From Verrucomicrobiales bacterium (GTDB lineage: Bacteria > Verrucomicrobiota > Verrucomicrobiia > Limisphaerales > JAYPXF01): a stretch of DNA of 64,000 nt. Both the position numbers and the translations under genes were made by a program. The stretch spans positions 1 to 64,000 of the forward strand of contig PBAL01000076.1 of the NCBI GenBank assembly GCA_002715965.1. The letters are read 5' to 3'. Positions 1 to 64,000 of this stretch are shown one piece after another. Position 1 is the stretch's first letter, and each line of letters begins with the position of its first letter. The notes beneath the pieces were generated by a model. It saw only the letters and a list, made by a program, of their open reading frames with translations, searched no databases and was not told where the DNA came from.

Positions 1-263
1 CACCGAAAGGATTCGGGCGCATCTCCGCACATTCCGGATCGTTCACCCATTCGCCTTCGACCATGAACTTGTGTTCATAGTCTGATGGTTCCAGGCTGAT
101 GGTGGTCTTCCACGCTCCGTTCTTGAGCTTGCGCATGTTTCGGGCGGCTTCTTCCCAGTCGGTGAAGTCACCAGCCAGTTTCACGCTTCCCGCATCGGGC
201 ACGGAGATCATGAAGGTTTCCTTGATCTTGGTGAATTCGTTCTTGGCTTTCTTTGTTGGCATA
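1..263 (-). CDS. Glycogen-binding (CBM48/AMPK1-CBM-like) domain protein, truncated at window edge
   Basis: Reverse-strand reading MPTKKAKNEFTKIKETFMISVPDAGSVKLAGDFTDWEEAARNMRKLKNGAWKTTISLEPSDYEHKFMVEGEWVNDPE; LAGDFTDW...YEHKFMVDGEW pattern typical of CBM48. Confidence 0.8.
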
Positions 264-473
264 CGCTGTGGGGTTGGTGGCCGGGTCAGTCCGAACCACA
301 TAAGCCGCCAGCGTTGCATACTTTCACGTCCCACGCAGTTTCGAGGGCAGGTCAAGGCACACAAATTTGCGCAACATTAAAGGAATTTACCCGTCGCGAT
401 CCGATTTGGCTTCAAATGCGTGGTGGGCAAACGCTTAAATCCCCGTCCTCTCGGGAACTCCCCGCGAATCAAC

Positions 474-1670
474 ATGTCTGCACCCATCAATGTCATTCTG
501 AAGCGCGGTGAAACCGAACGAATCGCGGCCGGCCATCCGTGGGTGAATGCCCGATCCGTGGATCGCCTGACGCGTGAGGCCAACGACGGTGATGTCGTGC
601 AGGTCAAAGATTACAAGAACCGTTTCCTCGGGATCGGACTCTACAACTCCAAGTCAAAGATTCGTGTTCGACTCCTCGGCCGCGAACGTCGGCCCATTGA
701 TGGCGAGTTCTTCAAGGAACGGATTGGCGCAGCGCTTGAGCACCGACGCCGACATCTTCCGGACGCGACGGCGTTTCGCGTCGTGAACGCCGAGAGTGAT
801 TTCCTCAGTGGGGTGATCATCGACAAGTATGGCGATGCGGTTGTGCTTCAGACTTCCTCCTTGGGAATGGATGTTCGCAAGGAGCACATCCTGGCCGCCA
901 TCCGTGGACTCCTCAATCCGAGCGCCATCGTCGAGCGTAATGACATGGCCTCACGCAAATTCGAGGGCTTGGAAGATGCCAATGGCGTGATCGAGGGCCA
1001 CGTCGATACTCCGCTCGAAATCGAGATGAACGGGATCAAGTTTGAGATCGACCTGATGGGCGGTCATAAGACCGGCGCATATCTCGATCAACAGGTCAAC
1101 TACCGTGCCACCGCGGAATTGATTGCCCGCACGCCAAACGCGCGCGTGCTTGATTGTTTTTCCTTCCACGGCGGCTTCGGATTGCACGCGGCCAAGGCAG
1201 GTGCAAAAGACGTGCTTGGCTTGGATCAAAGTGCCGATGCAATTGCGGTCGCTTCCCGCAATGCCACGGCCAACGGCCTCGATCTAAAGTTTGAGGCCGT
1301 CAACGTCTTTGACTGGTTGAAACAGAACACCCAGGCGAAGGGCACGGAACTGTATGATGCCATCATACTCGATCCTCCATCCTTCACCCGCAATCGTGCC
1401 TCAGTGAACGACGCCTTGCGCGGCTACAAGGAGATTCACGTCCGGGCGATGAAATTGCTCAAGCCGGGCGGTCTCCTGGTGACCTTCTGTTGCTCGCATC
1501 ACGTTGATGCCAATCTCTTTCACGCTGTTGCTCTGGACGCGGCGTTCGACACGCGACGCATGCTGAGACAAGTGGCATCCTTCACGCAGTCACCCGATCA
1601 TCCAATTCTCCCCGCGATTCCGGAGACGGAGTACCTGAAGGGATTCGCCTTCGAGGTACTAAAACGATGA
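474..1670 (+). CDS. rlmI: Class I SAM-dependent rRNA methyltransferase (PUA + RlmI-like)
   Basis: ORF 420..1670; start at MSAPINVILKRGETERIAAGHPWV; DCFSFHGGFGLHAAKAGA SAM motif, ILDPPSF, GGLLVTFCCSHH. Confidence 0.85.
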   Translation: MSAPINVILKRGETERIAAGHPWVNARSVDRLTREANDGDVVQVKDYKNRFLGIGLYNSKSKIRVRLLGRERRPIDGEFFKERIGAALEHRRRHLPDATAFRVVNAESDFLSGVIIDKYGDAVVLQTSSLGMDVRKEHILAAIRGLLNPSAIVERNDMASRKFEGLEDANGVIEGHVDTPLEIEMNGIKFEIDLMGGHKTGAYLDQQVNYRATAELIARTPNARVLDCFSFHGGFGLHAAKAGAKDVLGLDQSADAIAVASRNATANGLDLKFEAVNVFDWLKQNTQAKGTELYDAIILDPPSFTRNRASVNDALRGYKEIHVRAMKLLKPGGLLVTFCCSHHVDANLFHAVALDAAFDTRRMLRQVASFTQSPDHPILPAIPETEYLKGFAFEVLKR

Positions 1671-2701
1671 AGGAGTTTCACGAGAATTTCGATGCCACGT
1701 TTGCCGAAGTGAACGGAGTGGAACTCGTTTCTTCGTACGGCGATGCCTCAAGCGAGTATCAGGCGCTGAAGAAAAATGCTGCGCTTATCGATTTGAGTCC
1801 TCGCGGACGCCTCTGCCTGGTCGGCGAAGATCGCAGCAAGTTCCTTCATGGCCAGGTCACCAACGACATCAATTCGCTGGCACCTGGAACCGGGTGCTAC
1901 GCCCTGCTCGTGACGAACAAGGGCAAGGTCCAGGCAGATATGAACGTCTTCAACCTGGGTGAGGAACTTTTGCTGGACCTTGAACCAGGCGGATCAGCGT
2001 TTGTGACCGAGCGACTGGAGAACTACATCGTCGCGGATGATGTGGAGATCTGTGACGTGCAGGAACAATTTGGGTTATTGACAGTCCAGGGTCCCAAGGC
2101 GGCTGAAGCAATTGGGAAACTGAATCTCGATCTTCGACTACCCGATCAGGACTTTGGCAATTCTCACCTTGAAGACGCCACACTCGGCTCAATCTATATC
2201 GCCAACCATCCACGGCTGATGACCAGTGGCTTTGATCTGTTCGCGGAGACCGGATCACTGCCCGCGATTGCCGACAAGATGATCCAGGTCTTGAAGGAAC
2301 TCGGCGGCTGCGCTGCCGGCTGGGATGCACTCGAAACGTCGCGCATTGAAGCCGGAATTCCTCGCTGCGGACTGGACATGGACGAACGCAATCTGGCTCC
2401 AGAGGCCGGCGTGGAAGAACGTGCGATCAGCTATCGCAAAGGTTGCTACATCGGTCAGGAGGTATTGAACCGGCTGCACAACTTTGCCGACACGAAGAAG
2501 GCCTTGGTTCGGCTGGAACTCACCGCCCAGCTTGAACCCGGGACGCCTCTGCGCAGCGAGGACAAAAAGGTGGGCTATATCACATCCACAACAGCGCTGC
2601 CAGGCAGCGGTCGCATTGTTGGGTTGGGCTACGCGAAGAAGCCGAAGAACGAACCTGACACTAGATTTCAGGTAGATGGCGGGACGGCGCGCGTCCTCTG
2701 A
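1667..2701 (+). CDS. ygfZ: YgfZ/GcvT-domain folate-binding protein
   Basis: KFLHGQVTNDINSL and KGCYIGQEVLNR motifs (YgfZ signature KGCYxGQE); ATGA overlap with upstream gene. Confidence 0.85.
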   Translation: MKEFHENFDATFAEVNGVELVSSYGDASSEYQALKKNAALIDLSPRGRLCLVGEDRSKFLHGQVTNDINSLAPGTGCYALLVTNKGKVQADMNVFNLGEELLLDLEPGGSAFVTERLENYIVADDVEICDVQEQFGLLTVQGPKAAEAIGKLNLDLRLPDQDFGNSHLEDATLGSIYIANHPRLMTSGFDLFAETGSLPAIADKMIQVLKELGGCAAGWDALETSRIEAGIPRCGLDMDERNLAPEAGVEERAISYRKGCYIGQEVLNRLHNFADTKKALVRLELTAQLEPGTPLRSEDKKVGYITSTTALPGSGRIVGLGYAKKPKNEPDTRFQVDGGTARVL

Positions 2702-2751
2702 TTCACACACTTTTCTTTGACGAACGCCTCGCGCTATGCGGAGCTATCCGC

Positions 2752-5697
2752 ATGCGAATTTCCCTTCTCACCATCGGGGTCTGTCTGCTCGTGACAACCC
2801 CGCTCCGCGGGGCAGAACTGAAGGTCACCGCGGAACAGATGCCGCGCGTACCCGCGACTGAACCCAAAGATGCGTTGAAGACGTTTGAGGTGCGTGATGG
2901 CTTCCGCCTGGAACTTGCCGCGCATGAACCGCGCGTGATCGATCCGATCACCATGTGCTTTGACGAACGTGGACGCCTCTTTGTCGTGGAAATGATCGAC
3001 TACTCCGAACGCCGGGAAGAGAACCCGCACCTCGGACGCATTCGGATGTTGGAGGATCGCGACGGCGACGGCGTGTTCGAGAAAGCAACGGTTTATGCAA
3101 AGCACCTGCCATGGCCGTCCGCGATGGTCTGTTACGGCGGGGGCTTGTTCGTCGGTGCCACTCCCGATGTCTGGTGGTTCAAGGACACAAATGGCGACGG
3201 CAAGGCGGATGAACGGAAGGTGGTGTTCAATGGTTTTGCTGCCGGTCAGAGCCGCTTGAACGTGCAGGGTTTGTTCAACAGCTTTCAGTTTGGCCTGGAT
3301 AACCGCATCCACGGCACGGCCAGTTCGATGGGGGGCAAGGTGAAGCGGCCCGGTGATCCGGATTCCAAGGCGGTCACTTTGCGTCGCGCCGATTTCAGCT
3401 TTGATCCGCGCACGCATGAGTTTCGCTTGGAAACCGGTGGCGGCCAATACGGCATGAGCTTTGACAACGAAGGGCGCAAGTTCACCTGCAGCAACTCCTC
3501 CCACGCGCAGGCGGTGATGTATGACTACCATTACCAGGGACGGAACAAGTTCTACGCCATGCCGACACCACGTGTGGGTATCGCGGTCGATGGCGGGGCG
3601 GCCGAGGTGTATCGGATCAGCCCGGACGAGCCGTGGCGCGTGATCCGTACGCGCTGGCGCATCAGCGGTGTGGTTCGTGGAATGGTGGAAGGTGGAGGTC
3701 GAGTATCGGGCTACTTTACCGGAGCGACCGGGATCACAATGTATCGCGGGAATGCGTATGGCTCCGGCTTCGTGAACAATCTCTTCGTCGGTGATGCGGG
3801 TGGAAATCTCGTCCACCGCAAACAGGTCGATTTCAACGGAGTCGAACGCAGCGCGCGTCGTCCGGATGGGGAAGAGAAACGCGAGTTCATCGCCTCGACC
3901 GACAACTGGTTCCGTCCCGTGCACTTTGCCAATGGCCCCGACGGCTGCCTTTACATCGCCGACATGTATCGGGAAACGATCGAGCATCCCTGGTCCATTC
4001 CCGAAGAGATCAAGAAATTCACCGACCTGAACAGCGGCAACGACCGCGGCCGGATCTATCGGATCGCGCCCAAGTCGTTCAAGTATCAGAAGCCGTTGAC
4101 CTTCGAAAATGCCTCGACCACCGACCTCGTTCGCGCGCTCGATCACGACAACGCCTGGCAACGTGAAACCGCAGCGCGCCTCCTCTTCGAACGTCAGGAT
4201 CGAAAGGCAATTGGCGGGCTCTATGACGTGGTGATGAACTCCGCCAGACCGTTGTCACGGATGCATGCCCTGTATGCGCTCCAGGGCCTCGATGGATTGA
4301 AGCAGGGAATTCTCCTTCGCGCCTTGCAGGACAAGGACGAACGCGTTCGCGCCCACGCCATCAAGTTGTCGGAGGGACTTGTCTCCGGCGAGAACGCGAA
4401 CACTGCGATCGTCGATCAATTGAGTTCCATGGGAAGCGATCCCTCGGCAAAGACCCGATTCCAACTCGCGCTCACTTTGTCGTTGGTGGATTCGCGAGAT
4501 CGATTGAAGGCGCTTGCGCAGATTCTGGAAAAGGACGCGGATAGCCGTTGGATTCAAGGCGCGGCGCTCAACGCAGTACGTGGGAATGCCGGACAACTAT
4601 TCGCGCTGCACGCCGGTGGAAAAGCAGACAGAGCAACCCTGGCATCACTTGCCGGCATGATCGGAGCGCTGGGCGATACCTCCGGTGCACAGGCGGTGAT
4701 TCAATACGCAGTGCGATCCAAGAGCGAAAGCACGTCTGTTTCTCTTCTGTCGTCACTCAATCAAGGGCTGCGAAGGAAGCGGCTCACCCTCGCGAAAGTC
4801 GATACCGGTGGCATGCTGGCTCCATTGATTGAATCTGCCCGCAGGACTGCTGCAGACAAGAAGGTATCTGCATCCCGGCGAGGCTCTGCGGTGCGGTTGC
4901 TCGCAGTGCTTGGTTACTCGGGGGCGCGGGACACGTTGCTCCCTCTCATCGGTGACAAGCAGGTGGGTGCGACGGTGCTGGGAATCATGCTGGCGTTCTC
5001 CGATTCGAAAGTCGCCAGCGATTTGCTGCAGGCCTGGCCGTCGCTTGGTGCTGACGCAAAAGAACGAATCGTGGCGAGCCTCGTTTCGAACTACACCCGC
5101 GCCACCATGCTTTTGAAGCAGATCAAGGTCGGGAATGTAAAACCCGATGCCCTGAATACCCAGCAGATCCAATCGCTTCGAACCAGTCGATCCAGTTCTG
5201 TCCGCAACCTGGCCGTCGAAGTGTTTGGCCAACAGGAAAAGCTGGCCATGGAGAAACTCATGAAGCTCTACAAACCGAGCCTGACCATCCCGGGCGACGC
5301 GGCAATAGGCGTGGAGATCTACAAACTGCGTTGCGCAACTTGTCATCGCGCGAACGGCCAAGGGCATCTGCTCGGTCCCGACATGGTGACCATCAAGAAT
5401 TCCGGACGCGAAAAGCTCCTGTTGAACATCCTCAATCCGAACGCCGAAGTCGCCCCGCAATACATGGCCTTCAACGTGGATACCTCGGACGACTTCAGCT
5501 ACACGGCGGTGATCGCGAACGAGACCCCCACGCACATCACTCTGCGCATGGCCAACGGAATCGAGCCGACACTGGTTCGCACCAAGGTCCGTGGCATGAA
5601 GAGCAGCGGAAAATCCCTCATGCCCGAAGAACTCCACAAGGATCTCTCGGCAGAACAGATGGCCGACCTACTCGCATTCATCGAAGCGGCGCGGTGA
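2752..5697 (+). CDS. PVC-type heme-binding CxxCH protein (beta-propeller dehydrogenase domain + HEAT repeats + cytochrome c)
   Basis: Signal peptide, GFRLELAAHEPRVIDPITMCFDERGRLFVVEMIDY, HEAT-like central region, C-terminal CATCHRANGQGHLLGPD. Confidence 0.9.
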   Translation: MRISLLTIGVCLLVTTPLRGAELKVTAEQMPRVPATEPKDALKTFEVRDGFRLELAAHEPRVIDPITMCFDERGRLFVVEMIDYSERREENPHLGRIRMLEDRDGDGVFEKATVYAKHLPWPSAMVCYGGGLFVGATPDVWWFKDTNGDGKADERKVVFNGFAAGQSRLNVQGLFNSFQFGLDNRIHGTASSMGGKVKRPGDPDSKAVTLRRADFSFDPRTHEFRLETGGGQYGMSFDNEGRKFTCSNSSHAQAVMYDYHYQGRNKFYAMPTPRVGIAVDGGAAEVYRISPDEPWRVIRTRWRISGVVRGMVEGGGRVSGYFTGATGITMYRGNAYGSGFVNNLFVGDAGGNLVHRKQVDFNGVERSARRPDGEEKREFIASTDNWFRPVHFANGPDGCLYIADMYRETIEHPWSIPEEIKKFTDLNSGNDRGRIYRIAPKSFKYQKPLTFENASTTDLVRALDHDNAWQRETAARLLFERQDRKAIGGLYDVVMNSARPLSRMHALYALQGLDGLKQGILLRALQDKDERVRAHAIKLSEGLVSGENANTAIVDQLSSMGSDPSAKTRFQLALTLSLVDSRDRLKALAQILEKDADSRWIQGAALNAVRGNAGQLFALHAGGKADRATLASLAGMIGALGDTSGAQAVIQYAVRSKSESTSVSLLSSLNQGLRRKRLTLAKVDTGGMLAPLIESARRTAADKKVSASRRGSAVRLLAVLGYSGARDTLLPLIGDKQVGATVLGIMLAFSDSKVASDLLQAWPSLGADAKERIVASLVSNYTRATMLLKQIKVGNVKPDALNTQQIQSLRTSRSSSVRNLAVEVFGQQEKLAMEKLMKLYKPSLTIPGDAAIGVEIYKLRCATCHRANGQGHLLGPDMVTIKNSGREKLLLNILNPNAEVAPQYMAFNVDTSDDFSYTAVIANETPTHITLRMANGIEPTLVRTKVRGMKSSGKSLMPEELHKDLSAEQMADLLAFIEAAR

Positions 5698-5883
5698 GAA
5701 GATTGGTTAAAGGTAAATGGTGAAAGGGGCGCAAGCGCCCTCCGATTCAACCCTTCAACCCTCCAATCGTTTAACCTTCCAACCAACTTCCCCTTGCGCG
5801 ATCACCCGATGGGTGATTACTTCCCGCTCCTTTTTTGACGGGAGGATTGAGCCACGATCGGCCTCAAGCACTACGGAATAGAA

Positions 5884-7278
5884 ATGAAGACGAAAGACCT
5901 GCTGTCCCTCGGCGTGCCGATGGGTGAACCGGTGAAGAAGGCGGCTGATTTCATCGCTGACTTTGTGCTGGCAGGTGGCGACAAGGAACGGATCCGCGAT
6001 GAAGTGGAAGCCATCCTTGGCGATCCCGGATCGTTCACCGATGACGAACTACGTGGCGAGTTTGCGAATGCAGCTCTGAATGCGCCGCCGGTAACCCGGA
6101 AGGAACCGGCGCCATATCGCCAATGGGGCGAAGGACTTGAAGAACAGGCCGTCGAGCAGATGGAGAATGCCTGCCGTCTGCCGGTTACGGTTGCCGGCGC
6201 CCTGATGCCGGACGCGCACGTGGGCTATGGCCTTCCGATTGGCGGAGTGCTCGCAACGGAGAATGCAGTCATCCCTTATGCCGTCGGCGTTGATATCGCC
6301 TGCCGAATGAAGATGACGGTCCTCGACCTTCCCATTGATCACCTCGAGAAGAAGGAGGACAAGCTGATCCGCGCACTTGAAAACGAGACACGCTTCGGAA
6401 TCGGCGCGTCTTTCAAGAAGCGTCGTGACCACGACGTGATGGACGAGGATTGGAACGTCACCCCGATCACGAAGAAGTTTCGAGACAAGGCATGGTCTCA
6501 GCTCGGGACCAGCGGAAGCGGCAACCACTTTGTGGAATTCGGCCGCTACACGCAGGCTGAGGATTCTCCGGAACTCCGTGCGGGCACCTACGTTGCGCTC
6601 TTGAGCCACAGCGGCAGCCGTGGAACGGGCGCACAAGTGTGCAATCACTACAGCCGCATTGCGATGGACGAACACGCCGAGCTGCCACGTGAGTTGATCC
6701 ACCTTGCCTGGCTGGGCCTGGATTCCTCGGCTGGAGCCGAGTATTGGGAAGGCATGAACCTGATGGGGCGCTACGCTGCGGCCAACCACGCCTGCATCCA
6801 CCGTCACGTGGCGGAGCACCTCGGTGTCGGAGTCCTCTTTGATCTCGAGAACCACCACAACTTTGCGTGGAAGGAATCGCACATGGTCGATGGTGAGCGT
6901 CGTGAAATGATCGTGCATCGCAAGGGCGCGACGCCCGCCGGCGATGGAGTGATGGGAATCATTCCGGGTTCCATGGCCACGCCTGGATTTGTGGTGCGCG
7001 GCAAGGGAAGCACACCTTCACTCGAGTCTGCATCACACGGCGCCGGTCGCGTGATGAGCCGCAAGAAGGCTTCGAAGAAGTTCAAGTGGTCGGACGTGGA
7101 CAAGGTCCTCAAAGATCGCGGTGTGAAACTGATCTCCGCCGGGCTCGACGAGGTGCCGGGTGTTTACAAGAACATCCACGAAGTCATGCTGGCACAGACC
7201 GACCTGGTGGAGGTCGTGGGCCAGTTTGATCCGAAGCTGGTCAAGATGGCGCCACATGGTGAGCGTCCGGAGGATTGA
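5884..7278 (+). CDS. RtcB family protein (RNA ligase family)
   Basis: MPDAHVGYGLPIGGVLA, GVDIACRMKM, GTSGSGNHFVEFG, HSGSRGTGAQVCNHY, GSMATPGFVVRGKG. Confidence 0.9.
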   Translation: MKTKDLLSLGVPMGEPVKKAADFIADFVLAGGDKERIRDEVEAILGDPGSFTDDELRGEFANAALNAPPVTRKEPAPYRQWGEGLEEQAVEQMENACRLPVTVAGALMPDAHVGYGLPIGGVLATENAVIPYAVGVDIACRMKMTVLDLPIDHLEKKEDKLIRALENETRFGIGASFKKRRDHDVMDEDWNVTPITKKFRDKAWSQLGTSGSGNHFVEFGRYTQAEDSPELRAGTYVALLSHSGSRGTGAQVCNHYSRIAMDEHAELPRELIHLAWLGLDSSAGAEYWEGMNLMGRYAAANHACIHRHVAEHLGVGVLFDLENHHNFAWKESHMVDGERREMIVHRKGATPAGDGVMGIIPGSMATPGFVVRGKGSTPSLESASHGAGRVMSRKKASKKFKWSDVDKVLKDRGVKLISAGLDEVPGVYKNIHEVMLAQTDLVEVVGQFDPKLVKMAPHGERPED

Positions 7279-7592
7279 GTGGGAGATGGAAGTTGGAAGT
7301 TGGAAGGCCGATCCCGTATTCAGCCCGGACTGACGAAGGAGGCCTGAGTGTATTGAAGAGTTTAATGAGGGCTGAAAGCCTGATCCATAAGGGATCATAA
7401 ATACATTCTTATGAATCGGTCCTTCAGACTTCCACAAACTGAGCGACAGGTTCCCAGGCATTCTTCAGGTCGGACTGGGCTGTTATCAGGCCGGCCCGTT
7501 TGGCCTGAATTGATTCTTCATCGCCCGCATACTTGGCAGGCACCTGATATTGCCCGGCGCTTTTGCTTCCTCGTAGGCTTCCCGCATCAGCG

Positions 7593-8579
7593 ATGAAGGC
7601 ACTGGTCACAGGCAGTTCCGGGCACCTTGGTGAAGCATTGGTTCGAGTGCTTCGCAGGCAGGGCGAAGATGTTTGCAGCATCGATCTGCTGGAATCGCCA
7701 TTTACCACAGCCACAGGTTCCATTCTGGATCGCGATCTGGTGGAGGAATGCATGGAGGGCGTGGATGCTGTGTTTCATTCTGCCACGCTGCACAAGCCCC
7801 ACGTCGGCACGCATTCCAAGCGAGAGTTCGTCGGCACCAACATCACCGGAACGCTGACGCTATTGGAAGCCGCTGTGCGAGCGGGCGTGAAGGCGTTCAT
7901 TTACACCAGCACCACGAGTGTGTTTGGTGATGCCATGAAGCCAGGCCCGGATGATCCCTCGGTCTGGGTCACGGAGGATATCGATCCCGTTCCCAAGAAC
8001 ATCTACGGCGTCACCAAAGCTGCTGCGGAGGACCTGTGCCATCTCTTCCATCGACGGCACGGGTTGCCGTGTATCGCTTTGCGAACCTCTCGCTTCTTTC
8101 CGGAAGAGGATGACGATGCTTCAAAGCGGGAGTCTTTCGATCCGGACAATCTCAAGGTGATCGAATATCTCCATCGACGCGCGGATATCGACGACATGGT
8201 CAGCGCACATCTCGCAGCGGCAAACCGGGCAGCCGCCATTGGCTTTGGCTGCTTCATCATCAGCGCCACCACGCCTTTCGATCAATCGCACCTGAGAGAT
8301 CTGCGTGGCAATGCCGGCTCGATCGTTCGCGAGCTGGTTCCGGATGTTCACGATGTCTTTGAATCACGCGGCTGGAAAATCCCGAACGACATCGGTCGCG
8401 TTTATGTGAATGAGGCTGCGCGCCAACACTTGGGGTGGGCTCCAAATTACGACTTTGCCCAAATCATTCAGCGATTGGCCGGAGGTGGAGACTACCGAAG
8501 TGACCTGACAAGGCAGGTGGGAGTGAAAGGATATCACGCTGAGACATTCGCGAACGGTCCGTATCCGGTGACCGACTGA
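7593..8579 (+). CDS. NAD-dependent epimerase/dehydratase family protein
   Basis: MKALVTGSSGHLGEALVRVL Rossmann motif; YGVTKAAAE catalytic YxxxK. Confidence 0.9.
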   Translation: MKALVTGSSGHLGEALVRVLRRQGEDVCSIDLLESPFTTATGSILDRDLVEECMEGVDAVFHSATLHKPHVGTHSKREFVGTNITGTLTLLEAAVRAGVKAFIYTSTTSVFGDAMKPGPDDPSVWVTEDIDPVPKNIYGVTKAAAEDLCHLFHRRHGLPCIALRTSRFFPEEDDDASKRESFDPDNLKVIEYLHRRADIDDMVSAHLAAANRAAAIGFGCFIISATTPFDQSHLRDLRGNAGSIVRELVPDVHDVFESRGWKIPNDIGRVYVNEAARQHLGWAPNYDFAQIIQRLAGGGDYRSDLTRQVGVKGYHAETFANGPYPVTD

Positions 8580-8637
8580 GCCCACGGAATCGGTTTACTC
8601 GATAGCCGAACCGACAACTGGCGTCCGGTCAGCTGAA

Positions 8638-9387
8638 TCACGAATGCTGCCAACCGCGGTCGGCCAGAATTTCCTGGCCAGTGACAGCACTGCTGAGAGA
8701 ACTCGCGAGGAACACGGCAACATTTGCGATCTCACGTGGTTGCAGCAGGGTGGCGATGCATTGCCGTTCGCGCAGCATGCGTTTGATTTTCGGCGTTACG
8801 AATTGCTTCAACTGACGATCCGTCATGATCCATCCGGGCGAGATGGTGTTCACCCGGATGCCTTTGGGACCCAGCTCGCGCGCGAGGGAACGAGTGAAGG
8901 ATATGATGCCACCTTTACTGGCCACGTAGGCGGTCATTTCAGGTGGTGCGTTGTGGAAGGTGATGCTGCTGAAGTTGATGATCGACGATCCCTTCGGCAT
9001 GTGCTCGTTGGCCGCACGGCTGGTCAGAAAACAGGAACGAAGATTGCGGGCGATCAAGGTGTCCCAATCGTGGACCGACATGTCATTCAGGGGAATGCGT
9101 GGATCACAGGCCGCGTTGTTGATCAGGACATCGATGCGACCGTGCGTCTTGGCGACCGCGGCAATCCAGCTGTTGACCTGCCTTTCCTTCAACAGATCGA
9201 CCTTTCGAAACAGTGGCTGCCTGTCGTTCCCGGCGCAGACTGATTCAGCCGCTACAACATCAACGTCGCAGAAGCAGACTTGAGCACCTTGCGCGGTGAA
9301 CGCCTTCACCATCGAGGCGCCAATGCCATTGGCACCTCCGGAGATGATTACGACCTTGTCCTTCAGGTCGTGGAAAGTCGCTTCCAT
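8638..9387 (-). CDS. SDR family oxidoreductase
   Basis: DKVVIISGGANGIGASMVKAF, NNAACDPR, YVASKGGIISFTRSLARELGPKGIRVNTISPG. Confidence 0.92.
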   Translation of the reverse strand: MEATFHDLKDKVVIISGGANGIGASMVKAFTAQGAQVCFCDVDVVAAESVCAGNDRQPLFRKVDLLKERQVNSWIAAVAKTHGRIDVLINNAACDPRIPLNDMSVHDWDTLIARNLRSCFLTSRAANEHMPKGSSIINFSSITFHNAPPEMTAYVASKGGIISFTRSLARELGPKGIRVNTISPGWIMTDRQLKQFVTPKIKRMLRERQCIATLLQPREIANVAVFLASSLSSAVTGQEILADRGWQHS

Positions 9388-9392
9388 GCGGA

Positions 9393-10541
9393 TCACGAAA
9401 CGTGTGCACCGATCGCCTCGGTGTACATCGCGTATACCGACGTGCTCGCGGTCATGAACAGCCGGTTGCGTTTCTTGCCGCCGAAACAGACGTTGGAGCA
9501 TATCTCCGGCAGATGGATCTGACCGATGCGCTTGCCCTGCGGGTTGAAGACGTGCACACCGTCATAACCATCACCCACCCAACCGGCGCTCGCCCAGATG
9601 TTGCCGTCCTTGTCGGCGCGGATGCCATCGGCGCCCCCATGTCCGATGATCTTCTTGCCGGGATTCTTGGGATCCGGATATTCGAGTTCCATCGAGGCGA
9701 AGTTGCGCGGGTTCTTGAGGCCGGTGGTTCCGACCAGATCCCACACGCGAATGTGCTTGGGATGACTTCCGCCGGTGTCCGACACGTAAAGCTTCTTGTA
9801 GTCGGGCGAGAAACAAAGCCCGTTGGGTTTGTTGATCTCGTCGGCGACCTTCTTGATCTTGCCGGTCTTGTCGTCGAGGCGATAGACGGCTTCCTTCAGG
9901 TGGAGCGGTCCCTTGTTCCCCTCGTAATTCATCATGCTGCCGTAGCCGGGATCGGTGAACCAGATGCTGTTGTCTTCCGGATGAACCACCACATCGTTTG
10001 GAGCATTGAACGGTTTGCCAGCATATTCCTTCGCCAGAACCGTCACGCTGCCATCCCGTTCATATCGAACCACCTGCCGATGGCCGTGCTGGCAGGAGAT
10101 CTGCCGTCCCACCCAGTCGAAGGTGTTGCCGTTGCTGTTCCCGGATGGATGGCGGAAGGTGCTCACCGCCCCATTCTCCTCCAGCCAGCGGAGTTGAACG
10201 TCGTTCGGAATATCACTCCAAAGCAGATAGCGTCCCACTCCGCTCCACGCCGGGCCTTCGGCCCAGAGCATGACCGGGCTGTGATAGATCCGCTGGATTG
10301 GCGTGTTGCCCAGCTTGTATTTGCCGAAGCTCGGATCGAGCGCAACGATGTCCGGGTCCGGATAGCGGGTCGGAATCACTCCGGTCCAATCCCGGGGCGT
10401 TGCGCCAAAAGTTCGGGCGGCAATGGTCGCCATCACGGCTGCGCCGGCCCGCGTCAGGAACTTACGCCGGCCCGGATCAAAGGTCTCGTTCTCGAACGCT
10501 TCTGCCACCTCAGGGTGAATCTGGGTATTCCGCATGCGCAC
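9393..10541 (-). CDS. SMP-30/gluconolactonase/LRE family protein with Tat-like signal
   Basis: RRKFLTRAGAAVMATIAARTFGA; EGPAWSGVGRYLLWSDIPN; NGNTFDWVGRQISCQHGHRQVVRYE; PNDVVVHPEDNSIWFTDPGYG. Confidence 0.88.
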   Translation of the reverse strand: MRMRNTQIHPEVAEAFENETFDPGRRKFLTRAGAAVMATIAARTFGATPRDWTGVIPTRYPDPDIVALDPSFGKYKLGNTPIQRIYHSPVMLWAEGPAWSGVGRYLLWSDIPNDVQLRWLEENGAVSTFRHPSGNSNGNTFDWVGRQISCQHGHRQVVRYERDGSVTVLAKEYAGKPFNAPNDVVVHPEDNSIWFTDPGYGSMMNYEGNKGPLHLKEAVYRLDDKTGKIKKVADEINKPNGLCFSPDYKKLYVSDTGGSHPKHIRVWDLVGTTGLKNPRNFASMELEYPDPKNPGKKIIGHGGADGIRADKDGNIWASAGWVGDGYDGVHVFNPQGKRIGQIHLPEICSNVCFGGKKRNRLFMTASTSVYAMYTEAIGAHVS

Positions 10542-10751
10542 GAGCTAAGCGGAAGAAACGGGTTTCTCAAGCTGGAATTTGCAGTCGAATCTCACCCCCA
10601 ACAGAGCCGGACCGAGGGCTCTCAGATTCCTCAACAAAAAATTTGTGCAATAAATGCCCCTCCTTATACTTCCAATCCTCCAACCAAGCGCCCCGCCACC
10701 GAGTGGTGATCGGAGCATCCAGTTGAAGAACACAGTAATACAAGCAGCTAC

Positions 10752-11153
10752 ATGAAAAAACTCATCGCACTCGCGACCGCATTCGTACTCGCCTCCACGG
10801 CCGCCATGGCCGGGGAATTCCCTGACATCAGCATTACCGAGCTCGAGAAGAAGATCGAAGCCGGCAAGGTCACCGTCATCGACGTGAACGGCGCCAAGTC
10901 CTTCAATTCTCGTGGACACATCCCCGGAGCGATCAACTTCGCCAAGGTTGGCAAGAAGCTCTCCGGCGCACTTCCCAAGGACAAGGACTCCTTGATCGTT
11001 GCATACTGTGGCGGACCGAGCTGCAAGGCTTACAAGCGCGCTGCCTCTGCTGCCGAAAGGTTGGGCTACACCAACGTGAAGCACCTCTCCGCCGGTATCT
11101 CTGGCTGGCTCAGCGCCGGCAAGAAGGTCGAAAAGGGTGGCAAGGCCAACTGA
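10752..11153 (+). CDS. Secreted rhodanese-like domain protein
   Basis: Signal peptide MKKLIALATAFVLASTAAMA; VIDVNGAKSFNSRGHIPGAINF; CGGPSCKAYKRA. Confidence 0.88.
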   Translation: MKKLIALATAFVLASTAAMAGEFPDISITELEKKIEAGKVTVIDVNGAKSFNSRGHIPGAINFAKVGKKLSGALPKDKDSLIVAYCGGPSCKAYKRAASAAERLGYTNVKHLSAGISGWLSAGKKVEKGGKAN

Positions 11154-11170
11154 TCAGTCACTTATCCCAC

Positions 11171-11202
11171 AAACGCTCCGTCGCAAGACGGGGCGTTTTT
11201 TT
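11171..11202 (+). terminator. Rho-independent terminator after rhodanese gene
   Basis: AACGCTCCGTC-GCAA-GACGGGGCGTT followed by a T run; 11-bp stem (one G-U) with GCAA tetraloop. Confidence 0.9.
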
Positions 11203-11272
11203 GTGCCGAACGTAGCGGTGCCCTCTGAGCCGCCAAGTGAGTTCGTCGATGTGGTTCTTTACCGCAACCTGC

Positions 11273-11315
11273 TGAGATAAAGACAGGGATGAGGACAAAG
11301 ATTAAGAAACTGCCG
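11273..11315 (+). repeat. Dispersed intergenic repeat, third copy
   Basis: GAGATAAAGACAGGGATGAGGACAAAGATTAAGAAAC, closely matching GAGATTGAGACAAGGATGAAGACAACGATTAAGAGC at 40.0 kb. Confidence 0.6.
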
Positions 11316-11347
11316 GAGCGTCACAGGCAGGCCGCAAGTGCCAGGAA

Positions 11348-12367
11348 CTATAACAGCCGGCCCTGCTTCGGTTTGTGTCCGGATAGCTTGAGCCGGTCGT
11401 AGGCCAGCTCGGTTGCAACCCTGCCTTTGGGCGTGCGGTTCAGGTAGCCCTCCATGATGAGGTAAGGTTCGTAAACTTCTTCGATCGTGTCTGATTCCTC
11501 GCCGACCGCAACCGCCATGGAACTCAAGCCGACCGGGCCACCTCCAAATTTCACGATGATCGTCTCGAGGATGCGCTTGTCCATTTCGTCCAGACCGTGC
11601 GCGTCGATCTCGAGCATGCCCAGTGCCTTGTCCGCGGTGTTCTTGTTCACGCTGCCATCGCCTTTCACCTGTGCGTAGTCGCGCACGCGACGCAGGAGGT
11701 TGTTGGCAATGCGCGGCGTTCCACGACTGCGATTGGCGATCTCGGCCGCGCCCGCACCATCGATCCAGACGTCGAGCAATCGCGCAGCCCGTTCCACAAT
11801 GCCCTGCAAATCCGCGCCCTGATAATAGTCCAGGCGCTCACGGATGCCGAAGCGCGTCAGCATGGGTGAAGTGAGCAAGCCGCTTCGCGTGGTGGCTCCG
11901 ATGAGCGTGAACGGCGGAAGGTTCAGGCGCACACTGCGCGCGTTCGGTCCCTGGTCGATGATGATGTCCAGTTTGAAGTCCTCCATCGCCGGATAAAGAT
12001 ACTCTTCGATCGTTTTCTGCAATCGGTGGATTTCGTCGATGAAGAGCACATCGCCTTCTTCGAGGTTGGTCAGCAGTCCCGCAAGGTCTCCCGCCTTCTC
12101 GATCGTGGGGCCGCTGGTCGATTTCAGGTTGGTGCCCATCGCCTTCGCGATGATGTTTGCCAGGGTGGTCTTGCCGAGACCCGGCGGACCGGAGAGGAGA
12201 ATATGATCTATCGCATCTCCGCGTTGCCGGGCCGCCTGCACCGCGATTTCCAGCCGCTCACGCACCTTTGGCTGCCCGGCGAAATCGTCGAAGATCTGCG
12301 GACGAAGAGTGACCTCGAAGTCCGAATCGGGCTTGGTCAACACATCTGAAATCATCCGCTCTGCCAT
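11348..12367 (-). CDS. ruvB: Holliday junction branch migration DNA helicase RuvB
   Basis: [77 protein letters not shown]. Confidence 0.97.
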
Positions 12368-12458
12368 CGCGACTCAGCATGTGTGAATTGCCGGCGTGCG
12401 GCAAGATCGTTCGCAGAATCGCTCGCCCAAACGCGCGATGTTGTGTAATCCCCCTCGC

Positions 12459-13457
12459 ATGATCACCAAATTCGCGTTCGTCGGTTTTCGCCATCCTCAC
12501 ATTTTTGACATGTACCAGCGTTGTCGCGAAAGGGACGACGTCGAAATTGTCGCGTGTTGCGAGGAGGATGCTTCGACTCGATCGGAACAGGCTTCCCGGG
12601 ACGATCTTGAGATCACGCATGAGAGTTTTGCGGCCATGCTGGAGGAGACTGAATGCGACGTGGTTGCCGTGGGAGACAGCTACGGACTGCGGGCCGATCG
12701 AATCATTGCCGCGCTCGAACGCGGCCGCCATGTGATCAGCGACAAACCGATCTGCATTTCGTTGGCGGAACTCGACCGGATCGAAGAGGTCGCCAAGCAA
12801 AAGAACTGCATCGTGGGCTGCATGCTGGACATGCGCGATCTGCCGGTCTTTCTGGGTTTGCGCGAACTCATCAAGCAGGGAGAAATCGGTGAAGTGCAGG
12901 CGATCAGCTTCGATGGCCAGCACCCGTTGAACTATGGCAAACGCCCGATGTGGTATTTCGAGCCGGGCATGCATGGCGGGGTGATCAACGACATCGCAGT
13001 ACACGCGCTGGATTTCATTCCCTGGGCGAGCGGCCTTGCGATCAGGGACCTGAACGCCGCTCGAGGTTGGAACGGGACCGTGCCGCAACATCCGGATTTC
13101 CAACAATGCGGCCAGGGCATGCTGACGCTCGAGAACGGGGCAGGTGTCATCTTCGATGTCTCGTATCTCACCCCGGATTCCATCGGCTACACGATGCCCA
13201 TCTACTGGCGGTTCACGATCTGGGGTGCGGATGGCGTTCTTGAAGCAGGGTTCAATACTCCGCAAATCACGATTTTCAAGAATGGCGAAGACGCGCCACG
13301 GCCAGTCGAGCTTCCTGCCGGAAAACCGGGTTCGTATCTCGAATCGTTCCTGCAGGAGATCAACGGTGGCACCGATCTTCACCTGTCATCGGCCGATGTT
13401 CTCAAAGCCTCGCGGATCTCTCTTGAGGTGCAGGCCTTGGCGGACCGAAGCGGATAG
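12459..13457 (+). CDS. Gfo/Idh/MocA family oxidoreductase
   Basis: MITKFAFVGFRHPHIFDMYQRC; VISDKPICISLAELDRIEEVAKQK. Confidence 0.88.
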   Translation: MITKFAFVGFRHPHIFDMYQRCRERDDVEIVACCEEDASTRSEQASRDDLEITHESFAAMLEETECDVVAVGDSYGLRADRIIAALERGRHVISDKPICISLAELDRIEEVAKQKNCIVGCMLDMRDLPVFLGLRELIKQGEIGEVQAISFDGQHPLNYGKRPMWYFEPGMHGGVINDIAVHALDFIPWASGLAIRDLNAARGWNGTVPQHPDFQQCGQGMLTLENGAGVIFDVSYLTPDSIGYTMPIYWRFTIWGADGVLEAGFNTPQITIFKNGEDAPRPVELPAGKPGSYLESFLQEINGGTDLHLSSADVLKASRISLEVQALADRSG

Positions 13458-13571
13458 GCATGTTCGAATCTCCAAACTACAGATGGTGGCGGAGCAGCGA
13501 GCGTGTGCGAGCAGCATTTCGCGATCAAGATTCTGATCGCCACTGCATTCTTCGAGCAGGGGCCAACTGAA

Positions 13572-14795
13572 TCAAGGCAGCCTGAACTTCGCCACTCCGA
13601 TGTGCGCCCGCAGGCTCGCGTTGCGCTTCTTGGAGCCGAAATACCAGAGCCAGATTTCGTTGTTGTGAATCAGCACAGCCGGACCTTGGACGGACCACGC
13701 ATCCCACTGGCCGTTGCGAGGTTCGAGAATCGGGTTGTTCGGGTTGCGTTCCCAATGAACACCGTCCTCGCTGTAGGCATGACCGATGGCACCGCGTTGC
13801 TGATCCACCCCTTCGTTGTACTCCCAACTCCCGAAGTAGAAACAGTGATAGCCGTGATGCGGATCGGCGATCACGTGCACGTGGCTGACCCACAACTCGT
13901 CCCAAGCGCCTTCCGGTCCCTTGTCGAGCACTGGCTCGGCTTCCCGCTCCCATTCGATGCCATCCTTCGAGGTCGCATATCCCATGCGAAAGGTCGGAAA
14001 CTTGCCGGTGGTCCACATTCCCAAACCGACATACCACATCTTGAAGAGCTTCTCTTCATCGTCATAAATCACTGAAGGTTCAAGCACTCCGCCGACGCTG
14101 AGGACCTCGGGCTTGGAAGGATCCCGTGCGGATGGTTTTTCCCACTCGTACTTCTCCGCGAGGACGGGACTGCTGCCATGCTTCTTCCATTTGATTCCGT
14201 CCTCGGACGTTGCCAGACCAATCGCAAAGGTCGTGCTGCCTTCCGGCGGCCGATCACCGACGTAGTAGAGATGATACTTCCCGGATGGTGTATGAAGAAC
14301 TGACACCGTCTCCACGCCAATCGCATCCCAACCACTCCGATTCGGACTCAGCAGATAGCGCGGCTCCTTGCCGGAGTCATCCGTCGCACTCGTCCAGGTC
14401 AGACCGTCAGGGCTTTCGGAATGACACGTGCCCAATGTAAAACTCCCGTCACCAAAAACCGCTCCCGCCGTGAACCACATTCGAAAACGATCTCCGTCTC
14501 GCATGACAAATGGATCACCCAACAAATCAGTTGGAATCAGGTTCTCGCCCTTCGAAGTCCCGACCGGTCCGTCACCCACTCTCAAGAACGGACCGGGAAA
14601 GCGAATCAGCGGTTCGCCTGGCTTGGGTTCCCGGGCCGCAATGGCCGGCTTGCTCTCCGCGGAATTCGATGGACGCGGTGCGGGTGAATACTCACGATTG
14701 TCGTCCTGCTTCTCCAGATGCTCCATCCATCCGCAAAAGGCACAGAACATTCCTATCGACACAATCCAGAACCATCGGTTTTTGGGCAGTTTCAT
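13572..14795 (-). CDS. Membrane-anchored/secreted glycosidase-like five-bladed beta-propeller protein (GH43/GH32-like fold)
   Basis: Repeated DPFVMRDGDRFRMWFTAG, GIGLATSEDGIKWKKHG, LFKMWYVGLG, AYSEDGVHWERNPNNPIL propeller motifs; N-terminal hydrophobic segment. Confidence 0.7.
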   Translation of the reverse strand: MKLPKNRWFWIVSIGMFCAFCGWMEHLEKQDDNREYSPAPRPSNSAESKPAIAAREPKPGEPLIRFPGPFLRVGDGPVGTSKGENLIPTDLLGDPFVMRDGDRFRMWFTAGAVFGDGSFTLGTCHSESPDGLTWTSATDDSGKEPRYLLSPNRSGWDAIGVETVSVLHTPSGKYHLYYVGDRPPEGSTTFAIGLATSEDGIKWKKHGSSPVLAEKYEWEKPSARDPSKPEVLSVGGVLEPSVIYDDEEKLFKMWYVGLGMWTTGKFPTFRMGYATSKDGIEWEREAEPVLDKGPEGAWDELWVSHVHVIADPHHGYHCFYFGSWEYNEGVDQQRGAIGHAYSEDGVHWERNPNNPILEPRNGQWDAWSVQGPAVLIHNNEIWLWYFGSKKRNASLRAHIGVAKFRLP

Positions 14796-14956
14796 TGGTA
14801 ATTTGAGTTGAGTTGATGACACTGCGGTCGCGCGATCTGTTTCAACTGATTTGACGAAATCCACTTGAAAACTCAGCGGTCCTCACAGCTGTGAATACGA
14901 TCCGTTGCCTTCGCGTTTCTTGCTAAACGCACTTGCCCGCGCCTATCCTTTGTCCC

Positions 14957-15526
14957 ATGCCCACCGAGACAAATCTCAAGCCTTGGACCGTCAGTGCCTC
15001 CAAGTATCTGATTCAGGATCGATGGCTCTGCATGCGCGCGGATACCTGTCTCACGCCCACCGGGGTGAAGGTCGATCCCTTCTACGTGATGGAGACGCCG
15101 AACTGGGTGCACATCGTGGCGATCGATGACCAGAACCGCCTGCTCGTCACCGAACAATACCGGCACGGCTCCAAGCGCATGCATCGCGAGATTCCCGGTG
15201 GCGTGATCGATTCGGAAGATTTCTCTCCACTGGATGCAGCCAAGCGCGAACTCGTCGAGGAAACGGGGTGCACCGCGGAACGATTTGAACAATTGCCGAC
15301 GGTCTGGGCAAACCCTGCGCGGCAGAACAACCGCATCTACACCTACATCGCCCACGGCACCCGGGTTGTGTCTGAGCAAAAAATGGATGAAGCGGAGGAG
15401 ATCAAGTTTGAGTTCGTGGACTTCGACCAGATTCTCGAAGAGATCGACCGTGGCGAGTTTTCCCACGCGTTGTTGATCAGCAGCGTCCTTACGGCAGAGC
15501 GCAGGTTGAGGCAGGAACAGGGATGA
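14957..15526 (+). CDS. NUDIX hydrolase
   Basis: Nudix box GGVIDSEDFSPLDAAKRELVEETGC. Confidence 0.9.
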   Translation: MPTETNLKPWTVSASKYLIQDRWLCMRADTCLTPTGVKVDPFYVMETPNWVHIVAIDDQNRLLVTEQYRHGSKRMHREIPGGVIDSEDFSPLDAAKRELVEETGCTAERFEQLPTVWANPARQNNRIYTYIAHGTRVVSEQKMDEAEEIKFEFVDFDQILEEIDRGEFSHALLISSVLTAERRLRQEQG

Positions 15527-15542
15527 GTTTTTTGAACCACCA

Positions 15543-17282
15543 ATGAAGGCCGAAGAGAACCGACTGAAGCCCGAAGAACTACGCAGCCATCGCTGGCTGG
15601 GGCCGGATGATCTGCGTTCCTTCGGTCATCGTTCGCGACAGAAGCAATCGGGATTCAACACCGAGGAGTTTGCGGGCAAACCGGTCATCGGCATTCTAAA
15701 CACTTGGAACGACCTCATCTCCTGTCACGCGCACTTCAAGCAGCGGGTCGAGGAAATCAAGCGAGGCGTCTGGCAGGCCGGTGGTTTTCCGGTGGAGATT
15801 CCCGTCATGGGCATGAGCGAGACGTTCATGAAACCCACGTCGATGTATTATCGAAACCTGCTGGCGCTTGAGACCGAGGAAACCCTGCGGACCTATCCGA
15901 TCGATGCGACCGTGCTCATGGGCGGATGCGACAAGACCACTCCCGCCCTGTTGATGGGCGCTGTCAGTGCAAACATTCCGGCGATCTTCATGCCCGGCGG
16001 CCCCATGCAGCGGACGAGCTGGCGGGGCGGACCCTTGGGAAGCGGCAGTGATGTCTGGAAGTACTGGGCTGAACGCGGAGCGGGTCGTCTGTCCTGCGAC
16101 GACTGGTGCGATCTGGAAAGTCACATCGCAGCCTCGCCCGGACATTGCATGACCATGGGAACGGCATCCACGATGACCTCAATCGCTGAAGTGCTGGGCT
16201 TTTGCCTGCCCGGCGCGGCTTCCATTCCCGCAACACATTCGGGACATTCCCGGATGGCCTCTGCCACGGGAAGCCGGGCCGTGGAGATTGCATGGCAAAA
16301 TCTGAAACCGCGCCAAATCCTCACGGCACGTTCGGTCGATAATGCGATCACCGCATTGATGGCACTTGGTGGATCGACCAACGCGATCATTCACCTCATC
16401 GCGCTTGCGCGCCGGGCCGAAGTTCCGCTCACGCTGGATCGGTTCGATGAGATTTCCGAACGGGTTCCCGTCATCGCCAACATCCGGCCGGCCGGCAAAT
16501 ACGTCATGCCCGATTTCTTCGAGGCGGGCGGGCTGCGCGGATTGCTTGGTCGCATCAAGGATTTGTTCGATCTCGCATGCCCGAATGTCGCCGGCACGAA
16601 CCTGGGTGAAGCCATTGGTGTTGCCGATGTCTACGAGGATGACGTCATCCGCCCACGCGACAATCCACTTTGTGAAAGCGGAAGCCTCGCTGTTCTGCGC
16701 GGCAATCTTGCCCCGGATGGAGCGGTCATCAAACCGCCGGCGGTCGAACCACACCTGCTCGAACATCGCGGCCCTGCGGTGGTGTTCAAGAACTATCCCG
16801 ACCTCAAGGCCCGCATTGATGATCCCGCACTGGCGCTGACCAAGGACCACGTCATCGTGCTGCAAAGCGCCGGTCCTCTCGGCGCGCCGGGCATTCCCGA
16901 ATGGGGCATGTTGCCGATCCCGAAGTATCTCCTCGAACAGGGCGTCCGTGACATGGTGCGCGTTTCCGATGCACGAATGAGTGGCACGAGTTACGGTGCG
17001 TGTGTCCTGCACGTCTCACCCGAATCACACAGCGGTGGACCGCTCGCACTCGTGGAGGACGGCGACATGATTACACTGAACGTGAACGAGCGCGGCATCG
17101 ACGTGGATATCTCGGATGAAGAAATGGCTTCACGCCGGGCTGCGTGGAAGCCACCGGAAAAACGTTTCAGCCGCGGCTACGGCCGCTTGTATTTCGACGA
17201 AACCACACAGGCGCATGAAGGCTGCGATTTCCGTTTCCTCCACGCGGATGGAAGTACAGACCCTGACCCCGAGATTTATTGA
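15543..17282 (+). CDS. IlvD/Edd family dehydratase (sugar-acid/L-arabonate dehydratase-like)
   Basis: HRSRQKQSGFNTEEFAGKPVIGILNTWNDLISCHAHF; VLMGGCDKTTPALLMGAVSANIPAIFMPGGPM; GHCMTMGTASTM. Confidence 0.88.
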   Translation: MKAEENRLKPEELRSHRWLGPDDLRSFGHRSRQKQSGFNTEEFAGKPVIGILNTWNDLISCHAHFKQRVEEIKRGVWQAGGFPVEIPVMGMSETFMKPTSMYYRNLLALETEETLRTYPIDATVLMGGCDKTTPALLMGAVSANIPAIFMPGGPMQRTSWRGGPLGSGSDVWKYWAERGAGRLSCDDWCDLESHIAASPGHCMTMGTASTMTSIAEVLGFCLPGAASIPATHSGHSRMASATGSRAVEIAWQNLKPRQILTARSVDNAITALMALGGSTNAIIHLIALARRAEVPLTLDRFDEISERVPVIANIRPAGKYVMPDFFEAGGLRGLLGRIKDLFDLACPNVAGTNLGEAIGVADVYEDDVIRPRDNPLCESGSLAVLRGNLAPDGAVIKPPAVEPHLLEHRGPAVVFKNYPDLKARIDDPALALTKDHVIVLQSAGPLGAPGIPEWGMLPIPKYLLEQGVRDMVRVSDARMSGTSYGACVLHVSPESHSGGPLALVEDGDMITLNVNERGIDVDISDEEMASRRAAWKPPEKRFSRGYGRLYFDETTQAHEGCDFRFLHADGSTDPDPEIY

Positions 17283-17288
17283 TCAAGA

Positions 17289-18197
17289 ATGCACACCACC
17301 GAAATCACTTCAGAAATCCTGAACAACTCAGTCATCGCCGTTCCACCGCTGGCGCGAAATCCCGATCTCACCGTCAACGCGGACGAGAACCGCAAAATTG
17401 TGGATCACATTGAGAAAGGTGGAATCTCGACTCTTCTCTATGGCGGCAATGCGAATTTCTATCACCTCCGCCCCAGTGAGTTCGAACCGCTCATCGGTAC
17501 ACTCGCGGACATCGCCGGCGAAGATACCTTGGTGATTCCATCCGCAGGTCCCGCATACGGCACGCAGATGGACCAGGCGAAAATCCTGGCACAGTCGAAG
17601 TTTCCCACCGCGATGGTCTTGCCGGCGGAAGGCATCATGACCGACGCCGGACTTCTCACCGGCTTCCGTCACTTCGTCGAGGCGATCAGCCGGCCGGCTG
17701 TTCTCTACATCAAGCGTGAGGGATACATCACCCCGCGCGGCGCGGCTCAACTCGTCAACGACGACCTCGTCTCGTTTATCAAGTATGCGATCGTCCGCGA
17801 AGACACGGCGCAGGATGAATTCCTAGATGAACTCGTCCAGCAGGTGGATCCTTCAAAGATCGTCAGTGGAATCGGCGAACAACCTGCGGTCACCCACCTT
17901 ACCCAGTTCAACCTGACCGGATTCACCGCGGGATGCGTATGCGTACGGCCGGATCTCTCCCAGGAACTGCTGGGGGTCATCAAGGCCGGCAAGCTCGACC
18001 GCGCCGCTGACATCCAAGCCATCTTCAAACCACTGGAAGATCTGCGCAACGGCATCAACCCGATCCGCGTGTTGCACGCAGCGGTCCAACTTGCAGACAT
18101 CGCCGAAACCGGGCCGCAGATGCCCCTGCTGTGTGGCTTGAACGACGAGGAAAGCGCGCAGGTGAAGGAAGCGGCCAAAAACCTGCTCAGCGCATGA
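17289..18197 (+). CDS. Dihydrodipicolinate synthase/N-acetylneuraminate lyase family protein (aldolase/dehydratase)
   Basis: GGISTLLYGGNANFYHLRPSEF; PAVLYIKREGYITPR schiff-base Lys context; follows IlvD directly. Confidence 0.82.
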   Translation: MHTTEITSEILNNSVIAVPPLARNPDLTVNADENRKIVDHIEKGGISTLLYGGNANFYHLRPSEFEPLIGTLADIAGEDTLVIPSAGPAYGTQMDQAKILAQSKFPTAMVLPAEGIMTDAGLLTGFRHFVEAISRPAVLYIKREGYITPRGAAQLVNDDLVSFIKYAIVREDTAQDEFLDELVQQVDPSKIVSGIGEQPAVTHLTQFNLTGFTAGCVCVRPDLSQELLGVIKAGKLDRAADIQAIFKPLEDLRNGINPIRVLHAAVQLADIAETGPQMPLLCGLNDEESAQVKEAAKNLLSA

Positions 18198-18352
18198 GTC
18201 TAACCCAAACCGAATTGGGGATTGCTCTGATTACTGTCGACCGCGGGGTTTCTTGTGCAGTCCTCGGTTGCGACGACAATTGATCAACAGATATTTTCCC
18301 ATCCAACAACGCTGACTTGGAACAACCCTCACCGCGCAACTAACATCGCGCC

Positions 18353-19315
18353 ATGTTGTATCCGCTGACCTTCAAACCCATCCTCATGGAACGCGTCTGG
18401 GGCGGCCGACGCCTCGGATCGATGTATGGGAAGGAGTTGCCCGCCGAAATGCCCATCGGCGAATCATGGGAAGTCACCGATCGCCCCGAAGGGGTCAGCG
18501 AAATCAAGAATGGCCCGCTCGCTGGAAAAGACCTTCGCTGGTTGATGGAGAATCGTCGAGACGAACTCCTTGGATCGGCGCACGATTACGACGGCCGGTT
18601 TCCGTTGCTGATCAAGATCCTGGACGCCAGCGACAAGCTCTCCTTGCAGGTCCATCCGCCTGCTCACAAGGCCGCGGAGATGAACGGCGAACCGAAGACT
18701 GAGATGTGGTACGTCGCCGATGCCACATCCAACGCAGACGTCTTCGTCGGATTGAAGAACGGAGTCACGCCCGAGCAGTTCCGCGAAAAGGTGGACAATG
18801 GATCAGTTGCCGAGTGCTTTCATCGAATCGAAGTATCCAAGGGTGACGTGATGTTCCTTCCCAGCGGCCGTGTTCACGCGCTTGGTGCGGGAAGTGTGAT
18901 TTTTGAAATTCAGCAAAACTCCAATACGACCTATCGCGTGTTTGATTGGAATCGCGTCGGACGCGATGGCAATCCGCGCGAGCTGCACATCGAGCAGGCG
19001 ATGGAGTCGATTGATTTTCAGGATTTCGAACCAGGCTTGGTGGGCGATGGGTTCAGCGGGGAACCGGTTGGCCGAAGGCCGCTGGTGGAAGACCCCTTGT
19101 TCACGGTGGAGAACTTCAGGGCTTGCGCTGGTGAATCGATGGTTCCAAGCGCCGGGCAATGCCATGTGATCGCGTGTCTCAGCGGGGAGCTTTCCATTGA
19201 AGATGCTGTAAGTTTGAAGCCGGGCGAGTTTTGTCTGCTTCCGGCCTGCCTGGAGTCCGCGAAAATCAAGGCAGCCTCAGATTCCGAATGGCTTATGGCC
19301 ACGCCGGGAGAATAG
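18353..19315 (+). CDS. manA: Mannose-6-phosphate isomerase, class I
   Basis: YPLTFKPILMERVWGGRRL; FPLLIKILDASDKLSLQVHP; IFEIQQNSNTTYRVFDWNR. Confidence 0.93.
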   Translation: MLYPLTFKPILMERVWGGRRLGSMYGKELPAEMPIGESWEVTDRPEGVSEIKNGPLAGKDLRWLMENRRDELLGSAHDYDGRFPLLIKILDASDKLSLQVHPPAHKAAEMNGEPKTEMWYVADATSNADVFVGLKNGVTPEQFREKVDNGSVAECFHRIEVSKGDVMFLPSGRVHALGAGSVIFEIQQNSNTTYRVFDWNRVGRDGNPRELHIEQAMESIDFQDFEPGLVGDGFSGEPVGRRPLVEDPLFTVENFRACAGESMVPSAGQCHVIACLSGELSIEDAVSLKPGEFCLLPACLESAKIKAASDSEWLMATPGE

Positions 19316-19336
19316 TTCCTGTACGTTTTCCAGGAT

Positions 19337-21280
19337 CTATTGGACGCGCCCAAACTTCTTCTCCAACTCCCCCATGCTCATCTCGATCAAGGTCGGGCGG
19401 CCGTGAGGGCAGGTGTAAGGCATGCGACAATGTCGAAGGTCGTTTACCAGGTTGTCCAACTCTGCATCGGCCAGGGGATCATTGGCCTTCACGGCGTGTC
19501 GGCAGACCGTCTTGGCCACCATGTCTTCGCCGAGGCGCATGCTGTTCACGCCATCGCCCGCGGCTTTGAGTTGATCGATCATCTGAAGGGTGAACTGCTT
19601 CGGATCGGGCACCTTGATGAACGGGGGCAGCGCCTCAAGCAGGAACGTGCGTTCGCCAAACTCGTTCAGTTCCACACCCATCCGATTGAGATGCGCCATT
19701 TGTGAACGAACGAACTCGGTATCGCGCGCTGAGAGTTCAATCGTTTCAGGGAGCAGCAATCTCTGTGACGGTGCGTTTTCATTCTTCTCCATGCGCTCCA
19801 GCATCTGCTCAAAAAGGATGCGTTCGTGCGCGGCGTGCTGGTCCATCAAAACCATGCCGCGATCCGATTCGAGCACGACATAAAGCCGGCCGATCACGCC
19901 GACCAGGCGAAGCGGAACAGCAAGCAATGGAACGGGGTGGAGCGGAGTCTCCAGTGGTTCGACCCGTGGATCATCCGGCAACGGTTCTCGCGCCGGCGTG
20001 GAGCATTCCGAGTGCGGCTGAGTTGCAGGCGCGCGGTTGAACCCCACGGGCAGAGTTTCCTGCCTCGCCGGCGCCGGCCAATCCGGTTTGGTTTTCGTGC
20101 CGGGAAACAGATCCGGCGCATGCGGGACTGAAACCGGCTCGGCAACCGGAAAACCAATCTCAGTCGTGTGTGTGTTGTCCAACGGGGAATCACCGGGAGT
20201 GATTGCCTGGCGCTCGGTGTGAAAACGCATCAGCGCCTCGCGAACGGCATCGGCGACAAACTTCCGGACCTTGCGTTCCTGGTGAAACTTCACTTCGCGC
20301 TTGGCCGGGTGAATATTTACGTCGACCTCCATGGGATCGATCTCAAGGAAGAGACAGCAAACCGGAAAACGACCTTTCATCAAGGCAGTGTGATAACCTT
20401 CGATGAGTGCCGCGTTCATGCCGCGGTTTTCGACCGGCCTGCGATTGACGAAGAGGTTCTGGTCAGAACGCGTTGATCGGGAAACGCCGGGAGCACCAAT
20501 GAAACCCCAGAGTCGCAGGTTACGAATCTCGGTTTCGGTCACGTATTCTTCCTCTGCCGGGTTCCGGACCTTGACCTCGTAGTGTCCGGAATGATCGAGC
20601 GAAAGCAGCTTCAGGTCGTTGCCGTGCAGATTGCGAATGCGCTCCTTCAGGCAATCGGCCTCCCCGTCGTGTTTGACCGCCGGAAGCTGAATCGTTGTGC
20701 GACCATTTTGAATCAGCGTGAAGGCGATGCGCGGATGAGCCAGGGCAGCGAGTGTCAGGTAGTGCTGGACGTGCGCACGTTCAGTCTCTTCCGTCCGCAG
20801 GAACTTCCGACGCGCCGGGATGTTGAAGAACAGCTGGCGCACCTCGATGGACGTTCCGATCGGAGCGCCCGCGGATTTGACGGCCTGAATCTTCCCGCCG
20901 TTGATAATAACTTGAGTCGCTTCTTCACTCTCCCTCTCGCGCGTCGTAAGCGTGAAGCGGCTCACGCTCGAAATGCTCGGCAGCGCTTCGCCACGGAATC
21001 CCATCGTCCCGATCTCAAACAGATCCGACGCCTGTCGAATCTTGCTGGTTGCGTGTCGTTCGAGGCACATCAGGGCATCGTCCTTGTTCATGCCCAGGCC
21101 GTCGTCGGTGACGCGAATCAGGCTGCGACCTCCGGCCTGGGTTTCCACCGTGATGCGACCGGCCTCCGCGTCGATGCTGTTCTCAACCAGCTCCTTGATC
21201 ACGCTCGCGGGCCGCTCAATCACTTCGCCCGCGGCGATCTGGTTGGCGACCTGCTCGGAGAGCAGTTGGACCCGGTTCAT
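19337..21280 (-). CDS. mutL: DNA mismatch repair protein MutL
   Basis: LSEQVANQIAAGEVIERPASVIKELVENSIDA; GFRGEALPSISSVS; C-terminal MDQHAAHERILFE and CPHGRPT. Confidence 0.97.
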   Translation of the reverse strand: MNRVQLLSEQVANQIAAGEVIERPASVIKELVENSIDAEAGRITVETQAGGRSLIRVTDDGLGMNKDDALMCLERHATSKIRQASDLFEIGTMGFRGEALPSISSVSRFTLTTRERESEEATQVIINGGKIQAVKSAGAPIGTSIEVRQLFFNIPARRKFLRTEETERAHVQHYLTLAALAHPRIAFTLIQNGRTTIQLPAVKHDGEADCLKERIRNLHGNDLKLLSLDHSGHYEVKVRNPAEEEYVTETEIRNLRLWGFIGAPGVSRSTRSDQNLFVNRRPVENRGMNAALIEGYHTALMKGRFPVCCLFLEIDPMEVDVNIHPAKREVKFHQERKVRKFVADAVREALMRFHTERQAITPGDSPLDNTHTTEIGFPVAEPVSVPHAPDLFPGTKTKPDWPAPARQETLPVGFNRAPATQPHSECSTPAREPLPDDPRVEPLETPLHPVPLLAVPLRLVGVIGRLYVVLESDRGMVLMDQHAAHERILFEQMLERMEKNENAPSQRLLLPETIELSARDTEFVRSQMAHLNRMGVELNEFGERTFLLEALPPFIKVPDPKQFTLQMIDQLKAAGDGVNSMRLGEDMVAKTVCRHAVKANDPLADAELDNLVNDLRHCRMPYTCPHGRPTLIEMSMGELEKKFGRVQ

Positions 21281-21326
21281 CGCGGGAAGCGTAAAGAATC
21301 GATTCGCGACTGGGAGGAAAAGTTAC

Positions 21327-22073
21327 TCACGCCGAACGGCTCTCAAGAAACAGGCGCAGTCCTTCCAAGGTCAGCCGCGGATCCACCGACGCGATCTCGG
21401 GAATCTTGGCCGCAATCTTGCCGGCGTAACCACCCGTGGCAATCACGGGCAGGCAGGTGGAGCCAAGTTCCGTTTGAAGACGTCGCACCAGTTCCGAGAT
21501 CAATCCGCGATAACCGTGCACGGCCCCGGCGAGCATTGCCTCACGTGTGCTCTTTCCGATGACGCTTTGCGGTTCCTCGATTTCAATACGGGGAAGGAGC
21601 GCCGTCTTTTCGTGAAGATAATCCGTCATGGCCGAAACACCGGGTGCGATGATTCCACCGACGTAACACCCGCGGCTGTCAACCACGTCAAAGGTCACCG
21701 CCGTGCCGAAATCCACCACGACCGATGGCGCGCCCAGGCGATGGTAGGCCGCGATTGCGTTCGCCAATCGGTCCGGTCCGATGCTGGCAGGCTCGGGATA
21801 ATCCAGCCCCACACCGGTCAAGTTCATGTGCGTCAATTCCTCCGCGTGAAATCCGAAGGCCTGTTGCAGCGCGACCTGCATCACCGAAGTACGATCGGGA
21901 ACGACGCTGCAGATTGCCGCGCACTTGATCTGGTTGCCGAACCCGCGCAAGTGTTCCTCAATCTCAGGCACGGTCGAGCCGTGCGTGGCGATCGTCGTCT
22001 GCGATACCACCATTTCATCGTCCGCCAAACCGACGTGCGTGTGGGTGTTGCCGATGTCGAGCAGGATCTTCAT
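21327..22073 (-). CDS. coaX: Type III pantothenate kinase
   Basis: MKILLDIGNTHTHVGLADD; GPDRLANAIAAYH; VVDFGTAVTFDVVD; GGIIAPGVSAM. Confidence 0.95.
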   Translation of the reverse strand: MKILLDIGNTHTHVGLADDEMVVSQTTIATHGSTVPEIEEHLRGFGNQIKCAAICSVVPDRTSVMQVALQQAFGFHAEELTHMNLTGVGLDYPEPASIGPDRLANAIAAYHRLGAPSVVVDFGTAVTFDVVDSRGCYVGGIIAPGVSAMTDYLHEKTALLPRIEIEEPQSVIGKSTREAMLAGAVHGYRGLISELVRRLQTELGSTCLPVIATGGYAGKIAAKIPEIASVDPRLTLEGLRLFLESRSA

Positions 22074-23044
22074 TTCTCCACCACGACGTCCCCGCCGATG
22101 ATGCGTTCCAGGCGGCCGTGCGAAGTGCGCACCATCAGCGAACCGTCCACATCAAGGGATTCCGCGCGCCCGGAGATTCTCTGGTCACCGATCGAAATGG
22201 AAACGTTCTTGCCCAATGTCACACACTGGTTCTCCCATTCCTCGGCGAGTTCCCGGAATTGTCCCGCAACGATGCGCGAGTAGTCATGGTCCAACTCTTC
22301 AAGCATGCGGGCCGCGAGCGCCGGGCGATCGATCTTCTTGCCGGCGACCATTCGCAGTGAGGTGGCGATTCCGAGAAGTTCGGGAGGCAGTTCCGAGGCG
22401 CTGAGATTCACATCCACCCCAATCCCGACCACGAGATACTTGATGCCGTCCAGTTCGGCGCTCATTTCCGTCAGAATCCCGGCGATTTTTTTGCCGTCGA
22501 TCAGAAGGTCGTTTGGCCACTTGATCTCCACTTTCCGATCGATCACCGAACTGATCGCCCGCGCGAGCGCGGTGGCCGTGGACACCGTGATCTGCGTGGC
22601 GGATTCAGTGCGAAGATTGGGGCGGAGAAGAATCGAAAACCACAGGCCCTTCTTTGCCGGCGAAACCCAGCGCCGTCCCATGCGGCCGCGGCCACGCGTC
22701 TGTGTTTCCGCAAACACAACGACGCCTTCCGGGGCACCGTCCCGCGCGATCTTTTCGACGATGTCATTGGTGGAAGCGGTTTTGTTGAAAACGCGGATTT
22801 CACGGCCAATGGTCTTCACCGGTTTCAGTCGTGCCAACAGGTCATCCGCATGCAGTCCGTCCGGTGCCGCGGTCAGTCGATAACCCTGGTGCGGGTTGGC
22901 ATCGATTTCGTATCCCACCAAACGCAGAGCCTTGATGCGCGCCCAGATTGCCGCGCGACTCACCCCGGCCTGCTCCGCCAGATCGGAACCGGAAACCGTT
23001 TCCGATTCCCGAAGTGATTTCAGGATGAGGGTGTCCAGCGTCAC
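22070..23044 (-). CDS. birA: Biotin--[acetyl-CoA-carboxylase] ligase (HTH + BPL domains)
   Basis: ETVSGSDLAEQAGVSRAAIWARIKAL; FAETQTRGRGRMGRRWVSPAKKGLWFSILLRP; KWPNDLLIDGKKIAGILTE; probable GTG start at 23044. Confidence 0.93.
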   Translation of the reverse strand: MTLDTLILKSLRESETVSGSDLAEQAGVSRAAIWARIKALRLVGYEIDANPHQGYRLTAAPDGLHADDLLARLKPVKTIGREIRVFNKTASTNDIVEKIARDGAPEGVVVFAETQTRGRGRMGRRWVSPAKKGLWFSILLRPNLRTESATQITVSTATALARAISSVIDRKVEIKWPNDLLIDGKKIAGILTEMSAELDGIKYLVVGIGVDVNLSASELPPELLGIATSLRMVAGKKIDRPALAARMLEELDHDYSRIVAGQFRELAEEWENQCVTLGKNVSISIGDQRISGRAESLDVDGSLMVRTSHGRLERIIGGDVVVEK

Positions 23045-23045
23045 G

Positions 23046-23900
23046 TCAGTCGATGAAGTCGAGTCCGATGTCCACGGCGCGGACGGAATGAGTAATGGCG
23101 CCGACTGAAACAAAATCCACACCGGACGCGGCAATTTCGGCAACCGTTTCCAAGGTCACGCCCCCGCTGGCCTCGGTCTTGGCCCTGCCTGCCACCAGCG
23201 TGACAGCCTCACAAAGTTCTGCCGGTGACATGTTGTCCAGCAGAATCATGTCGGCACCCGCGTCCACCGCCTGCTCAACCTGAGAAAGTTCATCGGCCTC
23301 CACTTCAACCTTCAGCTCCGGGTATTGTTCGCGCGCGCGAGCCACCGCGGCATGGATGGCACTGGGTTGTTCGCTGCGAAGGGCGGCCAAGTGGTTGTCC
23401 TTGATCATCACGAGATCAAACAGGCCGAGCCGATGATTCGTTCCGCCACCGCAGGCAACTGCGTATTTCTCAAATCGACGCCAACCGGGCGTCGTCTTGC
23501 GTGTATCCAGGATCTCCGCGTCCGTACCTTCGATTTCTTTCACAAACTCACGGGTGGCGGTGGCGATCCCGCTCAATCGTTGCAGAAAGTTCAAAGCCAC
23601 CCGCTCGCCGGTCAGAATTGAACGCGCCGAACCGGAGATTTCGAGAATGACCTCACCCGCATCACAGTTGTCACCATCGCGTTTCAACTTCCTGCATGAA
23701 ATCTCGGAATTCAGCTCCCGGAACGCGCACTCAACGAACGCCAGCCCGGCAACCACCATTGCCTCACGCGCGACGAACCGCGCCGAGGCAAGGGCATCCG
23801 CCGGGATGGTGGAGTTGCTGGTGGCATCGCCACGTCCCACATCCTCCGCCAACGCGGCTCGCACCGCTGCGGTGATTTCTTCAGCGCTGATCTCAGGCAC
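23046..23900 (-). CDS. nadC: Carboxylating nicotinate-nucleotide diphosphorylase
   Basis: ALAEDVGRGDATSNSTIPADA; LNFLQRLSGIATATREFV; DTRKTTPGWRRFEKYAVACGGGTNHRLGLFDLVMIKDNH; probable GTG start. Confidence 0.95.
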   Translation of the reverse strand: MPEISAEEITAAVRAALAEDVGRGDATSNSTIPADALASARFVAREAMVVAGLAFVECAFRELNSEISCRKLKRDGDNCDAGEVILEISGSARSILTGERVALNFLQRLSGIATATREFVKEIEGTDAEILDTRKTTPGWRRFEKYAVACGGGTNHRLGLFDLVMIKDNHLAALRSEQPSAIHAAVARAREQYPELKVEVEADELSQVEQAVDAGADMILLDNMSPAELCEAVTLVAGRAKTEASGGVTLETVAEIAASGVDFVSVGAITHSVRAVDIGLDFID

Positions 23901-23988
23901 GGGGGAAGAGTGGAGGAAAGCCCAGAAGCAGGCGAGCTTGGGAATCGATTGCGTGCAAAAACGCACCCGAGGTGAAGCTCCGCACCGA

Positions 23989-25443
23989 CTACGCCAAAAC
24001 GTCCTGAATGACGTGCCCATGAACGTCGGTCAGCCGGCGTTCGAAGCCGTTGTGGTAATAGGTGAGGCGTTTGTGATCGAGGCCGAGGAGGTGAAGTATG
24101 GTGGCGTGGAAATCGTAGATGGTTGAGACGTTCTCCGCGGCCTTCCAACCGAAGGCGTCGGTTGCTCCGTACGAAAACCCCTTCTTTACCCCGGCGCCGG
24201 CAAGCCAGCCGGTGAATCCATCCGGGTTGTGGTCGCGTCCGCTCGCGCCTTTCTGAAAGGTCGGCATGCGGCCGAACTCCGTGCACCAGACCACCAGCGT
24301 GTCTTTCAACAAACCGCGCTGTTTCAGATCGCGCAACAAGGCGGCCGCGGGTTGATCGAGAACCGGGCCGTGCTTGCTGTATTGCTCGACGATCTTCTTG
24401 TGCCCGTCCCAATTGCTCACGCCTTCACCGCCGGTCTGGTAGGCGCCGTTGAAGAGCTGAACGAAGCGAACGCCCTTCTCGATCAGGCGACGGGCGAGGA
24501 TGCAGTTCTTGGCGAAGGAGGCTTTCAGCGGATTGGTTGCGTCGTCCGCGCCATACATCTTGACGATGCTCTGCGGTTCCGTCGAAAGATCGCTGACCTC
24601 GGGAACACTCAACTGCATCTTCGCGGCCAGTTCGTAACTCGAAATCCGTGCGGCCAGCTGGCTGTCACCCGGGTAGTGCGCGAGATGACGTTCGTTCAGG
24701 CGCTGGAGAAACCCACGGGTGGCGCGATCAGTCTTGGCATCCACACCTACGGGGCGATCGAGATTTCGAAGCGGTTTGGTGGCATTGAAATCCGTGCCTT
24801 GGAACGCGGCTGGCAGGAATCCCGGTCCCCAATTGTTCACGCTTGATTGCGGTGTTCCGCGCGGATCCGGAATCGCAACGTAAGCCGGGAGGTTTGAGTT
24901 TTCCGAACCCAATGCCCAGGTCACCCAGGCCCCCATGCTGGGAAAGCCATCGAGGGTGTAGCCGGTGGACATGAAGTTCTCGCCGGGACCGTGCGTGTTG
25001 GTCTTGCCGGTGAGCGAATGGACGAAACACATCTCATCCGCCATGTCGCCCAGCATCGGAACAAGATTGGAAACCATCTTGCCGCTCTGCCCGCGCGGAT
25101 GAAATTCCCAGGGACTTCGCGTCAGGTTGCCCTGATCGCCTTGAAAGGTTTTCAGACCCTCAGCACCAGGCATCGGCTGGCCGTGGCGTTTCAACAATTC
25201 AGGTTTGAATTCGAAGGTATCGACATGGCTGCATGCGCCCGAACAGAAGATGACGAGGACGTTCTTCGCCCGGCCGCTGAAATGCGTGTCGCGTGGAGCG
25301 AAAGGCTGGCCGGAATCGATCTTCGGACGGATGGGCGAAGCTCCAAGCAGGCCGGATTCCTGAAGAAGGGATGCGAGCGCGATGCCGCTGAGACCGCATG
25401 CGGAATCAGAGAGAAAGGTGCGACGATTAAGGAGCGGGTTCAT
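23989..25443 (-). CDS. DUF1501 domain-containing protein
   Basis: [81 protein letters not shown]. Confidence 0.93.
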
Positions 25444-25504
25444 CGGCTGACAGCGTGGGCATGAACGCTCACGCATTGGTTCAGATCTCTGTGTTTATCT
25501 GTGG

Positions 25505-28500
25505 TTAAGGAATAAAGACGAACTCATTCGCATTCAGCATCGCGCGTGCGAATTGCTGGATGCCGATCGATTCAATGAACGCTTTTGCGTCGTCGCGTTC
25601 GGCATTCGTTGGCGCTCTTCCAAACGCAAGTTTGTACGCGCGGTTGATTTGATCGGGCACGGATTCGCCAGCGTCTCTTTCCAATCGCTTGGCAAGCAGT
25701 TCTGCCTGTTGAACAACAAAGCTGCTGTTCAGGAGATTGAGCGCCTGCAAGGGCGTGGTGGAACGGCTTCGCTTGGCAACGGCCTGGCTGGCGTCCGGAC
25801 AATCGAATGCTCCGAATACCTGGTCCCGTTCCTGGCGGACTTTCGTCATATAGATCATGCGACGCCAATCCTCGGGCCCATAGCTTTTCTTGGGATGAAA
25901 GTGCCGGACGTTTTCCATCTCCACCTCGAAGGCACTGAATCCCGGCCCGCCCATCTTCACATCAAGAACTCCGGTGACCTGCAACATGGCATCCCGGATG
26001 CCTTCCGCCTCGATGCGGCGTGAAGGGAAACGCCAGAGCAGGCGGGTCGCCCCATCCAAGGACATGGCCTTGCGGTTCGGCCGGCTGTCCTGTTGCCAGG
26101 TTTCCGACGTGAGAATCAATTTGTGAATGTGCTTGAGTGACCAGTCATTGCGCATCAACTCCAAAGCGAGCCAGTCGAGCAGCTCGGGATGGGTGGGCGT
26201 TGAACCATTGGCGCCAAAGTCGCTCGGAGTATCAACGATGCCTTCACCGAAATGGAACTGCCAGAGACGGTTGACGATCACGCGCGCGGTGAGTGGATTG
26301 GAGGGATTGCTGACCCATTCCGCCAGGGTCTTGCGGCGATCGCGTTCGGGTGCGTCGCGCCGGAGTGAGACCGGCGTCAGTGCGGAAATCATGCCGGGGC
26401 TGACCTCTTCCCGTTTCTGGTCCGGCTCGCCGCGATACAGGCGATGCGTCGGTCCGGGCTGTGTGAAGGCGCCGGCGTAAACCTTCACCGGTTTGGCCAG
26501 TTGTTCGCGTTGCTTCAGCACAGCATTCAGTCTTGCAAGCGCCTTCCGTCCGTTGGCGGCCTTGGCGGGTGGGTGCGAATCGAAGTCGTAGCTGGGACCG
26601 GAGTCCTTGTCGCCCGAACCATAGGCAAGCCGGTCACCGGAGCCGGCGATCTGACGCCACTCCCCGGGCTTGGTTGCCACCTCGATTCGATAGGCGATCG
26701 GAATGCGGTCGCTGTATTTCTTTTCCCGATCGCGCGCCCATTCGATGCGATCGATCAGCGTTTCCCGTGGAAGCTCAATCTGCACCCAACCCGAACGTTG
26801 GGCAGCGATCCAACTGTAGGAGTTGCCGTACTTGCCGTCGTTGATGTGGGCGAGCTTGTGCTTCGGATGTTTGAAGTCGCCGTTGGAACTCGGCTTGGCA
26901 CCGGCGCTGGCGCTGGCGACGTTGGTCTTGCCGGAGAAGATTTCGAGTTCGTCGATGCAGGGCTGCGAGCTGCTCGACTGCTCGATGGTGAAGCGGACAA
27001 ACTTCGCCTTGGTCGGAGGAAAGGTCTCGCGATTGTGCGCGGCAGTAACGGCTTCGCGAATGGTGGGGCGAAGCGGCTTGGTCTTCAGGGCTTCGCCGGT
27101 GACCCGTTCAAACAGGACAACATCCGCGGTGATTGCCGTGCCGATTTGTCCGCCGAGAAGTATTAGCGAGTCTCCGCGTTCGAACTTGTGAATGCCGGCA
27201 TTGTAGAAGCCGCTCCACAAGGCCTTGTTGACGACCTTGCCGGAACCGCCGGCAAACAACTGCTGGTTCACCCGGGCCACGAAGGTTCGCTTTCGAGTGG
27301 GAGTCTGGAGCCAGTAGACCGCGTCCTTGGTGTGCGTCGAATAACCCGCGCCCCATGAAAGCCAGACCCGGTAACGTCCTTCCAGATGCGGACGCCAGGC
27401 GGCCACTTGCTTGCCGGGCGGATTTGTCCACCAGGTGTATCTGCCACCGCTGACGTTCGGCGCACGCTCGTGCGTGCCCGGATCCTGCGCATAGCCACGC
27501 GCTGTTCCTTTCGGATTTGTTCCGTTGCCGCGCGGCTTCAACAGGTGATCGGCCTTCTCATCATCAATCGCCACCATCGCCCCGCTTGACTTGCGAAGGA
27601 AGGGGGTGAGCTTGCTTCGCAGCGAGGCGATCTCCTTGTCCAGTGCAGCAATCTTGACCTGCCGTTCCTTCGGTATCGCCAAGTTGCGATCCTTATGTTG
27701 AACACCCGCAAAGATTGCCTGCATCGAATAGTAATCCTTCTGGGTAACCGGATCGAACTTGTGATTGTGGCAACGGGCGCAACCCAGCGTGAGTCCGAGG
27801 AAGGTGGTGCCCGTCGTGTTGATCATGTCGTCCAGTTCATTCATGCGCTGCATGATGCGGAGATTCGGATCCTGTCCTTTGACCAGGTCGTAAGGGCCGG
27901 CGACAAGGAAGCCCGTCCCGATTTCAGACCCGAACACATCGCCGGCGATTTGCTGGCGGACGAATTCATCGTAGCGCTTGTCCGAATTGAACGCGTCGAT
28001 CACCCAGTCGCGGTAATGCCAGGCGTGAAGGCGTTCGCGATTCGTTTCGAAACCATGCGTTTCGCCGTAGCGCACCAGGTCCAACCAATGCGCAGCCCAG
28101 CGTTCGCCGTAGCGCGGGCTGGCGAGAACTTCATTCACGAGTTCGTCCCAGGCGGACCCACCTTGCTCGTTTACAAACGACTCGACTCGTTCCGGGGTGG
28201 GAAGCATTCCATGCGTGACCATGAACAACCTCCGGATCAACTTCCGCTTTTCTGCGCGTGGAGACGATTGCAGTCCTCTCTCGGAGAGCTTCGAACGAAC
28301 GAAATGATCGATCGCATTGGCACCACTCGGAAGGTCCGGTTTCACCACCGGTTGCAGAGACCAATGCGTCAACTGCGGGCGTTCGTTGGCTTCCCCATAG
28401 GACGCGGGCGTCTTCGCGCCTTCGTTGATCCAGTCCTTCAAGATCTTGATCTGGTTCTTCGATAGGCGGTCGCCTTTGGGAGGCATCACCAGATCGGCTT

Positions 28501-28822
28501 CCCGCCCGGAAACCAGTTTTATCAGGTAGCTGTCCTCGGCTTTGCGCGGTTGAATTGCGGGTTCACCGGAATCACCGCCGGCGAGCAGCTTCGATCGGCG
28601 GTCTACGCGAAACTCTCCCTTCTGCTGATCCGGGCCATGGCAATCCAGGCAGTGCTCGGCCAAGATCGGTTCCACCTCGCGCCCGAAGTCCACTGCCCGT
28701 GAATTCGCGGCCGGCACCAACATGCCAACGACGAGTGCCTGCAAAATTCGAGTGGTCTTGAGTTGGCGAGTTATCACGGGTTGCCAAGAGACGTTTTTAT
28801 CCCGATCGCAGTCTTCACACAA
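25505..28822 (-). CDS. PSD1 and planctomycete cytochrome c domain protein (DUF1549/DUF1553)
   Basis: [92 protein letters not shown]. Confidence 0.95.
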
Positions 28823-28881
28823 CCGGAGAATTCCATGAATCGGTGGGGAATCGCCCTGAGGTTTTCAAACGGAAAGTAGAT

Positions 28882-28978
28882 TGGCAGAGAGGGTGCGAAT
28901 CGAACACACCACCCGACAGCGACTGCCGGGACAACGGTTTTGAAGACCGCGGAGGCCACCAGGCACTCATCACTCTCC
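28882..28978 (-). tRNA. selC: tRNA-Sec (anticodon UCA)
   Basis: Reverse strand GGAGAGTGATGAGTGCCTGGTGGCCTCCGCGGTCTTCAAAACCGTTGTCCCGGCAGTCGCTGTCGGGTGGTGTGTTCGATTCGCACCCTCTCTGCCA: loop CTTCAAA (UCA), 8-bp extra arm CCCGGCAG/CTGTCGGG, T-loop TTCGATT, encoded GCCA; acceptor stem has one G-U and one apparent mismatch. Confidence 0.88.
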
Positions 28979-29120
28979 GACCTGGACGCGGATGACAACA
29001 CCCAGGCCAATTGCATGCAATGCCAGAGAGCTGAAGTAGGAAATGTTCCCATCCTACTTCTGTGCGATCCACACGCATAATTTGTTCGTGCATTCTCCCA
29101 GCTCTCCGACGTAATCGGTA

Positions 29121-29801
29121 GTGATACAGGAAAAAAGTTCAGTAATGTCAGATTCTTCAATGATGCTTGAGACGGTCATGCGCGCACGTAGGACAGAGAA
29201 AGTCATGTGCGACGTTTCCGAACGGCGAGAAGTGCCCCCGGAAATCGAGTCACGCAACAAAGTACTCGTTCTCGAATCTCTTGAGGCAGCCGGATGGGCT
29301 CCTTTTCATTATCCGCGCCGGAAGGAAATCCTTGAGCCTTGGCGGGCGCACATCCTGTGGAGCAAGGAAGTAACGCGGGTGACGGACTTCCTGTCCACGG
29401 AATTGAAGCTGCAAAATAAACTGCCTCGCCTTTGCGCAGCGTGCAGCGCCTTGGTGCTGGCGACATGGATTCCACAGGAACCGAACGAAGGTGCATCCCG
29501 TAATAATGCCTTGGACGCGATGAATGCCGAACACCTCGCAGCTGCCTCGGCCATGGTTCAGAATCTTCTACTGATGTTGACTGCGCATGAAATGGGCAAC
29601 TATTGGTCGAGCGGGGGTGACCTGGGATCGGCGACCGCGTTCGAGTTCCTTGGGATCCCAGCCGACGAACGACTCCTTGGCGCGATTTTCGTTGAGTATC
29701 CCGAGATGAAGGCCGCCAAATTTGACAACAAAGATCGGCAACCAGGCAAGCTTCGGGAGAAGAGAGGCACGGGGTGGATCAAGGAAGTGGTGATTGATTG
29801 A
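29121..29801 (+). CDS. Nitroreductase family protein
   Basis: RARRTEKVMCD...LLESLEAAGWAPFHY; AAASAMVQNLLLMLTAHEMGNYWSSG. Confidence 0.75.
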   Translation: MIQEKSSVMSDSSMMLETVMRARRTEKVMCDVSERREVPPEIESRNKVLVLESLEAAGWAPFHYPRRKEILEPWRAHILWSKEVTRVTDFLSTELKLQNKLPRLCAACSALVLATWIPQEPNEGASRNNALDAMNAEHLAAASAMVQNLLLMLTAHEMGNYWSSGGDLGSATAFEFLGIPADERLLGAIFVEYPEMKAAKFDNKDRQPGKLREKRGTGWIKEVVID

Positions 29802-29885
29802 GAGCCGTGTAGCGATGGCCTCCGAGCTCCCGAATCAACCATCGTGATTCAGCACGCACTAAACCGACGGCCAAACCGGCTAAAG

Positions 29886-29935
29886 TTAGTCTCGACTAAT
29901 AAATTGAATACGGACTAATATTTCAATCGACTTGT
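29886..29935. promoter_or_regulatory. Candidate operator region upstream of the TonB2-like operon
   Basis: TTAGTC-TC-GACTAA palindrome at 29886-29899, third GACTAAT at 29913, overlapping ATTGAA..TTCAAT inverted repeat. Confidence 0.45.
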
Positions 29936-30019
29936 TTTTCGCGGCAGCAAATCCTTGATACTGAGATCCAATCTCATTAACTACCCGTCCCCGAACTTCG
30001 GTTCGGCTTTCTTATCGTA

Positions 30020-30805
30020 ATGAAATTCGGCCGAAATCTTTGGCATGCATGGAGCGTGATCGTTGTCTTTGTCATTTGTCTCGCTGTATCGGCGGACGAT
30101 CGCTTGACGGATGCCCGGGCGGCCGTTTCGCAGTGGGTGGATGTGGAACGCACGATTTCGCGCGAAGCAATTGCGTGGAAGGAGAAGAAGACCTTGCTCA
30201 ACGATCTGCTGCAAGTCGCGCGAACCGAAATCAAGACGTTGAAAGATGGAATCGCAGAGGCAGACAAGGCAACCGGAGCTGCAGAAGAGCGCCGGGCGGA
30301 TCTGGTCAAGAAGCGCGACGACAACGCGGCCTTGGCGGAAAAGATCGAGACTTTTTTGGTGGGCATTGAGGCAAAGATCAGAAAGCTCGCGCCACGTCTG
30401 CCAAAGCCGCTGCGGGACAATGTTCGCCCACTGATGCAGCGCATGCCCGCTGATCCGGATAACACGGAACTCGGCATCGCCGTGCGCATGCAGACGGTGA
30501 TGGGGATCATCGCCGAAGCGCAGCGCTTTAACACGACGGCCCCCACCGGCGAGGAACTGCACAAAGCGCCAAATGGAGACATGCGTGAGATCCGCACGAT
30601 TTATTTTGGACTCGGAGCGGCTTATTACGTCTCGGCGGATGGTTCAGACGCAGGCTTTGGCAAGGTGACGCAAGATGGTTGGGTCTGGGAATCCCAGCCA
30701 GAATTGGCCGCCACCATCCGCGAAGCCATCGCGACTGCTGAGGGTAAATCACGAGAAGCCCGGTTCTTGTCCTTGCCGGTCTCGACGAAGGAGGTGGAGA
30801 AGTGA
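30020..30805 (+). CDS. DUF3450 family protein (TonB2-system associated)
   Basis: Signal peptide, long coiled-coil, ...REIRTIYFGLGAAYYVSADGSDAGFG; first gene of ExbB/ExbD/TonB cluster. Confidence 0.75.
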   Translation: MKFGRNLWHAWSVIVVFVICLAVSADDRLTDARAAVSQWVDVERTISREAIAWKEKKTLLNDLLQVARTEIKTLKDGIAEADKATGAAEERRADLVKKRDDNAALAEKIETFLVGIEAKIRKLAPRLPKPLRDNVRPLMQRMPADPDNTELGIAVRMQTVMGIIAEAQRFNTTAPTGEELHKAPNGDMREIRTIYFGLGAAYYVSADGSDAGFGKVTQDGWVWESQPELAATIREAIATAEGKSREARFLSLPVSTKEVEK

Positions 30806-32307
30806 GTGTTCTCTCGCGAATCGCAAGACGCTCAACCCCACGTAAGGCGGGCAAATTGCCCATCCTACTCCTCGTTGCAGTCAGCCTCCTGTGGGCGTCG
30901 GCAAAAGGATCGGCGCAACAGGTTGATCAAATCGCCGGGCAACAACAGGCGAAGCTCGAAGACGCGATTCGGCGATTGAACGAGCAACGGACGAAGATTC
31001 AGAACACACAGATTCCCCTCTCGAAATCTCTCAGCGAACTGCGTGTTGAGTCGAAGGCTCTGGAATCCCAGCTCGCTGAACGACGTCGTGTTCGCGACAG
31101 CGCGAGTGTGAGTTTGGAACAGCTGCGCGTGCGCGTTGCGGATGGGCGACGCGAGTATGAGTACATCTCCGGCGCGTTGTTCAGCGAATTCGTGTCCTCG
31201 TTCAAATCCGCACTTTCGCCAGCGGAAATGACGACCTTTGGCGAAACGATTCGGGAACATGATCTTCTCCTGGAGCGGAGTGAAGCCAGCGAGGCGGAGA
31301 AGCTGGACGCATCCTTGAATCTGTTGAGCGAATCGTTGGAACGACTCGATGACCTGCTCGGTGGCAAGACGTATCCGGGCAATGCGCTGACCGGAGATGG
31401 AAGGCAGCAAGGCGGAAAGTTCGTGCAGGTCGGCCCGTTGTTGTATTTCGCGTCCGACGCCGGTGAAGCGGGTTGGGTTGAGGAGACCAAAACCTTCCAA
31501 CCGCGCATGCGTCCGGTCGAAGAAGCAGAAGGCGCGCTGATCAAAGGAGTCGCGACGAGCGGATCCGGATTGTTGCCCATCGATTCCAGCCTCGGGGATG
31601 CCGTCGCGTTGGCGGAGACGAAGGAGACTCTTGGCGAGCATCTGGAAAAGGGTGGCATCTGGGTTTATCCGATCGTGGGCTTTGCCGTGATTGCCACGCT
31701 GGCTGCGATATTCAAGTTCCTGCAGGTTTTTCTGATTCGGCAACCACAGCCCATGGTTGTTCACGAAATCGTCCGTTTCCTGCGTGATGGCAACAAGGAA
31801 GCCGCGCGAGGCCTCGCCTGGGCGCAACCACAACCGGCCGCCGATATGTTGGTGGCCGCCGTGGAGCATTCGGACGAGTCCATCGAGTTGGTGGAAGAGG
31901 TGATGTATGAATCCATGCTCAATACGCAACCGCGGCTGGAGCGTTTTTTGAACGTCATCGCCGTGACGGCCGCGACCGCGCCGCTGCTCGGACTGCTCGG
32001 AACGGTCACGGGCATCATCAAGACGTTCAAGCTGATGGAGATATTTGGCGCAGGTGATCCCAAACCGTTGATCTCAGGCATATCGGAAGCGCTGATCACG
32101 ACGGAGCTCGGTCTGGTGCTCGCTATTCCCGCTCTTATCGCCCATGCACTCTTGTCCCGCCGGGTCGCCGGCGTTCTGGCCCGCCTGGAAAAACTTTCCG
32201 TAGCGTTTGTCAACGGACTTTCACGTCGTCCAGCCGGTGGAGCGAATCCGCCGTCGCCATCCAATCCACCGCAGAACTCCCCGGTCCCCGCTGGCAATGC
32301 ACGCTGA
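30802..32307 (+). CDS. MotA/TolQ/ExbB proton channel family protein with long periplasmic N-terminal domain (TtpC-like)
   Basis: C-terminal [67 protein letters not shown]-terminal coiled-coil. Confidence 0.88.
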   Translation: MSVLSRIARRSTPRKAGKLPILLLVAVSLLWASAKGSAQQVDQIAGQQQAKLEDAIRRLNEQRTKIQNTQIPLSKSLSELRVESKALESQLAERRRVRDSASVSLEQLRVRVADGRREYEYISGALFSEFVSSFKSALSPAEMTTFGETIREHDLLLERSEASEAEKLDASLNLLSESLERLDDLLGGKTYPGNALTGDGRQQGGKFVQVGPLLYFASDAGEAGWVEETKTFQPRMRPVEEAEGALIKGVATSGSGLLPIDSSLGDAVALAETKETLGEHLEKGGIWVYPIVGFAVIATLAAIFKFLQVFLIRQPQPMVVHEIVRFLRDGNKEAARGLAWAQPQPAADMLVAAVEHSDESIELVEEVMYESMLNTQPRLERFLNVIAVTAATAPLLGLLGTVTGIIKTFKLMEIFGAGDPKPLISGISEALITTELGLVLAIPALIAHALLSRRVAGVLARLEKLSVAFVNGLSRRPAGGANPPSPSNPPQNSPVPAGNAR

Positions 32308-32929
32308 AATCGACACGCTTTACGAGGAGGCCATGCTGATCTGGGCCGGCGGTGGCTGGCTGATGGTGCCTTTGGCAGCGTTGACGGTGTTCATGTATTA
32401 CACCGTGCTCGATCTGTGGATCCGTCTGCAGTTTCACTTCCTGATTCGCAGCGGCGTCCATCGGATGTCAGATTCCGAGATCAGTGCGCGCGCCGGGACC
32501 GATCAACCGGCACTCGGTCAATTGATCCTGCACGACGCGGAGAACACAGATGAGGTGAAGCGCCATTTTGTCGAGGTGGAGAACGAATACCTGCCGGCCG
32601 TCAATCGCCGGATCAGGTTCCTTGGCATCATCATAACAATTGGTCCCTTGATGGGCTTGCTCGGTACGGTGACCGGGATGCTGTCGACTTTCCAGGGCCT
32701 CATCCTTGGTCAAGGCGACAAGTTCCAAAACGTGGTGCATGGAATCTCCGAAGCACTGATCACCACGCAAACCGGCCTCATCATCTCCATCCCGGCCATG
32801 GTGATTCTTGCACTGGTCGTTCAACGCCGGAACCACCTGCGTCGCTGCATTGCACGACTCGAACGATTCAACACCTGCCTGATCCTGAAGATCAGTCCGC
32901 AAATGACCGCCGAGGCGGCTCCCGCATAA
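32297..32929 (+). CDS. exbB: MotA/TolQ/ExbB proton channel family protein (second ExbB)
   Basis: [57 protein letters not shown]; 11-bp overlap with upstream gene. Confidence 0.9.
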
Positions 32930-32930
32930 G

Positions 32931-33338
32931 ATGAAGAATCGCAGACTTTTATTTTCTGACGACGCACGCGGGAGCGAGATCAATGTCTCCCCGCTGATCG
33001 ACATTGTTTTCATCCTGCTCATCTTCTTCATCGTCACCACCGTGTTCGTTGAGGAAACCGGAGTCGAAGTCCAACGCCCTCAGGCGGCATCCGCGACGAA
33101 CCTGGAGAAGCATTCCATCCTCATCGCCATCACCTCGGATGGGCGCATTGTTTATGGCGGAAACGAAATCGGCGTGCGCGGCGTGCGCGGAATTGTGAAG
33201 CGCCTGCTCAAGCAGAAGGAGCAGCCTGTCATTGTGCAGGCGGACAAGGACGCACCCGTTGGCCTGTACGCCCGCGTCCATGACGAAGCCGCGCTGGCCG
33301 GGGCCAAACAGATCAATCTCGCAACCCGGAACGAGTGA
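32931..33338 (+). CDS. exbD: Biopolymer transporter ExbD
   Basis: [56 protein letters not shown]. Confidence 0.93.
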
Positions 33339-34027
33339 TGCCCGGATCCCTTCCACAATCAAGTTCACGTTGGCCCAGCGTATTTGCGATGCTGGGTGCG
33401 CTTGCACTGGGTGTCGGACTATTCCTCATTATTCCGCTCACACAGGCGCTCAATCACGGTGATCTCGATCCGGTGACGTATCGCCAAATGGCGCACGCCG
33501 CTCCCCCGCCCCCACCGCAGATGCCTCCTCCTCCCGAGGAAGAAAAGGCCTACGAAGAAGAGGTAAAACCTGAGCCACCCAAGCTCGAGCACCAGTTGAA
33601 CGAGGTGCCCATCCAGCAGCTTTCCCTGAGCCTGAGTCCCGGCATGGGCGTGGCATTGCAGATGGGCGTGCCGAGCATGCCCAAGGTGCAGAAGGTCGAC
33701 ACAGTTGGTGAAATCGAAAAAATCTTCAACTTTGACGAACTGGCCCAGCCACCCACGGTGATCAACAAGGGCATGATCTGGGTGGAGTTTCCACGTGAAT
33801 TATCGCGCCGGGGAGTGCGGAAGGCCGAGGTGGTCATGCAGATCCTCATCGACAAGCGAGGACGGGTGCGCGTCGAAAAATTCCTCAGCCAATCTTACGA
33901 CCACCCAAAATTGCGTGAGTCCGCACGCAAGACAGCGGCGCAGATCCGATTCACAATCACGAAGGTCGACGGCCGTGCCGTTGAAGTCCGCGGACGATTT
34001 CCGCTTACCCTGCAGGCACCGAGATGA
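33335..34027 (+). CDS. tonB: Energy transducer TonB
   Basis: N-terminal TM segment, [32 protein letters not shown] proline-rich region, C-terminal [43 protein letters not shown]. Confidence 0.9.
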
Positions 34028-35385
34028 CGATGCGAATTCCAACCATACTGCTCGTCTTCGTCATAGTCCTTGGAGCACAGGGAGCCGTCCCATTTCGCCT
34101 GTCGGATTCGGATCCGGACAGCCCCGAGTTCCGCGCCCGCTTCATGGCGAGCTACGGGGTTAATGAGGCCATTGAGCCAAAACTCACGATCGACGATCGC
34201 CCGCTCCAGGAAGCCATCCTTCCGCACCTGCGCAGCAACCCACAGCAGGCCATTCAACTCATCGAACAGGCGCTCACGCCGGAATTGAATCCTGCCTTTC
34301 TCGCCATCCTTGGAAATCTCTATTACCAGATCAACGACTTCTCGAACTCGGAGAAATACCTGCGTCAAACTCTGGAGAAGTTTCCTTCCTTGCGACGCTC
34401 GTGGCGTACCCTCGCGCTCACCTACGTCCAACGCGACATGTTCAAGGAAGCCATTGCCCCGCTGCTGAAAGTCATCACGCTCGGCGGTGGAGACGATCAA
34501 TCCTACGGACTGCTGGCCTACTGCCACCTCTTGACCGAGAAATACGAATCCGCGCTCTCCGCTTATCGGATGGCGCGTATGTTCAAGCCGGACAGTCTCG
34601 ACTTTCGCCGTGGCCAGGCGCAATGCCTGCTCATGACCGAACAACATCTGGCAGCAATTGGGCTCTTCGACGAACTCATCGCCGAGAACCCGGAGGAACA
34701 GCGATTCTGGCTTGCGCAGGCCAATTCGTATCTCGCCCTCGACCGTAGCGATGAAGCCATCGCAAATCTCCAGATCATTGCCGACGCCGGCAAAGCCGAT
34801 TGGAGCAGCCTGATCCTGCTGGGCGATCTGTATTTGAACGACGACGTTGCGCACCTCGCATTGGCCACCTACACACGTGCCGTCAAGAATTTCACACCCA
34901 GGCAATGGTCCGATGCGGTGCGCCCGTTGAACTACCTGCTCGATCGCCATCTTTTCACTGAGGCCCGCGGGTATCTCGACCTGATCCGTGACCGGATTGC
35001 CGGTCAACTCGATGCCAAGACCGCTCGTGAAGTTCGCGTCGGTGAAGCCCGTATTGAAATGGAAATCGGTGATGCCGGCAAAGCCGCCGGGATGTTGGAA
35101 CAGGCCATCCAGCAAGATCCGCTCGATGGCCCCAGCCTGATTCTCCTCGGCGAATACCACATGCGGATCCCCAATTACGAGAAGGCCGAATACTACTTCG
35201 AGCGTGCCACCTCCGTGGCCGATCACGCGGCCGATGCCTACACTGCACTCGGCCGCCTGGCGGTTGCCCGCGGTGATCTCAAGTCGGCCTTGTCACCTTT
35301 GCGTCGGGCGCAGCAACTTCGACCCAGTCCCAATGTGCAGCGCTACGTTGAAGCGATCGAACGCGCGATCGATGCGGGCGGGTGA
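34024..35385 (+). CDS. Tetratricopeptide repeat protein (TonB2-cluster TPR)
   Basis: Repeated TPR motifs (LGNLYYQINDFSNSEKYLRQTL; LGEYHMRIPNYEKAEYYFERA; LGRLAVARGDLKSALSPLRRA); ATGA overlap with tonB. Confidence 0.88.
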   Translation: MTMRIPTILLVFVIVLGAQGAVPFRLSDSDPDSPEFRARFMASYGVNEAIEPKLTIDDRPLQEAILPHLRSNPQQAIQLIEQALTPELNPAFLAILGNLYYQINDFSNSEKYLRQTLEKFPSLRRSWRTLALTYVQRDMFKEAIAPLLKVITLGGGDDQSYGLLAYCHLLTEKYESALSAYRMARMFKPDSLDFRRGQAQCLLMTEQHLAAIGLFDELIAENPEEQRFWLAQANSYLALDRSDEAIANLQIIADAGKADWSSLILLGDLYLNDDVAHLALATYTRAVKNFTPRQWSDAVRPLNYLLDRHLFTEARGYLDLIRDRIAGQLDAKTAREVRVGEARIEMEIGDAGKAAGMLEQAIQQDPLDGPSLILLGEYHMRIPNYEKAEYYFERATSVADHAADAYTALGRLAVARGDLKSALSPLRRAQQLRPSPNVQRYVEAIERAIDAGG

Positions 35386-35618
35386 GATAGGGCCAATCGG
35401 TCGTATAATTCATGGAGGCCCCGTTGAAAGTGCCCGCACCACTTGACACCTTAGGGTCGGGCCTTCAATCTGGTTAACTCCATTTGGCGCAAGAGACGAC
35501 ATTTGGGGCAAGGGTGTTTCGTCGAGAAAACGCTTCGGACTCGGCTGAAAAGCCCACCTCGGGCGGCGAGCACCTCGAGCAGATTCATCTGCAGCCAGAC
35601 TTGAACCACCAGTTGAAC

Positions 35619-38393
<2,775 letters not shown>

Positions 38394-38410
38394 ACTCGGA
38401 TCCGAAATCG

Positions 38411-38490
38411 CAGCTCGGGCGGCCCGCCTGGACGTTTCGACCCTCTCACGTATCCAAACCAAATGCCACCCAGGCGAGCCGCCTGTGTTA
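38411..38490. repeat. REP-like GC-rich palindromes upstream of the SMUG1-type gene
   Basis: CGGGCGGCCCG at about 38417 and CAGGCG-AGC-CGCCTG at 38471-38485. Confidence 0.6.
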
Positions 38491-38501
38491 CGGAATCTGA
38501 C

Positions 38502-39230
38502 ATGCGCCCCACCAAAACCGGCCAACTCATGATCGACGCAGCGACAGACTTGTCCACCGCTGTCGATTCACTTCAATTCTCCAATCCAGTCACCCACGTC
38601 TACAATCCGCTCAACTACGCCTGGCCTGCCCACGAGACCTACCTGAAAAAGTTCGCTCGCACGCCGGTGAAAACCATCCTGCTTGGAATGAATCCGGGAC
38701 CCTTCGGTATGGCGCAGACGGGCGTACCCTTTGGTGAAATCGCAGCAGTTCGCGATTGGATGGGCATCCACACCTCGATCGGAAAACCGCCTGAGGAAAA
38801 CCCGAAACGGATCATCGAAGGATTTGATTGTTCGAAATCCGAAGTCAGCGGACGTCGTCTATGGGGTTTGTTTTCCGAGCGCTTCGAAACGGCGACCGAG
38901 TTCTTCGATTCGCACTTCGTGTGCAACTACTGCCCCCTGGTTTTTATGGAAGCGGGCGGCAAAAACGTCACACCGGACAAACTGCCCAAGGCCGAGGCCA
39001 AGCCCTTGTTTGATCTCTGCGACGCACATCTCCGGCGCATCATCGAGATTCTCAAACCCGAGTGGGCGATCGGAGTCGGAGCCTTCGCACTCAAGTGCAT
39101 CGATCGCGTGAACGAGAATCCGGACGTCAAGACCGGGACGATTCTGCATCCGAGCCCGGCCAGTCCGGCGGCCAACAAAGACTGGGCCGGCAAGGCGACG
39201 TCCCAGTTGGAGACGATGGGAATTTGGTGA
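38502..39230 (+). CDS. SMUG1-type single-strand-selective uracil-DNA glycosylase family protein
   Basis: FARTPVKTILLGMNPGPFGMAQTGVPFGEIAAVRDWM; HFVCNYCPLVFM; TILHPSPASPAANKDW. Confidence 0.88.
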   Translation: MRPTKTGQLMIDAATDLSTAVDSLQFSNPVTHVYNPLNYAWPAHETYLKKFARTPVKTILLGMNPGPFGMAQTGVPFGEIAAVRDWMGIHTSIGKPPEENPKRIIEGFDCSKSEVSGRRLWGLFSERFETATEFFDSHFVCNYCPLVFMEAGGKNVTPDKLPKAEAKPLFDLCDAHLRRIIEILKPEWAIGVGAFALKCIDRVNENPDVKTGTILHPSPASPAANKDWAGKATSQLETMGIW

Positions 39231-39262
39231 TGGCCGGACCCTTGGCAGCCTTCGCGTGGCTT

Positions 39263-39309
39263 AGATTCTTAATCGTTGTCCCAACCGTTGCCCGAATCTC
39301 TGAGAATTC
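39263..39309 (-). repeat. Dispersed intergenic repeat, inverted copy
   Basis: Reverse complement contains ATTCTCAGAGATTCGGGCAACGGTTGGGACAACGATTAAGAATC. Confidence 0.6.
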
Positions 39310-39410
39310 AGATAACGATTGAGATTGTACATGGAACGGTTTTCGTTTTGGCGGAACAACAGCCCTTGCCACCACCCCGCCCCTTGTGTACGTTCCGCCC
39401 TCGCTTGGTT

Positions 39411-39497
39411 GCCCGCGTGGCGGAATTGGCAGACGCGCTAGATTCAGGTTCTAGTCCCAGCAATGGGGTACAAGTTCAAGTCTTGTCGCGGGCACCA
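39411..39497 (+). tRNA. tRNA-Leu (anticodon CAG)
   Basis: GCCCGCG...CTAGATTCAGGTTCTAG (loop TTCAGGT, CAG), extra arm, GTTCAAGTC, CGCGGGCACCA; 7-bp acceptor GCCCGCG/CGCGGGC, encoded CCA. Confidence 0.97.
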
Positions 39498-39584
39498 TTA
39501 TCAGATCTGGCCTGTCACCGGATTTTTTTATCGTTCGACCGGTTTGAGATATGGCCGCTGAGATTCGGAAAGCTGTTGAAGAAG

Positions 39585-39700
39585 ATGCTTCATCAACACG
39601 ACGATTCGAAAACAGATTCCGGTGCGGTCTACGTCTTCGAATGGAATGCCGATGCGTGGCGCATCAAGATGCCGATCCTGCGGGTTGGGAGCGGTCAAGA
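39585..39700 (+). pseudogene. Possible FG-GAP/integrin-like propeller gene fragment
   Basis: Short reading MLHQHDDSKTDSGAVYVFEWNADAWRIK resembles FG-GAP repeat (xDSGAVYVFxxxxxxW) without the rest of a gene. Confidence 0.35.
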
Positions 39701-39726
39701 CGGCTCTTGTCCTCATACGACTTCGG

Positions 39727-39960
39727 ATGACCACAGCCACCAGACATGTTCCCGCAGACGCAGAATTCGCAGCGCTCATAGAATAGCTGTCGACCATGGC
39801 CAGCCTGGCCATCGCCACCACCCGCAATGCCGTGAATGCACTCACCGATCGCGACGATGACCTCGCCTGCTCGGTTGAGATCGCTGACAATCAGATTGAC
39901 GATTTGGAGAAGGAAATTGATGAACTCTGCATCACCCTTCTACTACTCCGTCAGCAATGA
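39727..39960 (+). pseudogene. phoU: Degenerate phoU remnant (N-terminal half, internal amber stop)
   Basis: MTTATRHVPADAEFAALIE*LSTMASLAIATTRNAVNALTDRDDDLACSVEIADNQIDDLEKEIDELCITLLLLRQQ*: matches PhoU N-terminal repeat layout (xMGxLAxxAxxxAxxALxxRDxxLAxxVxxxDxxIDxLExEIDELCxxLLxLRQ). Confidence 0.65.
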
Positions 39961-39976
39961 AATGACAGTTTGCCTG

Positions 39977-40027
39977 ATTCTCGGATTCGGAAGGAGATTG
40001 AGACAAGGATGAAGACAACGATTAAGA
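39977..40027 (+). repeat. Dispersed intergenic repeat, direct copy
   Basis: ATTCTCGGATTCGGAAGGAGATTGAGACAAGGATGAAGACAACGATTAAGA; shares ATTCTC.GATTCGG...GACAACGATTAAGA with the 39.27 kb copy. Confidence 0.65.
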
Positions 40028-40146
40028 GCAACCCGTCAATACACGTTTGACGCAATACTACCACCCACGTGCAATCACGCCCATTGCAGATCATTCAATG
40101 TCTTGCGAATTCCTCTCAAATCTTTGAAGGTCCGCGCGGACATTTC

Positions 40147-40728
40147 ATGAGCATCAAGCCGACATTCTGCCTCCTCTTTGTGATCCTCGCGACTGGCTGC
40201 GTTCAGACCCGCCAGTCGGAACCCAAGCGCACCGCAGTCGAGCAGCTCCTGCTCAGCCGCGCGGCCGACCACGCACTTTCCGTCGCCGAACTCGCGCCGC
40301 TCCGTGAGCGCAAGGTTTACGTCGACCCACAGTATTTCGATTCAGAGGATGCCAAGTATGTCATTGGAACCGTTCGTGACGCGATCAGCCAGGCGGGCGG
40401 ATTACTCGTCGACAAACCGGAAGATGCTGAGCTCATTGCTGAGCCTCGGAGTGGTGCCTTGTCGATCGATAGTGGCGACTCCTTGGTGGGTCTTCCCCAG
40501 CTTCCGTTCCCGATTCCTTTCACCGGAACGATCCAGTCTCCCGAAGTCCCATTCTACAAAGCCCAGCGACAGTTCTCCGTGGCCAAGATCGCAATGCTGG
40601 TGCTTGATGCGAAGACGCGCAAACACGTATTCTCCACGGGAGTCCTGCTCGGAAAATCCCACCATCACTACTACACCTTCCTTGGATTCTTCCGTTGGAT
40701 TTCGACCGATCTGCCGGCGAAGCAGTAG
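40147..40728 (+). CDS. DUF6655-like lipoprotein
   Basis: Lipobox LATGC; TAVEQLLLSRAADHALSV...LRERKVYVDPQYFD...YVIGTVRDAISQAGGLLVDKPEDAELI. Confidence 0.65.
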   Translation: MSIKPTFCLLFVILATGCVQTRQSEPKRTAVEQLLLSRAADHALSVAELAPLRERKVYVDPQYFDSEDAKYVIGTVRDAISQAGGLLVDKPEDAELIAEPRSGALSIDSGDSLVGLPQLPFPIPFTGTIQSPEVPFYKAQRQFSVAKIAMLVLDAKTRKHVFSTGVLLGKSHHHYYTFLGFFRWISTDLPAKQ

Positions 40729-41161
40729 CTGAAGGCACGAAAGGCTGCTCCGAACCAAGCCCAGAGCAGCCATTCCCATCGTGCGTTCCTTATCCCTATC
40801 CTGCCGGGGTATCTCTCATATCCCGCAGTACGGCGGTCGAGGGCGACAACGCCCCCTTCAACATCGGTGCCCGGGTTCCTCCGGCCTCTGGTGACCCAAC
40901 CAGGAACCGTCCGGGCGACCTCCTGATGTCGTTGTCTGCGCTTGGCACGCGCTGAATAAGCGCGATCGCAAGAAACTACGACACACGCAATTATGCGTAT
41001 ATCCGTAACGATAGAGTTGGAATTCGAGTCCCAGCACTTGGATATTCTGAATCGCAATCAACCTAAGTTGTTGATTAAAAACAGGTTATCAACACCCCAT
41101 GGGCTGGCATACGGGTAGTTTCCCGAAAAAAATTAGCACCAAATTGGCATATCCATCCTCC

Positions 41162-42421
41162 TTAAAAATCCACGTTGAAGAACGACTTGGCGTTCGTCAC
41201 GAAGATCTTCTCCGCCAATCCCTGCGCCTGCTCGAGCCTGAAATAATTTGAATCAATCTTCTCTTGGAGCACTTCGGCGATCAGATTTCGCGCCGTCCGG
41301 AACGTCGCGAAGGATTCCTCGGCGTGCCAGTTGTCGCCACCCATCATCATTCGGCTTTCGTCCGGCAAGACTTCAATCGCCTCGTGGAATGCCCGCTTGA
41401 AGTGACTTGGGCTCAGCAGGAATGACCAGGTCAGATCGATCCAAATGTTTCGGTAGACAAAGGCCATGCCGAGCAACTCAGCACTCCACGGATAGGCCAG
41501 ATGCATGAGCAGGAATCGCGTCTTCGGATGACGCTCGATCAGGCCCGCGACGTTTAACGGATGCGAACCTCTGATGATCGCTGTTCCCAAGTGCATCTGC
41601 ATCGGGATGTCCCTTTCCCCGGCCAACGTGCACATGCGGTCGACCACGAAATCCCCGAACGCCTTCCGTTCTTCAGCGCTCGCCATCGGATTGCCCCACG
41701 CCCTTCTGGCCAGGTCCTCATCCGGCTCGTCAAACTGGATGTCGCGGTCGTATGCAAGGGCGTTCTTCAATCCCACTTGATTGCGCTCCTCCATCGTGTC
41801 GACCAATCGCTCAAGCAAAATACAGAAATCTGCAAAGGTCCCACACCGCATTCCCACTTCGTCCGCAAAGTATCCGACACCGTTGCCGTTGTGATCACGC
41901 CGATCCTGATGCCACGCCATGGCCAGTCCGTTGATTCGCATCACCGATCGATAGTGGTCGCCCAACTCACGTTTTGCATTCAGCAACGGCGCGGCGTAGA
42001 TGTCCGTCACGATCTCGCGCACGCCCGCGCGCCGCATCACCTCATGCGGCCAGTTGGAATCCAGATGCCGTTCGCGAATCGCAGCATCCAGTGTCTGCCA
42101 ATTCTTCTCGGTGATTCCCTGGCCGGCGAGATCGTACAACTCATCGAGTCCCTGAACCAGATTTCGCACAAAGTGATTCGACCCGCTGTGCTCGACATAC
42201 GGCGCCACTTCTTCCCAGGTCGACTTCGCCGACTCGGTCAACATCGGGTCTTCTTCACGATTCTCGGACGGCAGTGGGTAAGGCCGCTCCTGCGTCCAGC
42301 CCGCATAGCTCTGCCTCAGGAGATCCAGCAACCCAACGTTGCGGTTTAAGAACGTCGCCGGCATGTGATGTTCATGAACATCAAAGATCGGAAGTTGATC
42401 GATGAACTCGCCAATACTCAT
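41162..42421 (-). CDS. Amidohydrolase family protein
   Basis: PIFDVHEHHMPATF; IPMQMHLGTAIIRGSHPLNVAGLIERHPKTRFLLMHLAYPWSAELLGMA; MMGGDNWHAEES. Confidence 0.85.
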   Translation of the reverse strand: MSIGEFIDQLPIFDVHEHHMPATFLNRNVGLLDLLRQSYAGWTQERPYPLPSENREEDPMLTESAKSTWEEVAPYVEHSGSNHFVRNLVQGLDELYDLAGQGITEKNWQTLDAAIRERHLDSNWPHEVMRRAGVREIVTDIYAAPLLNAKRELGDHYRSVMRINGLAMAWHQDRRDHNGNGVGYFADEVGMRCGTFADFCILLERLVDTMEERNQVGLKNALAYDRDIQFDEPDEDLARRAWGNPMASAEERKAFGDFVVDRMCTLAGERDIPMQMHLGTAIIRGSHPLNVAGLIERHPKTRFLLMHLAYPWSAELLGMAFVYRNIWIDLTWSFLLSPSHFKRAFHEAIEVLPDESRMMMGGDNWHAEESFATFRTARNLIAEVLQEKIDSNYFRLEQAQGLAEKIFVTNAKSFFNVDF

Positions 42422-42541
42422 GTGTCTGAGCAGAGCACGAACTCAAAAGAAGTAAAGCCCACCTCCGGTCGCATCCAGCCACCGATACAAGTACGACGAT
42501 GAAACATACGTTACATCATTGTGGTCACTGCGCGATCGGGC

Positions 42542-43576
42542 TTACAGAGAGACCGCCGTTCCGCTTTCAGCCGACTCGTAGATCGCGAACACCGTCTTCA
42601 AGGCGCGCAGGCTGTCCTGCACACTGATCGGCGCCTCGGTCTCGTTCGCGCAGGCTTCAACGGCAGCCTGGACAAAAGGCGTGTAACCACGGGGTTGCTT
42701 GGAGCCGCTGAATTCCTGGATCTGCCGTGCCTTGTCCCCGGTTGATTCGTACCAGTGCAGGGGCTTGTCCAGCATCTGTTGCAGGTGAAGCCAGCCCTTG
42801 GAACCCCAGACCTTGATTCCAGAATGATAGCGCCGGTCCAGGTAGTAACCGGAATTCATCGTACCGAGAAATCCATCCTCAAACTTCATCGTGGCCACAG
42901 CGGAATCTTCAACCTTGATGGGCTGCCCGCCCGTGTTGTGGATCATGCCCGTGACCCGTTCGATGGATGCGCCGGTGAGATGCATCGCCAGGTCGAGCCA
43001 ATGAATGCCGAGCCAAATCAAATGACCGCCACCCGACCGGCTCCGATCGGTATACCAGGCATCCTGATAACTCTTGCGGGTCAGGCGGGTCTGGTCGGCG
43101 ACGAGGTGCAGGTCCAATCCATAGATCTCCCCGATTCGACCTGACGCGATCAGCTCGCGCGCGAATTGAAACTCCGGATTCAACCGATTTGCCAGGGCCA
43201 GCATCAGATTCAGATGCTTGCTCTCCGCCTTGAACGCCAGCGGCTGAAAATCATCGGCGCGCACACACGATGGTTTCTCGGCAAACACGTGACAGCCGGC
43301 ATCCAATGCCGCGTCGATGACCGGTGGAGCCACGCGCGCTTCCAAGGTCACGATGACCATCTCCGGCTTTTCACGCTTGAGCAGTTCGTCGTGGGATTCG
43401 TAGAGGCGCGTCAGCTTGTTTCCCATTCGCTTCTTCGCCTCCGGCACCCAGCGCTGGCCGGGATCGGAAAGCACGACTTCCGAGCAGGCGTCTGTGGTGG
43501 CCAAGGCGGTGAAATAGGCAGTTACATGCGCGCCGTCGGAATTCGTGATGAATCCAACCTTGATCTTCTTGGGCAT
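42542..43576 (-). CDS. Gfo/Idh/MocA family oxidoreductase
   Basis: IKVGFITNSDGAHVTAYF; HVFAEKPSCVRADDFQPLAFKAESKHLNLMLALANRLNPEFQFARELIASGRIGEIYGL. Confidence 0.9.
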   Translation of the reverse strand: MPKKIKVGFITNSDGAHVTAYFTALATTDACSEVVLSDPGQRWVPEAKKRMGNKLTRLYESHDELLKREKPEMVIVTLEARVAPPVIDAALDAGCHVFAEKPSCVRADDFQPLAFKAESKHLNLMLALANRLNPEFQFARELIASGRIGEIYGLDLHLVADQTRLTRKSYQDAWYTDRSRSGGGHLIWLGIHWLDLAMHLTGASIERVTGMIHNTGGQPIKVEDSAVATMKFEDGFLGTMNSGYYLDRRYHSGIKVWGSKGWLHLQQMLDKPLHWYESTGDKARQIQEFSGSKQPRGYTPFVQAAVEACANETEAPISVQDSLRALKTVFAIYESAESGTAVSL

Positions 43577-43621
43577 GCCTCAGAGATAGATGAATCGGCT
43601 CAAAACCCAAGCCCATTTCGC

Positions 43622-44089
43622 TTGGCCGAAGCCGGATACAGGCCCGTCATTGCGGCCAGCAAGAAAAGTGTCGTTCACGACTTCGATCCCGATGGGAACA
43701 CCTACGTTGAAAAGCCAGGTTACCGCATTGATGCCGACATCGCCTTGTCCAAGGTGAAGGGCGATGACCACATCGCCATGATCCTCATCGGCGGACGCGC
43801 GCCTGAATTCCTTCGCTACAACCGGACGCTCATCAAACTGGTGAAGGATTTCGACCAGAAAAGGAAATGGATTTTCTCCATTTGCCATGGCGGGCAGATC
43901 CTCGCCGAGGCGGGCGTGCTCAAAGGCCGCAAGATGACCTGCTACATCAATGTTCGAACCGAAGCCACGGCAGCCGGTGCGAAATGGATCAACAAACAAA
44001 GTATCACCGACGGCAACCTCGTCACCGCCCAGACTTGGGAAAGCCACGCCGACTTCTACCGCGACATCTTCAAGTGTTTGAAATGCTGA
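43622..44089 (+). pseudogene. 5'-truncated DJ-1/PfpI family gene
   Basis: AEAGYRPVIAASKKSVVHDFDPDGNTYVEKPGYRIDADIALSKVKGDDHIAMILIGGRAPEFLRYNRTLIKLVKDF...FSICHGGQILAEAGVLKGRK...SITDGNLVTAQTWESHADF; no N-terminal strand/Glu segment and no ATG in frame near the start. Confidence 0.65.
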
Positions 44090-44147
44090 GCTGCACGCAC
44101 TTATCATTCGACCCGCTGGCAAAATCATCCAATTCTATCGCAACCCT

Positions 44148-45089
44148 ATGAAACAAATCCTCACACTCACTTTCGCGGTTCTTCTCGCCTTCACCTCAAC
44201 AACGAGCGCGGAAGATCGGCTCGTGCTGGTCAGTGCATCTTACGGCAAGGACGTCCTCGCCATCTGTGAAGCCAACGGAGATGTCCTCTGGAAATACGAC
44301 ACAGGCGGTCCGAAGAAAGGCCACGCCGGACATCACGATGTTCACCTGCTCAAGAACGGCAACATCCTCTTCCATGATACCTGGACCAACACCAAGGAAA
44401 TCACCCTCGCCAAAAAGGTCGTCTGGGAATACGACAGCGCCAGGAAGAACGGCAACAAGGGCAAGCGCGTCAACGTACACGCCTTCGCACGCCTGCCCAA
44501 TGGCGAGACGGTCATCGTTGAAAGCGCGGTCGGCCGCATCATTCACGTGGATCGCAAAGGCAAGATAACCAAGAGCGTGCCGCTGGGCACAGGCGGCCGC
44601 CAAAACACCCGGCTGATGCGCATCCTCGACAACGGAAACTACCTCACCTGCGCCGAACGTCCCGGCGTCGTCACCGAATACGACAGCAAGGGCAAGATCG
44701 TCTGGGAATACGAGATCGGCACGCGGGTCTATGGCGCCATTCGTCTGAAGAACGGCAACACCCTCATCGCATCCGGAAGCGGCAACAGCATCGTCGAAGT
44801 CACTCCCGACAAAAAAGTCGTCTGGGACATCACCAAGAAGGTTCCCGGCACAGACATCACTCTCGGCTGGATGACCATGTTGCAGGAACTCCCCAACGGC
44901 AATCGTGTCATCGGCAACTGCCACGCCGGGGACAAGAACCCGCAGATCTTCGAGGTCACCCAAGACAAGAAAGTCGTCTGGGAATTTGACGAATGGGACC
45001 TCGTCGGCAACGGCCTCGCCTGCTGGCAGATCCTCGACGGCAAACAATCAGCCATGATCCGCAAGAAACTCGCGAAGCTGACGCGATGA
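44148..45089 (+). CDS. Secreted PQQ-like beta-propeller repeat protein
   Basis: Signal peptide; repeated GDVLWKYDTGG, KKVVWEYDSA, GKIVWEYEIGTRVYGAIRLKNGNTLIASGSGNSIVEVTPDKKVVWD, DKKVVWEFDEW. Confidence 0.82.
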   Translation: MKQILTLTFAVLLAFTSTTSAEDRLVLVSASYGKDVLAICEANGDVLWKYDTGGPKKGHAGHHDVHLLKNGNILFHDTWTNTKEITLAKKVVWEYDSARKNGNKGKRVNVHAFARLPNGETVIVESAVGRIIHVDRKGKITKSVPLGTGGRQNTRLMRILDNGNYLTCAERPGVVTEYDSKGKIVWEYEIGTRVYGAIRLKNGNTLIASGSGNSIVEVTPDKKVVWDITKKVPGTDITLGWMTMLQELPNGNRVIGNCHAGDKNPQIFEVTQDKKVVWEFDEWDLVGNGLACWQILDGKQSAMIRKKLAKLTR

Positions 45090-45548
45090 CGAGCAGCAAC
45101 TGTGACGGTTTTGCACGCAGCGAAACATCTCACTGGACGGCGCAGACCCCGATGTCTTGCAGAATGGTGGTCCAGAATTAACGCGGGCGAGGCGAAGTAG
45201 AAATCAGTCGCGAGGGCTCTATCGACATACCTTTCCAACGCCCCCAAGACACCAAACAAAATGATCTATCGCGATGGTGATCACAATCGCATGAGATCAA
45301 TAACACCGGAACGACCTGGCGATTCGCCCAGAACCGGATAGAGCGAATTTCGGCACGCTTACACCGGGGTTCGGCGAGCGGATTCCGAGAGAAAACGGGG
45401 CCTCTTGTAAGTTCTGTGGCGATCCTCAATGCTCTCTTCGGCGATATGCGGTTTGCCCAGCTTTTCGACTCCAATCCGGTGGTCTGCGTATCCGATGCTC
45501 CGTTCCAGCCCATTGACTATTGGGGTGGCATCAGATGATGTATTCGGC

Positions 45549-47000
45549 ATGAAAAACAGACGAAAACTGATTTGGCTCGTAGCAACCGTCGGCAGCCTCG
45601 CATGCAATCGGATGGAAGTGAACGCCGCGCCAGCCAGACCAAACATCGTTTTCATTCTGGCCGACGATCTTGGATGGGCCGATCTTGCGTGCTACGGGAG
45701 CGACCTCCATGAGACGCCGAACCTCGATCGGCTGGCGCAGGAGGGGATGCGCTTCACAGACGCATACTCCGCCAGCCCGGTCTGCACACCGACCCGGGTC
45801 TCCCTGCTGACGGGCAAGCATCCGGCTCGTTTGCACATGACGATCTGGCGTGAAGCCGCGCTCAATCGCGGCAATCGAAAGCTGTTGCATCCGATCTGCA
45901 AGGATTCGTTGCCAGTGGACGAAACAACCTATGCGGAACTGCTTCGCGACGCCGGCTACTACAACGCTCACCTGGGCAAATGGCATGTCGGCAGGGCCGA
46001 AGCGTATCCTCAGGCCCATGGTTTTCATCAAAACATCGGTGGTACGCTTTGGGGCGCGCCACAATCGTTTTGGCATCCTTACAATGGCGATGCTTACTTC
46101 CGCGATTGGCGCTACGTGCCGGATCTTGAACCTTCCCTCGAAGGCGATTACCTGACCGACGTTCTCACGGGCAAGGCGCTTGCCGTCATGGAAGAACGGG
46201 CGGCTGCCAGGCGACCTTTCTTCATCAATCTTTGGTATCACAGCGTCCACACCCCGATCGAAGGCAAACCCGGGCTGGTGGATCATTATCAGCAGAAGAT
46301 CACGGAAGAGCGCCGACAACGAAATCCGCACTATGCTGCAATGGTCCACAGTCTGGATGAAAATGTCGGCCGCGTGCTCAATAAGATCGATGAGCTCGGC
46401 CTCCGGAGAAGCACTCTTGTCGTTTTCTCATCTGACAACGGCGGTTTCACGCGCTTCTGCAAATTGAACAAAGGCCTGCAGGTTGCCGACAACACACCGC
46501 TGCGCAGTGGCAAAGGCTCGTGCTACGAAGGAGGTATTCGCGTGCCCCTGATCGTTCGCGGTCCTGGTGTCACGGCCAACTCGGTCTGTAAAACACCCGT
46601 CATTTCCTGCGACCTGTTCCATACCTTTCTCGATGCGGCGCGAATCGGCAAACGACCGGATGGCCCGACCGATGGACGCACTTTGAAGAACCTGCTGCGC
46701 GATCCGAACACGCGATTCGATCGCAAAGCCCTTCACTTCCACTATCCGCACTACTATTCAACCACCTCACCGGTGAGTGCGATTCGAAGCGGGAATTGGA
46801 AGTTGCTGGATTACTACGGTGAAGATCGTCTGGAATTGTTCGATCTGGATCAGGACCCAGGTGAATCCACCGATCTCGCCAAGAGCCGTCCGGAGATCGC
46901 TTCCAGTTTGCGCAGCAAACTTCACGCATGGCGAAGGCAGGTCGGCGCGCTCGAACCGGAACCCAATCCGAACAAGCCGGCCAACCGCAAGAAGAGATAG
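45549..47000 (+). CDS. Sulfatase (arylsulfatase A-like)
   Basis: RPNIVFILADDLGWADLACYGS; SASPVCTPTRVSLLTGKHPARLH (CxPxR); YNAHLGKWHVG; FSSDNGGF. Confidence 0.94.
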   Translation: MKNRRKLIWLVATVGSLACNRMEVNAAPARPNIVFILADDLGWADLACYGSDLHETPNLDRLAQEGMRFTDAYSASPVCTPTRVSLLTGKHPARLHMTIWREAALNRGNRKLLHPICKDSLPVDETTYAELLRDAGYYNAHLGKWHVGRAEAYPQAHGFHQNIGGTLWGAPQSFWHPYNGDAYFRDWRYVPDLEPSLEGDYLTDVLTGKALAVMEERAAARRPFFINLWYHSVHTPIEGKPGLVDHYQQKITEERRQRNPHYAAMVHSLDENVGRVLNKIDELGLRRSTLVVFSSDNGGFTRFCKLNKGLQVADNTPLRSGKGSCYEGGIRVPLIVRGPGVTANSVCKTPVISCDLFHTFLDAARIGKRPDGPTDGRTLKNLLRDPNTRFDRKALHFHYPHYYSTTSPVSAIRSGNWKLLDYYGEDRLELFDLDQDPGESTDLAKSRPEIASSLRSKLHAWRRQVGALEPEPNPNKPANRKKR

Positions 47001-47322
47001 GCCACCGGCCAAAGCCGGACTTGGCACGGCGCGCGCGTTGCCGCATAAGCGACCCGGTCATCCCATAAAATCGTATTGGTCTTTACTCTCATTCGTCGCG
47101 ATTGTGCTGGTCAGCTTTTGTTCCATGGCACTCTCCCGTTGGGCTCCCTGTGAGAAAGTGCCGGGGTGCGGGAGAACGCATCGAAAACCGTTTGATCTGA
47201 CTTCTGTCAAACTCAGAGTTGCTTGTAGTTCGGGTATTTCGTGTTTTCGGCGGGCCGAAAAAATGTCTCCAAATTCTTCCCTCGGACAGCCTGTGTCCAA
47301 CCCTGCCGGGCAGGATGCGCGC

Positions 47323-47532
47323 ATGAAACTACTCGCGACTGACTGGAAATGCATCGGATCGAAACACCTGTGGACCTGTGGCAAAGCCGCGTTGTTTCGT
47401 TGTGCGGATGGAAGGTTTGAACTCCGTGGCGGATCGCGCGACGATCGGCTTGAGGCTCTGGAATGGGCCTCGATGTTCGACCACGACGCCGTATTCGATC
47501 CATGCCCGACGAATCACCCGGAACGGAACTGA
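47323..47532 (+). CDS. Small hypothetical protein upstream of and overlapping the GIY-YIG gene
   Basis: 69-aa ORF MKLLATDWKCIGSKHLWTCGKAALFRCADGRFELRGGSRDDRLEALEWASMFDHDAVFDPCPTNHPERN overlapping the downstream start. Confidence 0.45.
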   Translation: MKLLATDWKCIGSKHLWTCGKAALFRCADGRFELRGGSRDDRLEALEWASMFDHDAVFDPCPTNHPERN

Positions 47533-48368
47533 CTGAGGCAGCCGCCGAACGCGGCAGCCAACTCTGGCTCTTCCCTCCCGCAAAGCCCATGAACGAACGC
47601 TTCGGCGCGGAGTTCTTTCGCGCCATCCCGAGGAAGCCGGGCGTCTACTCTTTCCGCGATGGAGAAGGGACGCTGATTTACGTCGGCAAGGCCAAGTCGC
47701 TCCGAGATAGACTGAACAGTTACCGCTACGTCCATCCGGATCGCGACTCGCGCAAGACCTGGCGGTTGGTGAATGAAATCCGGGAAATCACCTGGGAGGA
47801 ATGCGAGTCCCATGCCGCGGCTCTGTTACGCGAGAACGCCTTGCTGCGCGAACATCGGCCTCGATTCAATCGCGCCAACGTCTGGCCCTGGGCCGCGGTG
47901 TATATCGGCGTTCGTGAAGAAGATGAACGAGTCCATCTGCGGGTCGGGAGAGAGTTGGATCCGCAGTTCCAATGGCACGGCGCTTACAAGAGTTTCGCCA
48001 TTCAGGCTTTCAACGCGATGTGCCGGCTCCTTCATGCGCGTTATCACAATGACGCGACTCCCCTGAACTGGTTCAGCACGGATCATGCACGTGAGTTTTC
48101 CGTTTCCTCTGCCGATTGCATGGCCGATAGGCTCTCGGAATTTCTGAGTGGCCGCTCGTCGGGATTCTTGACGGAGTTCGAATCCGAACAGGCGAACGAA
48201 AGCCTGCCCTTCGCCAGTCAGGAACTGGCTTTGCACGACCTTGTTCTCCTCGAACAATTCTACGAGAAAGGCGCAACCCGCATTCGCAAGATTCGCGCCG
48301 AACAACCCGGTGATGAACTGATCAGTCCTGAAGAACTTGTGGATTGGGTGGCGGTTCAGGGGGCTTGA
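47502..48368 (+). CDS. GIY-YIG nuclease family protein (UvrC N-terminal-like)
   Basis: RAIPRKPGVYSFRDGEGTLIYVGKAKSLRDRLNSY; ALLRENALLREHRPRFNRAN. Confidence 0.88.
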   Translation: MPDESPGTELTEAAAERGSQLWLFPPAKPMNERFGAEFFRAIPRKPGVYSFRDGEGTLIYVGKAKSLRDRLNSYRYVHPDRDSRKTWRLVNEIREITWEECESHAAALLRENALLREHRPRFNRANVWPWAAVYIGVREEDERVHLRVGRELDPQFQWHGAYKSFAIQAFNAMCRLLHARYHNDATPLNWFSTDHAREFSVSSADCMADRLSEFLSGRSSGFLTEFESEQANESLPFASQELALHDLVLLEQFYEKGATRIRKIRAEQPGDELISPEELVDWVAVQGA

Positions 48369-48374
48369 TCAAAT

Positions 48375-48459
48375 GCAAAGAGCGCAGAGATCGCAAAGAT
48401 TGTGAATTGGGTGAGAAACTGTTCCTCACCCACATCTTTGCGATCTCTGCGCTCTTTGC
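48375..48459. repeat. Long intergenic inverted repeat/hairpin
   Basis: GCAAAGAGCGCAGAGATCGCAAAGAT (48375-48400) and exact reverse complement ATCTTTGCGATCTCTGCGCTCTTTGC (48434-48459), with inner TGGGTGAG/CTCACCCA arms. Confidence 0.95.
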
Positions 48460-48512
48460 GGTTAATTCCACTTGCGCAAATCCACCATGCATCGTTGTGA
48501 TTAACGCCAGAC

Positions 48513-49670
48513 ATGCGCAAACGAATTGCAGTCATCATGGAAGGCCGGGTGGGATACGAACGCGAGGTATTGCTCGGCATTCGCGAATTCGCGGCGCGCC
48601 AAACCGACTGGGTGCTGCGCCTCGAACTTCCTGGCCGGAACGTGCGACGATTCCTGAATGACTGGAAACCGGACGGCGTGTTGTATCAGTCCGCCGGCGT
48701 GTCCCCGTCCAGTTTGAAAGCATTATGCGCACTCTCGTGCCCGGTCGTGCACGTCTCCGATTCCAGCGATGAACTGCCGGTCGCATGCGTGGGACTCGAC
48801 AATTCGACCATTGGTCAGACGGCTGCGGATTACTTGTGCGAGCGCGGCTGTGAAAACTTTGCCTTCGTGGGATTGCGCAAAGCCGCGTTTTCCAATGCGC
48901 GTCAACTCGCGTTTGCCGATCGCCTGAGAGAGACGGGCCGTACGGTGCATTCGTTTATCCTGCCCGGAAACGTATGGGTGCTGGATAGAGACACCGAGTC
49001 ACGACTCAAACGCTGGTTGAAGAAGCTTCCCAAACCGACTGGCTTGTTTGCCGTGCACGATGAGTGTTCGCTTCGCTTGGTGACGCTTTGCCGCGACGAA
49101 GGCATGACGATTCCGGATGATCTCGCAATTCTTGGTGCAGACAACGACACGCTCATTTGCGAACTCGCCGAACCTCGCCTGTCCAGCATCGCAGTTCCCT
49201 CCCGCGAAGTGGGTCGTGCTGCCGCGGAACGACTGGCCGCGTTCCTGAGCAAGAACACTCGCCGCAATCGAAAAGCCCTCCTCTTGAAACCCACAGGTGT
49301 CATCGCCCGCCAGTCCACGGACCTGAACCAAACTCCGAATGAAACAGTAAATCGTGTGCTGCGTTTCATCTCCGCGCATTTCGACCAGCGATTGAACGTT
49401 GAGGAGATTCTTCGCGAAGTCGGTGTGAGTCGACGCGCACTTGAGCGCCTCTTCAAGGCGCACATCGGCCGTTCCCCGCTGCAGGAACTTCATCGCCGAC
49501 GCGTCGAACACGCGGCGCATCTCCTGAGAAGCACGAACGAACCGCTTCATCGAATCGCGGGCCGTTGCGGATTCAGTGATGCTTCCCAATTCGTCCGTCT
49601 GTTTCGTGGTCGAATGGGGAAGACTCCTGGGAAGTATCGAATGGATCTCCCAAGAGGGACGCACGATTGA
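48513..49670 (+). CDS. XylR-type substrate-binding AraC-family transcriptional regulator
   Basis: RIAVIMEGRVGYEREVLLGIREFA; LacI-like sensor domain; C-terminal VEEILREVGVSRRALERLFKAHIGRSPLQELHRRRVEHAAHLLRSTNEPLHRIAGRCGFSDASQFVRLFRGRMGKTPGKYR. Confidence 0.93.
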   Translation: MRKRIAVIMEGRVGYEREVLLGIREFAARQTDWVLRLELPGRNVRRFLNDWKPDGVLYQSAGVSPSSLKALCALSCPVVHVSDSSDELPVACVGLDNSTIGQTAADYLCERGCENFAFVGLRKAAFSNARQLAFADRLRETGRTVHSFILPGNVWVLDRDTESRLKRWLKKLPKPTGLFAVHDECSLRLVTLCRDEGMTIPDDLAILGADNDTLICELAEPRLSSIAVPSREVGRAAAERLAAFLSKNTRRNRKALLLKPTGVIARQSTDLNQTPNETVNRVLRFISAHFDQRLNVEEILREVGVSRRALERLFKAHIGRSPLQELHRRRVEHAAHLLRSTNEPLHRIAGRCGFSDASQFVRLFRGRMGKTPGKYRMDLPRGTHD

Positions 49671-49839
49671 TGGCACTCCAGCAACGCTTCAATTGAGCCT
49701 GTTCGCGTTTTGGAATCGAATTCTTCGAAACTTCTGTTTGAATCTGGTGTAGTGGGTCTGGGATTTGGAACATTGGTTTGGAAGGATGTCTGACTTAATC
49801 ATATCGTTGGTGTTTCCCTTGGTGGTCTGGGCTTCGTAG

Positions 49840-50394
49840 ATGAGCTATTACGCACCTGAGGCTCACAAATACCTCACATTCTGGCCGCGTTTCTGGGCGC
49901 CTGTTGTTGATGAATTGATTCTCTGGCTTCCGACAGTGTTGATTGGGATACCGGTGGCCCTATCCGGTGGGGATTTGTCGCTGTTCGCCTCACTGTCGTT
50001 GACCGCGTTGTACTTCATCTACTCAATCCATATGCATGGAACATACGGCGCCACAGTGGGCAAAATCACAACCAGAATCCGAGTGGTCGATGCGGAGACA
50101 GAGCAACCGATTACGTATCGACAGGCGTTCCTGAGGGACTCTGTGCCGTTGGGGTTCACCGTAGTCCTGGTCTTGGTGGGGTTCGGAGGCGGGCGGTCAA
50201 CAAAAGAGCTTCAGGCTGAAATCGGTCTGATTTTCCTTGGCTGGTTTCTGGCGGAGATCGTTACGATGTTTGCAAATGACAAGCGGCGAGCAATTGAGCC
50301 CCGGAGGGCAGGTTGGTGCGTCGATGGGTTAGCCGTTTGGGAAATACGAATGACAAAGCGACGCCTTGCGTCCAGTCTCAATCCTTGCACATGA
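49840..50394 (+). CDS. RDD family membrane protein
   Basis: FWPRFWAPVVDELILWLP; YGATVGKITTRIRVVDAETEQPITYRQAFLRDSVPL; NDKRRAIE. Confidence 0.8.
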   Translation: MSYYAPEAHKYLTFWPRFWAPVVDELILWLPTVLIGIPVALSGGDLSLFASLSLTALYFIYSIHMHGTYGATVGKITTRIRVVDAETEQPITYRQAFLRDSVPLGFTVVLVLVGFGGGRSTKELQAEIGLIFLGWFLAEIVTMFANDKRRAIEPRRAGWCVDGLAVWEIRMTKRRLASSLNPCT

Positions 50395-51761
50395 AACTTC
50401 ATCTTCTCCTCGTTTCACTTCTCCTCGCGATTGCAACCACCCAAGCCGCCCGCAAGGACCGGCATGTCATCCTCATCAGTGTGGATGGCTTGGCATCGTA
50501 TTACTTCGACGACCCCAAGGCGCACATGCCGACAATTCGTTCACTTGCAGAGTCCGGCGCTCGGGCCAAGCGGATGAAGTGCTCGTTCCCATCGGTGACC
50601 TGGCCGAATCACACGACCTTGGTTACCGGCGTGGAGCCGGGGACTCACGGTGTGATCGCGAACAACTACTTCGATCGCAAGACGAAGAAGACCGTGCCGT
50701 TCATTCCCGATCCTCTGTTCGACAAGCACGAGATCGTGAAGGTGCCGACGGTGTATGACGTGGCGCATCGGGCGGGCTTGAAAACGGCAGGAGTGATCTG
50801 GCCGGCTTCGCGAAACGCCAAGCATCTGGACTGGCAGCTGCCGGATGTGTTCGACCAGAAGATTTTTGAGAGCGCGAGCACGCCGAGTCTGTTGAAGGAG
50901 CTTCGCGCGAAGGGCATTCCGATCGAGAAGCAGATGGAATGGTGCAAGATGGGCAATGCCGGCAAGGCCCAGCGCGATTGGATGTATACGCGGATCGCCG
51001 AGCACATCATTACAACCCACAAGCCGAACTTCCTGGCGATTCACCTGGTGACGGTGGATTCCTTCGAACACGCGACCGGGCGCAACACGCCGGAGGCTTA
51101 CTGGGCCTGCAACGATTCGGACAACCGGGTCCGCGAGATCATCGAGGCGACCAAGCAGGCGGGGATCTATGAAAACACGGCATTCGTCGTTGCGGCAGAC
51201 CACGGTTTCATCACCTACACCAATCAGATCAAGCCGAACGTCCTGTTGCGTCAAAGAGGGCTGCTCAAGTCCGCTGGGCCACGCATTGTGGAACAAAAGG
51301 CGTACGCGCAGGTGCAGGGTGGTGCGGCAATGGTTTACATCCTTGATGAAGCGAACAAGCAGCGCATCGCGAAGCAACTGAAGAACGAGTTTAAAAAGAT
51401 CCCCGGAATGGCTGCCGTGATTGAACCGAAGGACTTTGACTCCGTCGGGCAATTGACACCAGAAGATGACCCACGCAGCCCCGACCTCTTCCTTTCCGCA
51501 AAAGACGGCTATTCGTTCTCCGGCTCGGCAAAGGGCGATGACGTGGTATCCGCAATGTCGAGTCCGAAGGGGGCGCATGGTTACCTGACCACGCATCCGT
51601 TGATGTATGCGAACTTCGTAGTCTCCGGCGCGGGTATCAAGAAAGGCGTCGTGCTGGATGAAGTCAGCAACATGGACGTCGCCCCGACGATTGCCGCAGT
51701 GCTCGGTGTGAAGATGAAGAACACGGACGGCCGCGTGCTTCGCGAGATCCTCGCGGATTAA
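50391..51761 (+). CDS. Secreted alkaline phosphatase family protein (nucleotide pyrophosphatase/phosphodiesterase-like)
   Basis: KDRHVILISVDGLASYYFDD; KCSFPSVTWPNHTTLVTGVEPGTHGVIANNYFD; AFVVAADHGF; ATG overlaps upstream stop (ATGA). Confidence 0.9.
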   Translation: MKLHLLLVSLLLAIATTQAARKDRHVILISVDGLASYYFDDPKAHMPTIRSLAESGARAKRMKCSFPSVTWPNHTTLVTGVEPGTHGVIANNYFDRKTKKTVPFIPDPLFDKHEIVKVPTVYDVAHRAGLKTAGVIWPASRNAKHLDWQLPDVFDQKIFESASTPSLLKELRAKGIPIEKQMEWCKMGNAGKAQRDWMYTRIAEHIITTHKPNFLAIHLVTVDSFEHATGRNTPEAYWACNDSDNRVREIIEATKQAGIYENTAFVVAADHGFITYTNQIKPNVLLRQRGLLKSAGPRIVEQKAYAQVQGGAAMVYILDEANKQRIAKQLKNEFKKIPGMAAVIEPKDFDSVGQLTPEDDPRSPDLFLSAKDGYSFSGSAKGDDVVSAMSSPKGAHGYLTTHPLMYANFVVSGAGIKKGVVLDEVSNMDVAPTIAAVLGVKMKNTDGRVLREILAD

Positions 51762-51909
51762 GGGAGATTACATCCAAGGATCACCAGCCAGCTTTCGATC
51801 AACTCTCTAATGAACCGCGTCATCCAAGATTGAAGAGGGCAGCCACTAGGAACCCTTACGACCCGGTCGAGCCTTGCAGTTACGGGTCAGCAAAAGACAC
51901 AATCCGCGT

Positions 51910-52584
51910 ATGGTTTCCGTTGTCATAGTGGCCGCCGGACGAGGAACGCGTATGGGTCCGAATGTGGACAAGCTGTTCCTTGAGGTGGCGGGCCGCACGA
52001 TCATCGAGCACACGTGGAGTCGCTTTGATGCATGTGCGACGGTCGATGAGATCATCCTGGTAGTGCGGGATGGGATGCAGGATGCGTTCAAGGAGATTGC
52101 TGATCAGGCGGGATTCGAGAAGCCGTATCGCATGGTGCCGGGAGGGAAGGAGCGGCAGGACTCGGTGTGGAACGGCGTTCAAGCTGCGGGCGAGAATTCA
52201 GAGGTCATTGCAATCCACGACGGCGCTCGCCCGTGTGTTACGGCGGAGATCATCAATGATTGCGTTGCAGCAGCGAGGGAGGTAGGCGCTGCAGTGGCCG
52301 CGAGTCAGGTGACGGATACGATCAAGGAAACGGAGTCTGACGAATTGATTTCGAAACACATCGATCGATCTCGTTTACGTGCGGTGCAGACGCCCCAGGT
52401 TTTCCAAGCGGAAGTCATTCGCAAGGCACTCGCGAATGTGCAGGAGCAAGGACTCCATGTGACAGATGACACGGCCGCGTGTGAAACGATCGGACAAGCT
52501 GTAAAGCTGGTTGCGAGTACCACGCCGAACCCGAAAGCAACTTCGCCCGCGGACGTTTCGTATTTGGAATTGTTGCTGAAGTAG
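51910..52584 (+). CDS. ispD: 2-C-methyl-D-erythritol 4-phosphate cytidylyltransferase
   Basis: VSVVIVAAGRGTRMGPNVDKLFLEVAGRTIIEHT; VPGGKERQDSVWNG; VIAIHDGARPCV; RAVQTPQVFQ. Confidence 0.96.
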   Translation: MVSVVIVAAGRGTRMGPNVDKLFLEVAGRTIIEHTWSRFDACATVDEIILVVRDGMQDAFKEIADQAGFEKPYRMVPGGKERQDSVWNGVQAAGENSEVIAIHDGARPCVTAEIINDCVAAAREVGAAVAASQVTDTIKETESDELISKHIDRSRLRAVQTPQVFQAEVIRKALANVQEQGLHVTDDTAACETIGQAVKLVASTTPNPKATSPADVSYLELLLK

Positions 52585-52664
52585 CTGCGGCTGGTAGCCG
52601 TTGCTTGGCGTAGACAGCCCAATACACAGTCACTGTATAGTGACGAGTGTTTCGTCCCGAGTTC

Positions 52665-55355
52665 TTACAGGTCGGATTGCAGGTAGGCGGTGATGTCGGC
52701 GAGGGTTTGGGCAGTCAGGCCGAGCATGTCGGCGGAGAACATGAGGGAGCGCTTCAGCTTCTTGATCTGCTTTATCTTGGAGCGCGGGATGGTCTGCATC
52801 TGGCCGGCCATGGATTTGATGATCACGGGATCGCCCTGCGCGATGACGATGCCGTGAACGATCTCACCGCCCTTGCCCACAAGCTCGCTGGAGCTGAATC
52901 CGTGGGCGATGTCCGCCGAGGGATCGATCAAGGAGCGAAGGATGACTTCGCGCGATTGCGTCTTGCCGAAGCTCGTGAGGTCCGGGCCGAAATCCATTCC
53001 CTGTCCGGCGATCCGGTGGCAGGTGTAACAGACGACGACAGCCAGCTTTCCGGTGTCGGGATTGCCCTTGAGTTTGAGGATCTCCTCGATGGGCGGGAGG
53101 TTGGATTTCATTGGCGGCATCTCGGGCATCAGAACTGGCGAGATGGTGACCTTGGCTGGATCGTAGAGGCCTTTGTCCTTGAGGATCTTATCGAGGCCGA
53201 GGTCTTTCCATTCGTTGTTCTTGCGATTGAAGAGCCACCACATTGCATCGCTCTTCAGGGGAAACGAGGGATTGCCAGCGAGCGCGACCATGGCATCGAC
53301 TGCGGCGCGTGATTTCACGAAGGCAATGCCGGTGAGCATCTGCTTGCGTTCGGCGAGACTGAGATCGGCTGACGCGGCGCGGGCCTTCATGCCCGCAACT
53401 GCGCTGGGGACACCGAGGCGCCAGGCAATATCGGCAAAGGAATCTTTCCACTTCGTCGGATCGCTGCCTGCGTCGCTTGCCAATGCGTTGAACAGCGCTT
53501 GTTCCTTGCCCGTGGCGCCCGTGCCCAGTGCTTCAAGATAGTGACGATCCTTGCCGTCGTAACCGCCTGCAAGAGTCTTCAGGGTGTCGCGAGATTTCTT
53601 CGCGGGCACATCGCGCAGCGCAAGCGCTGCATCGCGTCGAACGGCACTCGAATTGTCATTGGCGAGACGGCGGGCGAGGCGAGCGGGATCGTCGCCTGCA
53701 CGGCGGAGGGCGCGGAGGGCGATGAGCCGGTGCTGGGCGTTCTTGCTGCGGAGGAGTTTGTTCACTTCCTTCTTACCCTTCTCACCCAGTTGCGCCATCA
53801 GCCAGATGGCGCGGGCGGCCACGTAAGGGTTCTTGTCATTCAGAATCTTCTTCACCTGGGGCAGCACCTTGTCTCCCTGCTCTTTCAGCTTCACGAAACC
53901 GACGTGACGCGTATTCACGGCCGGACTCTTCAAGGCTGCGAGTTGTCCGGCGGTCTTGCCGTAGTCGATCTTTGCCGGACGTGACTTGAATCCCTTCGGC
54001 GCGATTCGGTAGATCGTGCCATGGACGCCGTCGTCGAGATCGGCATGGCCACCCACGCGGGGATCAAACCAATCCGTCACGTAGATTGCGCCGTCAGGCC
54101 CGACGCAGACATCGGAAGGCCGGAAGAAGGTGTGGAGTTCGTCCGAGACGCTCTTGTTGCCGCCGAGAAAGTCAGAACCGGCGAACTTGTGCTCCTTGTT
54201 CGAAGTCAGAAAGTCGAAGCGATCGAGCTTGAAGCCGGCGCCCTGCAACTGGGGTTGGTAACCGAAGACCACATTGCGACCCGCTTCACAGCTCAGCAGC
54301 AGGCCCTGCCACTTCTCACCCAGCGCTCCGTTTTCGTAGCAGGCAACTCCGGTCGGCGAACCACCGCCATAGATGTCACCCGCGGGCATAGTGCCCGGGT
54401 TTTCCTGGCGCCATTCCGCGACGGGCGTGGTTTGCCCGGGGCGCTGATCGACCCGCCATGAACGCTTGGCATCGCGCGAGGCGAAACCGGCATTGCCGTA
54501 TTCCATCACATACGCAACCCGACAGGCAGGCGGGTCGTCGTTGTCGTTTTGAAAGACATCACCGAAAGAAGTGACGGTCTGCTCGTAGCTGTTGCGGAAG
54601 TTGTGTCCGATGATCTCGACATTCGAGGCATCCGGATTCATGCGCGCCACGAAGCCGCCGATGTAGACGTGGCCGTCGTCGCTCTTCTGTCCGCCGATGG
54701 CGACGTTGTCGAAGAGCTTTTCCTTGCCGGGAACCATGCTGCGAAAACCGTACGGGCCGCCGACCTTGAACTGCCTGCCGGATTTGTCGGTGAAGAGCGC
54801 ACCGCAATTGCCTGCGCTGAAATACCATTTGCCATCGGGACCGGCGTAAACCGAATGAAGGCTGTGATCGTGATTGCGCCCGTTGAAACCGGTGAGAATC
54901 ACCTCGCGTTTGTCGCCCTTGTCGAACTTCAGGTTGCGATTGACGTCGGTGTAGACGATGAGATCGGGCGTTTGGGAAACGACGATCTTGTTGTCAAACA
55001 CCGCCACGCCCAGCGGTGCGACGAGGAACTTCTCCTGCACAAAGGTCCAGCTCTTGTCGGCCTTGCCATCTTGGTTCGTGTCTTCGATGACGACGATTCG
55101 ATCGCCTGCTTCACGGCGCCCCATGTGCCGACGATAGTTGACCCCTTCGGCCACCCAGATCCGGCCATCCTTGTCGATGTCGAGGTTGGTTGGATTCTGG
55201 AGCATCGGAGACTTCGCCCACACCGTGACTTCCAGGTTTCCGGGAACGGAAAACATTTTCGGGGGTACGAGCTCCGGCTTTTGAGCGGCTGCGTTCGCGG
55301 ATGCAACGGTCGAGGCCAACAACACAGCGCCAAGGAATTGGTTCATGATTCGCAT
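52665..55355 (-). CDS. PVC-type heme-binding CxxCH protein (dehydrogenase + HEAT + cytochrome c)
   Basis: MFSVPGNLEVTVWAKSPMLQNPTNLDIDKDGRIWVAEGVNYRRH; HEAT-like region; VVVCYTCHRIAGQGMDFGPDLTSFGKTQSREVILRSLIDPSADIAHGF. Confidence 0.93.
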   Translation of the reverse strand: MRIMNQFLGAVLLASTVASANAAAQKPELVPPKMFSVPGNLEVTVWAKSPMLQNPTNLDIDKDGRIWVAEGVNYRRHMGRREAGDRIVVIEDTNQDGKADKSWTFVQEKFLVAPLGVAVFDNKIVVSQTPDLIVYTDVNRNLKFDKGDKREVILTGFNGRNHDHSLHSVYAGPDGKWYFSAGNCGALFTDKSGRQFKVGGPYGFRSMVPGKEKLFDNVAIGGQKSDDGHVYIGGFVARMNPDASNVEIIGHNFRNSYEQTVTSFGDVFQNDNDDPPACRVAYVMEYGNAGFASRDAKRSWRVDQRPGQTTPVAEWRQENPGTMPAGDIYGGGSPTGVACYENGALGEKWQGLLLSCEAGRNVVFGYQPQLQGAGFKLDRFDFLTSNKEHKFAGSDFLGGNKSVSDELHTFFRPSDVCVGPDGAIYVTDWFDPRVGGHADLDDGVHGTIYRIAPKGFKSRPAKIDYGKTAGQLAALKSPAVNTRHVGFVKLKEQGDKVLPQVKKILNDKNPYVAARAIWLMAQLGEKGKKEVNKLLRSKNAQHRLIALRALRRAGDDPARLARRLANDNSSAVRRDAALALRDVPAKKSRDTLKTLAGGYDGKDRHYLEALGTGATGKEQALFNALASDAGSDPTKWKDSFADIAWRLGVPSAVAGMKARAASADLSLAERKQMLTGIAFVKSRAAVDAMVALAGNPSFPLKSDAMWWLFNRKNNEWKDLGLDKILKDKGLYDPAKVTISPVLMPEMPPMKSNLPPIEEILKLKGNPDTGKLAVVVCYTCHRIAGQGMDFGPDLTSFGKTQSREVILRSLIDPSADIAHGFSSSELVGKGGEIVHGIVIAQGDPVIIKSMAGQMQTIPRSKIKQIKKLKRSLMFSADMLGLTAQTLADITAYLQSDL

Positions 55356-55550
55356 GTCTGAATAGGTGACGAGAAAGCGGGAGAGTGCCTTCATTTTGCG
55401 ATTATTCAAGAGTGGGTTGTCTGGTGTCGAAACAATGGGAGCAATCCACGAATTCCCCCGTCTGACAGTGTGGACCACTTACAGATTTCTTACGCAATCC
55501 GGCTTCGCATGGCCGGGCGGCTCTGTTAGTTCTGAATTGTCCCGATTGAT

Positions 55551-56888
55551 ATGAGAACCATCGTCTTCACCATTCTGTTTGGCTGCGCGCTTCATCTCGA
55601 GGCCGCGCGCTATTCCGTCCAGGACCTCGGACTGCCGTCAGGATACGTGTTCAGCAAGGGCACGGATTTGAATGATCGTGGGGATGTCGTAGGGTGGGTG
55701 GAAACCAAGGACAATGTTTCGCGTGGATTCGTCTGGAGTTCAGGAAAGATGAAGCTGCTGAATGACGACGGGTGGCTGGAGAGCGTGGCTTCGTCGATCA
55801 ACAACAAGCGCGAAGTGGTGGGGGCGTTTCGGATTGAGGGAGCGCGGCATGCATTTCTGTATCGCTCGAACCGATTCGACGACCTGGGGCAGATCGACAA
55901 CTTCACGCGCCTAGGCAAACCGGGGAACTTCGTCGCTGGCGGGGCAATCAACGACAATTCACGGATCGTCACACGTCTGACCATTCCGGATGGAAATCAA
56001 CGCACGGCCTTCTGGCACGCCGGGGATCCGGCCTTCTTCGGTGTGCTTGACGACGGACGCATCTGCTATGGGCTGGCGATCAACAACCATGACCACATCG
56101 TGGGGCAGGTATTCGACACCAACTCGTACTCGCGTCCGTTTCTCTGGAAGGATGGCGAGTTTGTCGATCTCGGTTCACTCGGCGGCAAGCGCGCAAGCGC
56201 GACGGAGATCAATGACAACGGAACAGTGATTGGTTGGGCATTGCCGACGAATGCCGCGTTACGTGAGGCACATGCCTTTGTCTGGAGTGAGAAAGACGGA
56301 ATTCGAGATCTGGGTGGTCTGGGCGGAAAGACCAGCCGAGCGTATGGACTGAACAATGCCGGACAAATCGTTGGGTATTCCGGCACCGACAGTGGAGGAT
56401 ATGCCGCGTTTCTTTACGAGGACGGCCAGATGACGACCCTCCGCGATCTGCTGGTGGGCACCCGCTGGAAGCTCATCACCGCTTCGGCGATCAACAATCG
56501 CGGCCAGATCATCGCCTCTGCCATCCCACCGGGGGGCGGGCAAAGCAGGGCGGTCCTGCTGAACCCGGCCGAGCTGGGCCGCTACGTGGAGGCGACGCGT
56601 CCGCCACTGGCGAGCACGAAACTGCCGGACGTGGGCACGGTCATCCCCTTCAACCTGAGTTCATTCTCGCGGCTGGATGACGGTTCGTTCCGGCTGGGAT
56701 TCAGTGGTCTGGTCGGCGCGCAATACATGATTGAAGTTTCCACCACGCTGAACACCTGGGAGCGAATCGGCTTTGCAAAGCGCGAAAACGGGGAATTTGT
56801 CTTCACGGATCAGAACGCATCCCGCTCCAAGCTCTGCTTTTACCGCGCCGTACTGGTCCTCCCACCCGCCGGAATCATTGCCCGCTGA
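55551..56888 (+). CDS. HAF repeat-containing extracellular protein
   Basis: Repeated LNDRGDVVGW, INNKREVVGAF, INDNGTVIGWA, LNNAGQIVGYS motifs; C-terminal YMIEVSTTLNTWERIGF...FYRAV domain. Confidence 0.88.
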   Translation: MRTIVFTILFGCALHLEAARYSVQDLGLPSGYVFSKGTDLNDRGDVVGWVETKDNVSRGFVWSSGKMKLLNDDGWLESVASSINNKREVVGAFRIEGARHAFLYRSNRFDDLGQIDNFTRLGKPGNFVAGGAINDNSRIVTRLTIPDGNQRTAFWHAGDPAFFGVLDDGRICYGLAINNHDHIVGQVFDTNSYSRPFLWKDGEFVDLGSLGGKRASATEINDNGTVIGWALPTNAALREAHAFVWSEKDGIRDLGGLGGKTSRAYGLNNAGQIVGYSGTDSGGYAAFLYEDGQMTTLRDLLVGTRWKLITASAINNRGQIIASAIPPGGGQSRAVLLNPAELGRYVEATRPPLASTKLPDVGTVIPFNLSSFSRLDDGSFRLGFSGLVGAQYMIEVSTTLNTWERIGFAKRENGEFVFTDQNASRSKLCFYRAVLVLPPAGIIAR

Positions 56889-56936
56889 CAGCTTTAACTT
56901 GACGCTGGCACATCAATCGGAGTTGCATATCTGCAA

Positions 56937-57350
56937 ATGAAAAAAGTGATCTTGACCCTCGTCTGCGCCGTCACTCTCAGCACCTTGGGCACCGGGTGCA
57001 TCAACACTGTCGATGGCAGGAAGCGTGCCGCTGTGCCGTTCCGAAAGGACAAGGTCTTCAGCCGTTATCAGGTGCCCGTGCAGGACGCGGTCAACGCGGC
57101 CAAATACGTGCTGGCTTCCGAGCAGGGCGGACTTGGCGTGTTGCAAGCCGAGAACCGCATCAACGGGTCGCTCATCGCCAAGGTCAATAAGCGCACCGTG
57201 TGGGTTCGGGTTCGCGAATTGGAGCCGACCGTTTCGGAAGTCGTGACTCAGGCTCGCACGGAAGCCGGTTGGGGCGACGTCGCGCTTGCATCGGAAATCG
57301 ACAAGCAAATCGCGTTGCGCTTGCAGGTGGTCATTTCCGGGGGGCGGTAA
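56937..57350 (+). CDS. DUF3568-like lipoprotein
   Basis: Lipobox LGTGC; YQVPVQDAVNAAKYVLASEQGGL...AKVNKRTVWVRVRELEPTVSEVVTQART. Confidence 0.7.
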   Translation: MKKVILTLVCAVTLSTLGTGCINTVDGRKRAAVPFRKDKVFSRYQVPVQDAVNAAKYVLASEQGGLGVLQAENRINGSLIAKVNKRTVWVRVRELEPTVSEVVTQARTEAGWGDVALASEIDKQIALRLQVVISGGR

Positions 57351-57372
57351 ATCCAACGAAAGATGATTTCTC

Positions 57373-57397
57373 AAGCCGGGCAAACGCCCGGCTTTTT
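57373..57397 (+). terminator. Rho-independent terminator
   Basis: AAGCCGGGC-AAAC-GCCCGGCTT followed by TTT; perfect 9-bp stem. Confidence 0.92.
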
Positions 57398-58453
57398 CTA
57401 TTGTCGATAGGCAGCCGGTGGTTGAGGGACCACACCAAGCTCTACGTATTTGAATCCGCTGGCGAGCGGCTTGTAGTCACCGACGTAATCGACGCTTCGA
57501 TCAGCGGTAATGTTTTTCTCCAAGCCCAGGCACCAATAGGCCGCGTTGATGACCAGCCGGCGCAGTCCCGAGCATTGGAGGTCCCTCGCGCTTCCCATGG
57601 TTGATTGGAACACGCGAGCGGACCTGCCTTCGCTGGTTTTCCAGTGCTTGAACCACACGACTGGCAGGGAAATCTTCTTGGGATTCGATTTTCCGCCATA
57701 CTCGCGGCCGATGAGCGGCTGTCCGTAGACGAGCGCCGTGCAATCTTTGGGCAAACTCTCGCCTTCCTTGTAGGTGCGATACACGTCGGAAGGCCCCCAG
57801 ATGTCCTTCACGCCGCGAAGAATTGGATGATCTTTCATTGCTTCCACGATGTCACCCCGAGTGGAATCACGATGCCAGTTTCCGTGGTGTCCGCGAAAGG
57901 TCCCGCCGAGCAACTGACCGAAGTGCACTTGCTTGCCATCGATCTTGTAGGGCAATGGCCGGCGAAAACCGTGGTTGGCGGTTCGCAATCCGATGATTGG
58001 TTTTCCGGAGTCGAGGTATTCCACGATCCGCTTCTGTTGGTCCATCGGCAAGGTGAGGAGGCGTGGAAAGAAGATCACGAGATCGGCAGTTCTCAGGTGT
58101 TCGAGTCCGGGAATGTTGTGCGACTTGAATTCGTTCTCTTTCCGACGCTTCGGATAGACGGGCATGGTCGGGTCAACCAGGCCGTCTTCGTTTACCCCGA
58201 ACAGAACAGTGCAATTGAACCCATGACGCTCGGACAAGATGCGCGCCATCATCGGCATGGATTGTTCGCTGCGATACTCCTGGTCGGCTGCAATGAGAAT
58301 GACGTGTTTTCCCTCGCCGGGACCTGATTCACCTTCAAAAGTCAGCCAGTTGGTACTCGTCGGCACAGGATGCGCGCCGAATGCCATGGTGGATGGTAGC
58401 AGAATTGCAGCGATGAGGGTGTGAATTCTCATGTTCGTAGTGAACTGCGTCAT
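57398..58453 (-). CDS. ThuA domain-containing protein
   Basis: GKHVILIAADQEYRSEQSMPMMARILSERHGFNCTVLFG; LRTADLVIFFPRLLTLP; GLRTANHGF; HPILRGVKDIWGPSDVYRTY. Confidence 0.9.
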   Translation of the reverse strand: MTQFTTNMRIHTLIAAILLPSTMAFGAHPVPTSTNWLTFEGESGPGEGKHVILIAADQEYRSEQSMPMMARILSERHGFNCTVLFGVNEDGLVDPTMPVYPKRRKENEFKSHNIPGLEHLRTADLVIFFPRLLTLPMDQQKRIVEYLDSGKPIIGLRTANHGFRRPLPYKIDGKQVHFGQLLGGTFRGHHGNWHRDSTRGDIVEAMKDHPILRGVKDIWGPSDVYRTYKEGESLPKDCTALVYGQPLIGREYGGKSNPKKISLPVVWFKHWKTSEGRSARVFQSTMGSARDLQCSGLRRLVINAAYWCLGLEKNITADRSVDYVGDYKPLASGFKYVELGVVPQPPAAYRQ

Positions 58454-59949
58454 TCGGGCTTGGGATCGACCTTCCAACCCTTCGTGCTGATGCGACCGTA
58501 GTAAGGATAGTAGTCCCAATCGACCTCGCCACCGACAACGCGAGGATCCCGGGTTTGACGAAGGTGATCGAAGAGCTGTTCGTGAAGACGTGATTGCGCG
58601 GTGAGGTAATCGAGTTTGCCGGCGACATTGTTCATCTGATCCGGGTCTTTCTTCAGATCGTAGAGTTCCTCAGCCGGGCGCATGCCGAAGGCGAGTTCGG
58701 CCAGGCGTGCAACGCCATGTTCGTTGCGATGCTCCATCATGTACTTCTTGGTCGGTGAACTGTCGATTTCACCGTACGGAATCGAGCGGGCACAAACGGT
58801 CGCGTCCGGTGATCCCGAGGGCCAACGGGTGGGTTCGAAGTTGTAGATATACATGAACTCCTTCGTCCGGATCGCGCGGCAGGGATATCCCTTGCCTCCC
58901 TTGCGACAGCCGTCGTGGCGTTCCATGGCGATGAATGCTGAAGGACGTTTGGTGATGTCGTTGCTCGCAAAGATATCCGTCAGACTGCGAGCGATCATCA
59001 TCGAGGGTGGCTTGACGCCGGCTGCCTCGAGAAAGGTTGGGGCAAGGTCGCTCAGATTTACGAAGGCAGTTACTTCCCGTCCGGCTTGGCTGATGCCCTT
59101 CGGCCAGCGGATCGCCAGCGGTACGCGTGACCCGGCGTCATAAAGGCTGGCCTTCGCGCGAGGGAACGGCATTCCGTGATCGCTGGTGACAACGACGATG
59201 GTGTTGTCGAGCTTGCCGATGTCTTCAAGCAGGCGGATCGCACGGCCGACCTGATGATCGAAGGTCTCCACTTCCACCAGGTAATCGAGAATGTCGTTTC
59301 GAACGATATCGTTGTCCGGAAAGATCGGTGGCACGACCGCGCGACTCGGGTCCTTCCCGGTCTTTTTCCCTGCGCCGAGTTCAAAGCCGCGATGCGGTTC
59401 GCTTGTCCCCAGCCAGAAGCAGAACGGTTGTTCCTTCTTCACCTGCTTCATGAAGTCTTCAAAATTGCCGGCGTAATCGGTGTTCCGCATTGCCTTAAAA
59501 GGCGGCTTCGTTCGGCGTCGTTGAAACGCTTCGCCCGCGGGATTCACCGTGCGCCCTCCGGCCTCCAAACGTCCGGGACTCCAACCCTTGCCGGTGAATC
59601 CGATCTTGTAACCGGCCGTCTGCAAGAGTCCGGTGTAAGTCGCAAACTTCGCAGGCAATGTGCTGTGGATGTTCCCGGCCTCTTCCAGCCGCCAGATCGG
59701 CTGCCCCGTGAGGATCGCACTTCGTGACGGTCCGCAGGTTGGTGCATTGCAGAACGCATGCACGAATCGCAGGCCTTCGCGTGCCACACGATCGAAGGCC
59801 GGTGTCTTCACCACAGGATCACCATTGGCGCCGGTATGAGAGTAGGACTGATCATCGGAAATACAGAAGAGGATATTTGGCCGTTCCTCTGCCGCAGAAC
59901 GGAGTGACAGGCAAAGGGCTATTGCAGCGATGGTTGTCCAGATCTTCAT
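58450..59949 (-). CDS. Sulfatase
   Basis: ERPNILFCISDDQSYSHTGANGDP; FCNAPTCGPSRSAILTGQPIWRLEEAGNIHSTLP; VTSDHGMPFPRAKASLYDAG. Confidence 0.94.
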   Translation of the reverse strand: MKIWTTIAAIALCLSLRSAAEERPNILFCISDDQSYSHTGANGDPVVKTPAFDRVAREGLRFVHAFCNAPTCGPSRSAILTGQPIWRLEEAGNIHSTLPAKFATYTGLLQTAGYKIGFTGKGWSPGRLEAGGRTVNPAGEAFQRRRTKPPFKAMRNTDYAGNFEDFMKQVKKEQPFCFWLGTSEPHRGFELGAGKKTGKDPSRAVVPPIFPDNDIVRNDILDYLVEVETFDHQVGRAIRLLEDIGKLDNTIVVVTSDHGMPFPRAKASLYDAGSRVPLAIRWPKGISQAGREVTAFVNLSDLAPTFLEAAGVKPPSMMIARSLTDIFASNDITKRPSAFIAMERHDGCRKGGKGYPCRAIRTKEFMYIYNFEPTRWPSGSPDATVCARSIPYGEIDSSPTKKYMMEHRNEHGVARLAELAFGMRPAEELYDLKKDPDQMNNVAGKLDYLTAQSRLHEQLFDHLRQTRDPRVVGGEVDWDYYPYYGRISTKGWKVDPKPE

Positions 59950-60147
59950 GTCGTTGGTTATCGGGACCAAATAATGGGGGCAGCGCCACGCGGGATCAAT
60001 ACCCACAGATACCAATGGGAAACGCCGACGTAGTGAGAGAGGTGTGAGATGCTTGTTCGGGGTTCGCGGGCAGATCGTCACATGATCGTTGCGGATGCGA
60101 AATAGGTGAACGTAGCTACAGACACGAGACTGCAAGTGCGCTTCGGC

Positions 60148-60510
60148 TCAGCCAGTTCCTGATTCGTGCAGATCCCGTTTCTTGCTGCGGAAGTGGTCTG
60201 GAACGAAAACGGCCGCAGCCTGTCGGTTTTCAACCTCGATCTTGGGATAAACCTGGCGCAAATGAGCTTCCACAGTCCGCACGGCACTGTCGGTGATGGT
60301 GGCAATTTCCGGGTTCGTTTTGCCCATGGCGAGACAGAAGAGGACTTCGGCCTCGCGTGGGGTCAGCTGGAACTCACGTCCAAATTCATCAATCATGATC
60401 TCCAAATCGAATAATGGTTTCTCCAGCGTGAGCAACAACAGGAGTTCGCGTCGATCCCGGTCGGGTTTGAGCTGAACGTTCAGGCGTTGATCACCGCTGC
60501 CCACGGGCAA
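60148..60510 (-). CDS. LuxR-type helix-turn-helix transcriptional regulator (no receiver domain seen)
   Basis: FQLTPREAEVLFCLAMGKTNPEIATITDSAVRTVEAHLRQVYPKIEVENRQAAA. Confidence 0.88.
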   Translation of the reverse strand: MPVGSGDQRLNVQLKPDRDRRELLLLLTLEKPLFDLEIMIDEFGREFQLTPREAEVLFCLAMGKTNPEIATITDSAVRTVEAHLRQVYPKIEVENRQAAAVFVPDHFRSKKRDLHESGTG

Positions 60511-60642
60511 AATCTACGGGAATCTTTGTAGGATTTCAGCTCAGAAATACTCAGGAAGTTCCTGAAGCGTGAGCGTGGGATTTGCTCGGCTGCCGGCGAT
60601 CTATCCTTCGCTTCGTGTGATCACCAACCCGTTGATGGCGTG

Positions 60643-62139
60643 CTACTTACCTTCGGCCGACCAGCGTTTGTAGGTCTCGGAATTCGCCTTGAACGTACGA
60701 TAGCGCTCGCTGTTTTTCTTCGCGACACTCAATTCGTCAGCGATTTCGAGGGCGTATACCTTCGGCGATTCAGGCCCCATGTCGCCGGTGTCCTTGATCC
60801 ACTGCCTGAGGCGGGCACGGTTTTGCCGTAGCGCCTTGGCGTGCTTCGGATCGGCGGCCAGATTGCGCGTCTGCCAAGGATCCTTCTGGTAGAGGTAGAG
60901 CTCCTCAGGCGCGCGTGTGGGTGAGAAGAGGAGTTTCGTGGCAAGGTCATTTAGCGCACCCTTGGCATTCAACTCGCGCAATCGTTGGACAATGATTTTA
61001 CCGTCCTTGTACTGGCTCGGCATCAGGTGCGGACGCCCAGGATAAAAGTTTCGAATGTAGAGGTAACGGTCAGTGCGAATTGAACGGATGTGGTCGGCAG
61101 CTTCACCGCAACGATCTCGCGCGGCAAATACGGCCCGCTTCGGTTCGTAGTCCAGTGCAAGGATGTCACGACCCTGCACGTGATCGGGAATCTGGATTCC
61201 CGCAGCGGCCAGCGAGAGTGCCGCGACATCGATGTGCTCGACCAGATCACGGCGCGTCTGACCGCGCTTGATGCCCGGCCCGCGAATGATCAGGGGAATG
61301 TGCGTGCCTTCGTCGTAAAGGAATTGCTTGCCGCGCGCATGGCTGACGCCGTGATCGGTAAAGCAGACGATGAGGGTGTTTTCGAGCAGGCCTTCCTTCT
61401 TCAATCGCTCGATGACAAGCGTGATGTGCCGGTCGGTGATTCGCACGCTGTCGAGATAAGTTGCCCAATCACGCAGCATCACCGGATCACGCGGATAGTA
61501 GGGAGGGAGATAGACTTTGCCCGGATCAGTGATTCTCCCGAGTTCTTTCTTAACCCGCTTCTCGAACGCGTCATACTGACGCGTGGATGAACCACGAAGC
61601 TTTCCACCATGAAGCTGGACCTGCATGAAGAACGGCTGCCCCTTCCTGCGCCCCGCCCAGTCGTGACTGTCGTACATCGACCTGTTCCAATCGAAGTTAT
61701 AGTCGGTTTTACCCGGCGTATCTCGTTTGACCGGAAGCGATCGGCGATCGAAGCCCGGCAGCCCGCTGCCGTTGCAGGTCCAATAGCCGGCCTTCTTGAA
61801 ATACTCCGGTACCGGACGCACGCCATCGGGAAGTTGAATGCGATGTTTCACACGTCCACTCCGGTGATGGTGTGATCCGATCGATGTTTGGTACATCCCC
61901 GTGATCAGTGCAGAGCGAAAAGTCGAACAGACGGGCGATGTTGCATAAGCACGGGTAAACCGAACCCCTTCCTCCGCCAATTGGTCCATTGCGGGAGTCT
62001 GGATCAGTTCCTCTCCATAGCACGACAAGTTGGCCGACATGTCGTCAATGACGATCCAGAGGATGTTCGGTCGCTTTGCCGCAGGGGCCGGTTGGACGAG
62101 AAAGAGCGCGAGGAGAAGAGCGAGAAATCTGATGTTCAT
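60643..62139 (-). CDS. Sulfatase with non-canonical CSTFR active-site motif
   Basis: KRPNILWIVIDDMSANLSCYGEELIQTPAMDQLAEEGVRFTRAYATSPVCSTFRSALITGMYQTSIGSHHHRSG; CFTDHGVSHARGKQFLYDEGTHIPLIIRGP. Confidence 0.93.
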   Translation of the reverse strand: MNIRFLALLLALFLVQPAPAAKRPNILWIVIDDMSANLSCYGEELIQTPAMDQLAEEGVRFTRAYATSPVCSTFRSALITGMYQTSIGSHHHRSGRVKHRIQLPDGVRPVPEYFKKAGYWTCNGSGLPGFDRRSLPVKRDTPGKTDYNFDWNRSMYDSHDWAGRRKGQPFFMQVQLHGGKLRGSSTRQYDAFEKRVKKELGRITDPGKVYLPPYYPRDPVMLRDWATYLDSVRITDRHITLVIERLKKEGLLENTLIVCFTDHGVSHARGKQFLYDEGTHIPLIIRGPGIKRGQTRRDLVEHIDVAALSLAAAGIQIPDHVQGRDILALDYEPKRAVFAARDRCGEAADHIRSIRTDRYLYIRNFYPGRPHLMPSQYKDGKIIVQRLRELNAKGALNDLATKLLFSPTRAPEELYLYQKDPWQTRNLAADPKHAKALRQNRARLRQWIKDTGDMGPESPKVYALEIADELSVAKKNSERYRTFKANSETYKRWSAEGK

Positions 62140-62156
62140 GAGCAAGCGGGCCGAGG

Positions 62157-62741
62157 CTACAACACCCGGTCTTTCCGACACCACCAGAACATTCGCTCAA
62201 GATCCGTGCGGTTTGGGTAAGATCGTGGGACCCAATCCTCAAGGAGCTCAAAGTCGTCTGAGAATCGGGCATGAACTTCATCGTGGTCCGTGCCGAAAGG
62301 GGGACCGTCTTCATCGGAGATGAAGTAGTGAACGGCGAGAAACTGACCGCCGGGTTTGAGCCAGCGCTTGATGGCGTTGAGGTAATCGGGGCGGCGCGAC
62401 GGATTGACGGCGCAATAAAAGGTGTGTTCGAAGATCCAGTCGTATTGCTCGGTGGGTTCGTCCTCCAGAAAGTCCCCGAGCTTGAAGGTCGCATTCGGCT
62501 CGGAAGTCTTCGCCGTCGCACCATCCACCGCGCTTGGTGCGATGTCATAACCAACCGCATCGAATCCGGCCTTGGCCCATTCGCGGATGTCGTAACCGAA
62601 TCCACAACCAGGATTGATCACCGATCCGCGCGGCAGGTCAGGATGCGCCGCCAGCCAATCCACCAGGCCGGGTGAAGGCTTGCCTTTGTCCCACTGCGTA
62701 TCGCCGGTGCGATAGCAGTTCTCCCAATCGGTGTCCGCCAT
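62157..62741 (-). CDS. TPMT-family (thiopurine S-methyltransferase-like) class I methyltransferase
   Basis: WENCYRTGDTQWDKGKPSPGLVDWL; GSVINPGCGFGYDIREWAKAGFDAVGYDIAPSAV; YDWIFEHTFYCAVNPSRRPDY. Confidence 0.9.
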   Translation of the reverse strand: MADTDWENCYRTGDTQWDKGKPSPGLVDWLAAHPDLPRGSVINPGCGFGYDIREWAKAGFDAVGYDIAPSAVDGATAKTSEPNATFKLGDFLEDEPTEQYDWIFEHTFYCAVNPSRRPDYLNAIKRWLKPGGQFLAVHYFISDEDGPPFGTDHDEVHARFSDDFELLEDWVPRSYPNRTDLERMFWWCRKDRVL

Positions 62742-63664
62742 CAGCGTCGCTTGCGAATTTCGGGCGGATTGGTCAGTGGACCTTTATGCGCTTCCCCGAG
62801 TTGCACCATGAAGGAGGCGTTTTGCGGCACCACATCCACCCGGGCGCCGGATTCGAGAAGCTTCTCGGTTTCCAGCACATCCAATACGGCATTCAGTATC
62901 CGGGGATCCGCCTTGCCGATGGCATTCAGCGTTTCGCCAACAACCTCGGGCCGTTTGGCGGAAGCTTCGGCCATCTTCTGCGAAACCTTGTTGGCCGTTT
63001 CACTCTTGATCAGTCCCACGCGGTTCTCGCCGTCCTGCTTCATCGCACTCGTGACCTGGACAAGACGTTTCACGACTTTCTCGGTGATGTTCTGAACCAT
63101 CTGACGATCGGTGAAGGCGACTTTGCGGATGTAGACCGAGCCAAGTTGGTAGCCCCATTTTTCAGAGAGCGGAGAAACGGTTTTTCGCACGGTGCGGCTG
63201 AGGGCATGACGATCTTCCAACATCTTTTCCATCTCAAGGTTGTTGAGGGTGGAGATGGTGGCGTTCGTCACGTTGGCTTCTAGTGAACCTTCGGGATTGG
63301 CGTTTACATACAGGTAGTCAACGGGATTGATGACCTTCATCTCATACCAGATGCCGACGCCCATGGGCGTGCCTTCTTCCGAATTGACCATCTGGTTGCG
63401 AAGGTAGCTTTGGCGCATGGCCGTGCTGACGCGATGATGTTTGCCGAAAAACGGCAGCATGATTGCGCGCAGTCCAAAGTGCCGGATGGTGAAATGAATC
63501 CCCGGTTCATCGATCGTGCCAATCACTTTTCCGAAGAGCGTAAAGACGAGCACCTCACATTCGTTCACGATGGAATACAGTTTGAACAAGCGGGCGAGTC
63601 CCAACAGGAACGGCACACAGATCAGGCCCAGGAAGAGGAATAATGCAAAGAGAGCTGGATTCAT
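62741..63664 (-). CDS. SPFH/Band 7 domain membrane protein
   Basis: N-terminal TM; KLYSIVNECEVLVFTLFGKVIGTIDEPGIHFTIRHFG; LRNQMVNSEEGTPMGVGIWYEMKVINPVDYLY. Confidence 0.88.
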   Translation of the reverse strand: MNPALFALFLFLGLICVPFLLGLARLFKLYSIVNECEVLVFTLFGKVIGTIDEPGIHFTIRHFGLRAIMLPFFGKHHRVSTAMRQSYLRNQMVNSEEGTPMGVGIWYEMKVINPVDYLYVNANPEGSLEANVTNATISTLNNLEMEKMLEDRHALSRTVRKTVSPLSEKWGYQLGSVYIRKVAFTDRQMVQNITEKVVKRLVQVTSAMKQDGENRVGLIKSETANKVSQKMAEASAKRPEVVGETLNAIGKADPRILNAVLDVLETEKLLESGARVDVVPQNASFMVQLGEAHKGPLTNPPEIRKRR

Positions 63665-63678
63665 GGTCTGGTCCTTTC

Positions 63679-64000
63679 TTAGTTGGATTGCGGGGATTGC
63701 ACGATGCGTTCAGCGTTTGCCAGCAATGGCACACGCATGTTTCTCAGGTATACGTCGAGGGCTGCATCGCCTCCCTCCCGCTTGATGTTGGCCAGAGTCT
63801 CGGCCAGCAGCCTCAATGGAGCGACTTCCGCCTGCGAATTGTTCGAGGCGATTTCAACCGCGCGATTGCTCATGGTGATCTGCTGCTCGGCATCCGCGTG
63901 GGCCGTACTGATATCCGCAGCGACCTGGTTGCGCGTGCTGTTGATCGCGGACAAGGCGCGATCGACCTCGGTGGGCGGGTCAATCTCCGTGATCAATGCC
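63679..64000 (-). CDS. C-terminus of an upstream SPFH/Band 7-like protein, truncated at window edge
   Basis: EIDPPTEVDRALSAINSTRNQVAADISTAHADAEQQITMSNRAVEIASNNSQAEVAPLRLLAETLANIKREGGDAALDVYLRNMRVPLLANAERIV. Confidence 0.7.
   Translation of the reverse strand, partial: ALITEIDPPTEVDRALSAINSTRNQVAADISTAHADAEQQITMSNRAVEIASNNSQAEVAPLRLLAETLANIKREGGDAALDVYLRNMRVPLLANAERIVQSPQSN

Follow-up and report, generated by a model that had tools for sequence, protein, structure and literature searches.

The window, the whole stretch of 64,000 nucleotides that was analysed, carries on its minus strand, at 28882-28978, a tRNA gene of 97 nt (read from 28978 to 28882 and including an encoded GCCA). It is a genuine selC in a Verrucomicrobiota bacterium, very probably one that works, specifying the tRNA-Sec through which selenocysteine, the 21st amino acid, is inserted. 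About 60 nt downstream, on the same strand, lies a PSCyt1-PSCyt2(DUF1549)-PSD1(DUF1553) gene (25505-28822, assigned by Pfam), and a DUF1501 gene comes next after it; on the other side of selC a divergent nitroreductase-family gene occupies 29121-29801 of the plus strand (Pfam PF00881, 27.2 bits). The nitroreductase and PSCyt/DUF1549-DUF1553 genes are neighbours of selC only. Neither an integrase nor any other sign of an island was noticed beside selC, and a scan for sigma-70 patterns found no promoter. Many relatives have selC adjoining selW and selA; in this genome selC lies apart from selAB. Comparing gene order with that of the nearest relatives gave no information: the DUF1553 match of a MAG of the same family (G073) has another upstream neighbour and is without the tRNA.

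ARAGORN places selC at 28882-28976 with anticodon TCA; the limits 28882-28978, with G1-G2 at 28978-28977 as the 5' end, are preferred. The tRNA scores 60.8 bits (E 7e-10) against Rfam RF01852, for which the gathering score is 47. Its cloverleaf is the minimum-energy fold when folding is left unconstrained (-40.6 kcal/mol), with a stability z of -3.0 that none of 200 shuffled sequences equalled. The anticodon UCA (28941-28943) is set in the loop CUUCAAA; G73, a long variable arm (8 bp) and a 6-bp D stem with one bulged U (GAG(U)GCC-UGGU-GGCCUC, 28952-28968, as given by the Rfam alignment, the fold and the relatives) are likewise present. The sequence-only reading had called a tRNA-Sec in a Verrucomicrobiota-like genome from this loop and anticodon, the 8-bp extra arm and the encoded GCCA; each of these features is there, and ARAGORN and RF01852 both bear out the call. 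The RF01852 score is not decisive by itself, because on contig C4 of this genome a tRNA-Ser(tga) reaches 50.5 bits: this second match above the cut-off is not a tRNA-Sec. That the model also scores tRNA-Ser above its cut-off is the one point in favour of a mis-called tRNA-Ser(UGA) or an allo-tRNA suppressor, a reading that has next to no probability: the genome has a separate tRNA-Ser set that includes tga, and the UCA anticodon, the long variable arm, the 6-bp D stem with its UGGU loop, G73, the higher score and the co-occurrence with selAB all speak against it. The anticodon, the D arm and the context settle the identity of selC.

Canonical bacterial tRNA-Sec has a 13-nt acceptor+T (AT) strand, folded 8/5. 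The window tRNA has 12 nt between its T loop and G73: the 3' side (28882-28897) is made up of the T-stem strand CGCAC, the 7 nt CCUCUCU, G73 and CCA. The acceptor 5' strand GGAGAGUG (28971-28978) forms six pairs, the first of them a G1-U72 wobble, and U7 stands unpaired opposite C66, which may pair with G8 or G48 instead. A 13-bp (8+5) acceptor+T helix is thus not formed, and the unconstrained fold has 6+6 bp. Among the tRNA-Sec matches in the loci compared, the AT strand is 12 nt long in 46 and 13 nt long in 21. The comparison within the GGAGAG lineage comprises 27 distinct tRNAs, in which the first six acceptor pairs are kept, apart from a single mismatch in one of the tRNAs. Position 7 faces position 66 as UxC in 25 of the 27 and as A-U in the other 2. 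Position 8 pairs with 66 in 20/27 (G-C in 19/27), varying among G, T, A and C regardless of C66; position 48 can pair with 66 in every one of the 27 (25 G-C, 2 G-U). The bulged U of the D stem and a bulge at 43a of the anticodon stem are common to this lineage; 43a appears as an inserted u in the Rfam alignment, and the lineage reads ACCGUUG, or else ACCG plus a comparable additional base.

Because the UxC opposition is kept so widely among relatives, the strand is 12 nt long and the fold is 6+6, the imperfect acceptor stem can be understood as an inherited short-stem design. Judging from these sequences, the window tRNA is a 12-nt AT-stem tRNA-Sec, paired 6+6 or 7+5 with a UxC mismatch, and not a decayed 8+5 form; as modelled, 6+6 describes its pairing best. 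That it is instead a canonical 8+5 tRNA-Sec, harmlessly mismatched at a single acceptor pair, the seventh or the eighth, is improbable. The eight 5' nucleotides would fit eight pairs with one mismatch and the Rfam model aligns end to end, but the distance from T loop to G73 is one that the order's canonical class, with its 13 nt, does not share, and neither the free variation of position 8, nor the unfailing ability of position 48 to pair with 66, nor the free fold accords with an eighth pair. The G-U and the T/C mismatch that had been noticed from the letters are real; of the explanations then offered for them, an unusual variant holds and early decay is unsupported. The short-stemmed tRNA is mostly ordinary, then: ordinary in kind, with one structural twist.

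A tRNA-Sec with a 12-bp AT stem (7/5 fold) has been described by Santesmasses et al. 2017 (PMC5330540), where a Cloacimonetes type is also cited, in Gammaproteobacteria, Clostridiales, Spirochaetes, Alphaproteobacteria, Rubrobacter and Dehalogenimonas; Verrucomicrobiota are absent from that list. The window tRNA resembles that class in the 7 nt that separate T stem from G73, in the 43a bulge, which is common there, probably in an extra unpaired acceptor/linker nucleotide, and in the presence of selA and selB in the genome, and differs from it in the UxC at the seventh pair and in pairing best as 6+6. A D-stem bulge, confined to Clostridiales in that survey, is also found here. With the canonical 8/5 tRNA of E. 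coli selC it shares the UCA anticodon, the long variable arm, the 6-bp D stem with a 4-nt loop, and G73; the difference is the AT strand, 13 nt there and 12 nt here. A literature search on tRNA-Sec of Verrucomicrobiota found no paper in the library that was searched, and the present gene extends the short fold to this phylum. The principal determinant for SelB is considered to be the 8-bp acceptor stem (PMC7609411), and a short AT helix with a conserved UxC where acceptor and T stem meet is for that reason relevant to the way in which SelB and EF-Tu discriminate tRNA-Sec.

The rest of the genome (G000; 6.08 Mb in 101 contigs, 92.7% complete) supplies the partners of the tRNA. Single copies of selA (69988-71301, 492.7 bits), selB (68063-69919, 314.3 bits, winged-helix domain present) and selD (72562-73419, 269.9 bits), all above their curated cut-offs, are adjacent on contig C58; that selC, on contig C76, belongs to the same organism follows from the MAG binning. 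The closest relatives of this SelA are from Verrucomicrobiota. SelD makes up the C-terminal half of a protein of 722 aa in which it is fused to an oxidoreductase (TIGR03169, 474 bits, and TIGR00476, 267 bits, both above cut-off; the cut-off of TIGR04369 is not reached) with the active site CGGCGAKI, that is, CxxC; Ndh-SelD fusions likewise having CxxC in the SelD active site are known from marine metagenomes (PMC2398784). Some 6 kb from the sel cluster, a SelO/YdiU-like gene recognised by eye (C58:79968-81551, 527 aa) ends ...QATFCGT, with Cys and not Sec.

One convincing UGA selenoprotein, on sequence grounds, is encoded in this genome: a SelW homologue on contig C94 (32910-33125, minus strand; PF10262, 66.5 bits) with a single TGA inside, the product of which would read MEISIEYCAAUNYEPKAVGLAAKLLEHK..., with a CxxU motif. 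It differs in nothing essential from the SelW-like (Rdx, CxxU) proteins of the marine selenoproteome (PMC2398784), here tied to Verrucomicrobiota. A SECIS-like hairpin, GCCGUC-GGUCU-GGCGGC with loop GGUCU, starts 15 nt past the UGA. Across 28 distinct sequences 99.3% of the cells of its 5-bp stem are paired, and sliding the stem brings this down to 56% or less; third positions never vary in the five codons of the hairpin but do so in each of the ten flanking codons, a pattern that indicates a constraint on RNA, not on protein. The helix hardly varies in these 28 sequences and shows no significant covariation, the hairpin being too conserved for compensatory change to be demonstrable; taken by itself, its folding energy is unremarkable (z -0.1). 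Under the standard code the gene would stop after 10 codons: gene finders need UGA = Sec in such genomes.

The search for further selenoproteins in this genome covered targeted stretches and one 20-stretch sample. In-frame TGA is absent from the formate dehydrogenase-type molybdopterin enzymes and from the AhpC/TSA and AhpD/CMD proteins of the genome; a weak AhpC/TSA match carries one TAG. Of the expectations of the sequence-only reading, UGA recoding is upheld by selA, selB and selD together with the one UGA-containing SelW homologue; that none of the three sel genes lies in the window agrees with their place on C58; and their discovery removes the absence on which a relic would have rested. 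The idea that apparent truncations might be selenoproteins is good for one gene, SelW, and for none in the window, where a coding-potential scan gave no UGA candidate. On contig C2 a coding-like frame of ~495 aa (L137:9772-11256, minus strand), with an N-terminal CxxCH cytochrome-like motif and no Pfam match, has one in-frame TGA at 10930 (FASL*AQGLIDLKTPENSK); a nonsense change or an assembly error is more likely than Sec, because the TGA is not at a redox position. In relatives' SelA and selC loci a scan for conserved TGA readthrough gave Sec-type SelD, SelW-like, thioredoxin-like and AhpC-like candidates; most raw matches were shadows on the strand antisense to selA or to the tRNA, and coding-potential filtering removed these. 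The sel loci of L028, L126, L043, L046 and L048 probably encode thioredoxin-like selenoproteins (FWGDW[U]GPC, SWASW[U]GCR) and AhpC/TSA-like ones (YRGLW[U]PPC, RSADW[U]PIC), in addition to a Sec-type SelD.

The tRNA, the three sel genes, the conservation of an in-frame UGA and of the hairpin after it, and the joint occurrence of these elements in genomes of the order are the computed grounds for reading the locus, with a probability of about 95%, as a functional selC of the 12-nt AT-stem type that serves Sec decoding with SelA, SelB, the SelD fusion and the UGA-containing SelW. Charging, Sec synthesis and recoding are taken from the known bacterial pathway: SerRS would charge the tRNA with serine, SelA would turn Ser-tRNA into Sec-tRNA with selenophosphate that the oxidoreductase-SelD fusion supplies, and SelB would bring the Sec-tRNA to UGA codons that have a SECIS hairpin after them, the mRNA of the CxxU redox protein on C94 being at least one presumptive target. 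A decaying relic in a genome that is losing the Sec trait is very improbable. Its signs would be the separation of selC from selAB, a MAG of the same genus (G044, 80% complete) in which tRNA-Sec, selA and a SelW match are all missing, and the G1-U72 wobble, which among the relatives compared is unique to this genome (the others have G1-C72) and which still pairs. Against these stand the intact selA, selB, selD and SECIS-bearing UGA-SelW of the same genome, the sharing of the UxC mismatch by the lineage, and a D-stem A-U that replaces the relatives' G-C with pairing kept.

The patchiness of the Sec trait is also evident in the same-family MAG G073, where selA was found and tRNA-Sec and SelW were not. 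In the comparison set of 195 genomes of the order, selA is present in 73, and tRNA-Sec-like matches (at least 56.5 bits and at least 90 nt) in 68, 64 of which have selA. SelW with exactly one TGA occurs in 41 of the 195, and selA accompanies it in 40 (hypergeometric P ~3e-20, a descriptive figure only, the genomes being related). Exactly one TGA is found in 44 of the order's 46 Rdx matches; the only two TGA-free ones are G033:C22:537-752 and G015:C119:22354-22569, and G015, which has the TGA-free form only, is without selA. The SelA of G189 (C26:86621-87922) contains one in-frame TGA, either an error or recoding.

It is mildly surprising that tRNA-Sec and SelA divide the order so cleanly into two lineages. 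In a SelA tree of 99 rows, made by a quick method and with most rows lacking a tRNA label, a single clade (support 100) holds this genome's SelA and all Verrucomicrobiota and Acidobacteria rows with 12-nt tRNAs; the 13-nt rows of the same order fall elsewhere, near Planctomycetota and Bacillota rows. The 12/13-nt label requires 2 changes on this tree against 11.9 in shuffles. The best explanation of these sequence data is that the 12-nt tRNA-Sec has been inherited together with the Verrucomicrobiota-centred SelA clade. G144 (L225, L226, L133, L237) has two SelA, one per clade, and two tRNA-Sec, one of 12 and one of 13 nt, a double set on which the 3% contamination of this MAG may bear. It is conceivable, if rather doubtful, that the order holds two separately inherited Sec sets (12-nt with its own SelA, 13-nt with the other), both present in genomes like G144, and that helix length and SelA, perhaps also SelB, have co-evolved into mutually orthogonal pairs. 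A second natural SelA/tRNA-Sec pair is available for comparison with the canonical one. Some relatives' tRNA-Sec genes (L044, L046, L048) end in GCAA or GCTA tails, without an encoded CCA.
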